Shown piece by piece: positions 1 through 47,961 of a DNA stretch of 47,961 nt. The DNA comes from Spirochaetota bacterium (GTDB taxonomy: Bacteria; Spirochaetota; Spirochaetia; Treponematales; UBA12059). Both the position numbers and the translations under genes were made by a program. The DNA lies in NCBI GenBank assembly GCA_018816345.1, contig JAHIWG010000061.1, forward strand, positions 1 to 47,961, written 5' to 3'. The notes below the pieces were generated by a model. It saw only the letters and a program-made list of their open reading frames with translations. It made no database searches and had not been told where the DNA came from. Within the stretch, counting starts at the first letter, position 1. Every line of letters begins with the position of its first letter.

Positions 1-663
1 CTGGACGCCGCGGGCCTCGGCCGCTGGGCCAGGCCGGCCCTCGGCATCTACACGAGGGCGTGGGGCCGATGGGTCCTCCGGGCCGTCGGCGTCAGGGCCA
101 CGGTCGAGGGAATCGAGAACGTGCCGGACGACGACCGCATCTGTTTCGTCGCCAACCACCAGGGAGACCTCGACATCGTCATAATGCTCGCGTTCATGCC
201 CAGGCCCGTCGGCTTCGTGGCCAAGAGCGAGGCCGCGTGGTTCCCCTTCATCAACATCTGGATAGCGGCGCTCGGCTCGTCGTTCATTAACAGGAAGAGC
301 CCTAGGCAGGGCATGAAGGCCATAGAGAGGGGCGTGCGCAGCATAGGGCGGGGCCACGCGATGGTCGTCTATCCCGAGGGCACGAGGAGCCGGAGCCCGG
401 CCATGCTGCCTTTCAGAAAGGGGGCGTTCAAGCTCGCGACCAGGTCCGACGCCACGATCGTCCCGGTCTCCATAGACGGCTCGTTCAAGGTCTGGGAGGC
501 CCATAACCGCATAGAGTCGGCAGACGTCCGAGTCGTCGTCCACCCGCCGATACGCACCGCCGGCCTCGGGGCCGAGGAGCGCAAGGCCGTCCCGGAGCTC
601 GCCAGGGCGGCCATCGCCTCCGGCCTCTCGGCGCCGGGAGCGCCCGAGGGCAGTATCGCCTAG
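1..663 (+). CDS. 1-acyl-sn-glycerol-3-phosphate acyltransferase (PlsC family), 5' end cut by window
   Basis: The reading frame is open from base 1, so the N-terminus lies outside the window; about 220 codons are visible. It shows the two signature blocks of the lysophosphatidate acyltransferase family: NHQGDLDI, which carries the catalytic HX4D pair (codons near 160-185), and VYPEGTRSRS, the acyl-acceptor-binding EGTRS block (codons near 367-400). Members transfer an acyl group from acyl-ACP or acyl-CoA to lysophosphatidate at the cytoplasmic membrane, making phosphatidate for phospholipid synthesis. The missing N-terminus probably holds the membrane-anchoring helix. An internal ATG at 121 would remove conserved sequence and is unlikely to be the start. 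Family assignment is firm; the exact acyl acceptor cannot be told from sequence. Confidence 0.9.
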   Translation: MDAAGLGRWARPALGIYTRAWGRWVLRAVGVRATVEGIENVPDDDRICFVANHQGDLDIVIMLAFMPRPVGFVAKSEAAWFPFINIWIAALGSSFINRKSPRQGMKAIERGVRSIGRGHAMVVYPEGTRSRSPAMLPFRKGAFKLATRSDATIVPVSIDGSFKVWEAHNRIESADVRVVVHPPIRTAGLGAEERKAVPELARAAIASGLSAPGAPEGSIA

Positions 664-703
664 CCGCGCGCGTTACGGGCTCGGCCCGCGCGCCGGCCCG
701 GGA

Positions 704-1549
704 CTAGAAAGCCGTTACCTTCTCGGAGAGCCGGAGCGGCGGGTAGATGCGCTCGGCCACCGGCGGCATGGAGTTATAGACCCAATCCACGTCGACGAAC
801 CCGCCGGAGCCGGCCTTGCGGAAACGCCCGCGCACGAGTACGTCCTCCATGCTCAAGGCCATCGCGAAGAGCGCGACGCTCGAGCCGTCGGGTATCCCGG
901 CGACCTCCTCCGGGTACTCGGTACCGGGCAGGTACGCGCGACCGCCGCCGGAGCACGACGCGGCCAGCTGGGGCACGACGCGGGGATAGCCGTCGGCGCC
1001 GACGTAGGCCGCGAACTTGAGGTTGCCCGGCCTCGAGACGAAGGCGCTCGTCCACGGGTTCATCGCCCCCGGATGCGGAGCCGGCCCGAGCCTCGGGCCG
1101 ATGGCCGCCTTGGCCAGGGCGCCCTTCGCGAAGCCCGCGACGACCCGCCCCATGGCGATAGGCTCGGCGCCGCTCGCGGATACCACGTCCAGGTAGTGCA
1201 CCGTGTGTATGCCGAAATACGAGTTATAGCGCCACATCGGCTTCTTATTCATCATAGCGTGCTCGGGGCCCGAGTCGGACTTCCCCGTCCACGAGGCGGT
1301 ACCGCGCCATACGCGCCTATCGAGCGACAGGAAGAGGAATCCGACCTTGCGCCGCTCCTCGGCGTAGCGCTTTCCCCGCCCCTCGCAGAACTGCCCGAAC
1401 ACGAGGCGGCGCGTATCAAGGGCCTGCATCGCGGTTATGAGCGTAATATGAGGCAAGCCGTCGGGATCCACGGTCGCCATCAGGCCGACCTTCCCGTCAG
1501 GCTCGAAATTAGGCAGATCGCCCTCGTCGAAACGGTCCTTCATCGTCAT
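704..1549 (-). CDS. Pyridoxamine 5'-phosphate oxidase-fold (FMN-binding) protein
   Basis: This 281-residue protein starts with a PNPOx split-barrel pattern (a GLMATVDPDGLPHITLI-like strand pair near residues 22-40), typical of FMN- or F420-binding flavin reductases of the pyridoxamine-phosphate-oxidase superfamily. A second, similar block near residues 180-200 (FAAYVGADGYPRVVPQL) suggests two related half-domains. The start is supported by AGGAGG five bases before ATG at 1549. It lies 46 bp downstream of the activase gene on the same strand and is probably the last gene of the glycyl-radical-enzyme operon. The substrate is unknown. A flavin reductase or electron-supply role for the neighbouring radical enzyme is a guess from context only. 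Confidence 0.75.
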   Translation of the reverse strand: MTMKDRFDEGDLPNFEPDGKVGLMATVDPDGLPHITLITAMQALDTRRLVFGQFCEGRGKRYAEERRKVGFLFLSLDRRVWRGTASWTGKSDSGPEHAMMNKKPMWRYNSYFGIHTVHYLDVVSASGAEPIAMGRVVAGFAKGALAKAAIGPRLGPAPHPGAMNPWTSAFVSRPGNLKFAAYVGADGYPRVVPQLAASCSGGGRAYLPGTEYPEEVAGIPDGSSVALFAMALSMEDVLVRGRFRKAGSGGFVDVDWVYNSMPPVAERIYPPLRLSEKVTAF

Positions 1550-1595
1550 CGCGCCCTCCTTTTATCGATGCGTCGAGAAAAAAACCCGCGCCGCG

Positions 1596-2594
1596 TCACG
1601 ATTCGTCCCGCGTCATCCCGGTCCATCGTACCTTGTCGGCCGGCCAGCCCTCGGAGACGGCGGCGCCGACGAGCGCGCCCATCTCGGAGGCGCTCTTCAG
1701 GGGAGCGCCCTCGAGCTCCCAGGCCCCGCCTAGGCTCCTGTACTTGCCCGAGCACAGGTTGTTGAAGGCGCACAGCTCCCATCGCTCCACCCGGCCCCGC
1801 GCCTCCGAGGCGAGGAAGCGCGCGATGCCCCGGACGTTCTCCGCCGAATCGGTCATGCCCGGGATGACGGGAGTGCGTACCCACAGTCGCTTCCGCCGCC
1901 CGCCCGGGGACTCCGACCCCGCGACCATGGCCACGGCCAGCCTGAAGTTATCCCGTATCGCCTCCAGGCTCCCGCCCACGTTGCGCGCGTGGCGCTCCGG
2001 GTCGGAGTCCTTGAGGTCGTAGAGGATAAGATCGGCGTGCTCGCAGGCCGCCTCGAACTGCTCGGGGGAGCACATGCCGCAGGTATCGATCGCGGTGCCG
2101 ACCCCCGCCTCCCGGAGCCTGGACAGGAGGTCCCGGACGAAGGGCGCCTGGAGGCAGGCCTCGCCGCCGGAGACGGTCACTCCGCCATCGTCCCCGAAGT
2201 ACGCCTCGTCCTTGAGGAGCTCGGCGGCCAGTGCCGCGGAGTCCCGCCTCGTTCCCCACAGCTCCATCGCCGCGGCGGGGCACTCGGCGGCGCAGGCCCC
2301 GCACGCCCGGCATCGCGACCTGTCGATGGAGACCCCGTCCCCGCCCAGGCTCAACGCCCCCGCCCCGCACGCGGAGACGCATAGCCCGCAGCCCAGGCAC
2401 CTCGCCTGCGTCCAGCGCGGCTGGGGCGTCGCCTTGATGCTCTCGGGGTTGTGGCACCAGCGGCAACGGAGGGAGCAGCCCTTGAGGAAGAGCGTGGTCC
2501 TGAGGCCCGGGCCGTCCTCCGTGCTCATGCGCTGTATCTCGAGGACCATGCCGCTCGTTTCGGTTACGTTCGTAGCGCCGCCGGGATACGCCAT
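1596..2594 (-). CDS. Glycyl radical enzyme activating enzyme (radical SAM)
   Basis: About 332 residues. The radical-SAM cluster motif CSLRCRWC (CX3CX2C) lies near residue 40 and is followed by an inserted ferredoxin-like domain with two 4Fe-4S motifs (CLGCGLCVSAC and CRACGACAAEC). That layout is typical of activases for non-PFL glycyl radical enzymes. It uses S-adenosylmethionine to abstract hydrogen from the glycine of the partner enzyme. The likely ATG start (2594) overlaps the partner's stop as TGATG, so the two are translationally coupled; an in-frame GTG lies three bases upstream at 2597. The partner is the enzyme encoded immediately upstream. Family call is firm; the substrate class follows from the partner. 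Confidence 0.93.
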   Translation of the reverse strand: MAYPGGATNVTETSGMVLEIQRMSTEDGPGLRTTLFLKGCSLRCRWCHNPESIKATPQPRWTQARCLGCGLCVSACGAGALSLGGDGVSIDRSRCRACGACAAECPAAAMELWGTRRDSAALAAELLKDEAYFGDDGGVTVSGGEACLQAPFVRDLLSRLREAGVGTAIDTCGMCSPEQFEAACEHADLILYDLKDSDPERHARNVGGSLEAIRDNFRLAVAMVAGSESPGGRRKRLWVRTPVIPGMTDSAENVRGIARFLASEARGRVERWELCAFNNLCSGKYRSLGGAWELEGAPLKSASEMGALVGAAVSEGWPADKVRWTGMTRDES

Positions 2595-5119
2595 CACAGC
2601 TTCTCGTGGGAGATCCTGGCTATCACCTCGTCCTGCAGTTCCTTGCCGATGCTCGTGAAGTACGCGTTATAGCCGGTGACGCGCACGAGCAGGTGTCGGT
2701 ACTCGGCGGGGCGCCTCTGCGCGTCGCGCAGGACCTCGGGGTCGAGCATGTTCACCTGGAGGGCCGTGCCGCCGTTCTCCGCGTAGCCGCGCAGGAAGGC
2801 CTTGAACTTGGCCTTGTTCTCCGGCTTCTTGATGAGCGCGGGATTGAAGCTGATCGTATGGCTCGCCCCGTTCGGCAGGACGTTTAGATAGCCGCCCCAG
2901 TCGCCGGCCTCGCCCTTCGCCGCGCGGCCGCCGAGGGCCTTGCCGACGGAGTTGGCGTTAGCGGTCGGTCCGTTGAGGTCGGCCCCGTTGGACGGGCATA
3001 TCGCGTTGGACAGGAACTGATCCTTGGGCCTGCCGTCGGGGCTGGCCGGCAGGATGAAGCCGTCGCCTACCCAATAGTTCCACGACAGCATGCCTGGCCT
3101 GAATCGCCTGCCCGTCGTCCCGGTCTCGTACTTCCAGGTCTCGGCCGTCCACAGCTCCATGACGCGGCGGGCCATGGCGTCGGCCTCGTCGTCGTCCCGG
3201 CCGTACTTCGGCGCCTGGTTCCTGGCCCTCGCCTGGAGGACCTCGTGGCCGACCCAGTTGTCCTTCAGGGCGCTGACGAGCTCGTCCATGGAGCAGGCGC
3301 GCTTCTCGAACACGAGGTAGCGCACGGCAAGCAGGGAGTCCACGGTCGTCGCGAACGTCACCGCCTCTATGGTCACGAAGTTGAGCTCGGGGCCGCCCTG
3401 GGTTATGTCCTTGCCCTTAGCCGCGCAGCCCCGCACGAGGGCGGACAGGTACGGCGTCGGGTGCATCGCGGCGCGCAGCCGGTCGCCGCGCTCGTATAGG
3501 TCGACTATGGCCTTTACTATGGAGCGCGTCTGCTCGGCGTACGCCTCCCAGAACTCCTCGAAGCCCTTGAAGCCCCGGGGATCCCCGGTCGCGGGGCCCT
3601 GCCTGACGGGCTTCTCGGTGACGCCGGTGACGGCGTCCGTGTGCGGCACGAGGGGCATGCCGTTACCGAGGGCCAGCTCCACGGCCTTGAGGAGGTTCAG
3701 GTTGCAATCCACCGTACCGGAGCGGTCGTTCCCGACCATCGTGTTCTCCAGGCAGCCTACGGATGCGTACTCGTGCACGTTGTCCTCGCGTATCAGGCCG
3801 CCGACGCCGGCTAGCCTCGATTCGCGCATCATGCCGGCCATGGATCGCTCGTCGAAGTTGAGGAGGAAGGGCGCGCCCTGGCTCGACGCTATCATGTCCA
3901 CGGCCTTGTCCAGCAAGGCCTCCGGGCTGCCCCGGTGGAGCCTCAGGTTAGGCTTGGGCTCGAGTATGGGCGACATGTCGTCTATCACCTCGAGGAGGAG
4001 GTAGGTAGCGTCGCTCGTCATGTCGACGCCGCCCGGGCCGAGGCCGGAGAGGTTGAAGAGCTGGCCGAAGCCGGCGGTGATGCCCTGGTTGCCTATCCGT
4101 ATCATGGAGTCGTACGCGGTATTGGCGTGCACCCAGAAGCAGCCGAGGATCTCCTTGGCGAAGTCCCGCGTCATGCCGGCGGCCTTAGATTCCTCCCAGA
4201 ACGGCTCCAGCATCCTATCGAGGTTGCCGAATGACACGCCGGGGCCCGGGTAGTTCTCGTCGCTCATCACCAGCATATGGGTCAGCCACAGCGACTGCAC
4301 GGCCTCCCACAGGTCGCGCGCGCCTTCCCAGGGCACCCGGGCGAGGTTGTCGGCCATCCGCCTAAGCTCGCCCTCCCGCGCGGGGTCCTCCTCGAGGGCG
4401 GCTAAGCGGAGCGCTTCGTCGCGATAGCGCGCGGCTAGCTCCCGCGGCATGGAGCAGGCGGTCTTCATCGCCCGTAGCTGGGCGCCCTGCCCGCCCGCGC
4501 GCTCGGCGTCGCTCAAGGCTTCGTACAGCGCGTCGAGCTCCGCGTCTATGGCCTTGAAGCCGTGGCGGAGCACGCGACCGTAATCGGGGATAAGGTGGCC
4601 CGCCGTCGGGCCCGCGTTCCCGAAGCCGTGGTTATGGAAGGCGATAGCGTCATGCCGAAGCCCGGCCTTGCCGTACAGGATCTTCTCGCGCTTCTTCGTC
4701 TGCGCCTTATCGAGGCAGAGGGACGTGTGGATATTGAAGCGGCCGCCGGCCAGCAGGTCCCCGGGCAGTATCTCCTGCGGGAGGCGGTCGAGCATCACCT
4801 TCTTGTTGAACCAGGCCCTGCGCTCGGGCAGGCTCGTCTCCCAGAAGCCCTCTCCCGGCTCAACGCGCTCGGCGACCTGCATATACGAGGTCGTGAAAGT
4901 CTGGAAGAACGCGTAGGTCTCCGGGACGATATGATAATTGCACTCGTTGTAGACGACGTCCCAGGGGGCGCCGTCCGTGAAGCTTATCTGCTGGTTGTTC
5001 CAGGCCCGGCCCGCGCCCTCGAAGTAATAATCCCTGAGGCCTAGCACCCTGGGCGATAAATTCGCCGGCCGCTTGATCCCCGCCTTAGTACCCGGCCTCT
5101 CGATGGCGCGTTCCTGCAT
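2594..5119 (-). CDS. Glycyl radical enzyme, arylacetate-decarboxylase-like
   Basis: 841 residues with the full PFL-type barrel. The glycyl radical motif RVTGYNAYF sits at the C-terminus (Gly near 816) and the thiyl-radical loop is VGCLENTMVGND (Cys near 456, Glu near 458). From memory, a Cys-Leu-Glu loop is found in 4-hydroxyphenylacetate decarboxylase and its relatives, as opposed to the GCVE of glycerol/choline lyases or the CC pair of PFL. A further Glu in the FVTIEAVTFATT block (near 585) resembles a conserved position of that group. HpdB is close to 900 residues and needs a small HpdC subunit; none is encoded here, which leans toward subunit-free types such as indoleacetate or phenylacetate decarboxylases, or a new substrate. 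The start has AGGAGG six bases upstream. Subfamily is inference. Confidence 0.85.
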   Translation of the reverse strand: MQERAIERPGTKAGIKRPANLSPRVLGLRDYYFEGAGRAWNNQQISFTDGAPWDVVYNECNYHIVPETYAFFQTFTTSYMQVAERVEPGEGFWETSLPERRAWFNKKVMLDRLPQEILPGDLLAGGRFNIHTSLCLDKAQTKKREKILYGKAGLRHDAIAFHNHGFGNAGPTAGHLIPDYGRVLRHGFKAIDAELDALYEALSDAERAGGQGAQLRAMKTACSMPRELAARYRDEALRLAALEEDPAREGELRRMADNLARVPWEGARDLWEAVQSLWLTHMLVMSDENYPGPGVSFGNLDRMLEPFWEESKAAGMTRDFAKEILGCFWVHANTAYDSMIRIGNQGITAGFGQLFNLSGLGPGGVDMTSDATYLLLEVIDDMSPILEPKPNLRLHRGSPEALLDKAVDMIASSQGAPFLLNFDERSMAGMMRESRLAGVGGLIREDNVHEYASVGCLENTMVGNDRSGTVDCNLNLLKAVELALGNGMPLVPHTDAVTGVTEKPVRQGPATGDPRGFKGFEEFWEAYAEQTRSIVKAIVDLYERGDRLRAAMHPTPYLSALVRGCAAKGKDITQGGPELNFVTIEAVTFATTVDSLLAVRYLVFEKRACSMDELVSALKDNWVGHEVLQARARNQAPKYGRDDDEADAMARRVMELWTAETWKYETGTTGRRFRPGMLSWNYWVGDGFILPASPDGRPKDQFLSNAICPSNGADLNGPTANANSVGKALGGRAAKGEAGDWGGYLNVLPNGASHTISFNPALIKKPENKAKFKAFLRGYAENGGTALQVNMLDPEVLRDAQRRPAEYRHLLVRVTGYNAYFTSIGKELQDEVIARISHEKL

Positions 5120-5130
5120 AGTCGGCCTCC

Positions 5131-5147
5131 TACTGGTTCTACCAATT
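5131..5147. promoter_or_regulatory. GntR/FadR-like operator before the glycyl radical enzyme gene
   Basis: A TGGT-N3-ACCA palindrome (5134-5144) with flanks that nearly match on both sides lies 12-28 bases upstream of the glycyl-radical-enzyme start. It sits between the ribosome binding site and a possible -10 (CATAAT or TATCAT on the minus strand). The core fits the FadR subgroup of GntR regulators, whose consensus has TGGT-N3-ACCA at its centre. No GntR gene is in the window, so the regulator would act in trans. Confidence 0.45.
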
Positions 5148-5223
5148 ATGATAGCACCATATCAGAGGCCCCGCAAGGAGAATCGCGCGGCGCTCGCCGA
5201 CGGCCGTACGCCGGCCGGCCCGC

Positions 5224-7215
5224 CTAGATCCTGAAGAACGCCATGGCGCCGTCGAGCTCCCGGGCCCTATCCGCCAGGGCCTCGGCCGTATCCGAGACGA
5301 CCGAGGCCTGGGCCGCTATCTGCTCGCTGGTCGCCGAGAACTCCTCGGAGATGGACGCGTTCTGCTGTATCACGGTATCGAGCTGGGTAACCGCGTCGGC
5401 GATCTGGGTAGCGCCGGAATCCTGCTCCCTAGCCGCGACGGCTATCTCCTGGACCAGCTCCGACGTGCGACGGATATCCGGCACCATCTCGTCGAGCATC
5501 GTGCCGGCCTTCTCGGCGATAGCCACGGAGCTGAGCGATAGCGACGATATCTCGCCCGCGGCCAGCTTCGAGCGCTCGGCCAGCTTCCCTACCTCGCTCG
5601 CCACGACGGCGAAGCCCTTGCCGTGGGCCCCGGCGCGCGCGGCCTCGATGCTCGCGTTAAGGGAGAGCATATTGGTCTGCCTCGCGATATCCTCGATGAC
5701 CGCTATCTTCTCGGCTATCTGCCGCATCGCGAGCACGGTCTCCTTGACCGAGGCGGAGCTCGCCTCGATGTCGCTGGCGGCCTTCTTCGCGATCCGCTCG
5801 GTCTGCGCCGAGTTCTCGGCGCTCTGCTTGATGTTGGCGCTCATCTGCTCTACGGAGGCGGAAACCTGCTCCGCGTTGGCGGCCTGCTCGGTAGCGCCCT
5901 GCGACAACTCCTGGCTGGAGTCGGAGACGCCCTGGATGCCCGTTAGCATCTCGCGGGCCCCGGACGACAGGTCGGAGGAGCTCATGCTTATGGCGTCGCT
6001 CGCCTCCTTGACCTCGCCCACTACCGCGAGCAGCTTCGTCGCCATCGAGTCCATGGCCCCGGCGAGCGCGCCGAGCTCGTCGGCCCTGGCGAGCATCCCC
6101 CGCTCCGGCCGGACGCGCAGGTCGCCCTCGGCTATTGACACCATCAACGCCTGCGCGACCTTGATCGGCCTGGCCACGCTGGTCGCGACGACCGTGATGA
6201 CGACGGCTCCGAGCGCCACGCCGCAGACGCCGAGCGCTATCATCAGCGTCATGAGGCGCCGGACGGGGGCGAGCATCTCGGTCAGGGGCAGGACGAGCGC
6301 CACCGACCACGGCCTGGCGTCGGTTCCGACCCTGACCGGGGAGTAGCGGAGGTACGACATGGCGCCCGTCTGGAGGTTCTTCTTGAAGACGGAGAAATTG
6401 CCCCCCGCCGCTATGGCCGCCAAGTTCTCCGCCTGGCGATCGGGGATATCCTGGCCCACCTGCAAGCCTATCAAGTCGGCCTTAGGATGGACGACTCGCT
6501 TACCCTCGTTATCGGTCATTATGGTATACGAGCCCTCGATGGGCTTGAACGCCGAGACTATATCGGAGATGCTCTTGATGGCGATGGTGCTCCCTACGAC
6601 GCCTATGACCCGGCCGCCTACCAACATCGGGGTAGCGAACCCGGAGTAGAATTTCTCGTCCTCCTTCTTTCCCGTGCTAGACTGGGCGAAGGGCTGTACA
6701 ATGACGTCGACCTTCTCCGTCCTCGCCCGCTCTATGTACGGCGCCTTGCCGGCGGCCTCCGTCCACGGCACCTGGATCACTTTGCGGTCGGGCGAATAGG
6801 TCCACGCGGTCGCGAAGCGCCCGGTCTCGGTCTGCAGGATACCCGCGGCCTTGGCCGCAACCTCGTCGCCCATCGCGCCCGGCTCCATGAAGACCCAAAC
6901 GGCCAACATGCGGGGGTCAGCCTCCAAGGCCGGGAGGATCATCCTGGCGAGGACCTCCCTGTCGCGCAGCCCTGCGCGATACGCGCCTTCGATGGAGCGG
7001 GCGAGGCCCTTTAGAACGAACATGCCGTTCTCGAGCTCTACCTTGACGGACGAGGCTACCCGCTCGGCCATCTCGTCGCCCCTGCTCACTATCTCCGCCT
7101 TGATGACTCGCTCCGCCGTGAAGTACGACGCGAGTATGACCGCGGCCAAGGTGCCTATGAATATCAGGATGGACGGAACAAGTATTTTCTCGCGGATCTT
7201 CAGCTTGAAACGCAT
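5224..7215 (-). CDS. Methyl-accepting chemotaxis protein with dCache-type sensor
   Basis: 663 residues from ATG 7215, chosen because GGGAGG precedes it; the frame extends 30 codons further upstream without a better start. Order: TM1 (about 11-32), a periplasmic dCache-like sensor (about 40-315, with the [13 protein letters not shown]-type strand and a repeated PAS-like half), TM2 (about 321-345), HAMP (about 346-400) and a long cytoplasmic coiled-coil signalling domain. The conserved hairpin tip around residues 510-550 ([15 protein letters not shown] then [17 protein letters not shown]) binds CheA and CheW. dCache sensors usually bind small metabolites; the ligand is unknown. A short inverted repeat (7241-7257) lies in the leader. 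It is transcribed alone toward the glycyl radical operon. Confidence 0.95.
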
Positions 7216-7308
7216 CGGGGCCTCCCGTAAATAGCAAGGCCGTACCTTTCCGGTACGCCCGCTAATAAGCCTATGCTCCTCTTCTCGCTTGTCAATGATG
7301 GGCAAAGT

Positions 7309-7345
7309 AAAAAAAAGGCGTCGCCCCCCCGGAGGGCGCGACGCC
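7309..7345 (-). terminator. Intrinsic terminator after the ato operon
   Basis: Read on the minus strand, an 8-bp perfect stem (GGCGTCGC / GCGACGCC) with a GC-rich loop is followed at once by eight T residues. It lies about 50 bases beyond the thiolase stop and before the chemotaxis receptor's start, so it ends the permease-CoA-transferase-thiolase transcript. Confidence 0.9.
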
Positions 7346-7394
7346 GTTGGATTCCCCGCGCCGGGCCGCCGATGCGGCGGCCGGGGCGCTACGA

Positions 7395-8654
7395 TCAGTC
7401 GGCGCGCCTCAATACGGTGACGCAGTTGGTCACCGACGAGCCGCCGACGTTGAGCACGACGCCGACCTCGGGCGCGCCCTTCGCCGGGGCCGCGCCTATG
7501 GGCTGGCCGACGAGCTGCTTATAGAGCAGGGCGTGCATGGAGGCGCCGGTCGCGCCGACCGGGTGGCCCTTCGACTTGAGCCCGCCGGAGAGGTTCACGC
7601 AGACTTCGTCGTCGCGGGTGAAGCGGCCGGCCAGGTAGTCGTCGCCGCCCTCGCCGTCGGCAGAGAGGCCCAGGGCCTCGGTGCACAGGATCTGGTTGAT
7701 GGTGAAGCAGTCGTGCACCTCGGCCACGTCGACGTCCTTGGCCGCTATGCCCGCCTCGGCGAAGGCGAGCCTCGCGGCCTCCTTGGCCGCCATGAGCTCC
7801 CACATGTTGGGGCGCACGTTGATGGCCAGGCGCTCCGTCGTATGCCCTATGCCGGCTATCTCGACGACGGGCTTACCGCGCTTCCGCGCGGACTCGGTGC
7901 TCGTGATGACGAGGGCCGCCGCCCCGTCGGAGACGAGGGAGCAGTCGTGGAGCCGTAGCGGCGACGCTATCATGGGGTTCTTCTCCTCGGGCAGGCCGAG
8001 TATGGCGGCCGCGCTCGACAGGCCTAGCTTATCGGCCGGGGAGCCCTTGCCGAAGTGCGCGAGCGGGTTATCCAGGCCGTTGCGGTAGCACATCGCCGAG
8101 ACCGCCGCCAGCATCTCGGCCAGCTTACGGTCCGACAGCTTATAATGGTCCCGGTAGCCCTTGGCGTACTCGGCGAACAGCCCGGGGAACGTCATGCCCG
8201 TCGCCCCCTCGCTAGCCCAGTGCGACGAGCAGGCGAGGGCGTGGGTCACGCCCTTGGTATCGAGCAGGTTCATCTTCTCGACGCCTATGACGAGGGCCGT
8301 CTCGCATCGTCCCGACTCCACGGCGTAGAGAGCGTTATAGAGCGCCACCGATGAGCTGGCGCAGGCGTCCTCGCAGCGGGTGGCCGACTTGAACCTGAGG
8401 CCCGCCGGGTCCACCTCGAGCGCGTTAGGCGCCAGGTGCTCCTGGTTGGCGAACAGCGACGGCGAGCAGCTGCCCACCCATATGCCGTCGACGCTCCCCG
8501 CCTCGACGCCCGCGTCGGCGAGGGCGCCGCGCCCGGCCTCGTTCAGGAGCTCGTATATCGACTTGAGGTCGGTGACCTCCTTGGTTTCCCTATCCTTCTT
8601 GACGAACGAACCGAAGGCGGTATTATGCGCCCCGATTATGCTTACCTTGCTCAT
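7395..8654 (-). CDS. Thiolase (acetyl-CoA acetyltransferase, SCP2/archaeal type)
   Basis: 419 residues. It carries the nucleophilic cysteine in CEDACASSS (Cys near 98), the HDCF catalytic block near residue 316 and GHPVGATG near the C-terminus. These are the signatures of the SCP2-thiolase/archaeal acetyl-CoA acetyltransferase branch; the classical C-terminal CXGGG cysteine motif of AtoB-type thiolases is not present (NVGGSS is in that place). In this operon it would cleave acetoacetyl-CoA (or a 3-ketoacyl-CoA) to acetyl-CoA in the cytoplasm. It lies 24 bp after CoA-transferase subunit B and is the last gene before the terminator. Function is firm at the thiolase level; the chain length is not known. 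Confidence 0.88.
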
Positions 8655-8678
8655 CGTATTCCCCCCTAGTAGCTATGA

Positions 8679-9344
8679 TTAACCTAGATCTACTTCCATG
8701 CAATCCTTATCGACGACGATGTCGGCGTCGGTCTTCTCAAGGATATACTCCACGGTGTAGGGCTTGAAGTACTCCTTCAGCGCGAACGCGCCGCCGCGGA
8801 CCTCGAAGAAGCCGATATCGGTGACGACGTAGTCCACCTCGGCCGCGGCGGTCAACGGCAGCCTGCACCTGCGCAGTAGCTTCGAGGCCCCGCTATTGTC
8901 GAAGTGCTGGGTCGCGGCGAACACCTTCTTGGCGCCGACCGTCAGGTCCATCGCTCCGCCCATGCCCGGGACGAGCTTTCCCGGCACCTTGTAATTGGCG
9001 AGGTTGCCTAGCTGATCGACCTCGAGCACGCCGAGCACCGTGTAGTCCACGTGCCCGCCGCGGATGATGCCGAAGCTGGTAGCCGAGTCGAAGAAGCATC
9101 CGCCCGGCTGGATAGTCACGCAGGCGCCTCCGGCGTTGACGAGCATCGGGTCCTCCTCCCCCTTGGCGGGGGCCGGGCCGAGCCCGAGGAAGCCGTTCTC
9201 CGACTGGAGCACTATAGTGACGCCCGCGGGCACGTAGTTGCCAACCAGGGTCGGGAGCCCTATGCCGAGGTTGACCACGTCGCCGTCGCGGAAGAAGCGC
9301 GCGATGCGCTTGGCTATGTTTTCCTTATTCGCTACGTATTCCAT
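8679..9344 (-). CDS. 3-oxoacid (acetoacetate/butyrate) CoA-transferase subunit B
   Basis: 221 residues of the CoA-transferase beta family. The catalytic glutamate lies in the SENGFLGLGP block (Glu near 49), which forms the enzyme-CoA thioester, and a conserved GGAMDL block follows near residue 128. With subunit A it moves CoA from acetyl-CoA or succinyl-CoA to acetoacetate or a short-chain fatty acid. It starts 10 bp after the stop of the A subunit gene, as expected for a stoichiometric pair. The gene context (permease, two CoA-transferase subunits, thiolase, two-component pair) corresponds to AtoA of the E. coli atoSC-atoDAEB system. The acid actually used cannot be told from the sequence. 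Confidence 0.92.
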   Translation of the reverse strand: MEYVANKENIAKRIARFFRDGDVVNLGIGLPTLVGNYVPAGVTIVLQSENGFLGLGPAPAKGEEDPMLVNAGGACVTIQPGGCFFDSATSFGIIRGGHVDYTVLGVLEVDQLGNLANYKVPGKLVPGMGGAMDLTVGAKKVFAATQHFDNSGASKLLRRCRLPLTAAAEVDYVVTDIGFFEVRGGAFALKEYFKPYTVEYILEKTDADIVVDKDCMEVDLG

Positions 9345-9354
9345 CGCTGTCCCC

Positions 9355-10032
9355 TTACTGCCTGGCCCGGACGAGGTGCGTCACGAAGACTGACGGGGTG
9401 ACGACGACCTCGGGATCGAGCTCGCCTATCTCCACTATCTCGTCGGCCTCCACGATGACCGTCTCGCAGGCGCTGGCCATCAGCGGGTTGAAATTGCGGC
9501 CGGTCTTGTCGTAGGTGAGGTTGCCCGCCTTGTCGGCCTTCTTGGCGCGGATCAGGGCGACGTCGCCCCGGAGGGCCTTCTCCAGGAGGTACTTCCTGCC
9601 GTCTACCTCCACGACCTTCTTGCCTTCCTCGACCTCGGTGCCGACCCCGGTCGGCGTCAGGACGCCGCCGAGCCCCGCTCCGGCGGCTCGGATTATCTCG
9701 GCCAGGGTCCCCTGGGGCACGAGCTGGACTTCCGTCTCCCCGGCGTTCATCTGACGCTGGGTCTCGCCGTTCAGGCCTATGTGCGTCACTATCATCTTCT
9801 TGAACTGCTTCTTGGCCACGAGCCTGGCTACGAACGTCATCTCGCCGGACTTCAGGTTGTGCATGGCCGTGTCGTTGCATACCAGGGTCAGGTTCTTCGT
9901 GCCCTTGCGCTCGAGCGCGTCCAGGAGGCCCGCGGGGGAGCCGCAGCCCATGAACCCGCCGAGCATGACGACGGCCCCTTCCCTGATCAGGTCGACCGCG
10001 GCGTCAGCCGTGATAATCGGTTTTGCTACCAT
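9355..10032 (-). CDS. 3-oxoacid (acetoacetate/butyrate) CoA-transferase subunit A
   Basis: 225 residues from ATG 10032, chosen for TAGGAGC about seven bases upstream; the open frame runs further but without homology. It has the CoA-transferase alpha pattern: the glycine-rich GGFMGCGSPAGLLDAL block near residue 23, which contacts CoA, and the QGTLAE and GVGT blocks near the middle. It pairs with the subunit B gene just downstream, with a 10-bp gap, and corresponds to AtoD. A 131-bp gap with a GC-rich hairpin separates it from the permease gene upstream, so it may be produced at a level different from the permease. Confidence 0.92.
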   Translation of the reverse strand: MVAKPIITADAAVDLIREGAVVMLGGFMGCGSPAGLLDALERKGTKNLTLVCNDTAMHNLKSGEMTFVARLVAKKQFKKMIVTHIGLNGETQRQMNAGETEVQLVPQGTLAEIIRAAGAGLGGVLTPTGVGTEVEEGKKVVEVDGRKYLLEKALRGDVALIRAKKADKAGNLTYDKTGRNFNPLMASACETVIVEADEIVEIGELDPEVVVTPSVFVTHLVRARQ

Positions 10033-10119
10033 AATTAAAGCTCCTATGCGTTCTATGGTCCTATCCCTCCCGGGCGCGGCTTCGAGGCGTGCGTAAGGTC
10101 GTGGCCGGGAGGGTAGGAA

Positions 10120-10143
10120 GGGACCGGGCGAGAGCCCGGCCCC
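10120..10143 (-). other. GC-rich intercistronic hairpin between permease and CoA-transferase genes
   Basis: A 10-bp stem with one mismatch and a 4-base loop lies about 20 bases after the permease stop on the minus strand. There is no following T-run, so it is more likely an mRNA-stabilising or attenuating hairpin than a full terminator. Confidence 0.5.
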
Positions 10144-10163
10144 CCTTATCGAGGCGGCTAGTC

Positions 10164-11498
10164 TTAGAGGAAGAACAATCCGAGCGAAGTGACGATGCCG
10201 GCCCACAGCAGGATGACCGTGGTGTAACCCATGATGTCCTTGATGTTGAGCTTGGCTACGGCGAGCAGCGGGAGGGCCCAGAACGGCTGGATCATGTTGG
10301 TCCAAGCGTCGCCCCAGGCGATGCCCATCGCCGCGCGGCCGTAGGAGACGCCGAGAGCCTCGGCCGCCGGCATCATGATCGGGCCCTGGACGGCCCACTG
10401 CCCGCCGCCGGACGGCACGAACATGTTGACGATGCCCGCCGCGTAGTAGGTGAACAGCTGGAACGTCTTCGGGGTAGAAATCGATACGAACCAGTTGGAC
10501 AGCGTAGCCGCGAGGCCGGAATTCACCATCATGCCCATGATGCCCGCGTAGAAGGGGAACTGCAGGACGATGCCGCCGCAGGTCCTGACCGACTTATCGA
10601 CTGCCTTGACGTACGCGATGGGCGTCCTATGGAACAGGAGCCCGAGTATGAGGAAGATGAAGTTCACCACGTCCAGGCTCAGGGATCCGCCCTTGACGAA
10701 GTACCTGACGGCGAAGACGGCGCCCACGACCACGATGATCAGGGCGAGGACCATCGAGTTCTCCTGCCTCTCGGCGGGGGTCATGTCCTTGCGGGCCTTG
10801 GCCGGAGCCTCGGCTATGTCGTCGTCGGCGAAGATGGCGGGGTCGACCTCGACTATCTCCTCCTTCTTCTTGGGCATCATCAGCATGTTGATGACGGGGA
10901 TGGAGACCAGGAGGACGGCGAGGATGACGAGGGTCTGGGTCGAGAAGATCGTCTCGCTCGTGGGGACGATGGCGCCGTGGGCGAACTTCTCCATGACGGC
11001 GTTCTTGGCGGCTATCGACAGGGGGATGGACGCCGAGAGGCCGGAGTGCCAGACGACGAAGCCGGAGTAGGCGCTGGCGACGAGCAGCGGGTAATGGATA
11101 CCCTTGACCGTCTTGGCTATCTCCTTGGCGAGGATAGCGCTGACGATGAGGCCGAAGCCCCAGTTCAGCCAGCTGCCGATTACCATCACGACCGATACCG
11201 TGATGATGGCCTTGGCCGGGGTATTGGCCTTCTTGGCGATGGCGACCATGACCCTATGGACCGGCTTGGAAATGGCGAGCGCGCTGCCTGTCACGAGGAC
11301 CAGCACCATCTGCATGGAGAACCCGAGCAGGCTCCACATGCCGCCGCCCCAATACGACGCCATATCGAGGAACGAAGTCTTCTGGATTATCATCCCGAGA
11401 GCGAATACGATGATCGTCAAGACGACGGCGAAGACGAACGCGTCCGCTATCCATCGCTTGGCTATCTTCGTAAAGAAATTGCCTAGAGCCCTGACCAT
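10164..11498 (-). CDS. Short-chain fatty acid transporter, AtoE family
   Basis: 444 residues, about ten hydrophobic helices and a cytoplasmic charged loop near residue 220-250 (KKKEEIVEVDPAIFADDD), matching the AtoE/short-chain fatty acid permease family in length and in blocks such as SWLNWGFGLI and FVPSGGGQWAVQGP. It would import butyrate-like acids or acetoacetate across the inner membrane. It is the first gene of the transcript: a sigma-54 promoter ends about 30 bases upstream, and the gene is read together with the CoA-transferase and thiolase genes. The start codon (GTG or ATG region at 11498) follows a GGAGG-like site (GAGGAGG in the leader). Family call is firm. Confidence 0.92.
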   Translation of the reverse strand: MVRALGNFFTKIAKRWIADAFVFAVVLTIIVFALGMIIQKTSFLDMASYWGGGMWSLLGFSMQMVLVLVTGSALAISKPVHRVMVAIAKKANTPAKAIITVSVVMVIGSWLNWGFGLIVSAILAKEIAKTVKGIHYPLLVASAYSGFVVWHSGLSASIPLSIAAKNAVMEKFAHGAIVPTSETIFSTQTLVILAVLLVSIPVINMLMMPKKKEEIVEVDPAIFADDDIAEAPAKARKDMTPAERQENSMVLALIIVVVGAVFAVRYFVKGGSLSLDVVNFIFLILGLLFHRTPIAYVKAVDKSVRTCGGIVLQFPFYAGIMGMMVNSGLAATLSNWFVSISTPKTFQLFTYYAAGIVNMFVPSGGGQWAVQGPIMMPAAEALGVSYGRAAMGIAWGDAWTNMIQPFWALPLLAVAKLNIKDIMGYTTVILLWAGIVTSLGLFFL

Positions 11499-11531
11499 AT
11501 TGGCCTCCTCTTTCTGTAGTACAAGTCTATA

Positions 11532-11548
11532 AGCACGTATCGTGCCAA
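11532..11548 (-). promoter_or_regulatory. Sigma-54 (-24/-12) promoter of the ato operon
   Basis: On the minus strand the sequence TTGGCACG-N4-GTGC carries GG (11545-11546) and GC (11533-11534) separated by exactly 10 bases, the defining spacing of sigma-54 promoters, and seven of the first eight consensus bases (YTGGCACG) are exact. The predicted start is near 11521, about 23 bases before the permease start codon. The window itself encodes sigma-54 and a matching NtrC-type activator immediately upstream. Confidence 0.88.
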
Positions 11549-11618
11549 CTACTGAAAGCGGGTTTTAGCCGTTGAATCGCTTGTATTTACGCAGGATAGA
11601 GTCCCGGGCGCGACGGAC

Positions 11619-11659
11619 GGGTGCAATTTCCAGCGCGCGGCGCGCAATTCTTTGCGCGC
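11619..11659. promoter_or_regulatory. Tandem upstream activator sites (two 20-bp palindromes)
   Basis: The proximal-to-activator site (11640-11659) is a perfect 8-bp inverted repeat with a 4-base spacer, GCGCGCAA/TTGCGCGC. The adjacent site (11619-11638) matches it at 14 of 20 positions in inverted orientation. Their centres are 21 bp apart, two helical turns, and lie about 107 and 128 bases upstream of the predicted start. This is the arrangement expected for an NtrC-type enhancer; E. coli AtoC also binds two adjacent 20-bp palindromes upstream of atoD. Confidence 0.75.
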
Positions 11660-11712
11660 CTCATCACGTCTCTCCTGGCGGCTCCGCGCCCCTCTGGGCG
11701 GTTCCGCGACGC

Positions 11713-13050
11713 CTAGCGGATTTCGTACTTCTCCAGCTTGTATTGGAGATTGCGGATAGAGATACCGAGGTCCTTCGCCGTAGCCGTCCGGCTTCCCTTG
11801 AAGTACGCGAGGCGCCTGAGGATGATATCGTGCTCGAAATCCTCCATCAGGTCCTTGAGCTCCCGCTTGAGCGTCGCGTGGTCGTGCTCCTCGAGGATCA
11901 GAGAGTCGGCTTCTATGGTATCGCCGTCGGCGCAGATGAAGGCCCGCTCGAGGACGTTCTTGAGCTCGCGCACGTTACCGGGCCAGGCGTACCCTCGGAT
12001 GAGGCCCAGGGCCGCCTCGGATAGGCGTATCGACGGGCTGTTGTACTTCCGCTTCAGGAGCTCTATCAGGTACTCGCATATCAGGCGGATATCGTCGCCC
12101 CTATCGCGCAGGGGAGGGACGGTGAAGTGTATGACGTTAAGCCTATAGAATAGGTCCTTCCGGAAGCGGCCAGCCTTGATCTCCTCGGGGAGGTTCTTGT
12201 TGGTTAGCGCGATTATCCTCGTCTCCACGGACACCGGGCTCACGCCCCCTACCCTATAGAAGGTACGTTCCTGCAGGAAATCCAGGAGCTTGGCCTGGAG
12301 CTCGTACGGGATCTCGGTTATCTCGTCCAGGAGCAGCGTGCCTCCGTTAGCCAGTTCGACGCGGCCCTTCTTCTGGGCGCTCGCCCCGGTGAAGCTGCCC
12401 TTCTCGTGGCCGAACAGCTCGGACTCGAAGAGCGTCGCCGGGATGCTCGAGCAGTTCGCGTACACGAGCGGCGCCTGGGCCCCGGACAGCGAGAAGTGGA
12501 TCTGCTTTGCCAGCACGTTCTTGCCGGTGCCCGTCTCGCCGGTCACGAGTATCGGCACGTCCGCGAAGGCCAGCTTGGGTATCAGCGACTTAATGCTCTG
12601 GACGGCCTGGCACTCGCCTATGAAGTCCTCGTAGTACATGCGGTTCTTGTGGAGGTTCCACAGGACCGTATTCTCCTTGCTGACCGAGACGAATTCCAGG
12701 GCGCGCTTGACCGATATGAGTATGGTATCGACGTCGAAGGGCTTTGTTATAAAATCATAAGCCCCGGCCTTCATGGACAGCACGGCGTTGTCCACGGTGC
12801 CGAGGGCCGTTATAACGATCACGGAGAGCATAGGGTTGGCGGCCTTCAGCCTGGGAAGGAGCTCCACGCCGGTGCAATCGGGAAGCATCAGGTCGAGGAT
12901 GCAGAGGTCGGGCTTGTCCCGGGAGACCGAATCCACGGCGGCCGCCCCGCTCTCCGCCTCCACGATCGCGAAGCCTTCCAGCGACAGGAGGTCCTTGAGG
13001 AACTCCCTGACGTTAGCCTCGTCGTCGCAGACCAGTATCTTCTTTACCAC
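11713..13050 (-). CDS. Sigma-54-dependent response regulator, AtoC-like
   Basis: 445 residues in NtrC layout: receiver domain (Asp53 as phosphoacceptor, Lys103 of the ITKPF block), AAA+ domain (Walker A GETGTGKN near 171-178, the sigma-54-contact loop GSFTGA near 218-223, arginine-finger region near 300-310) and a Fis-type helix-turn-helix at the C-terminus. It starts with GTG at 13050, one base after the kinase gene's stop, so kinase and regulator are co-translated. It lies just before the -24/-12 promoter of the permease/CoA-transferase operon and, by position, should activate it. Assignment to the NtrC family is certain; AtoC is inferred from context. Confidence 0.93.
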   Translation of the reverse strand: MVKKILVCDDEANVREFLKDLLSLEGFAIVEAESGAAAVDSVSRDKPDLCILDLMLPDCTGVELLPRLKAANPMLSVIVITALGTVDNAVLSMKAGAYDFITKPFDVDTILISVKRALEFVSVSKENTVLWNLHKNRMYYEDFIGECQAVQSIKSLIPKLAFADVPILVTGETGTGKNVLAKQIHFSLSGAQAPLVYANCSSIPATLFESELFGHEKGSFTGASAQKKGRVELANGGTLLLDEITEIPYELQAKLLDFLQERTFYRVGGVSPVSVETRIIALTNKNLPEEIKAGRFRKDLFYRLNVIHFTVPPLRDRGDDIRLICEYLIELLKRKYNSPSIRLSEAALGLIRGYAWPGNVRELKNVLERAFICADGDTIEADSLILEEHDHATLKRELKDLMEDFEHDIILRRLAYFKGSRTATAKDLGISIRNLQYKLEKYEIR

Positions 13051-13051
13051 G

Positions 13052-14854
13052 TCAGTCCCCCTCCCGCGCCCGTTCCCTGGGGAAGCTCAGGCTCACCGCA
13101 GTGTACACGCCTTCCGCGGAGTCGATGAAGAGCCCCCCGCCGTGAGACTCGACGATTTTCCGGGAGATCGCCAGGCCGAAGCCGTTGCCCGTCTTCTTCG
13201 TGGAGAACATGGGGTTGCCGACCCGCTGCAGGGCGTCGGCGGGGATGCCGACGCCGGAATCCACGACCCGTATCTCCACCGCCTCGCCGCGATCCTTGAC
13301 GAGGGCCACGACCCGGCCCGAGCCCTTGGACGCGACGGCCTCGCACGCGTTCTTGAGCACGTTATCCAGCACCTGTCCCACCTTGAACGCGTCGACCATG
13401 GCGCGGTAATCGCCCGACCGCTCGGCGAATACCGCCGGGCGCGCCCCGTAGGGCGTCCAATCGTTGCGCTCCACCGCCTCGGCGACCAGGGCCCGTAGAT
13501 CGGCGCGCCTGAGCTCGAGCCGGCTCTTCCCCCCGTACAGGAGCATCTCGTTAAGCAGCCGGTTGACCCGGTTCAGGTCCTCGTCTATCAGGCCCAGGTA
13601 CTTGCGGCGCTTCTCCTCGTCGACTCCGGGCCGCCCCAGGAGCTGGGCGAAGCCCTTCACCGACGTCATGGGGTTCTTCACCTCGTGCACCACGGCCAGG
13701 GCCATCTCTCCGAGGACGGCCGCCCGGTCCTTCTCCTGGATCTCGCGCTCGTAGCGCCTCATCGTTGTGATGTCCCTGAACACGAAGACGGCCCCTAGCC
13801 TGGAGCCCGTCTCGTCGAACATCGCGTTGCCGTAGACCTCGATGATCTTGCCTTCGTACTCTAGCTCCGCCCCGGGCGCCCCGCCGTTTCCCTCCAGGCC
13901 CTTCTCCACTATCGCGCCTATGCGCGGGCCGAGGACGTCGCGGTAGCTCGAGTCGATGAAGCCCTCGCCGAATTCCGGGAATATCTCGAAGAACGCCTTG
14001 TTAGCCCGCGTGATGACGCCGGAGCACGATATGGCCAGGACCCCGTTCATGACGCCCTCGAGGATGCTCTTGTTATAGCACTTCACGAGGTTGGTCGTAT
14101 CGACGAGGTCGTTGATGGTCGTGACGATGATGGACAGCTCGCCCTGCACCTGCGGGATATGGTAGCTGGGCATGTGGAACAGGACCTCGATGCCCCTCTT
14201 GATAGCCAGGATCTTATCCAGGAGGCCCTTCATGGTCATGGTCAGGCTCACGTAGATGAGGGAGATGATGAGCGCCTGTATCATGAAGACCCGGCGGATG
14301 ATAGGCTCCAGCTGCTCCCCTATCTTGTCGAGGGTCTCGTTGGACCATATATAGCCGATGGTCTCGCCGTCCCGTATCACGGGCCACATGCAATTGAGGA
14401 TATCGCCCCTTACGAGCGTTCCCGTCTGGACTATGGGCTTGCCCGTGGCCATGACCTCGTAGCCCCGGTGCCCCTCGAAGATAGATTGCCCGACCGTATA
14501 TTGGAACTGCTCGCTCGGGCCGTAGGTGAGCACCGCGTCGAGCTCCCGCCCGTAGTAGCCGACGCCCACGCCGGCGTTGCCCGAGGCGACGAAGTCGGTG
14601 ACGGCGCGGAGCCTGGAGTTAAGCACGGCTATCTTCGTCTCCCTATCGGCTCCCGAGACGCCCTCCTCCGCGAGGATATCGTCGAAATTCCCCTCGAGCG
14701 CCGCGTCCAGCTGCCTAGCCAGCCCGAAGAGCTTATCGCGCTTCTCGATGAGGATATTCTCGGTGATCTCCTGCTTCAGGAACCACGACAGCCCGAGCAT
14801 CGGCACGACGACGCTGAGGAACATGACGATGAGGAGGCGGGTCGTAAGGCGCAT
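13052..14854 (-). CDS. Membrane sensor histidine kinase, AtoS-like
   Basis: 600 residues, close to the 608 of E. coli AtoS. Order: TM1 (about 7-26), a periplasmic Cache-type domain (about 35-185) with an SNETLDK-type block, TM2 (about 188-210), a HAMP-like linker, a PAS domain (about 255-365), HisKA with His390 in HEVKNPMTS, and an HATPase domain with NVLKNACEAV, DSGVGIP and GNGFGLAI. It autophosphorylates the histidine and passes phosphate to the adjacent response regulator. The ligand is presumably acetoacetate, a short-chain fatty acid or a related signal; that is inference from the regulon it heads. No neighbour shares its promoter region (14855-14951), which also serves the divergent thioesterase. 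Confidence 0.92.
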   Translation of the reverse strand: MRLTTRLLIVMFLSVVVPMLGLSWFLKQEITENILIEKRDKLFGLARQLDAALEGNFDDILAEEGVSGADRETKIAVLNSRLRAVTDFVASGNAGVGVGYYGRELDAVLTYGPSEQFQYTVGQSIFEGHRGYEVMATGKPIVQTGTLVRGDILNCMWPVIRDGETIGYIWSNETLDKIGEQLEPIIRRVFMIQALIISLIYVSLTMTMKGLLDKILAIKRGIEVLFHMPSYHIPQVQGELSIIVTTINDLVDTTNLVKCYNKSILEGVMNGVLAISCSGVITRANKAFFEIFPEFGEGFIDSSYRDVLGPRIGAIVEKGLEGNGGAPGAELEYEGKIIEVYGNAMFDETGSRLGAVFVFRDITTMRRYEREIQEKDRAAVLGEMALAVVHEVKNPMTSVKGFAQLLGRPGVDEEKRRKYLGLIDEDLNRVNRLLNEMLLYGGKSRLELRRADLRALVAEAVERNDWTPYGARPAVFAERSGDYRAMVDAFKVGQVLDNVLKNACEAVASKGSGRVVALVKDRGEAVEIRVVDSGVGIPADALQRVGNPMFSTKKTGNGFGLAISRKIVESHGGGLFIDSAEGVYTAVSLSFPRERAREGD

Positions 14855-14951
14855 GAGTATACAAAGGCCGAAGGCGGCGCGGTTGTCAATGGCGCGTCCG
14901 CCCCTTTCCCCTCGCTTGCCCCGCCACGCCCGTCGGGGCTAGAGTACGGGC

Positions 14952-15719
14952 ATGATAAACGAAGTGTACGAAGAACCGTTCATGGTCCGCACCTGGGACG
15001 TCGACGAGGCCGACCGCCTGACCATCGCAGCCGCCTATAACTACTGCCAGGAGGTAGCCGGCAACCACGCGAGGGCCCTCGGCGTCGGCTCCGAGTACAT
15101 GGCTGCCAACGGCCTCGTCTGGGTGCTATCGAGGATGAGCGCGGTCCTAGACTCCAGGCCGGCCTGGGGAACCCGCCTCGCCGTTCGCACCTGGCCCAGG
15201 GGGACGGACCGCCTATTCGCCATGAGGGAGTACGAGATCCGTGACGAGGCCGGCGCCGTCGTCGGCCGCGGCCGCGGAGCCTGGCTGGTAGTCGATTCGG
15301 CCACCTTTAGGCCCCGACGCCCCGAGGCGATAGCCGAGATGCTTCCCTCGCGCCCCGACCTCGAGACCCTGCCCGGGGGAGCGCTCCCGGTCGCTGCCGG
15401 CGAAGGGCTCGAGCTCGCCTACCAGCGGGCCGTCGCCTATTCCGATATAGACTACAACGGGCACATGAATAACGCGCGATACGTCCAATGGATCCAGGAC
15501 GCCTTGGATCCCGCCGCCCTTAGCGGGGCGGCCGGCCTCAGGCTGGACATCAACTACCTCGCCGAGATGAGGCAGGGCAAGGTCGCCGGCGTCTACCGAG
15601 GGACGTACCCGGCCCGGCCGGAAGGAGGCTGGACGGAGAGCGCGTCGTTCGAAGGCAGGACCGACGAGGGTCAGTGCTCCTTCAGGGCATGCCTGTCCCT
15701 GGATCGCAGGCAGTCCTAG
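14952..15719 (+). CDS. Acyl-ACP thioesterase (FatA/FatB-like, TesA-type hotdog)
   Basis: 255 residues with the double-hotdog layout of bacterial acyl-ACP thioesterases (PF01643-type). The catalytic block DYNGHMNNARYV carries Asp167, Asn169 and His171; the first hotdog has the WVLSRMSAVLD block that lines the acyl tunnel. It hydrolyses acyl-ACP to a free fatty acid in the cytoplasm. It is read divergently from the AtoS-like kinase and stands alone. Start ATG 14952 has a weak ribosome-binding match only, but the conserved VYEEPF-type N-terminus begins there. Family assignment is good; chain-length preference is unknown. Confidence 0.88.
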   Translation: MINEVYEEPFMVRTWDVDEADRLTIAAAYNYCQEVAGNHARALGVGSEYMAANGLVWVLSRMSAVLDSRPAWGTRLAVRTWPRGTDRLFAMREYEIRDEAGAVVGRGRGAWLVVDSATFRPRRPEAIAEMLPSRPDLETLPGGALPVAAGEGLELAYQRAVAYSDIDYNGHMNNARYVQWIQDALDPAALSGAAGLRLDINYLAEMRQGKVAGVYRGTYPARPEGGWTESASFEGRTDEGQCSFRACLSLDRRQS

Positions 15720-15791
15720 CGTGAACTGAAGGAGCCGCCTCAGTAAAACCCCCGAACGTCGCTTCCCTCCGCGATAATCGATGCGTATATT

Positions 15792-15808
15792 ATTACCATG
15801 TTGGTAAT
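15792..15808. promoter_or_regulatory. Operator-like palindrome at the MsrB lipoprotein start
   Basis: ATTACCA-TGT-TGGTAAT is a perfect 7-bp inverted repeat with a 3-base spacer. It covers the first ATG of the MsrB frame and sits beside an AT-rich -10-like stretch (TATATTAT near 15786-15793). It could be a repressor site; no cognate regulator gene is in view. Confidence 0.45.
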
Positions 15809-16466
15809 GAATAACCGAAGCCGGCTAGGCGCCGATACCCGGAGTCCTCGCCGTCGGTCATACGCGCCCGCTCTAGCGCCTCTCGCGGCGGCCCTGGCCG
15901 CTGCGCTGGCGATATCGTGCGGCGGAGGCCCGTCGCCCGGCCGGGCCGATCCGGGTCCGCGGCCGTCGAACATAGGAGGTGCCACCATGCCCGTGATCAA
16001 GTCGGCGGACGCCGCCAACGTCTGCTACGTAGAGCCGACCGAGGAGCTCCGCGCCAGGCTCGGCCCGGAACAGTACGCCGTGCTCGTCGAGAGCGCTACG
16101 GAGCCTCCGTTCAGGAACGCCTACTGGGATAACCACGAGCGCGGCATTTACGTGGACGCGATAGACGGGGAGCCCCTGTTCGCCTCAAAGGAGAAATTCG
16201 ACTCGGGGTCGGGTTGGCCCAGCTTCTGGGCGCCCATAGACCCCGCCAAGCTCGTCCTAATCGAGGATCTTTCCTTAGGCATGCGCCGTATCGAGGTACG
16301 CGCGAAGGCGTCGGGGGGCCACCTGGGCCATCTATTCGACGACGGCCCCGACCCTACCGGGCTTCGCTACTGCATCAATTCCGCCTCGCTTAGGTTCATA
16401 CCGATCGATAGGATCGCCGCCGAGGGCTACGCGGAGCTCGCGGGCCTGTTCGAGGCGGGCAGATAG
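15798..16466 (+). CDS. msrB: Peptide-methionine (R)-S-oxide reductase with lipoprotein leader
   Basis: 222 codons from the first ATG. Residues 1-41 form a signal peptide with a basic stretch, an alanine/leucine core and a lipobox ending ISC (Cys41), so the long form should be a lipoprotein. The MsrB domain (about 68-215) has the catalytic Cys192 in RYCINSASL, the GHLGHLFDDGP block and GSGWPSF, where the usual resolving cysteine is serine (Ser138). The zinc-binding CXXC pairs are absent, as in the MsrAB-type subgroup. It reduces methionine-R-sulfoxide in proteins. ATG 15987 is preceded by a perfect ribosome binding site, so a leaderless cytosolic form may also be made; ATG 15807 is a third possible start. 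Confidence 0.87.
   Translation: MLVMNNRSRLGADTRSPRRRSYAPALAPLAAALAAALAISCGGGPSPGRADPGPRPSNIGGATMPVIKSADAANVCYVEPTEELRARLGPEQYAVLVESATEPPFRNAYWDNHERGIYVDAIDGEPLFASKEKFDSGSGWPSFWAPIDPAKLVLIEDLSLGMRRIEVRAKASGGHLGHLFDDGPDPTGLRYCINSASLRFIPIDRIAAEGYAELAGLFEAGR
15974..15979 (+). promoter_or_regulatory. Strong internal ribosome binding site in the MsrB gene
   Basis: AGGAGG followed by T, seven bases before the in-frame ATG at 15987, while the upstream ATG at 15798 has no clear ribosome binding site. The site lies in the linker between the signal peptide and the MsrB domain, so it could direct synthesis of a cytosolic MsrB from the same message. Confidence 0.6.
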
Positions 16467-16488
16467 GCGAGCGAGCCGGGGGAACCCC

Positions 16489-17115
16489 TTAGAGGGGAAC
16501 GGAGGCGAGCCTCGCCGGTTCCGCCCTCGGCGCGACGCCTCCGGAGCTTATGTCCGACAGCTTCGCGCAGAACGACTCTAGCCCGTCCTCCTCCACGTCG
16601 ACTTCCATAGTAATTTCCTCCGCGAAGCCCTCGCTTACGATAGTCGCCCCGGATTCGCCTACCGCTATCTTTACCCGGTCGAAGAGCCTGTACGGCAAGG
16701 AGAACGAGACCCTGCGGGTCTCCACGAGCCTCGCGCGCCTGGTTATCGCCAGGACCGCCTTTCCCGCCTCCGAGTAGGCCTTGACGAGGCCGCCCGTGCC
16801 GAGCAGGGCGCCGCCGAAATACCTCGTGACGACGACGACGACGTTCCCGAGGCCCGAGCCCTTGAGCGCGGCCAGGAGGGGACGCCCGGACGTGCCCGAC
16901 GGCTCCCCGTCGTCGGAGCAGTATTCCGTGACCGACGCCCCCCCGCCTACTATGAAGGCCGGTACGTTATGCGTCGCGTCGCGGAATTCCCGCCTCGCGG
17001 CCTCGATGAACGACCGGGCCGCCTCGACGGAATCGGCGGGGGACAGGCTGGCTATGAAGCGAGAATTGACTACGACTATCTCAGCCCGGGCGGGCTCGTA
17101 CGGCACTATGAGCAT
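16489..17115 (-). CDS. YigZ/IMPACT family protein
   Basis: 208 residues of the UPF0029/IMPACT family. The conserved DGEPSGTSGRPLL block (near 71-83) and the RYFGGALLGTGGLVKAY block (near 98-115) are diagnostic, with a C-terminal ferredoxin-like half typical of YigZ. Eukaryotic IMPACT affects translation control; the bacterial role is unsettled and has been tied to translation or RNA binding. It converges on MsrB with a gap of about 22 bp. Start ATG 17115 gives the usual length for the family. Confidence 0.85.
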   Translation of the reverse strand: MLIVPYEPARAEIVVVNSRFIASLSPADSVEAARSFIEAARREFRDATHNVPAFIVGGGASVTEYCSDDGEPSGTSGRPLLAALKGSGLGNVVVVVTRYFGGALLGTGGLVKAYSEAGKAVLAITRRARLVETRRVSFSLPYRLFDRVKIAVGESGATIVSEGFAEEITMEVDVEEDGLESFCAKLSDISSGGVAPRAEPARLASVPL

Positions 17116-17201
17116 GATTCTAGTTATACCACGCGATCGTTCCTTGTGCCCCGCCCGGCATGCGTTATACTATCCTCAATACATCGAGGAGCGGGGTTAC
17201 C

Positions 17202-18842
17202 ATGGCAAAAAAGCACGCGGGACTATTCGACGCGTTCATCCGTCCCTACAGGGACTCCGACGTCAGGCTCTATAAGAAGGCCAAGCTCCTGGCGCCCGTC
17301 GCGTTCGCGATCGGCTCCCTGGCGGCCGCGCTCGCCGCGCTGATGACGGCCACGAGGGCGTACGCGGTCGCCGGCCTGCTCCTGGGCCTGATCCTGCTCT
17401 GCGCCCTGTCGCTCGTAATGATGGCGCGGGGCAAGTACGGCCTCGCCTCGGCGATATTCCTGTACGCCCTCTTCGCCGTGATGTTCGCGGCGATTAAATT
17501 CGACCAGTACCGCGATATATACGAGTGCTACGTCTTCGGCACGCTCGGCGGCTTCATACTCATCTGCGCCGGGCTCGTCGCCTCCAGGCCGGCGCACGCC
17601 GCGATCCTCTCGGGGCTCAACCTGGCCGCGATAGCCGCGCTCTACGTCCTCGACTCCCTGCCGCTCGACGGGGGCGTGGTCACCGAGCTCGCCGCCCAGT
17701 CGCTCGGGACGAGCGCCGTCCTCATGATAGCCGGGGGAATTTTCAGCGCCATGGCGATTCGCATGCAATCCGACCTCGTCGCGGAGACGGAGCGCTCGTC
17801 GGGGAGCGCGAGGAGGCAGTTCGAGGAAATGACGGCCGCGGTAGGCGCCGCTCAGTCGTCCGCCCTCGCCATAGGGACGCGGCTATCCAAGGCCGCCCAG
17901 GCGCTTTCCTCGTCGGCGGCGGAGCTGAAGGAGGTCGCCGACGAGGAGACCTCGGGTCTCGCGTCGCTCGACCTCGCGCTGAGCGCCGCGGAAGACGGCG
18001 AGAAAGTAGCCGGGACGACCCAGGACCGCGTCAAGGCCGCGCTCGACCAGTACTCGGCCAAGGTACTCGAGGCCTCCGCCTCCATAGCGCAGATGGTCGA
18101 GTCGGTGGACGGCATCGGCCGCCAGGCGGCCGAGCGGCAGGACGCCATAGGACGCCTGGTGGAGCTGGCGCGGGACGGCGACGAGCGCGTTACCCGCATC
18201 GGGGAGGCCATATCCGGCATAGTCGTCGCGACCGGCAAGATGGAGGAGATGAACACCCTCATAGGCGAGGTCGCGGAGCGTACGAACATGCTAGGCATGA
18301 ACGCCGCCATCGAGGCCGCCCACGCCGGCGACGCCGGCAAGGGCTTCGCCGTCGTCGCCGAGGAGATACGCACGCTCTCGGAGACCGCGGCCGAGGGCTC
18401 CGGGTCCATCGCGGCGATACTCGCCGAGACGAAGGACGTCGTCTCCGGCGCGTCCAAGGCGAGCGCGCAGACGAGCGAGTTCTTCTCGCGCATGTCGGAG
18501 GAGATCCAAAGGGTATCGGCGACCCTCGGGGACCTCCTCGTACGGCTCAAGGAGATATCCGCGGGCACCTCGGGAGTGACGGACGCGATGAGGGGCTTCT
18601 CCTCGCTCGCGGAGGCGGCGAACGACGCGGTAGACGACACGCGGTCGGCCTTCCACGAGACCTCGTCGAGGGCGGCCTCCTCCCGGGTCGTGGCTACCGC
18701 GATGAGGCGCGCCGCGGACAGGATGACGACGGCGTGCGGCGCCCTCCTGTCCCAGGCCTCGGCCCTTAACGAGCTCGGCAGGGAGAACGTCCAGCGCATG
18801 GAGGAACTCAGGGCCAGGCTCGAGGATACGGGCGCCGCTTAA
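17202..18842 (+). CDS. Methyl-accepting chemotaxis protein with polytopic N-terminus
   Basis: 546 residues from ATG 17202, chosen for the GAGGAG site eight or so bases upstream; an in-frame ATG at 17160 precedes it. Instead of a periplasmic sensor it has a run of about six hydrophobic helices (about 25-185), then a cytoplasmic signalling domain with heptads and the conserved tip ([15 protein letters not shown] then [17 protein letters not shown], near 360-395). Receptors of this build sense through the membrane region or an internal signal. A -10-like TATACT at 17166-17171 with an upstream TTGTGC 16 bases before could be the promoter. The signal is unknown. Confidence 0.92.
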
Positions 18843-18878
18843 CGAAGGGAGCCGATCGACGTCGCGCCGGCCGCATAA

Positions 18879-18899
18879 CGCGGCTAGCCGCTAGCCGCG
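18879..18899. repeat. Perfect 10-bp inverted repeat after the chemotaxis receptor
   Basis: CGCGGCTAGC-C-GCTAGCCGCG lies 37 bases beyond the receptor stop, without a T-run. It is a possible transcript-end hairpin or a protein-binding palindrome. Confidence 0.55.
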
Positions 18900-18941
18900 G
18901 GCCGATGGCCGCGGCCCGGCCCGCGGGGATATAGTACTAGG

Positions 18942-18959
18942 CGCTACCCTCGGGTAGCG
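18942..18959 (+). other. Leader hairpin before the lipoprotein gene
   Basis: CGCTACCC-TC-GGGTAGCG, an 8-bp stem with a 2-base loop as written, sits 15 bases before the start codon and next to the ribosome binding site (GGGGGAG), just after a -10-like TATAGT. Such a stem could affect translation initiation. Confidence 0.4.
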
Positions 18960-18973
18960 GGGGAGTCATACAG

Positions 18974-20065
18974 ATGATACGAAAGAACCGCGGGCGCGCC
19001 GCTTGCGCGGAGTACGCGGCGTGCGCCGCGATGATAGCTATCCTTACCCTCGGCGGCTGCGCGAGCGCCGGGCCCGCGACGCGGGAGGCCTCGGCCGGGG
19101 CGCGGCCCACGGTGCGGGAGGAGAACCCGATAAGCCTCGAGACGGCCTTGGACTCCACCAGGGCGTCGATAGAGCTGGCGATGTCGCAGTCCCTGGCCGG
19201 GGCCACGAGGCTAGCGCTCGACAGCGTCGAGGCCGCGCTAGGAACGGCTAAGGACCTCGCCTCCATAGCGGGGGCCTTGGAGGCCAAGTCCTGGGCTCTG
19301 CTATTCGCGGGATCTAGCGAGGCCGCCCGCGAGGCGCTCAGGCAAGCGAGCGCCGTCGGCGCGCCGGCCGGCCCCGGGCGCGCGGTGCTGGAATTCAGGC
19401 TGGCGGCCTTCGACGGCATGGAGGCGGCCAGGAGATCGGCGGCCCGCGCCCTGGAACGCGCCGACCTGGGTCAGCGGGCCGCTACCGCCATAGCGGTGAT
19501 GCTCGGGGAGAAGGATATACGCGATATCAGCCTGGACTCGCCGGAGGCCGCGACCGAGTACGCGACGTACCTCGCCGGGTACAGCCTAGCGCCCGAGCCG
19601 CCTACGGCGCCCGCGCTCGCGGCGGCCTCCGCGCCTCCCGCGGCCGCGGAGGGCCCAGTCGTGGTCGTAGCGAGCCCCGAGTCGGTCGGGGCGGACGACG
19701 CGACTATAGCGGTCGCTCGCCTCGCGTGCAGGGACGCCTTATCGAGACGGGGCGACCTGCGCCTCGTCGACGCGGACTCGAGGAGGACGGCCCTGGACGA
19801 GCTGGAGCTATCGCTCTCGGGCGCGACGGCAGGCGAGAAGGACATGGCCGTGGGCCGCCTGTTCTCGGCCGACTTCGTCGCCGCCGGGAGCGTCGTCAAG
19901 ACGGATTCCGGCTGGCTCGTCGCGTACTCGCTATCGTCGTCCCAGGACGGCAGCATCGTCGCGAGCGGCTTCTCCATGGCGCCGGATCACGCAGGCATCG
20001 CGGCCGCCGCCGCGCGCTTCGCCTCGAGCCTCGACGGCCTGGCCGCCGCGGCCGGGACGCCGTAG
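18974..20065 (+). CDS. Lipoprotein of unknown function, possible CsgG/LpoB-like C-terminus
   Basis: 363 residues. The N-terminus has basic residues, a hydrophobic core and the lipobox LGGC (Cys near 29), so it should be lipidated and exported. Residues 45-205 are alanine-rich and helical, with a repeat-like (TPR-like) character. After a proline/alanine linker (about 207-227), the C-terminal domain (about 228-360) begins with VVVVASPES and includes DALSRRGDLRLVD, resembling the fold of CsgG/LpoB/FlgT-type envelope proteins, in which a nucleotide- or peptide-like Rossmann strand order occurs. That resemblance is weak. The next gene (Tag) starts 9 bp later, so the two probably share a message. 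Confidence 0.7.
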   Translation: MIRKNRGRAACAEYAACAAMIAILTLGGCASAGPATREASAGARPTVREENPISLETALDSTRASIELAMSQSLAGATRLALDSVEAALGTAKDLASIAGALEAKSWALLFAGSSEAAREALRQASAVGAPAGPGRAVLEFRLAAFDGMEAARRSAARALERADLGQRAATAIAVMLGEKDIRDISLDSPEAATEYATYLAGYSLAPEPPTAPALAAASAPPAAAEGPVVVVASPESVGADDATIAVARLACRDALSRRGDLRLVDADSRRTALDELELSLSGATAGEKDMAVGRLFSADFVAAGSVVKTDSGWLVAYSLSSSQDGSIVASGFSMAPDHAGIAAAAARFASSLDGLAAAAGTP

Positions 20066-20074
20066 GCGGCTACC

Positions 20075-20656
20075 GTGCCTCAGTACTCCAGCTACTGCGA
20101 ATACTGCGCGGCCTCGCCGGCCGGCGACCCCAATAAGGCGTACCACGACCTCGAGTACGGCTTCGCTATCGATTCGGACGCGGGCCTTTTCGGTCGGCTC
20201 GTCCTGGAGATCAACCAGGCCGGCCTCTCGTGGGTAACGATCCTGAAGAAGAAGGACGCGTTCCATCGCGCCTACGAAGGCTTCGACGTCGACAGGGTCG
20301 CGTCGTACGGCGAGCGCGACGTCGAACGGCTGCTCTCCGACGCGGGCATTATCAGGAATCGCCTAAAAGTCGCGGCCGCGATAGAGAACGCCCGTCGCAT
20401 CGTCGCGCTCAGGCCCGAGTACGGCTCGTTCGGCGGGTGGCTCGAGGCCTACCATCCGATGGCTAAGGACGCTTGGCTCAAGCTGTTCAAGAAGACGTTC
20501 GTTTTCGTGGGGGGCGAGATAGTGGGCGAATTCCTCATGAGCTCGGGCTATCTGCCCGGGGCCCACGTCCCCGGCTGCCCCGCCGGGGAGCGCGCCGCGG
20601 CTTCGTTCACGAGGCGTCGCGGCGGTGGCACTTCCTCTCCTGATACGCGAGGATAG
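20075..20656 (+). CDS. tag: DNA-3-methyladenine glycosylase I
   Basis: 193 residues from a GTG start. It has the Tag pattern: an N-terminal cysteine, YHDLEYG (His near 24), the helix-hairpin-helix region with NQAGLSWVTIL, and the C-terminal HVPGC pair (His and Cys four apart), which corresponds to the zinc ligands of E. coli Tag. It excises 3-methyladenine from alkylated DNA. Its last 50 bp overlap the end of the convergent typA gene, so the extra C-terminal tail past the zinc ligands (about 25 residues rich in Arg/Gly) is probably dispensable. It likely shares a transcript with the lipoprotein gene upstream. Confidence 0.93.
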   Translation: MPQYSSYCEYCAASPAGDPNKAYHDLEYGFAIDSDAGLFGRLVLEINQAGLSWVTILKKKDAFHRAYEGFDVDRVASYGERDVERLLSDAGIIRNRLKVAAAIENARRIVALRPEYGSFGGWLEAYHPMAKDAWLKLFKKTFVFVGGEIVGEFLMSSGYLPGAHVPGCPAGERAAASFTRRRGGGTSSPDTRG

Positions 20657-22439
20657 TCTTCCGAAGCCTTATGAAATGAGGCGTCACCTCGACCATCTCG
20701 TCGTCCTGCAGGAACTGTATGGCGCGCTCCAGCGTCATCGGCTGGATGGGCGTCAGCGTCAGGGCCTCATCCTTCAGCACCGAGCGCATGTTGGAGAGCT
20801 TCTTCTCCTTGCACGGGTTGACGTTGAGCTCGGAGTCGAGGTTGTGCTCGCCCACGATCATGCCCTCGTAGACCTGCTCCCCGGGTACGACGAACAGCCT
20901 CCCCCGCGGCTCGAGGTGGAAGAGGCCGTAGGTGACGGCCGCCCCGCTGCGGTCGGAGACGAGGGAGCCGGTGAACCGGTTGACGATGTCGCCCCGGTAC
21001 GCCTCGTAGCCGGAGAGGATGGAGTTCATTATGCCGGTCCCCTTGGTATCGGTCAGGAAGGCGTCCCGGTAGCCGATGAGCGCCCGCGATGGCACCGAGA
21101 ACTCGAGCCTGACCCTCGCGCCGTCATGGCAGGTATAGCTGAGCATGCGGCCCTTGCGGGCCGATAGCTTATCGGTGACCACGCCCGCGAATTCCTCGGC
21201 GCAGTCGACGTACAGGTGCTCGATGGGCTCGAGCCGGGCGTCGCCCTCGTACTTGAAGATGACCTCCGGACGGCTTACGCATATCTCGAACCCCTCGCGC
21301 CTGAGCATCTCGATGAGGATGACGAGCTGGAACTCGCCGCGGCCCCGGACGACGAAGCCGCCGCCGCCCTTAGACTCCTCCACCTGTATCGATACGTTAT
21401 TGAGCGTCTCCTTCTGCAGCCGCTCGAAGAGCTTCAGGGATTGGACCTTCTTGCCGTCGGTACCGGCGAAGGGAGAGGTATTGACGAAGAAGCGCATCGC
21501 CACCGTCGGCTCGTCGACGACTATCCGGGGCAGGGCCTTAGGGGCGTCGCGGGTGCATATCGTGTCCCCGATATGGACGTTCTCGATGCCGGAGAGCACG
21601 ATGATGTCCCCGGTCTCGGCGCAGTCCGACTCGACGAGCTTCGGCCCTACGTAGGTATGCAGCTTCGAGATGGAGAGCGCCTCTCTCTGGTTCCCCTCAC
21701 CTATGCGCACGAGGGCGTCCTTGAAGTGGGCGCGCCCGTTGATGACCTTGCCTATGGCCTGCCTCCCGAAATAATCCGAGTACGACAAGTCCGATACGAG
21801 CATCTGGAAAGGCTCCGCCATCGAGAAGCTAGGGCAGGGGAGGTCCCTGAGAATAGCGTTAAGGAGGGGATGGAGGCTGTCGCCCTCGCCTTCGAGGGTC
21901 TCCTTGGCTATGCCGGACCGCCCTATGGCGTAGAGTATGGGGAATTCGAGCTGGGCGTCTGTGGCCCCGAGGTCTATGAACAGGTCGTATATCTCGCTCA
22001 GCACCTCGGCCGGCCTGGCGTCCAGCCTATCTATCTTGTTGATGACGACGATGACGGGAAGCCCGCCCGAGAGCGCCTTGCCGAGCACGAACCGCGTCTG
22101 GGGCAGAGGCCCCTCGGACGCGTCGACCAGGAGGATCGCGCCGTCCACCATCGACAGGGCCCGCTCCACCTCGCCGCCGAAGTCGGCGTGCCCGGGAGTA
22201 TCGAGTATGTTTATCTTCACGCCGTTCCATACCACGGAGCAGTTCTTGGCGGCGATCGTTATGCCCCGCTCGCGCTCCAGGTCCATGCTATCCATCAAGC
22301 GCTCTTGCGTCTGCTGCCCCTCGCGGAACACGCCGGATTGCCTGAACATGGCGTCGACGAGGGTGGTCTTGCCGTGGTCGACGTGCGCGATTATGGCGAT
22401 ATTGCGTATGGAGGGGTTAGAGGAGTCTTTGTGCGTCAA
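20607..22439 (-). CDS. typA: Translational GTPase TypA/BipA
   Basis: 610 residues, the usual length. The GTPase domain has AHVDHGKTT (G1), the RGITI block (G2), DTPGHADFGGEV (G3) and NKIDR (G4), followed by the EF-G-like beta barrel, domains III and V and the TypA-specific C-terminal domain. It is a ribosome-associated GTPase that works in 50S assembly and in stress or cold adaptation. It is read divergently from the deoxynucleoside kinase gene. Its 3' end overlaps tag by 50 bp on the opposite strand. Confidence 0.97.
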   Translation of the reverse strand: MTHKDSSNPSIRNIAIIAHVDHGKTTLVDAMFRQSGVFREGQQTQERLMDSMDLERERGITIAAKNCSVVWNGVKINILDTPGHADFGGEVERALSMVDGAILLVDASEGPLPQTRFVLGKALSGGLPVIVVINKIDRLDARPAEVLSEIYDLFIDLGATDAQLEFPILYAIGRSGIAKETLEGEGDSLHPLLNAILRDLPCPSFSMAEPFQMLVSDLSYSDYFGRQAIGKVINGRAHFKDALVRIGEGNQREALSISKLHTYVGPKLVESDCAETGDIIVLSGIENVHIGDTICTRDAPKALPRIVVDEPTVAMRFFVNTSPFAGTDGKKVQSLKLFERLQKETLNNVSIQVEESKGGGGFVVRGRGEFQLVILIEMLRREGFEICVSRPEVIFKYEGDARLEPIEHLYVDCAEEFAGVVTDKLSARKGRMLSYTCHDGARVRLEFSVPSRALIGYRDAFLTDTKGTGIMNSILSGYEAYRGDIVNRFTGSLVSDRSGAAVTYGLFHLEPRGRLFVVPGEQVYEGMIVGEHNLDSELNVNPCKEKKLSNMRSVLKDEALTLTPIQPMTLERAIQFLQDDEMVEVTPHFIRLRKTILAYQERKCHRRDAS

Positions 22440-22573
22440 GGATTCGTCCTGGGGTGCTTTTTACGGCGGGAGATGCGGTATCATACCGGAATCCGGGACG
22501 ATAGTATACAACCGGCGGCCGTTCTTGCCTAAAACGGGCGGACGCCCTACACTAGCGGCCGAGAAAACATCGT

Positions 22574-23218
22574 ATGAAGAAATACCTCGTACTCGCCGGC
22601 AACATCGGCGCAGGCAAGTCGACGCTCGTCGGACTACTCGCGGAACGCCTCGGCTATAGGCCTTACTACGAGCCCGTCGCCGAGAACCCATACCTCGAGG
22701 ATTTCTACGGCGACATGGAGCGATGGGCCTTCCACTCCCAGGCTTTCTTCCTCACGCACCGCGTGCGCTCGCATCGAGCGCTCATGGACGACCCCTACTC
22801 CGTGGTACAGGACAGGTCTATGTACGAGGACGCCGAGGTATTCGCGCGCAACCTCTACGAGCGCGGCTCCATGAGCGCCCGCGACTGGGGCACCTATAGC
22901 GAGCTGTACCGCACCCTCGCCAGCCTCCTGCCGCCGCCCGACCTCGTCGTCTACCTGAAGGCCTCGGTACCGACGCTCAAGAAGCGCATCGCCAAGCGAG
23001 GTCGGGACTTCGAGGCCGCTATACCCGACGAGTACCTTTCCGGCCTCGACAGGCTCTACGAGGAATGGATCGGCGGCTTCGACCTGTCTCCGGTACTCGT
23101 CGTCCCGGGCGACCGCCTAGACTTCGTCGCCGAGTCGAAGGATTTCGACGCCATCGCGCGGACGGTGGAGAGCCGCCTCAGGGATAAGCAGGGCAGCCTA
23201 TTCCCCATAGGGATGTAG
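22574..23218 (+). CDS. Deoxynucleoside kinase
   Basis: 214 residues of the dNK/dCK/dGK family. The P-loop GNIGAGKS is at 9-16, the QDRS block (near 78) carries the base-specific Arg region and the LID-type KRIAKRGRDFE block (near 137-147) closes over the phosphates. It phosphorylates a deoxynucleoside for salvage in the cytoplasm. The base specificity cannot be read with confidence. The start has only a weak ribosome-binding match. It faces typA across a 134-bp region holding both promoters. Confidence 0.9.
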   Translation: MKKYLVLAGNIGAGKSTLVGLLAERLGYRPYYEPVAENPYLEDFYGDMERWAFHSQAFFLTHRVRSHRALMDDPYSVVQDRSMYEDAEVFARNLYERGSMSARDWGTYSELYRTLASLLPPPDLVVYLKASVPTLKKRIAKRGRDFEAAIPDEYLSGLDRLYEEWIGGFDLSPVLVVPGDRLDFVAESKDFDAIARTVESRLRDKQGSLFPIGM

Positions 23219-23231
23219 GCAAGGGCGCGCG

Positions 23232-24431
23232 TCACCTCGGGGTACGCCTCGTATCGGGGCCGGCCTCTCTTCTCGCCTTATCGGCGAGCAGCCTCGAGTC
23301 GGACGAGGCCTTCACGAGTCCCTTGACGCCCGAGAGGAACGGCAGGAGCCCTAGGAGGAGCGCGCCTAGCGCGAATAGCGGTTTCCCGGTAGCTACGTAG
23401 CCGTAGGCCAGGCCCCCGCCGAAGCCCAGGCTCACGAGCATGCGACGCCCAGCCTCCGCGCGTCGCCTCGCTATACGTTTCTCGTCGGCTATGACGTCCT
23501 GCTCGACGTCGCCCTTATCCGCTCGTCCTTTACGATCCCCGAGGTCTATGGACACCCGCAGGGCTCCCTCGCCGCGGTCGTTCCCGCCGTCGGGCAGGCT
23601 GGCCAGGGCTCCCATGACTTCTTTATGAATAGACTCGCGAAGCTCGGCCGCGGCCTTGGACGTCCTATTGGCGGCATGGCCGCGTTGGCTCGGGCTCCCC
23701 AAGCGGCCCAGGCTCCCCAAGCGGCCTAAGTTCCCCAAATGGCCTAATTCGCCTAGCTTAGCCAAGCGGGAAAGCGTGTCCAGGCGATCTGGCCGGTCCG
23801 AGCCGTCTAACTCGTCTACATCGTCAAGGTCGTCATTGTCGTCCAGGTCGTCATTGTCGTCATGGCGCGCTCGAGGCCTCGCCTCCTCGGCTCGGGCCGA
23901 TCCTAGGAACCCCTTCCCGGAGTCGATCTCGTAGAGAGCTAGCGACCGCTCGATATTCTTCAGCTCGACGCCCCCGAACTCCCGAAAGGAGAGGTCCAGC
24001 TTCCCGGAGACCTGGCGATAGACGTCCTCCGATATCAACAGCGCCCCGGCGGGCGCGACCTGCATGACGCGGGCGGCGACGTTGACTCCGTTGCCGTAGA
24101 CCCGCGAGCCCTCGCGCCATATCTCCCCGAGATGCACCCCTATCCTCGCGAGGCACGAGCCTGAGAGGCCGTGCGATTCGCCGAACGAGTCGAGGGAAAG
24201 GCACAAGTGCAGGGCGCATTGCACGGCGGAGACAGCGCTCGAGAACACGACGAGCAGCTCCGATCCCGTAGCGTCGACTATCTCGCCCTCGTGCTCGGCG
24301 ACCACCGGCGAGGACAGGCGGCGGTACGCCTCGAGCGCCTCGACGGCGCGGCGCTCGTCGCCCGCCACGAGATCGTTGAAGTCGGACAGCTCCACGAATA
24401 GGACCGCCGCGAGAGTGGTATGCGCCGCCAT
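23232..24431 (-). CDS. Adenylate/guanylate cyclase-fold protein with membrane tail
   Basis: 399 residues from ATG 24431; a TTG at 24479 is an alternative. The N-terminal half (about 1-170) is a class III nucleotide cyclase fold, with LFVELSDFNDL in place of the usual LFADI-type metal block and TGSELLVVF in place of GDG, while YGNGVNVAARV keeps the purine-ribose Asn and the Arg. Both metal positions are altered (Asp to Glu, and Asp to Ser/Glu), so activity is doubtful. A charged, repeat-bearing linker (about 200-265) leads to two hydrophobic helices (about 345-385) and a basic tail. It may act as a membrane-linked sensor or partner rather than an enzyme. Confidence 0.75.
   Translation of the reverse strand: MAAHTTLAAVLFVELSDFNDLVAGDERRAVEALEAYRRLSSPVVAEHEGEIVDATGSELLVVFSSAVSAVQCALHLCLSLDSFGESHGLSGSCLARIGVHLGEIWREGSRVYGNGVNVAARVMQVAPAGALLISEDVYRQVSGKLDLSFREFGGVELKNIERSLALYEIDSGKGFLGSARAEEARPRARHDDNDDLDDNDDLDDVDELDGSDRPDRLDTLSRLAKLGELGHLGNLGRLGSLGRLGSPSQRGHAANRTSKAAAELRESIHKEVMGALASLPDGGNDRGEGALRVSIDLGDRKGRADKGDVEQDVIADEKRIARRRAEAGRRMLVSLGFGGGLAYGYVATGKPLFALGALLLGLLPFLSGVKGLVKASSDSRLLADKARREAGPDTRRTPR
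23693..23746. repeat. 18-bp tandem repeats (three units) in the cyclase-fold gene
   Basis: Units at 23693-23710, 23711-23728 and 23729-23746 share the CCCCAA-N2-GGCC core; the first two differ by one base and the third by four or so. They encode the hexapeptide pattern LGxLGx. The next 18 bases (23747-23764) are a decayed fourth unit. A period divisible by three keeps the frame if the number of units changes. Confidence 0.85.
23827..23862. repeat. 18-bp direct repeat pair encoding an Asp-rich hexapeptide
   Basis: Units at 23827-23844 and 23845-23862 differ only at their last base and encode DDNDDL twice on the minus strand. They lie in the linker of the cyclase-fold protein, next to a second 18-bp repeat array. 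Confidence 0.85.
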
Positions 24432-24505
24432 GCATAGAATGTATCCACAGTCGCTACTCGCGGCAAGCTCCAGGCTCAAGATCGAGAAAGAATCAACGAA
24501 CGGTC

Positions 24506-24534
24506 TTGACGATCCTAAGAATCCGATCTATCAT
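24506..24534 (+). promoter_or_regulatory. Promoter of the LacI-family gene
   Basis: TTGACG (24506-24511), a 17-base spacer, then TATCAT (24529-24534). The operator follows directly and covers the predicted start near 24541. The leader before ATG 24552 is only about 11 bases and has no ribosome binding site, so translation may be near-leaderless. Confidence 0.7.
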
Positions 24535-24548
24535 TGCAACCGGTTGCA
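24535..24548. promoter_or_regulatory. LacI-type operator, site 1
   Basis: TGCAACCGGTTGCA, a perfect 14-bp palindrome with the central CG of LacI-family sites, just after the -10 element and three bases before the regulator's start codon. Its position predicts strong autorepression. An identical core recurs at 25584-25596 before the next gene. Confidence 0.88.
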
Positions 24549-24551
24549 TGA

Positions 24552-25562
24552 ATGACTGAAAAACAAAGGCTACGCTCCATCGGCGACATCGCAAGAATCG
24601 CCGGAGTATCGAAATCCACCGTCTCGCGGGCGCTGAACGATAGTCCCCTCATCGGTATCGAGACTAAGGAGCGGATACGCGCGATCGCTAAAGAGCACGA
24701 GTTCTGGCCCAGCGTTACCGCCCGGGCTCTCTCGACGCGCGCGAGCAGGACCGTCGCCTACGTGATAGACGCCTACGACAGCGAATGCGGGCTCGAGTCG
24801 CCGTTCAGCCTCGAGATCATGGGCGGAGCGGCGACGGGACTCAGGGAGCTCGACTACGACATGCTGGTCGTACAGGCCGATCAGCGGAGGGGCGACTGGG
24901 CCGCCGAATACCTCGGATCCGGCCGGGTGGACGGGTTCATACTAATGCCGTACGAGAATAAGCGCCTGCACGTGGAGCGCCTCCTCGAGCTCGATGCCCC
25001 GTTCGTCGTTTGGGGCTTCCGCGACGAGCGGCGGTTCTGCTCGCTGTCTTCCGATAATCGCCGCGGAGGATACCTCGCGGGAGAGCTGCTCGCGGGCCTG
25101 GGGAAGAGGAGCATAGGCTTCATCGGCGGGGACTGCGCCGATCCGGAGGTCGTCGATAGGCGGAAGGGATTCCTCGAGGCCTTGGCCGGGGGCGGCGCGG
25201 GGAACGCCCTCCTCGGAGAGGCAAGCGGCGACTTCTCGGAGGCCTCGGGCCACGCCGCCGCGCTCGAGCTAAGCCGGCGGCACGACGGCCTCGACGCGGT
25301 CTTCGCCGTCGGCGACATGATGGCCATCGGCGCCATGCGGGCTTTCGCCGAGCGCGGCGTCCGCGTTCCGGAGGACGTCGCCGTCGTCGGCTACGACGAC
25401 CTCTTCGTCTCCGCCTTCACGACTCCCGCGCTGACGACAGTGAGCCAGCATATCGCCGACGCCGGGCGGCGGCTCGCGCGCGACGTCGTCGCGCGGATCG
25501 AGCGGGGCGTCGCCGAGGCCGCCACCATTCCCGTGGAGCTCATCAGGCGAGCCTCGGCATAA
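24552..25562 (+). CDS. LacI-family transcriptional regulator
   Basis: 336 residues. The N-terminal HTH is typical (SIGDIARIAGVSKSTVSRALN, with the hinge helix NDSPLIG...RALSTRAS leading on), followed by the periplasmic-binding-protein-like effector domain (about 60-330) with the VVGYDDLFVSAFTTPALTTV block. Such regulators usually bind a sugar or nucleoside. Two copies of the same palindrome lie before this gene and before the gene that follows, so the regulator probably controls itself and that neighbour. No transporter or sugar enzyme is linked, so the effector is unknown. Confidence 0.95.
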   Translation: MTEKQRLRSIGDIARIAGVSKSTVSRALNDSPLIGIETKERIRAIAKEHEFWPSVTARALSTRASRTVAYVIDAYDSECGLESPFSLEIMGGAATGLRELDYDMLVVQADQRRGDWAAEYLGSGRVDGFILMPYENKRLHVERLLELDAPFVVWGFRDERRFCSLSSDNRRGGYLAGELLAGLGKRSIGFIGGDCADPEVVDRRKGFLEALAGGGAGNALLGEASGDFSEASGHAAALELSRRHDGLDAVFAVGDMMAIGAMRAFAERGVRVPEDVAVVGYDDLFVSAFTTPALTTVSQHIADAGRRLARDVVARIERGVAEAATIPVELIRRASA

Positions 25563-25580
25563 CGGATTTTTTTAGGATTC

Positions 25581-25598
25581 TATGCAACCGGTTGCATA
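25581..25598. promoter_or_regulatory. LacI-type operator, site 2
   Basis: TATGCAACCGGTTGCATA, a perfect 18-bp palindrome sharing its 14-bp core with site 1. It lies between the LacI stop and the ribosome binding site (AGGAGG) of the next gene. Confidence 0.9.
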
Positions 25599-25610
25599 TA
25601 GGAGGTAGGT

Positions 25611-26297
25611 ATGAGACTGAGCGATTCGGCCCGAGCGTGGATTAGGATACTGCCCGTCGGCGCGGACGGCATCGACGCCTATTACGACTTCTGCGCGCGG
25701 CGCGATTTCGAGAGGGCGCTCGCCCGTTCCCGCCTGCGGGCGGTAATGAGCTTCTTCCGACGGTTCCGCGCCCAGCGAGTCGACTCGGCGCGGAGCCCCG
25801 ACGAGCTTCCCCTGCGCCAGGCGGCATCGGTAGCCTCCCGCCTGGCGGGGACGATAGCGCCGGACGGACGGGTCTCCCGCGCTCTCCCGGCGGTACGGAG
25901 CGGGGACGGGGAACGATGGGCGGCCCTCTACGACTCCGTTCGCGAGGGAGGCCCCGGGCTGGTTCGCGCGTACGAGGGGCCGGACGGCTTCTATCCGCTC
26001 GACTCGCCTGACGGGCGGGTTCGCCTCGAGCTGGTCCGAGTCCTCGGGCTAGGGCCCTACGACGCCGCTTCCGGAGACCCGGCCGACGCGCGACAGGGGG
26101 CACGAGGCGATGCACAAGCCGCAATCCGTCCCGAACTCCTTCCATTTCGCGAAGCAGGCATCGTCGTTAACCGGCTTGAAACGCCCCGACGAGGCCGTCC
26201 CGCCGTCGATGGCTCCCGCAGGGCAGGCCTTGGCGCAGAGGGAGCAGGTCGAGCAGAGCCTTGCCTCGGTACCGGCGGAGCGAGGAGTGCGCGCTAA
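25611..26297 (+). CDS. Unrecognised protein under probable LacI control
   Basis: The frame runs 228 codons from ATG 25611, which has an excellent AGGAGG site (25601-25605 region) and follows the LacI operator, so expression is well supported. The predicted protein is rich in Arg, Ala and Asp, has no signal peptide or membrane segment, and shows no family I recognise. The block YEGPDGFYPLDSPDGRVRLEL (near 120-143) looks like a folded turn-rich motif. The last 249 bases overlap the convergent Fe-S protein gene on the other strand, an unusual amount, and past residue 150 the sequence looks like antisense reading. The true gene probably ends near 26050, perhaps by a frameshift. Confidence 0.5.
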   Translation: MRLSDSARAWIRILPVGADGIDAYYDFCARRDFERALARSRLRAVMSFFRRFRAQRVDSARSPDELPLRQAASVASRLAGTIAPDGRVSRALPAVRSGDGERWAALYDSVREGGPGLVRAYEGPDGFYPLDSPDGRVRLELVRVLGLGPYDAASGDPADARQGARGDAQAAIRPELLPFREAGIVVNRLETPRRGRPAVDGSRRAGLGAEGAGRAEPCLGTGGARSAR

Positions 26298-27020
26298 TGG
26301 AAGGTCGGTTACGACGGCTCCTAGCCTTAGGCATGGACCGAACTCCTCGGTCAGCAAGATACCAGAGCGTCCTATAGATCCGAGGCCCGCGTATCGCGCC
26401 GCTACGGGGAGCACGACGTCGGCCCTGCCGTCCATGGTGCACGAGGCGTTCCAGCCCCAGCCGCGAATGCAACGCGCCAGGACGAGGCCGACGAGGGCGA
26501 CGCGGGCGTAGCCGTTCACCACCTCCGCCGCCGCGCGAGGCTCGGGAGCCGCCGCGATCTCCGCCGGGGCCATCCTAACGGCGAAAACGACGCCGGTCCG
26601 TCCGATGACGGTAGCTTCCCGCCCGTACTCCTCGCCCCTCCCGCGGATGCCGTAGAAGCACGCCTCGCCGAGGACGGCGGTCCCGAACATGACGGCCCCG
26701 TAGCCCTTGGCGAGCGCCTCGAGCTCGGTTCTCGCCGTATCGGGCGAGATATCCATCCTTTCGCCCGACGGTTCCCCTCTCGCTAGGGGGCGCATCTGCT
26801 CGAGGAGCCCGAATGTCGCGTCGACTATGCGCCGCCTCGGTTCGTCGCCGGCGTACGGCCCCTTCGCGGCGCGCGCCGCGTCGTCCGCGGCTTTGCGCGA
26901 AGGGTGAGCGGCATAATACGCCTCGTACCTGGGCGTTCCCTCCCGAAGCTCCATCCGCGAGAAGACAGTATCTCGTTCATCGAATCCCGCCATGCCACTA
27001 GTTAAGCATGATAGTCGCAT
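26049..27020 (-). CDS. Cytosolic reductive-dehalogenase-like / QueG-like Fe-S protein
   Basis: 323 residues without a Tat or Sec signal. The core block AGLGSIGRSGIL...FGPCLRLGAVVTDLPLA (near 200-235) matches the pattern shared by reductive dehalogenases and epoxyqueuosine reductase relatives (COG1600-like). The C-terminus has the two 4Fe-4S motifs CSTCSLCAKACP and CFAKWKEFGTDCGLCIASCP, the second in the spacing (C-x3-W...CGxCxxxCP) of reductive dehalogenases rather than of QueG. It may bind a cobamide and carry out a reductive reaction in the cytoplasm. Substrate unknown. The gene overlaps the convergent LacI-linked frame at its 3' end. Confidence 0.75.
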   Translation of the reverse strand: MRLSCLTSGMAGFDERDTVFSRMELREGTPRYEAYYAAHPSRKAADDAARAAKGPYAGDEPRRRIVDATFGLLEQMRPLARGEPSGERMDISPDTARTELEALAKGYGAVMFGTAVLGEACFYGIRGRGEEYGREATVIGRTGVVFAVRMAPAEIAAAPEPRAAAEVVNGYARVALVGLVLARCIRGWGWNASCTMDGRADVVLPVAARYAGLGSIGRSGILLTEEFGPCLRLGAVVTDLPLARTPRSAGTEARLCSTCSLCAKACPAGAIDGGTASSGRFKPVNDDACFAKWKEFGTDCGLCIASCPLSRVGRVSGSGVVGP

Positions 27021-27123
27021 ATAGTCACGCTCGATCTGTTTCGCCGTATCGGTATTATCGTGCTATCCTACGACCATGCCCGGCGAGGCTCGGTCGGCGC
27101 GCCGGGACGGACAGGACGTAGCC

Positions 27124-28272
27124 ATGGAAGAATTCGACGTACTCATCGCGGGGGGAGGCGTCGCCGGCCCAGTCGCCGCGAAATTCTGCGCCGCGGGCGG
27201 CCTGCGGACGCTCCTCGTCGAGAAGGACCGAATACCCCGGGAGAAGCCGTGCTCGGGCATTCAGTTCCCCTACCTCGAGAAGATCATAGGCGCGCCCATC
27301 CCGCGCGACCGCCTCTGCAATAACGCTCTGTCAAAGGTGGAAATCCTCGCCCCCGACGGACGCGTCACCCGTTGCGCGTTCCCCATGCTGAACTATATGA
27401 GGGACCGTTTCGACGAGTGGCTGTGCCTCGAGGCCGAGTCGAAGGGAGCGGAGATCCGCGACGGATGCGCCTTCGAGGATTTCTCCGGGGAGGACGGCGC
27501 GTATACGGCCAGGCTCCGATCCGGCGACTCGGTCGCGTCGGTCAAGGCTCGCTATATCATCGACGCGACCGGGATGAGGCCCGTGATAAGGCGCAAGTCC
27601 GGGGGGACGACGGGCTTCCAGAAGGGCAACTCGGGGGCGACGCTAAACTACTACTTCAAGGCCGAGGGGAAGCTTCGGCCCGATACGCTCTATCAAGTCT
27701 GGAACATCGACTTCAACAATAGGATGTTCGCCTGGGTCTATAATAAGACGCTCGGCGACGGCAGGGACTACTGGGTAGCGGGGACCGGCTACGACAAGAA
27801 TATACAGCAGCGCCAGGACGGCTTCTTCGAGTTCGTCAAGCGACGCTTCGAGCTGAGCGACGTAGAGATAGTCAAGCGCGAGGCGTTCAGCAGTACCATG
27901 TCCCTCCTGGCGGACGAGAGGATATGGCTCGGGGAGGGCGGCCTCCTCGCGGCCGGCGATGCGGCCGGCCTCGTCGACCTCACGCGCGGGGTGGGCATGG
28001 ACGCGGCGGCCTTGAGCGGCCGCCTCGCCGCGAAGGCCGTCCTGCGCTCGTCCTCGAGGGGGACCGCCGCCGTCCGCGAGTACGCCGGGCTGATGCGGGA
28101 CCTCGTCGGCCAGACGAACCGGAACAGGGCGGCGGGCATAATCGGCTTCGACTCGAACGAGCGCCTACAGGAGCACCTCGACCGCTCGATGCTCAGGACG
28201 AGCCTCAGGCTAGCGGCGAGGACCCTCGCCAACGGCCTGCGCGGCCCGGAGCGCCAGATCATGCTACCGTAA
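27124..28272 (+). CDS. FAD-dependent oxidoreductase, geranylgeranyl reductase family
   Basis: 382 residues from ATG 27124; the open frame also allows a start at 27076 but the FAD fold begins at VLIAGGGVAGPVAA (the GxGxxG dinucleotide-binding motif) near residue 7. The KPCSGIQFP block near 43-51 and a second FAD-binding block LLAAGDAAGLVDLTRGVGMDAA near 278-299 match the geranylgeranyl reductase/lycopene-cyclase-like group, which reduces polyprenyl double bonds. The actual substrate is unknown: archaeal-type lipids, quinone side chains and other targets are all possible. It stands alone; the AT-rich 28273-28421 gap lies between it and a lipoprotein gene. Confidence 0.8.
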   Translation: MEEFDVLIAGGGVAGPVAAKFCAAGGLRTLLVEKDRIPREKPCSGIQFPYLEKIIGAPIPRDRLCNNALSKVEILAPDGRVTRCAFPMLNYMRDRFDEWLCLEAESKGAEIRDGCAFEDFSGEDGAYTARLRSGDSVASVKARYIIDATGMRPVIRRKSGGTTGFQKGNSGATLNYYFKAEGKLRPDTLYQVWNIDFNNRMFAWVYNKTLGDGRDYWVAGTGYDKNIQQRQDGFFEFVKRRFELSDVEIVKREAFSSTMSLLADERIWLGEGGLLAAGDAAGLVDLTRGVGMDAAALSGRLAAKAVLRSSSRGTAAVREYAGLMRDLVGQTNRNRAAGIIGFDSNERLQEHLDRSMLRTSLRLAARTLANGLRGPERQIMLP

Positions 28273-28359
28273 GGAGACTCCGCGTCATCGCCGTAATTCC
28301 AGAAGAAGGCGGTGACTATTGAATATAGTATTTCGTATATTCGTAGTAAGGAATAGAGA

Positions 28360-28385
28360 ATACCGCTATCTCCTGTTAGCGGTAT
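28360..28385. other. 9-bp inverted repeat in the AT-rich leader of the lipoprotein gene
   Basis: ATACCGCTA-N8-TAGCGGTAT, in a locally AT-rich segment unlike the rest of the window, 36 bases before the lipoprotein start. It may be a hairpin or an operator; nothing else is seen in this stretch apart from the AGGAGG site at the gene start. Confidence 0.5.
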
Positions 28386-28421
28386 GGCGTAAAGCTCGTA
28401 CCGAGCTAGGAGGGAGCCCCG

Positions 28422-29285
28422 ATGCGGACGCCTGCTATTGCGATGCTCGTCATATCCTGCTCGGCCTGGGCCATGGTCGGCTGCTCGAAGCCCTTGGACT
28501 GGCCGATGTCGCCGCTATACGGCTTCCAGGAGCCGTCGGCGCCGGAATCGTTCCCGGAAGACTACCAAGCGGCGCTCGAGGCCGTCGCGGGCCACTATGC
28601 GCATTATGACGTGGTCGCGTACGAGGACCTGTCAACGAGGACGCCCATGCGCACCTTCGTGATATCGTACGGCTTCACGGACCTATTCGTCCGGGACGGC
28701 AAGCTATTCCAGTCGGATCGCTTCTGCCACGCGGAGCAGAAGATCAATCAGAGGGGCGTCACGTCCACGTTCCGGGATTCTTCCGTCCAGGCCATCAAGC
28801 CGCGCGTCGCCGAGGTCGAGCTTCGCCTCGTGGAAGGCCGTTGGCGCCTGTACCGCCCGGAGACCCCGACCCTGCTGGGCATAGCCGGCGACCCCTCGCT
28901 CCCGCTTCCCAAGGATCCGTACGATCCTAATTTCACCGATCCGGACGAGGACGGCCACCCAGGGGTCACGGTCGGTATCAACATCGGGAACGTCGTCGAC
29001 GGCGAGATTTATATTACCCGTCGCGAGATATACTCGACTCGCGCGACGCTGAACGCCGACGGGTCCATTACGGGAAGCGTAGCCGACCGCTCCGAGCAGT
29101 TCGTCATCGGCGCCTCGATGGCTATACTGCGCCAGGAGTCGAACGCCAGCCAGGTAGCCGACCCCGGGCTCAATCCGGTTATCCTGGTGCCTGTCGACGA
29201 CTCCGTGGATACCTGCGAGGAGCTGATGGCGCTACGGGACCGGCTCTTCCCGCCGGAGCCGGAATTCGTCGAGCCCGGGCTATAG
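28422..29285 (+). CDS. Lipoprotein of unknown function
   Basis: 287 residues with an N-terminal signal and lipobox AMVGC (Cys21) and a good AGGAGG site. The mature part is aromatic- and acid-rich. Near residue 169-182 lies the block DPNFTDPDEDGHPGVTV, reminiscent of the DxDxDG calcium-binding repeats of thrombospondin type 3 or EF-hand-like loops in secreted proteins, followed by beta-strand-rich sequence. No enzyme family is recognised. It is preceded by an AT-rich leader with an inverted repeat and is followed by the convergent SDR gene. Confidence 0.7.
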   Translation: MRTPAIAMLVISCSAWAMVGCSKPLDWPMSPLYGFQEPSAPESFPEDYQAALEAVAGHYAHYDVVAYEDLSTRTPMRTFVISYGFTDLFVRDGKLFQSDRFCHAEQKINQRGVTSTFRDSSVQAIKPRVAEVELRLVEGRWRLYRPETPTLLGIAGDPSLPLPKDPYDPNFTDPDEDGHPGVTVGINIGNVVDGEIYITRREIYSTRATLNADGSITGSVADRSEQFVIGASMAILRQESNASQVADPGLNPVILVPVDDSVDTCEELMALRDRLFPPEPEFVEPGL

Positions 29286-29344
29286 CGGGGCCTACGCCAG
29301 GCCCGCCTCCCGGTTCCGACCGCGATCGGGCCTGACGGGACGGA

Positions 29345-30280
29345 TCATCCCTCCATGCCGCTCAGCCTCAGGCTAAGCTCCCAGACGCGCTTACCGAGTT
29401 CCCGATCGAGCGCGTGCGGGGCGGGCTTCTCCTCCCGGGTCAGGTTGAAGTACGCTCCCGATACGCCTTCCAGCTCCCTGGCCGCGGCGAGGTAATGCAG
29501 GGCGGTTCCGGAGATGGAAGGGTCGCCCAGGCCTTTCCAGACGACATGGTGATTGTACCATCGGTACAGCCTGCCGTTATTCTCGCCTATGCCCGTCTTT
29601 ACGGCGCCGGGATGCATCGCGTTGACGGTAACGCCCGTGCCGCGGAGCCGGTCGGCGAATTCGCGGCAGCACAGGAGCTGGGCGGTCTTGGCCGCTCCGT
29701 ACGCGCGGAGCCCGGAAAACGGCCTTCGTCGCCAATCGATGTCGCCAAGGTCCAAGCCGAAGAAGCGGTGGCCCTGCGAGTTGACCTGCAGAATCCTCCC
29801 GGCCCCCCGCCGGCTCATCACGGGGAGCATCGCCAGGGTGATCATGAACGAGGCCATGTGGTTCACCGCGAAGGTCGTCTCGAGGCCGTCGGGAGTCAGG
29901 ACGAGCCGGGTCATATGGACGCCGGCGTTGTTAATGAGCACGTCCACGGGACGCTCGAGCCTTACGAGCCCCCCTATCGCCTCCCGGACCCGGGCGAGGC
30001 TGCTCAGATCGGCTATCAAGTAATCGACCGACCCGGGACCGGCCCGGCGGAGGGAGTCGGCGACCGCCTCCGACTTCCGCTCGTCGCGGTTGATCATCAG
30101 GATATCGGCGCCCGCGCCGTGCAGCGACTTTACCGCCTCCAGCCCTACGCCGGAGGTAGCCCCGGTGACTACGCATAGCTTCCCGTCCAAGCGCTCGTCG
30201 CAGGTATCCGGAGGCAGCCTGCCGTTCTCTATCATCCGCCTCATATCGGGCCAGTTATATTCCTTTAAGTACTTAAGCAT
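29345..30280 (-). CDS. Short-chain dehydrogenase/reductase
   Basis: 311 residues with TGATSGVGLEA (near 38-48, NAD(P)-binding TGxxxGxG), NNAG (near 117), the catalytic YGAAK (Tyr and Lys, near 195-199) and a VNSQGH strand end (Ser near 167). Length and the long C-terminus resemble the retinol dehydrogenase-like group of NADP-dependent oxidoreductases. It is the second gene of a two-gene unit: a SnoaL-like protein gene starts upstream, 5 bp away. The substrate cannot be inferred. Confidence 0.93.
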   Translation of the reverse strand: MLKYLKEYNWPDMRRMIENGRLPPDTCDERLDGKLCVVTGATSGVGLEAVKSLHGAGADILMINRDERKSEAVADSLRRAGPGSVDYLIADLSSLARVREAIGGLVRLERPVDVLINNAGVHMTRLVLTPDGLETTFAVNHMASFMITLAMLPVMSRRGAGRILQVNSQGHRFFGLDLGDIDWRRRPFSGLRAYGAAKTAQLLCCREFADRLRGTGVTVNAMHPGAVKTGIGENNGRLYRWYNHHVVWKGLGDPSISGTALHYLAAARELEGVSGAYFNLTREEKPAPHALDRELGKRVWELSLRLSGMEG

Positions 30281-30285
30281 CCGGG

Positions 30286-30738
30286 CTACCCGAATTTCCG
30301 ACGCATGAAGCCGCGGTACGGCCTGGCGAACCAGGGGATATTATCGAAGATATCGCCCCAGAGGTCGTAATAGTCGCGCTGGCTGACGATCAGGCCCTCG
30401 TCGCTCAGGCTTAGCCTGGTACAGCCGTGTATCGTGGAGCTGGGGAATTTCTTGAAGATCATGGTCATGTCCCATTCCATGAAGACCGTCGGGCCGCTCA
30501 TGGAGAGAGCCAGGATATCCATCCGGAGTTCCGCGCAGCGCTCCGTGAGCCGCTCGCAGAGGGCCTTGAAGTCTTCGATGCCGCTTATGCGCTGTATGGA
30601 ATCCTGGAACACCACGGCGTCGTCGTAATACGGGTAGATGTGCGACCAATCGGGCTTCCCCTGGGTATTATAGGTCCGAGACCATAGATCCTTGATCTGC
30701 TCGGCCGATCCCAGCCCCCGCCTCGTTCCACTAGCCAT
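30286..30738 (-). CDS. NTF2/SnoaL-like small protein
   Basis: 150 residues, alpha plus beta cone type: helices at the N-terminus (about 12-20 and 53-70) and four or five strands including a GPTVFMEWDMTM strand and a CTRLSLSDEGLIVSQRDYYDLWG end. Members include isomerases, hydratases, steroid-binding and unknown-function proteins. It precedes the SDR gene with a 5-bp gap, so both are made together; SnoaL-like proteins with SDRs often act in ketone or polyketide-like chemistry. The fold call is moderate and function is unknown. Confidence 0.7.
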   Translation of the reverse strand: MASGTRRGLGSAEQIKDLWSRTYNTQGKPDWSHIYPYYDDAVVFQDSIQRISGIEDFKALCERLTERCAELRMDILALSMSGPTVFMEWDMTMIFKKFPSSTIHGCTRLSLSDEGLIVSQRDYYDLWGDIFDNIPWFARPYRGFMRRKFG

Positions 30739-30885
30739 GGCGCCCCTCTCTATTTCGGTTTGGATGCTTATCGATTTAGCCTAAGGCAAGTATATGCGCC
30801 GCCACGGGTAATCGCCAGCGCCCTCAGCTTGATTCCTCCACCCGCCGCGAGTACCTTTATACGGAATCATAACGAGGGAGGGTTC

Positions 30886-31404
30886 ATGGCTACTATAAAG
30901 CTTAAGGGCGCGACCGTTCATACATCAGGCGAGCTGCCGGCTCAGGGCGCGCGGCTGCCCGATTTCAAGCTGACGAAAGGGGATCTATCGGACGTCGGCC
31001 TCGCCGACTTCCAGGGCAAGGTCCTCGTGCTCAACATCGTGCCGAGCCTCGACACGGGCACCTGCGCCGCGAGCGCCCGGGCGTTCAACGCCAAGATCAA
31101 GGAGCATGGAGGCGCGCTCGTCCTGACGATCAGCCGAGACCTCCCGTTCGCCCAGAAGCGTTTCTGCGAGGCCGAGGGCATCGACGCCGTCATCCCGCTC
31201 TCCGAGCTCAGGGACAGGGAATTCGGCAAGGCCTACGGCGCCACCATCGCGGACGGACCGCTCGCGGGGCTGCTCTCCAGGGCCGTCATCGTCGCGGACG
31301 GCGCCGGCCGCGTAGTCTATCGCGAGCAGGTCCCGGAGATCGCGCAGGAGCCCGACTACGTCAGCGCCTTGGCTGCCGTAAAGGCGGCCCTGGCCGGGCG
31401 ATAG
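30886..31404 (+). CDS. tpx: Thiol peroxidase
   Basis: 172 residues from ATG 30886, with the GAGGGAGG site just upstream (the frame is open 42 codons further, but without homology). It has the Tpx peroxidatic Cys60 in SLDTGTCAASARAFN and the resolving Cys94 in RFCEAEGI, spaced as in E. coli Tpx (Cys61 and Cys95). It reduces lipid and other hydroperoxides with thioredoxin. It is a monocistronic gene followed by the copper-chaperone-like gene. Confidence 0.95.
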   Translation: MATIKLKGATVHTSGELPAQGARLPDFKLTKGDLSDVGLADFQGKVLVLNIVPSLDTGTCAASARAFNAKIKEHGGALVLTISRDLPFAQKRFCEAEGIDAVIPLSELRDREFGKAYGATIADGPLAGLLSRAVIVADGAGRVVYREQVPEIAQEPDYVSALAAVKAALAGR

Positions 31405-31460
31405 CGATCGGGGGCGCGGCGTAGCGGAACCGCGGCGCGAGGTTTACTCCGTCGGGATTA

Positions 31461-31491
31461 TTGACTATATTATACCCCTGGGGGGTATAAT
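31461..31491 (+). promoter_or_regulatory. Promoter of the metal-chaperone gene, 19-bp spacer
   Basis: TTGACT (31461-31466) and TATAAT (31486-31491) are separated by 19 bases, a spacing seen at MerR-type promoters such as those of copper-efflux genes. The palindrome 31468-31492 fills the spacer and reaches into the -10 element. Confidence 0.7.
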
Positions 31492-31492
31492 A
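31468..31492. promoter_or_regulatory. 25-bp palindromic metal-responsive operator
   Basis: TATTATACCCC-TGG-GGGGTATAATA, a perfect 11-bp inverted repeat. The ATACCCC...GGGGTAT core resembles CsoR/RcnR-type copper operators, while the 19-bp promoter spacing resembles MerR-type control. No regulator gene lies within the window. It is the most symmetric operator seen here. Confidence 0.85.
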
Positions 31493-31512
31493 GCTCCCAG
31501 CAGGAGGCCGAG

Positions 31513-31722
31513 ATGAAGAAGATAGTCACGATCGAAGGAATGAGCTGCGGGCATTGCGCGATGCGCGTCAAGTCGGCGCTCGAAGAGATAGACGGCGTAT
31601 CGGGAGCCGTGGTCGACGTCGCCGAGGGCAAGGCGGTCGTGGACGGAGACGAGCTCGACGCGAACATGCTCCGGGGAGCGGTAGTCAAGGCCGGATACTC
31701 GGTCGTGTCAGTGCTCCCGTGA
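31513..31722 (+). CDS. Heavy-metal-associated protein, CopZ-like copper chaperone
   Basis: 69 residues: one HMA domain, with the metal-binding GMSCGHC (Cys12 and Cys15) and a ferredoxin-like beta-alpha-beta-beta-alpha-beta order ending YSVVSVL. Such small proteins bind Cu(I) and pass it to ATPases or regulators. It starts 21 bases after the 25-bp metal-type operator, which supports regulated expression in response to copper. AGGAGG lies just before ATG. No copper ATPase is encoded next to it, so partners lie elsewhere. Confidence 0.92.
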   Translation: MKKIVTIEGMSCGHCAMRVKSALEEIDGVSGAVVDVAEGKAVVDGDELDANMLRGAVVKAGYSVVSVLP

Positions 31723-31731
31723 TCCATCGCC

Positions 31732-31780
31732 CCGCGTACGAGAAGGCCCCGGCGCATAACCGGGGCCTTCTCGTACGCGG
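31732..31780. repeat. Perfect 21-bp inverted repeat between copZ-like and dnaJ genes
   Basis: Two 21-base arms (31732-31752 and 31760-31780) with a 7-base loop, no mismatches and no T-run on either strand. It starts 9 bases after the chaperone gene stop and ends 13 bases before the dnaJ stop of the opposite strand, so both transcripts end around it. Confidence 0.93.
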
Positions 31781-31793
31781 AGCGCCAAGGCGC

Positions 31794-32936
31794 TCATTTC
31801 AGGTCGGATAGCTTGATAGGCTTAGGTTCGGCCTCGTCGCCTTCCACCCTTACCAACTCCTCCAGCAGCTCCCTGCCGCGCTTCGAGATTTTCTGCGGCA
31901 CCTGGATCATGAGCTTGATGTACATGTCGCCCCGGCGAGCGCTGCCGTTCGCCCCGGGCACGCCGGCCTCGCGGAGCCTGAGCATCTTCCCGTGCTGAGA
32001 GCCGGCCGGCACCGTGATCTTGGCCTTCTTGCCGTCTATCGTCGGCACGGTGATCTCCCCGCCGAGGGCGGCCTTCGCTATCGAGATGGGCACCGCGCAG
32101 TACAGGTCATAGCCGTCGCGCTCGAAGAACTCGTGGGGCTTCACGTGTATGAACACGTACAGGTCGCCGGCCCTGCCGCCGTTCGGGCCCGCGTCGCCCT
32201 GGCCGGCCACGGACAGGCGCTTGCCGTCGTCGATTCCCGGCGGGATGGTAACCTTGATCTTCTGCTTCTTCTTCGTGAGCCCCGAGCCGCTACAGCTCTT
32301 GCAGGGCTTATCGACGATGTGCCCCTCGCCGCCGCAGGTCGGGCAGGGGCTAGCGATGGAGAAGAACCCGGAGCTCCGCCTAACCTGGCCCGATCCCTGG
32401 CAGGTAGGACAGACCTTCCTGCCGCCGCCTGACTCCGAGCCTGAGCCCTTGCAGGCCTGGCAGCCCTCGTCGTGGCTGTAGGCTATCTCCACGGAGGTGC
32501 CGAACACGGCCTGCTCGAAACTGAGCTCCATGTCGTAGCGGAGGTTGGATCCCCGGGGAGGCTCGCCCCTGCGCCTGCCCGAGGAGGCCCTTCCGCCCCC
32601 GCCGAACAGGTTATCGAAGATGCTCGAGAAATCGCCGAACCCGCCGAAGATGTCCTCGAAGTCGCGGTAGATGTTGGTGAAGTCCTGGGACCCGCCCTGG
32701 CCTCCCATGCTATCCACGCCCGCGAAGCCGAACTGGTCGTAGGCGGCGCGCTTCTGGTCGTCGGAAATGACTTCGTAGGCCTCCGTGGCTTCCTTGAAGC
32801 GTTCCTCGGCGGCCTTGTCGCCCGGGTTCTTGTCCGGGTGGTTCTGTACGGCAAGCCTGCGGTACGCCTTCTTGATGTCGTCCTTATCGGCGTTCTTCTG
32901 AATGCCTAGGACCTCGTAATAGTCTCGTTTAGCCAC
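31794..32936 (-). CDS. dnaJ: Chaperone protein DnaJ
   Basis: 380 residues in full DnaJ layout: J domain with HPD at 33-35, a Gly/Phe-rich linker (about 75-125), four CXXCXGXG zinc-binding motifs (CQACKGSG, CPTCQGSG, CPTCGGEG and CKSCSGSG, about 155-225) and two C-terminal substrate-binding domains. It stimulates DnaK ATPase and delivers substrates. It is the last gene of the grpE-dnaK-dnaJ set, separated from dnaK by 161 bp holding an inverted repeat, so it may be expressed differently from dnaK. Confidence 0.98.
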   Translation of the reverse strand: MAKRDYYEVLGIQKNADKDDIKKAYRRLAVQNHPDKNPGDKAAEERFKEATEAYEVISDDQKRAAYDQFGFAGVDSMGGQGGSQDFTNIYRDFEDIFGGFGDFSSIFDNLFGGGGRASSGRRRGEPPRGSNLRYDMELSFEQAVFGTSVEIAYSHDEGCQACKGSGSESGGGRKVCPTCQGSGQVRRSSGFFSIASPCPTCGGEGHIVDKPCKSCSGSGLTKKKQKIKVTIPPGIDDGKRLSVAGQGDAGPNGGRAGDLYVFIHVKPHEFFERDGYDLYCAVPISIAKAALGGEITVPTIDGKKAKITVPAGSQHGKMLRLREAGVPGANGSARRGDMYIKLMIQVPQKISKRGRELLEELVRVEGDEAEPKPIKLSDLK

Positions 32937-32960
32937 GGTTAACCCTTATTCAAGATTTCG

Positions 32961-33080
32961 AACGCAGAGCCACGGAGAAGAAGAGATAAGTAACGAAGGG
33001 AACGGGAGGTATCGGAAGACTATTCCCCTTTCCTCTCTCGCTCCCCCGTTACAGCCTCATCTTCGCTGTGACTCTGTGCT
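32961..33080. repeat. Imperfect long inverted repeat between dnaK and dnaJ
   Basis: The left arm (about 32961-33008, ACGCAGAGCCACGGAGAAG onward) pairs with the right arm (about 33035-33080, ending in GACTCTGTGCTT) over about 45 bases with scattered mismatches. It resembles a family of CACAGAG-type intergenic repeat elements that I recall from other genomes, with a central region of low symmetry. It could be a mobile palindromic repeat that has decayed. Confidence 0.65.
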
Positions 33081-33097
33081 TTCCTGTTCCTTCTTCG

Positions 33098-35038
<1,941 letters not shown>

Positions 35039-35048
35039 GGGATGCTCC

Positions 35049-35753
35049 TTATGCTTTCGTTTCGCTTGTAGTTTCTTCGTTCGCGGCCCCGTCGGGCAGG
35101 GGCATGCGTACCTTGACCTTGGCGCTCCGCAATACGCGGTCGCGCAGCTTATAGCCCTTGATGAATTCCTCGACGACGTACGGCTCGGCGCATTCGCCGG
35201 AGTCGCTCATGACCGCCTCGTGGAGGTTCGGGTCGAAGGCGACGCCGACCGAGTCGAACCTCTGCAGCCCGTACTTGCTCTCCAGCAGGCCCAGGAGGCC
35301 CTTGCGTATCATGTCGACTCCGTCGTGCAGCGAGGAGAAGTCCTTCGACAGCTCGGAACTCTGCACGGCCCTATCGAAATCGTCGACGACGTTCACGAGA
35401 TCCCCTAGAATCTGGGAATTCGCGAATTTCACAGCGTCTTCCTTCTCGCGGAACATGCGCTTGCGGAAATTCTCGTAATCCGCGAGCTTCCTCAGGTACT
35501 GGTCCTTGAGCGACGAGACCTCGGCCTCTAGATCCGCGATCTTGGTCGCGCCCTCGTTGACCGACTTCTCGGCCACCGCGAGCGCCTCGCGCGCGGCGCC
35601 TAGCTCCGCCGACGCCCCGCCCGCTCGCTCAGCGGGCTGCCCGGCGATGTCCGCGGCCTCTCCGGCAGAGTCCGCGGCCTCTGGCCGGTCTGCGCCCGTA
35701 ACCTCGGGGCCCTGTATGCGTTCTTCGCTATCATGCTTCTTTTGTTTAGACAT
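35049..35753 (-). CDS. grpE: Nucleotide exchange factor GrpE
   Basis: 234 residues from ATG 35753, chosen because GCGAGGC precedes it; the frame is open 35 codons further without homology. It has an acidic, Ala-rich N-terminal tail, a long helix (about 75-135), the GrpE signature in the [10 protein letters not shown] and [11 protein letters not shown] regions and a C-terminal beta domain. It exchanges ADP on DnaK and senses temperature. It heads the grpE-dnaK-dnaJ set. The promoter (35830-35858) looks like a normal housekeeping promoter and no CIRCE palindrome is seen. Confidence 0.97.
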
Positions 35754-35829
35754 AGCCTCGCTCTGCTCTGATGATGACCGGAAGGCTCCAGAAGGCGTGC
35801 GCCGTAGAGCCGTACGGATAGTAGGTGTA

Positions 35830-35858
35830 AAATAATAAGGTCTATTTTGAAGCGTCAA
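35830..35858 (-). promoter_or_regulatory. Promoter of the grpE-dnaK transcript
   Basis: On the minus strand, TTGACG, a 17-base spacer and TTATTT (or TATTAT at 15 bases) end about 80 bases before the grpE start. It has a consensus-like form with no CIRCE element (TTAGCACTC-N9-GAGTGCTAA) nearby, so HrcA control is not supported here. Confidence 0.55.
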
Positions 35859-35946
35859 GGCGATAGGGTCATGATTCGACCGATAATCACTAAAATAGGC
35901 ACGGTTTTTGTAAGTTGCCGCCGCCCGACGATCGTTCGGGCCCTTC

Positions 35947-35974
35947 TTGACAATACTCCGCGATGCTATACCAT
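35947..35974 (+). promoter_or_regulatory. Promoter of rpoN
   Basis: TTGACA (35947-35952), a 16-base spacer and TACCAT (35969-35974; a shifted TATACC overlaps it). It lies about 57 bases before the rpoN start, facing away from the grpE promoter across about 90 bases. The same TTG was read as a possible start of rpoN, but the real start is downstream. Confidence 0.6.
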
Positions 35975-36030
35975 TGATATCAGGGCTTTTCGGCCCGCGC
36001 TACGGCGCGAATCGCGCGGGAGGATCGGGA

Positions 36031-37404
36031 TTGCAGTTTCAGAGACCGTCGATAATCCAGGAGCAACGACAAAAACTAAGCCCGCAGATGATCCAATCGA
36101 TCCGTCTCATGGCTCTGCCCCTCCAAGAGCTTAAAGAAGAAATCCAGCAGGAAATAGAGGCCAATCCGGCGCTCGAGGTACTCGAGGATAGGTCGACTAT
36201 GTCGCTCGAATCGATCCCCGAGGAACGGGAGGCCGATTCGGAGGCCAGCCAGCGATTCGAGAACAGCTCGGACCCGGGCTACAGCCGATCCAACGACGAC
36301 GATTCCGATTCTAAGCGCATGTTCCTCGAGGGCGCGATCACGAGCCCCGAGACGCTCCAGGAGCACCTGCTCTGGCAGCTGAGGCTACAGCCAATATCCC
36401 AGACGCAGCGGGAGATAGGCGAGCGCCTCATACAGAACCTGGACGCGGACGGTTTCCACAAGGACGACCCGTACCTGCTCTGCAAAGGGTCCTCGAGGTC
36501 GAGCGTCGACTCGGTCATGCGCATAGTCCGCGGGCTCGAGCCGGTCGGCGTATGCGTGAAGGACTTCCGCGAGTCCCTCCTCGTGCAGGCGGAGGCCGTC
36601 CCCGGGGCGCCGCCGGGGGTCGTCGATATAATACGCGACCACATGGACCTGCTCGAGCACGGCAAGCACCTCGAGATCCAGAAGCGGCTCGGCCTTGACG
36701 AAGCGGAGATGCACGACGCCCTCGCCTACATCAAGACCCTCTCCCCTTTCCCGGGAAGGCAGTACTCCGCGGAGGAGACGCGGTACGTGACGCCGGACGT
36801 GCAGGTGAAGCTCAAGGACGGCGAATTCGTCATCGTCATAAACGACCAGGAAATACCGGTCATCGGCATCAACCCGTTCTTCGACAGGCTATCCGGGGAA
36901 CGGCACGACAAGGAGACGGACGTCTTCGTCAAGGACAACATACGCCGCGCCAAGTGGTTCATCCAGAGCATACAGCAGCGCAACCGTACCCTGCTCAAGG
37001 TCGTGCGCTCTATCGTGGAATTCCAGAGGCCGTTCTTCGCGCGCGGCCCCAAGCACCTCGCCCCGCTGACGCTCAAGGATATCGCCGTCGAGGTCGGCGT
37101 CCACGAGACGACTATTTCCCGCATCGCCGGAAAGAAGTATGTTCAAACCGACTGGGGGATCTTCGAGCTGCGCTATTTCTTCACTAACAGCATCTCCGGC
37201 TCCGGGAGCAGGGGCTCGAGGTTCTCCAAGAGCGGCGTTAAGCAGGTGATCAAGGAGATCATCGAGAACGAGACGGCCGCGATGTCCGACCAGGACATCA
37301 CCGATATGCTCGCCCGCAAGGGCATCAAGCTAGCGAGGAGGACGGTGGCAAAATACCGCGGAGAACTGAACATGGATTCTTCGTTCGGCCGCAAGCGCGG
37401 CTAG
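36031..37404 (+). CDS. rpoN: RNA polymerase sigma-54 factor
   Basis: 457 residues from a TTG start at 36031, with AGGA six bases upstream; the frame is open further but would have to begin inside the promoter. Order: region I glutamine-rich N-terminus (QRQKLSPQMIQSIRLMALPLQEL), an acidic region II (about 55-80), the core-binding region, the helix-turn-helix (VGVHETTISRIAGKKY, about 355-370), and the RpoN box RRTVAKYR near the C-terminus. It directs RNA polymerase to -24/-12 promoters such as the one before the ato operon in this window, with NtrC-type activators. The hpf gene follows 40 bp downstream. Confidence 0.98.
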   Translation: MQFQRPSIIQEQRQKLSPQMIQSIRLMALPLQELKEEIQQEIEANPALEVLEDRSTMSLESIPEEREADSEASQRFENSSDPGYSRSNDDDSDSKRMFLEGAITSPETLQEHLLWQLRLQPISQTQREIGERLIQNLDADGFHKDDPYLLCKGSSRSSVDSVMRIVRGLEPVGVCVKDFRESLLVQAEAVPGAPPGVVDIIRDHMDLLEHGKHLEIQKRLGLDEAEMHDALAYIKTLSPFPGRQYSAEETRYVTPDVQVKLKDGEFVIVINDQEIPVIGINPFFDRLSGERHDKETDVFVKDNIRRAKWFIQSIQQRNRTLLKVVRSIVEFQRPFFARGPKHLAPLTLKDIAVEVGVHETTISRIAGKKYVQTDWGIFELRYFFTNSISGSGSRGSRFSKSGVKQVIKEIIENETAAMSDQDITDMLARKGIKLARRTVAKYRGELNMDSSFGRKRG

Positions 37405-37444
37405 ACGCAACCGGCCGGATTCCGCCGGCCACAAGGAGGCTTGC

Positions 37445-37738
37445 ATGACTATAGACGTCCGTTCCGTGCACTTCGACCTCGGCGAGGCTAACAGGGCCTA
37501 CCTGGACAAGAAACTCGAGCGAATCGCGTACGCGAAGGACCTGATCGTCGACCTCTTATTCTCCTTCACCAAGGAGAAGCAGTTCAAGTGCGAGTGCACG
37601 ATAAACTTCCGCTGGGGCGCGAGCGCCCACGTGCAAGAAACGGACTTCGACCTCACGGCCGGCATCGATAAGCTCATGGACATCCTCGAGCACAAGATCA
37701 CCAAGGAAAAATCCAAGGTGCAGGATAAGAAACAATAG
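37445..37738 (+). CDS. hpf: Ribosome hibernation promoting factor
   Basis: 97 residues, the short HPF/YfiA form, with the beta-alpha-beta-beta-beta-alpha order and a basic, RNA-facing face (KKLERIAY, EKQFKCEC, KEKSKVQDKK). It binds the ribosome A- and P-site region and promotes inactive dimers in stationary phase. Ribosome binding site AAGGAGG precedes ATG. It follows rpoN by 40 bp, the same order as in proteobacteria, and an intrinsic terminator follows it. Confidence 0.94.
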   Translation: MTIDVRSVHFDLGEANRAYLDKKLERIAYAKDLIVDLLFSFTKEKQFKCECTINFRWGASAHVQETDFDLTAGIDKLMDILEHKITKEKSKVQDKKQ

Positions 37739-37778
37739 ACCGCGGCCCCCTCGGGAGCGACCGCCGTAAGCCATAGAT

Positions 37779-37807
37779 GCCCCGTCCCCCTCGGACGGGG
37801 CTTTTTT
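37779..37807 (+). terminator. Intrinsic terminator after hpf
   Basis: A 9-bp perfect stem (GCCCCGTCC / GGACGGGGC) with a 5-base loop is followed directly by six T residues. It separates rpoN-hpf from the hprK-ptsH-ntrY-ntrX-lexA-holA set. Confidence 0.92.
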
Positions 37808-37861
37808 CGAGGCTCGTAATGTCGTTGCGCAACGCTCCGAATAGGGGTATGCTCCCCTTCG

Positions 37862-38851
37862 ATGGACGAAAAGCGCTTCACCGTTCTAGACCTACTAGAC
37901 CTCGACCTCAAGGAGCACGACGCGCTCGAGCTCCGTTGCATATGCGGGCGCAAGGGCCTGGGCCGGATCATCAGCGCGCCCGATATAAACAGGCCCGGCC
38001 TGGCGCTATCGGGATTCTTCGAGAGCTTCGCGTACCAGCGCATCCAGCTTATAGGCAGGGGCGAGGCGGCGTACCTGCACCTGCTCGCGTCCGAGGGCCG
38101 CGAGGACGGCGTGTCTAAAATCTTCTCGTTCCCCATACCCTGCTTCATCTTCGCGAACGGGGAGCCGCCCGCGCCGATGTTCGCCAAGGCCGCGGAGGAC
38201 GCGGATTGCCCGATCCTCCTATCCGACCTCTCGTCCACGGAGCTATCGTCCCGGCTCATGCGGGTGCTCAATAACGTCTTCGCCCCCAAGACGAGCGTCC
38301 ACGGGGTCCTCGTCGAGGTGTACGGCATAGGGATACTGCTCGTCGGGGAATCCGGCGTCGGCAAGAGCGAGACCGCCCTCGAGCTCATAGAGCGTGGCCA
38401 CAGGCTCGTGGCCGACGACGTCGTGGAGATCCGCTGCGTCTCCGGCAACATCCTCATGGGCTCGGGCGCGAACAAGGTCATAGGCCACCACATGGAGATA
38501 CGGGGCCTTGGGATCATCAACGTGACCCACCTGTTCGGCGTAGGCGCGATCAGGGACAAGAAGCAGGTCCAGCTCATCTGCTCGCTCGAGGAATGGGATT
38601 CAGCCAAGGTCTACGATCGCATAGGCACCGACGAGAAGACCATGGACATCCTCGGCGTCCACGTGCCGCAGCTCGACATACCGGTCAAGCCGGGGCGGAA
38701 CATCCCCATAATCGTCGAGACAGCGGCGATGAACGAGCGGCTCAAGAAGATGGGCTACCATTCGGCGAAGGAATTCAACCAGAATATTCTAAGGTGGCTT
38801 GAGAGCGAGAGCGCCCGCGCCGTATACTTCGGCAGGGACGACTCGATATAA
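37862..38851 (+). CDS. hprK: HPr kinase/phosphorylase
   Basis: 329 residues. The N-terminal domain (1-130) is the usual HprK fold; the C-terminal domain has the P-loop GESGVGKS at 162-169, the conserved VADD acidic pair near 183-186 and the signature EIRGLGIINVTHLFG at 212-226. It phosphorylates and dephosphorylates Ser46 of HPr in response to ATP and phosphate. It begins a set of genes packed head to tail; ptsH follows 25 bp later. Start chosen at the ATG giving the normal family length. Confidence 0.97.
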   Translation: MDEKRFTVLDLLDLDLKEHDALELRCICGRKGLGRIISAPDINRPGLALSGFFESFAYQRIQLIGRGEAAYLHLLASEGREDGVSKIFSFPIPCFIFANGEPPAPMFAKAAEDADCPILLSDLSSTELSSRLMRVLNNVFAPKTSVHGVLVEVYGIGILLVGESGVGKSETALELIERGHRLVADDVVEIRCVSGNILMGSGANKVIGHHMEIRGLGIINVTHLFGVGAIRDKKQVQLICSLEEWDSAKVYDRIGTDEKTMDILGVHVPQLDIPVKPGRNIPIIVETAAMNERLKKMGYHSAKEFNQNILRWLESESARAVYFGRDDSI

Positions 38852-38876
38852 CCCGTCCGCGATCGGAGACTCCTCT

Positions 38877-39143
38877 ATGATTGAGAAGATGACCGTCATT
38901 AAGAATAGGGCCGGCATCCACGCCCGGCCCGCCGCTTTGATAGTGCAGACGGCCGGAAAATTCAAATCTAAGATCTCGCTGCAGAAGGGCGACGACCGGA
39001 TCAACGCCAAGAGCATCATGGGCATCATTACCCTCGGCGCCGGGTTCGGGACGGAGATCAAGATCATAGCGGACGGCGAGGACGAGAACGAGGCCTCCGA
39101 GGCCATCGACAGGCTCTTCCAGAACCGCTTCGAAGAGGAGTAA
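38877..39143 (+). CDS. ptsH: Phosphocarrier protein HPr
   Basis: 88 residues from ATG 38877; GGAGA lies eight bases upstream. His15 in the GIHARPAA block is the PTS phosphorylation site and Ser46 in the INAKSIMG block is the HprK target, both at the canonical positions. It shuttles phosphate from enzyme I or acts as a regulator through Ser46-P. No enzyme I or enzyme II gene is in the window. The stop overlaps the next start as TAATG. Confidence 0.97.
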   Translation: MIEKMTVIKNRAGIHARPAALIVQTAGKFKSKISLQKGDDRINAKSIMGIITLGAGFGTEIKIIADGEDENEASEAIDRLFQNRFEEE

Positions 39144-40915
39144 TGCTAGGCCGGGGCATCTCGTCGCGCCGCGCCACCGACCTGACGGTGGTCGCGATGC
39201 TCTACGCCATCGTACTCGCGGGCTCCTTCACGTACCTGCTGAGCGAGATGGGCGGCGGAGAGGGCTTCCCCGGCATCCGTTCCAAGGCGACGGCCGCTAT
39301 CCTGGCCGTAACCCCTACCATGCTCGCCGCCGTCCTCGCCGTTTCCGGCGCGCGCTTCGCCAGGGACTATAAGCGCAGGGCCTGGGGCTATAGGCTACGG
39401 GCGCGCGTGCTCGCGTATTTCGTGGCCGTAGCCGCGATGGCGGCCGTACCGTCGAGCCTCATGCTCGGCATGATAGCCATACGGGCCGTCGAGCTGCCTT
39501 CGTCCGGGCTCGTCCGCTCGGCCCTGAGCGACGGCGTCGACCTGGCGCTGGGCTATTACGCGGATAAGGAGGCGGCGCTACGGTACGCGGCCGAGAACGA
39601 CGTGGCCCCCGTCGTGTCGGCGCGGGGCCTGGACGCGGAGCGCGTGCTCGCGCGCCTCTCGGCGAGGGACTCGTCTATCTGCGCCGTCGAGCTGTTCTCG
39701 GCGGGCCGCTCGGCCTCGTTCGCGGGGGAGCGCTCGGTCAGGTCGAGCCCGGGAGCCGCGGCGATGGACAAGAACGGCTTCCTGCCGCGCCTTTCTTCCG
39801 GAGGCAGGAGCTACGCCCGGTACTTCGCGAGCGACGCGGGCGAGACCGAGGCGGGCAGGGTTTCCGCGGTCGTCTCGCTCTGCTTCGACGAGGAAACCGA
39901 GTACGCCGCGGCCGGCCTATCGGCGGCGCTATCGACGCTGGAGCGATCGGGACGCATCGCCGGATCGTTCCCCCTCTACCTGATATTCTTCGGCGCCTGC
40001 CTCGCCTCGCCCTTCCTCGCGATGGCCCTGCTGTTCGCGCTCGGCGCGTCCGACCGCCTCCTCAGGCCCATAGCCGCCCTTTCGGACGCTATCGCGAGGG
40101 TCGGTTCAGGCGCCAGGAGGGCGCCGTTTTTGGCCAAGCCGGGCGACGAGGCGGGGGAGCTCGTCGAATCGCTCAACCGCGTGCTCGAGGACCTGGAACG
40201 GTCGCGGGGCGACGAGCTTCGTAGCGAGAAGATAGGCGCCTGGCGCGATATCGCGAGGAAGCTGGCGCACGAGCTGCGAAACCCCCTCACCCCCATACGG
40301 CTGTCGGCCGAGAGGGTGCTGAAGCGCTGGAATAACGATCCTTCGTCCATAGGCGACATCCTGGAGAGGTCCATGGTGGCCATAGTCCAGGAAACGGCCA
40401 ATATGGAATCGCTCCTGACCGAGTTCAGGGACTTCGCCAGGCTCCCGGAGCCCCAGAAAGACTGGATGGAGCTGAAACCCACGGTAGAGGAGGTCGTCCA
40501 CCTGTATTCGGCGTCGTGGCCGGCCCTCGAGATAGATTGCCGCGAAATCGATCCCGGGATAAGCCTCAAGGCCGACAGGGGCTACCTGAAGCAGGCCCTC
40601 GGTAACCTTATCGCCAACGCCGCGGACGCGACTGATCGCCGGGGCCACGTCTGGATCAGGGCCGATCTTGTCAAAACGGCCGAATCCAGGTACTGTAGGA
40701 TACAGGTCAGGGACGACGGCCACGGCATACCGAGCGACGTCCAAGACAAGGTTTTTTCACCGTACTTCACGACGAAGCCGGGCGGCACCGGTCTCGGGTT
40801 GGCCATAGTCGAGCATATCGTAGCCGCGCACGGCGGGAAAATCCGTTTCGACTCCGGCCCGAACGCCGGTACGGTATTCTATATAGACCTGCCGGCGGAG
40901 AGCATTATCGAATAA
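39143..40915 (+). CDS. Sensor histidine kinase, NtrY-like
   Basis: 590 residues whose start overlaps the HPr stop (TAATG), so it is translationally coupled. It has three N-terminal helices (about 15-35, 48-70 and 90-113), a periplasmic domain (about 115-275), TM4 (about 276-301), a HAMP region, then HisKA with His376 in AHELRNPLTP and an HATPase domain ending GGTGLGLAIVEHIVAAHGG. Unlike typical NtrY it has no clear PAS domain. It phosphorylates the NtrX-like regulator next to it. Coupling to HPr hints that it reads a PTS-related signal, which is inference. Confidence 0.9.
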   Translation: MLGRGISSRRATDLTVVAMLYAIVLAGSFTYLLSEMGGGEGFPGIRSKATAAILAVTPTMLAAVLAVSGARFARDYKRRAWGYRLRARVLAYFVAVAAMAAVPSSLMLGMIAIRAVELPSSGLVRSALSDGVDLALGYYADKEAALRYAAENDVAPVVSARGLDAERVLARLSARDSSICAVELFSAGRSASFAGERSVRSSPGAAAMDKNGFLPRLSSGGRSYARYFASDAGETEAGRVSAVVSLCFDEETEYAAAGLSAALSTLERSGRIAGSFPLYLIFFGACLASPFLAMALLFALGASDRLLRPIAALSDAIARVGSGARRAPFLAKPGDEAGELVESLNRVLEDLERSRGDELRSEKIGAWRDIARKLAHELRNPLTPIRLSAERVLKRWNNDPSSIGDILERSMVAIVQETANMESLLTEFRDFARLPEPQKDWMELKPTVEEVVHLYSASWPALEIDCREIDPGISLKADRGYLKQALGNLIANAADATDRRGHVWIRADLVKTAESRYCRIQVRDDGHGIPSDVQDKVFSPYFTTKPGGTGLGLAIVEHIVAAHGGKIRFDSGPNAGTVFYIDLPAESIIE

Positions 40916-40927
40916 AGGAAGTCATGC

Positions 40928-42292
40928 ATGGGCGCCATCCTCGTAATCGACGACGAACCCGGGATACGGGCCACCGTAAAGGATATCCTCGAGGACGAGG
41001 GCTATCGCGCCCTGACGGCGGAAGACGGTTACGCTGGCCTCGACCTGCTGCGGGTCGAGAGCGTCGACGTCGTGATCCTGGACGTCTGGCTGCCTAAGAT
41101 GGGCGGCATCGACGTCCTCAAGGCCATCAAGGCGGACCATCCGGCGGTCGAGACCATAGTCGTCTCGGGCCACGCCTCCATCGACATGGCCGTCAGCGCC
41201 GTCAAGCTAGGCGCTTTCGACTTCATCGAGAAACCGCTATCGATAGAGCGGCTGATAACGGCCGTCCGCAACGCGAGGGCCCTATCGGACCTCCGGCTCG
41301 AGAACGCCAGGCTCAAGCGGACCAAGGCGGAAGGCGACGATATCATAGGCGTCTCGGCCAAGATGACGGAGGTACGGGAGCTCATAGACCAGAGCGCGCG
41401 ATCCGACGCCAGGGTGCTCGTGACCGGCGAGAACGGCACCGGCAAGGAGCTGGCCGCGAGGCGCATCCACGAGCTCTCGGCGAGGTCGGGAGGGCCCTTC
41501 GTAGCGGTCAACTGCGCCGCGATGCCGGATACGCTGATAGAGAGCGAGCTGTTCGGCCACGAGAAGGGCTCGTTTACCGACGCCGTGGCCAGGCGCAAGG
41601 GCAAGTTCGAGACGGCCCATACCGGGACGCTATTCCTGGACGAGATAGCCGACATGTCGCTCTCGGCCCAATCGAAGGTGCTCCGCGCCATCCAGGAGAT
41701 GCGCTTCGAGCGCCTCGGTGGCGAACAGACGATAGAGGTGGACGTGCGCGTCGTCGCGGCCACCAACAAGGACCTACGGCAAGAGATAGCCGCCGGCCGC
41801 TTCAGGGAGGACCTGTTCTTCAGGCTCAACGTCATACCGCTCCGGATGCCGGCCCTGCGCGAGCGCGTGGAGGACATACCCGCGCTCGCGGACTTCTTCC
41901 TGGAGCGGCTCGCGGGCCAGCCGAGGAGGAGGCTCTCGAGGGGAGCGCTCGAGGTCCTATCGGCCTACGCCTGGCCGGGCAACGTCCGCGAGCTCAAGAA
42001 TTTCATGGAGCGCGTCTCGGTCATGAGCGACGAGGACGAGATATCGGCCGAGACGGTCGAGCATTTCATAGCGCGATCCGACGGAAAGGCGCCCGAAGTC
42101 GCCCCCGATCGGCTCGACACGCTATCCGACCTTAGGCTAGCGGAGGCCAGAGAAGCCTTCGAACGAGGATTCTTAGTGCACAATTTACGGAAACACGGTT
42201 ATAATATCGCCAAGACAGCAGAGTCCATAGGCGTTTACCCGAGCAACCTGCACGCCAAGATCAAGAAATTCGGTATAGAGGCCGGCGAATGA
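40928..42292 (+). CDS. Sigma-54-type response regulator, NtrX-like
   Basis: 454 residues: receiver domain (Asp52 phosphoacceptor, Lys102 region), AAA+ domain (Walker A GENGTGKE near 167-174), and a C-terminal Fis-type helix-turn-helix. The sigma-54-contact loop reads GSFTDA (near 214-219), with Asp where the consensus GAFTGA has Gly. Such a change can alter coupling to sigma-54, so it may act as a non-standard activator. It starts 12 bp after the kinase stop, and the lexA start overlaps its stop (ATGA). Confidence 0.9.
   Translation: MGAILVIDDEPGIRATVKDILEDEGYRALTAEDGYAGLDLLRVESVDVVILDVWLPKMGGIDVLKAIKADHPAVETIVVSGHASIDMAVSAVKLGAFDFIEKPLSIERLITAVRNARALSDLRLENARLKRTKAEGDDIIGVSAKMTEVRELIDQSARSDARVLVTGENGTGKELAARRIHELSARSGGPFVAVNCAAMPDTLIESELFGHEKGSFTDAVARRKGKFETAHTGTLFLDEIADMSLSAQSKVLRAIQEMRFERLGGEQTIEVDVRVVAATNKDLRQEIAAGRFREDLFFRLNVIPLRMPALRERVEDIPALADFFLERLAGQPRRRLSRGALEVLSAYAWPGNVRELKNFMERVSVMSDEDEISAETVEHFIARSDGKAPEVAPDRLDTLSDLRLAEAREAFERGFLVHNLRKHGYNIAKTAESIGVYPSNLHAKIKKFGIEAGE
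42177..42205 (+). promoter_or_regulatory. Possible internal promoter for lexA inside ntrX
   Basis: TGCACA (42177-42182), a 17-base spacer and the perfect -10 TATAAT (42200-42205), about 84 bases before the lexA start, in a short AT-rich patch of the ntrX coding sequence. It could give lexA-holA expression independent of the upstream genes. Confidence 0.45.
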
Positions 42293-42894
42293 ATGACTTG
42301 ACGGATCGCCAGAAAGAAGTCCTCGACTACATCGAGGCGTTCATCGAGACGAACCCCTACCCCCCCACCATCAGGGAGATAGCGGCGAATTTCGGCATGT
42401 CCGTGAAGGGCGCCTACGATCACCTGAAGGCGCTCGAGCGCAAGGGCCGGATCCGGGCCGGGGGCGGCCGCTCCAGGAAAATCGAGATTATCGGCAAGTC
42501 GCTCAAGTCGGGACGGTCCCAGACTATCGAGGTACCCGTCCTGGGCTCGGTGGCCGCCGGCAAGCCCATCTTCGCGGAGGAGAACTACGAGTCCAGCGTC
42601 CACGTGCCGACGTCGATGGTAGGCGCGCAGCGCTGCTTCGCGCTCCGGGTCCGCGGCGACAGCATGATAAAGGCGGGGATACTGGACGGGGATATCGCGG
42701 TCATCGAGCAGCGGCAGGTCGCCGCCGACGGGGAGATAGTAGTAGCCGCGATCGAGGATTCCGTGACGCTCAAGCGCTTCTTCAAGGAAAAGAGCAGGAT
42801 CAGGCTAGAGCCCGAGAACGATTCCTACGCTCCGATCTTTACCCAGGACGCCAGGATACTTGGCAAGCTCCGCGGCATAGTCCGTACCTACTAG
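42289..42894 (+). CDS. lexA: LexA repressor
   Basis: 201 residues whose start overlaps the ntrX stop. The winged-helix DNA-binding domain spans about 1-70. The autocleavage site is Ala90-Gly91 (VAAGKP), with Ser125 (RGDSM) and Lys162 (VTLKRF) as the catalytic pair, all in the spacing of E. coli LexA (84/85, 119 and 156). It represses SOS genes and is cut when RecA is activated. Its binding box in this organism cannot be read from this window. The next gene, holA, starts 6 bp downstream. Confidence 0.97.
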   Translation: MNDLTDRQKEVLDYIEAFIETNPYPPTIREIAANFGMSVKGAYDHLKALERKGRIRAGGGRSRKIEIIGKSLKSGRSQTIEVPVLGSVAAGKPIFAEENYESSVHVPTSMVGAQRCFALRVRGDSMIKAGILDGDIAVIEQRQVAADGEIVVAAIEDSVTLKRFFKEKSRIRLEPENDSYAPIFTQDARILGKLRGIVRTY

Positions 42895-42900
42895 GCGGGC

Positions 42901-43887
42901 ATGGACTCCGTTTTCGCGGTAGGCGGGCCCGAGCTCGGCCGCCGCAACGACTTCATCAGGCAGCTCCGCTCCCGTTGCGCCGCCGCCTGGAAGGGCGAGC
43001 CCGAGGATCATAGGCTCTACGCCCACGAGACTCCCGTGCCAGCCCTGCTCGACCTCCTCATGAACGGCTCGCTCTTCTCCCCCGGTAAATTCGTCCAGTA
43101 CTTCGGCGCCGACCAGGTCAAGGCCAAGGCCGACGTCCAGGCGCTCGTCGAGTACGCGAAGCGCCCGGCCGAGGCCACCGTGCTGGTGCTCGTCGCCGAC
43201 GGCATAGGCGTCGACAAGGCCGTAGAGGCCGCGCTGCCCAAGGACGCCAAGAAGGTGTTCTGGGAGCTCTCGGCCCAGGAGTCGGGGCGCTGGGTACGCG
43301 ACTACTTCTCAAGCCAGGGCGTGCGGGCAGACGACGACGCCGTCGAGGCCATCCTGGACCTCGTGGAGAACAATACCGAGGCGCTGAAGGTCGAATGCTC
43401 CAGGCTGGCGCTCTTCTTCCCGAGGGGCTCCGCCATAGGCGAGGCGGACGTCGACCGGTACATCGCTCACAACCGCGCCGAGGACGCGTTCAGCCTCTTC
43501 GACAAGATGGCCGCCGGCAGCTTCGAGCAGGCCCTCGACACCCTCGCCGCCATCCTCTCCGACAGGGACGGATCGGGAGTCGGGCTCCTGGCGGGGCTCT
43601 CGTGGTCTTTCAGGCGGCTCTCGTCGCTGCACGAGGCGCTCGCCGAGGGCGCTCCGTTCGAGCAGGCCGCGAGGGGCCTGCGCATCACGAGGAGGTCCGC
43701 CCTGGCCAGCTACGATTCCGCGAGGCGCCGATGGCCCAAGGACGCCTGCTCGCGGCTCGTGGCCTTCTGCGTAGAGACCGACGCCCGGCTGCGCGCGATG
43801 GGACAGGCCAACGAGAAGGTGGTGCTGGAGCTATTCGTCTACGCCTGCATGGTCGTCAAGGGACCGGTCTCGCTCGGGAAGGCCTAG
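42901..43887 (+). CDS. holA: DNA polymerase III delta subunit
   Basis: 328 residues of the HolA family: an N-terminal AAA-like domain (RNDFIRQLRSR, LLDLLMNGSLFS, about 10-60), the LVENNTEALKVECSRLALF block (about 155-175) and a C-terminal domain with the NEKVVLELFVYA end. In the clamp loader it opens the beta clamp; as usual for delta it has no functional P-loop. It starts 6 bp after lexA and ends the gene set. The start (ATG 42901) gives a normal length. Confidence 0.9.
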   Translation: MDSVFAVGGPELGRRNDFIRQLRSRCAAAWKGEPEDHRLYAHETPVPALLDLLMNGSLFSPGKFVQYFGADQVKAKADVQALVEYAKRPAEATVLVLVADGIGVDKAVEAALPKDAKKVFWELSAQESGRWVRDYFSSQGVRADDDAVEAILDLVENNTEALKVECSRLALFFPRGSAIGEADVDRYIAHNRAEDAFSLFDKMAAGSFEQALDTLAAILSDRDGSGVGLLAGLSWSFRRLSSLHEALAEGAPFEQAARGLRITRRSALASYDSARRRWPKDACSRLVAFCVETDARLRAMGQANEKVVLELFVYACMVVKGPVSLGKA

Positions 43888-43917
43888 CGCGCGCCCCGCG
43901 GCCTAGCCGTCGGCGGT

Positions 43918-44634
43918 TTAGCCCCCGGCGGCCGCCCTCCATTCCGAGAATTCGAACGACATCCTGAAACGCTTCTTAATGAACAGGATCGAGGCCTCCC
44001 CCTCTATATCCATGCCGGCGACCACCAGGGCGCCGTCGTGGTACGCGTAGCGCATCGAGGATCTCATGTACGACACGAAGACCGGCGGGCTCGACCACGA
44101 CTGGGAAGCGTCCAGGGCCGCGCCCGAGCTAGAGAACCGGGCGACTCCCTCGACGGGCCCTCCGTCGGTGGCTATAGTGTACGGCACCGCCACGACCCCG
44201 CCGGACGCCCTCTCGTCCCCCCTGGCAACCCTGGAAGAGTACTTGGGATCGAAGGGAGAGGCGTCGAATCCCGCTGGCGGCCCCGCCGCCCCTTCCTTGG
44301 CCGACGAGGGCCGGGACTGCTTCGCGTAGCGCTTGCGCCACTCGGCGCTAACGTCCTTGCCGTCCTTCTCCGCCCTCACGACCACGACCCTCGGTTCGGG
44401 GCCGGCCCAGTCCAGGCGGGTCTCTCCTTGCTCGTACGACGAAACCGCGCCGGATGCGTCCAGCTCCTCGATGCGGAGGATGGTCCGCGAGGCCTGGTAT
44501 CCCTTGGCCGCTCCGTAGGCCGACGTGGCCGTAGCCCACCACGCCGCCACGTCGGACGGTAACGGGGACGCGGCGGCCGGGAAAAAACCGAGCGAGGACA
44601 AGGCGATTACTGCCGATACTAGATATCGAAACAA
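43918..44634 (-). CDS. Secreted protein of unknown function
   Basis: 238 residues from a TTG start with AAGGAG five bases upstream. A Sec signal peptide ends near residue 23 (PAAA-SPLP). The mature part alternates beta-strand-like sequence and an acidic-to-basic, Lys/Asp-rich middle (KKDGKD, SAEWRKRYAK near 93-107), and the C-terminus (VVAGMDIEGEASILFIKKRFRMSFEFSEW) looks like strands of an envelope-type beta fold. The general build recalls LolA-like or outer-membrane-lipid-binding periplasmic proteins, but no motif proves it. It converges on holA with a 30-bp gap. Confidence 0.65.
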   Translation of the reverse strand: MFRYLVSAVIALSSLGFFPAAASPLPSDVAAWWATATSAYGAAKGYQASRTILRIEELDASGAVSSYEQGETRLDWAGPEPRVVVVRAEKDGKDVSAEWRKRYAKQSRPSSAKEGAAGPPAGFDASPFDPKYSSRVARGDERASGGVVAVPYTIATDGGPVEGVARFSSSGAALDASQSWSSPPVFVSYMRSSMRYAYHDGALVVAGMDIEGEASILFIKKRFRMSFEFSEWRAAAGG

Positions 44635-44727
44635 TGCGACTCCTTTCGTCGACGGGGATGGCTATGATACAATGTACTGAATTTCCGCCTGCCGCGTCCT
44701 CATCATGTATGCACCCGGTTTTGGCCC

Positions 44728-46524
44728 ATGGGACGGTACTCGACATCTATGCGTAGCGACGAAACGGTAGAAGAGAAGAAGGAGCAGTGGGGAGAGACCT
44801 CGAAGGGCGATAGGCTCGCTCTCTCCAGGACCCTGCTCTCGATAATGAAGGACGGCGTCTTCTTCGCCGACAAGAACCTCCGCGTCAGGTACGCCAACCC
44901 GTCGTTCTCCAGGACGGCCGGCCTGGACGCCTTCGAGGACGAGCCCCCGACGCTCCGCGACCTCTATCCCGAGCCCATGAACGACAGGCCCATCGCGAAC
45001 GCCGCCGTCGCCCTCGAATCGGTAGGGTTCTGGAGCGGGGAGCTGACGAAGAGCCGCCAATCCGGCCGCCCGAGCATCGAGGAGCTCAGGATAGCCCTGG
45101 CGCCCGAGGCGCAGGCCTCCTGCTCCGTAGAGGACGGCCCCTGTTACGTCGGCGTCGTCCGCGACGTGACCGAGGAGCGCGAGGCGTTGGAGCGCCTGGC
45201 CTGGACGAGGAACCACGACGAGCTGACGGGCCTTCCCAACAGGACGCTCTTCTCCGCGGCAGTGGACTCGATAATCAAGAGGAACCAGGGGACGAGCTCT
45301 TGTTTCGTCGTCGTCACCGCCGACCTGGACGACTTCAAGCGATACAATACCGACTATGGCCACGAATGCGGCGACATGCTCCTGAGGGCGGTAGGCAAGC
45401 GCGTCGCGTCGACGGTGCGAGCGGGGGACATAAGCGCGAGGACGGCAGGGGACGAATTCAGCGTCCTGATGCCGGTCCGCTCGCCGGAGGAGGCCCAGGA
45501 CGTCGCCGCGAAGGTGAAGGCCGCCTTCGACGAGCCCATCGAGCACGACGGCAAGCGCTTCCCGCTCCGGGCGAGCCTGGGCGTCGCCGTATGGCCCCGG
45601 GACGGGGCCGACTCGGTCGCGCTCCTCGCCGCGGCCGACGTCGCTCTGCAGGCCTGCAAGGATTCCGGCCGTAACGGCATAATCCAATTCGAGGAGAGCC
45701 TCTACCTCGACCGCCGCGGCCGGACCAGCCTCGAGGCCGACCTGCGCTGCGCCATAGACTCCGGTCTCCTCGCCGTGCACTACCAGCCAGTCGTGAGGGT
45801 ATCGACCGGAGCCATCGATAGCGTGGAGGCGCTCGTACGCTGGAACGACCCCATCAGGGGCGACGTGGCCCCGGAGAACTTCATCCCGCTGGCCGAGGAG
45901 ACGGGCCTCATAGTCCGCCTCGGCGAGCTCGTGATGCGCTCGGCGTGCAGGCAGGGCGGAGCATGGTCCAAGGGCGACGGAGCCGCCCTGAAGGTCTCGG
46001 TGAACGTATCGCCGGTCCAGCTGGAGCGCCCCGAGTTCCCCAATATGATAGCCGAGGTGCTCGAGGCCACGGGCCTGCCGCCCGAGCGCCTCATAGTCGA
46101 GATAACGGAGAGCGTGCTGCTCGAGAGCCTCGACGACGCGGCCCTCGGCATAGCGAGGCTCAAGGCCCTCGGCGTATCCCTGTCGGTCGACGATTTCGGC
46201 ACCGGCTACTCCTCGCTGACGTACCTCAAGAACCTCCCAATAGATATAGTCAAGATCGACCGCGAGTTCATCAAGGACATAGAGAGCTCGAGCGCTGCGC
46301 TGGAGATCGTGAGCGGCATCATCGGCCTCGCCCACCGCATGGGACTGTCCGTCGTGGCCGAGGGCGTCGAGACGGCAGAGCAATTCTACCTGCTCCGGTC
46401 CATGGACTGCGACCACGCCCAGGGCTTCCTGTTCAGCCACGCCCTCCCCGCCCTGGAGCTGGAGGGCCGGTACCTGGCGCGCGGCTCGGGTTCTCGGTAC
46501 TCCTCGTTCCGGTTCAGGCGATGA
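44728..46524 (+). CDS. GGDEF-EAL cyclic-di-GMP protein with PAS-like N-terminus
   Basis: 598 residues. A PAS-like sensor (about 30-145) precedes a GGDEF domain whose signature is AGDEF (240-244), then an EAL domain with EALVRW (367-372), NVSPVQL, EITES, DDFGTGYSS (413-421 region) and AEGVET, all catalytic positions intact. The EAL half should hydrolyse cyclic-di-GMP. The GGDEF half may have weak cyclase activity or serve as a GTP-sensing allosteric domain. There is no signal peptide or transmembrane helix, so it is cytoplasmic. The upstream region has a -10-like TACAAT after TATGA. The next gene is a sensor with a solute-binding domain. Confidence 0.92.
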   Translation: MGRYSTSMRSDETVEEKKEQWGETSKGDRLALSRTLLSIMKDGVFFADKNLRVRYANPSFSRTAGLDAFEDEPPTLRDLYPEPMNDRPIANAAVALESVGFWSGELTKSRQSGRPSIEELRIALAPEAQASCSVEDGPCYVGVVRDVTEEREALERLAWTRNHDELTGLPNRTLFSAAVDSIIKRNQGTSSCFVVVTADLDDFKRYNTDYGHECGDMLLRAVGKRVASTVRAGDISARTAGDEFSVLMPVRSPEEAQDVAAKVKAAFDEPIEHDGKRFPLRASLGVAVWPRDGADSVALLAAADVALQACKDSGRNGIIQFEESLYLDRRGRTSLEADLRCAIDSGLLAVHYQPVVRVSTGAIDSVEALVRWNDPIRGDVAPENFIPLAEETGLIVRLGELVMRSACRQGGAWSKGDGAALKVSVNVSPVQLERPEFPNMIAEVLEATGLPPERLIVEITESVLLESLDDAALGIARLKALGVSLSVDDFGTGYSSLTYLKNLPIDIVKIDREFIKDIESSSAALEIVSGIIGLAHRMGLSVVAEGVETAEQFYLLRSMDCDHAQGFLFSHALPALELEGRYLARGSGSRYSSFRFRR

Positions 46525-46590
46525 CATAGCCGCCCGAGAGGACCGATAGAGTTTTCGTCGAAAAAAAACGATAGAATAGTTATTTTCTCA

Positions 46591-46619
46591 TTGAATCTAT
46601 CTATAGATCCTATTACAAT
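46591..46619 (+). promoter_or_regulatory. Promoter of the truncated sensor gene
   Basis: TTGAAT (46591-46596), a 17-base spacer and TACAAT (46614-46619). The predicted start near 46626 is only one or two bases before ATG 46628, which suggests a leaderless message. Confidence 0.6.
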
Positions 46620-46627
46620 GGGTTACG

Positions 46628-47961
46628 ATGGCCCTCTACTCGACGCATGCGCACCTAACCGCCATCATAACGGCTTGTTTGGCCTTCTGTACGGCGACCG
46701 CGACCCCCCAAGCGACTCGAGCCTCGGATACGTCCGCCGCGCCGGCGGCTAGGCTCGTATTCTCGGTAGGCTCCGACTATCCGCCCCTAGGCTATGAGCA
46801 CTCGGGAGTCCTGGCGGGCCTCGACGTGGATCTCATCCGGAGGCTCGGGAGTATCGTCGGATTCGAGCCCGAGTTCAGGACCGAACGATGGGCGGACGCG
46901 CTGGCGAGCCTAGCGTCGGGCGAGTCCGACGCCATGACGGCCGCGCTACGCTCTCCCGGCCGGGACGGGGACCTGGCTTACACTATTCCGTATTATACCG
47001 ACTACTACACCATCTTCTCGCGGCGGGGCTCGGGCATAGCGACCCTGGCGGACGTCGCTGGCAAGCGCATGGCGGTACCGGAGGGCGACGCGGCAATCGA
47101 GGCCTACCTATCGCCTAACGGGCTCATGGAAGGGGCTATACTGACGCCTTCCATGGCCGGCGCGCTGAGGCTCGTCTCCGAGGGCGGGGTCGACTATACG
47201 ATCGCGCCCGCCGCCATGGGGATGGGCGCGCTCGAGGCCCTCGGCATACGCGACGTGAGCGACACGGGACGCCCCCTTTACGGCGCCGAGTTCAGGATAG
47301 CTATCCGGGAAGGCAACGCCGATCTCCTCGCCGCCCTGAACGACGCCGTCGCTCGCCTGGCCGCGAGCGGCGAGCTCGAGCGATTGCGCCTCAAGCATCG
47401 GTTCCACGACCGGTTCAGGGTATCGACGACTCCCCCGCCGAGCAAGGCGATGATACTGCTGGCGGCGATCGCGTTCGCCGCCACGGTGATATCGTTCGCC
47501 GCGTCGATGGCCTCCAGGCTTAGGACGAAGGCCAGGACGGACGGCTTCGCGGAGTCGATCCGGATCCTGGAATCGGCGCTAGACGCCGTACCGCACCCGG
47601 TAGCATGGAAGGACGCGGGGCTCAGGTACATCGGCTGCAACCGCGGCTTTCTCGAGTCGATAGGCCTGGAATCCAAGGCCGAGGTCGTAGGGAGGGAGGA
47701 CGCGGAGCTGCCGGGCGGGGCGTCCGCGGGATCCGGCGACGAGAAGGACAGGGAAACGATGGAAAGCGGGGTCGCCACGATCGATAGCGAGACCCGTACG
47801 GGGGCGAACGGCGAGCGGAGGGCGTACAGGATCGAGAGAAGCCCCTTGACCGATCGCTCCGGGGCCAGGACGGGCCTGGTCCGCTATGGCGAGGATACGT
47901 CGGAGCAGGACCTCCTACGCGAGACGATCCGGGGACTGTCGGAAGAGCTGACGGCGGCGAA
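46628..47961 (+). CDS. Sensor with periplasmic solute-binding domain and PAS-like domain, 3' end cut by window
   Basis: The frame is open to the window edge (444 codons). A signal sequence (about 1-26) leads to a type 2 periplasmic-binding domain (SBP_bac_3 type; SVGSDYPPLGYEHSGVLAGLDVDLI near 46-70 and AGKRMAVPEGDAAIEAYL near 143-160), then a transmembrane helix (about 276-300) and a PAS-like domain (about 310-425, DAVPHPVAWKDAGLRYIGCNRGFLESIG). Such proteins are histidine kinases or GGDEF/EAL enzymes that sense amino acids or other small solutes. The effector domain lies outside the window, so the output is unknown. The gene follows the GGDEF-EAL protein and may act in the same signalling. 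Confidence 0.88.
   Translation, partial: MALYSTHAHLTAIITACLAFCTATATPQATRASDTSAAPAARLVFSVGSDYPPLGYEHSGVLAGLDVDLIRRLGSIVGFEPEFRTERWADALASLASGESDAMTAALRSPGRDGDLAYTIPYYTDYYTIFSRRGSGIATLADVAGKRMAVPEGDAAIEAYLSPNGLMEGAILTPSMAGALRLVSEGGVDYTIAPAAMGMGALEALGIRDVSDTGRPLYGAEFRIAIREGNADLLAALNDAVARLAASGELERLRLKHRFHDRFRVSTTPPPSKAMILLAAIAFAATVISFAASMASRLRTKARTDGFAESIRILESALDAVPHPVAWKDAGLRYIGCNRGFLESIGLESKAEVVGREDAELPGGASAGSGDEKDRETMESGVATIDSETRTGANGERRAYRIERSPLTDRSGARTGLVRYGEDTSEQDLLRETIRGLSEELTAA

Follow-up and report, generated by a model that had tools for sequence, protein, structure and literature searches.

A putative AtoSC-type, sigma-54-dependent switch in front of a spirochaete ato operon

The window, by which we mean the whole 47,961-nt stretch of DNA analysed, carries on its minus strand genes for an AtoS-like kinase and an AtoC-like regulator, then a 214-bp gap (11499-11712) between the regulator gene and the permease gene, and then atoE, atoD, atoA, a thiolase gene and a hairpin (Table 1). 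As the preliminary description had stated, the AtoSC-like pair lies just upstream of the operon and rpoN is also present in the window. The operon content, namely a short-chain acid permease, two CoA-transferase subunits and a thiolase, is that of AtoSC-controlled ato operons.

Table 1. Positions in the window of the genes and predicted control elements.
Feature	Position	Strand	Basis
AtoS-like sensor histidine kinase, 600 aa	13052..14854	-	NCBIfam AtoS best match, residues 2-596
AtoC-like response regulator, 445 aa	11713..13050	-	Pfam Response_reg, Sigma54_activat, HTH_8
Distal AtoC-type candidate operator GCGCGCAAAGAATTGCGCGC (GCGCGCAA-AGAA-TTGCGCGC)	11640..11659	-	Perfect 8+8 palindrome
Proximal AtoC-type candidate operator GCGCTGGAAATTGCAC	11621..11636	-	One strong half only
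Sigma-54 -24/-12 promoter TTGGCACG-ATAC-GTGCT (whole: TTGGCACGATACGTGCT)	11532..11548	-	16/17 consensus positions
atoE-type short-chain fatty acid permease	10164..11498	-	Pfam SCFA_trans, 519.6 bits
CoA-transferase subunit alpha, atoD-like	9355..10032	-	NCBIfam TIGR02429 above cut-off; ATG at 10032
CoA-transferase subunit beta, atoA-like	8679..9344	-	NCBIfam TIGR02428 above cut-off
Thiolase-domain (SCP2-like) thiolase, not AtoB	7395..8654	-	Pfam Thiolase_N, Thiolase_C_1
Probable intrinsic terminator ending the operon	7309..7345	-	GC-rich hairpin, ~ -26 kcal/mol, then eight T
rpoN, sigma-54 factor	35947..37404	+	TIGR02395, 415 bits vs cut-off 277

The kinase scored 438.7 bits against the NCBI equivalog AtoS (NF008468), below its cut-off of 646, and was 29% identical to E. 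coli AtoS over its full length, including the N-terminal sensor region, where the likeness between the two proteins was strong. The regulator, which combines a receiver domain, a sigma-54 AAA+ domain and a Fis-type HTH, had NCBIfam AtoC (NF008469) as its best match at 412.4 bits, below the equivalog cut-off of 714; it is related to E. coli AtoC over its full length (39% identity) and has a similar recognition region (GISIRNLQYKLEKY vs GISRRALMYKLQEY). In a regulator tree, the ato-linked regulators did not form one clade, with three label changes and weak deep branches. Since the equivalog scores fell below cut-off and the tree gave no clear support for orthology with E. coli AtoC, we use the names AtoS-like and AtoC-like. 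A second kinase-regulator pair, NtrX-like, is encoded on the plus strand (39143-42894), its regulator scoring 481 bits to NtrX against a cut-off of 600, and is directly followed by lexA.

Within the operon, the permease was 41% identical to E. coli AtoE, and its nearest relatives were all Spirochaetota records, in line with an origin of the window in the metagenome assembly of an uncultured spirochaete. The atoD-like subunit fell below the cut-off of the NCBIfam acetate CoA-transferase alpha family. The thiolase matched PRK07516, a thiolase domain-containing protein, best among NCBIfam families, with a score below the PRK07516 cut-off. The operon had been described as ato-type, and this stands for the permease and the CoA-transferase subunits, but the gene in the "atoB" position encodes a thiolase of another subfamily. 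One close relative (L032) has an AtoB-type thiolase (61% identical to E. coli AtoB) at that place, and the last operon gene is thus replaced among close relatives. We also observed a GC-rich hairpin between atoE and atoD (10085-10165, minus strand; ~ -31 kcal/mol for the stretch, no T-run), which may serve in the processing or stability of the RNA. Directly behind the operon terminator lies a minus-strand chemotaxis receptor gene (5224-7305), whose product has HAMP and signalling domains as well as a weak match to dCache. Because only the two ato sites stood out when the window was scanned with a leave-out matrix, this receptor gene has no AtoC-type site of its own in that scan. Farther along the same strand is a gene for a glycyl radical enzyme of the PFL2/dehydratase type (1596-5119), beside which there may be an activase gene, a guess made from position.

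The 214-bp gap contains a strong match to a sigma-54 promoter. The preliminary description had claimed such a promoter about 23 nt before the permease gene, and this was borne out: the GG-to-GC spacing is 10 bases, correct for the class, and 2,000 dinucleotide shuffles applied to the gap never gave a promoter score as high as the observed one. The predicted transcription start, at about 11521, is 23 nt 5′ of the permease ATG at 11498. If the operon were instead driven by a sigma-70-type promoter, the sigma-54 match would be decayed or minor; however, no sigma-70-type match was seen in 9900-11800, and both the sequence and the place of the sigma-54 promoter are kept in the 12 related loci described below, with 16 or 17 of 17 consensus matches in the relatives and 47-49 nt from the promoter GG to the ATG in 11 of the 12 loci (92 nt in the remaining one). 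We consider a sigma-70-driven operon the least probable of the alternatives weighed here, with hardly any chance of being correct.

Upstream of this promoter are two AtoC-type candidate operators, which were the highest-scoring places in the window under a matrix built without this genome. The distal site (17.25 bits) is centred at 11649.5, about -128 from the predicted start, and the proximal site (12.43 bits) at 11628.5, about -107, so that the centres are 21 bp, or two helical turns, apart. The score of the operator pair was likewise unmatched in the 2,000 shuffles. In the proximal site, the promoter-side half TTGCAC is strong and the other half weak, making it at best an imperfect palindrome. 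The two sites had been presented as tandem palindromes, and while their tandem arrangement, positions and spacing held, "two palindromes" was overstated, since in each of the 12 loci only one half of the proximal site is strong.

We then asked how widely this arrangement is kept, using a set of 12 loci made up of the window and 11 related spirochaete loci with regulators 70-86% identical. The operator pair and the promoter layout were found in all 11 other loci, so the sites are conserved upstream of homologous operons, and promoter and tandem sites exceeded shuffle expectation at every one of the 12 loci. Site centres were 21 bp apart, except in two of the 12 loci, where the spacing was 22 bp. 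The distal site was a full palindrome in nearly every locus. The TTGC half of the proximal site was kept in 12/12 loci, and an opposite GCAA half occurred in 0/12. From the proximal site to the promoter GG, the distance varied from ~72 to 193 bp across the related loci, and therefore it is the elements that are kept and not the stretch between them. Operator-promoter distances clustered loosely on the 10.5-bp helical repeat (R 0.68, p ~0.004, uncorrected for kinship), which is only a hint of helical phasing because the genomes compared are related. A more distant Thalassospirochaeta locus had GTGCAGAAATTTGCAC and CTGCAAAACCCTGCAT at 21 bp together with a weaker promoter. As a contrast set, we examined 15 further spirochaete AtoE loci, 14 of them with no adjacent regulator; in these 14, no promoter match exceeded 13/17, and the single locus with an adjacent regulator had a match of 14/17.

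The position of the sites allows a different reading, in which the palindromes mainly end the atoSC transcript as a terminator or mRNA hairpin and resemble an operator only secondarily. The stop codon of the regulator gene does lie directly before them, and their RNA can fold; in two Firmicutes loci an AtoC-type palindrome is followed by a T-run (5741-5760 in L096, 4553-4572 in L097), so that there the palindrome may double as the terminator of the regulator transcript. On the minus strand of the window, however, no T-run follows the palindromes and the scan reported no terminator on that strand. Moreover, termination leaves unexplained both the asymmetric second site at a fixed 21 bp and the match to E. 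coli AtoC sites described next. We therefore regard a mainly terminator function as very unlikely.

The preliminary description had held that the operator sequence differs from that of E. coli, and this proved incorrect. A matrix trained on 24 spirochaete sites, with E. coli excluded, was used to scan 10 kb around atoSC-atoDAEB of E. coli K-12, and the AtoC sites upstream of atoD ranked first and second. These sites, CTATGCAGAAATTTGCACAG and GTGCGCAATTTTCTGCATAG, lie 173 and 154 bp before atoD and scored 16.7 and 16.4 bits, compared with 10.6 bits for the third-ranked place; scores like those of the top pair are expected by chance at ~1.6e-6 per bp. Their location fits the one given for the verified AtoC element, an inverted sequence of 40 bp that lies upstream of the start of atoDAEB (PMC3118216). 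Judged by its sequence, the candidate spirochaete operator is of the RYGCAR-N4-YTGCRY class, the same as the E. coli AtoC sites.

Beyond the operator class, the two systems share the order of kinase, regulator, tandem operator, sigma-54 promoter and operon, site centres about two helical turns apart, and related kinase sensor regions, permeases and CoA-transferase subunits. Site centres lie upstream of the promoter GG in both, by 94.5 and 113.5 bp in E. coli and by 82.5 and 103.5 bp here. They differ in site spacing (19 bp in E. coli, 21 bp here) and in site symmetry: the strong halves of the E. coli sites face each other, whereas in the window both halves are strong in the distal site and a single half in the proximal one. 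In place of the other-subfamily thiolase E. coli has AtoB, and its permease gene is third rather than first. The gene order thus differs from that of E. coli, as had been claimed, but permease-first is not special, since Desulfoluna limicola and HGW-Firmicutes-12 have the same order. Both of these share with the window a kinase, a regulator, a permease-first E-D-A operon and a sigma-54-like promoter; HGW-Firmicutes-12 (L097) in addition carries a tandem operator that matches, with a spacing of 21 bp, whereas the matrix found none in Desulfoluna, nor any operator pair in a Syntrophomonadaceae locus that likewise has AtoSC-like genes. A regulon reconstruction in Clostridiales assigned an operon with atoE to another sigma-54 activator, AhcR (PMC6615313). 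This resembles our locus in that a sigma-54 activator controls an atoE-containing operon, but the sites of AhcR consist of TGT/ACA repeats separated by 10-12 bp and are not of the AtoC class. Our literature search turned up no description of control by AtoC in spirochaetes, though this does not prove that none exists.

We next considered which regulator might use these sites, and how many targets it might have. The genome carries ~16 loci homologous to the AAA+ domain of sigma-54 activators, compared with an average of 1-2 sigma-54 activators in spirochaetes (PMC3162934), and the sites could in principle belong to one of these rather than to the adjacent AtoC-like regulator. Yet sites, regulator and operon occur together in 12/12 loci, the same operator class adjoins E. 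coli AtoC, and the tandem operator occurs once per genome, and so we think another activator improbable, to about the same degree as a terminator function. A search for the single palindrome with ≤3 mismatches was rejected as a way of naming a regulon; because its genome-wide matches were mostly no better than those of a reversed-pattern control, we adopted a tandem pattern with three strong halves and applied it, again next to its reversed pattern, to 11 genomes. The exact tandem operator was present in 8 of the 11 and, in those eight, only at the ato locus. Two of the other three have the 22-bp spacing, which lies outside the pattern, and one has an ato pair with one mismatch; in the 11 genomes, one-mismatch matches elsewhere did not outnumber those of the reversed control. 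Since exact matches were confined to the ato locus, the regulator probably has a single target, although the genomes are incomplete assemblies in which a site may have been missed. By comparison, some 22 additional binding places have been reported for AtoC in E. coli (PMC3118216).

Taken together, the sequence establishes the parts and their order, shows that the 12 related loci keep the layout, and places the candidate operator in the class of the E. coli AtoC sites. We propose that an AtoSC-type, sigma-54-dependent switch drives the spirochaete ato operon, and we put the probability of this at roughly 0.87. AtoSC-type control had also been predicted in the preliminary description, and the tandem AtoC-class sites, the sigma-54 promoter and the AtoSC-like pair agree with it; the locus is a well-supported new spirochaete case of the known AtoSC system and not a new type of system. 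By analogy with E. coli and from general knowledge of sigma-54 activators, we infer the inducer, the phosphorelay, binding by the adjacent regulator, cooperativity, looping and the transcription start. In this scheme, the AtoS-like kinase would detect a signal from a short-chain acid, probably acetoacetate or one related to it, and would phosphorylate the AtoC-like regulator, which would then bind the full distal palindrome and cooperatively help occupancy of the weaker proximal site 21 bp away. The AAA+ ring of the regulator would assemble at the tandem sites and, by looping to sigma-54 RNA polymerase at the -24/-12 promoter, would open the promoter, and transcription of atoE-atoD-atoA-thiolase would run to the predicted terminator.

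The AtoC operator consensus had remained elusive from E. coli alone (PMC3118216), and the spirochaete sites yield a clean one. The same enhancer code occurs far outside Gammaproteobacteria, and with this consensus many genomes can be tested for the true AtoC regulon. The result helps annotation, while the mechanism is unsurprising. More tentatively, and at somewhat less than even odds in our estimation, the AtoC operator may have stayed recognisable across spirochaetes, Gammaproteobacteria and Firmicutes as part of one regulatory cassette, which in spirochaetes would have a single target and a fixed arrangement of strong distal and half-strength proximal sites. If this is true, it would suggest that AtoC has the dedicated control of the ato operon as its core role, with the wide binding reported in E. 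coli being secondary.
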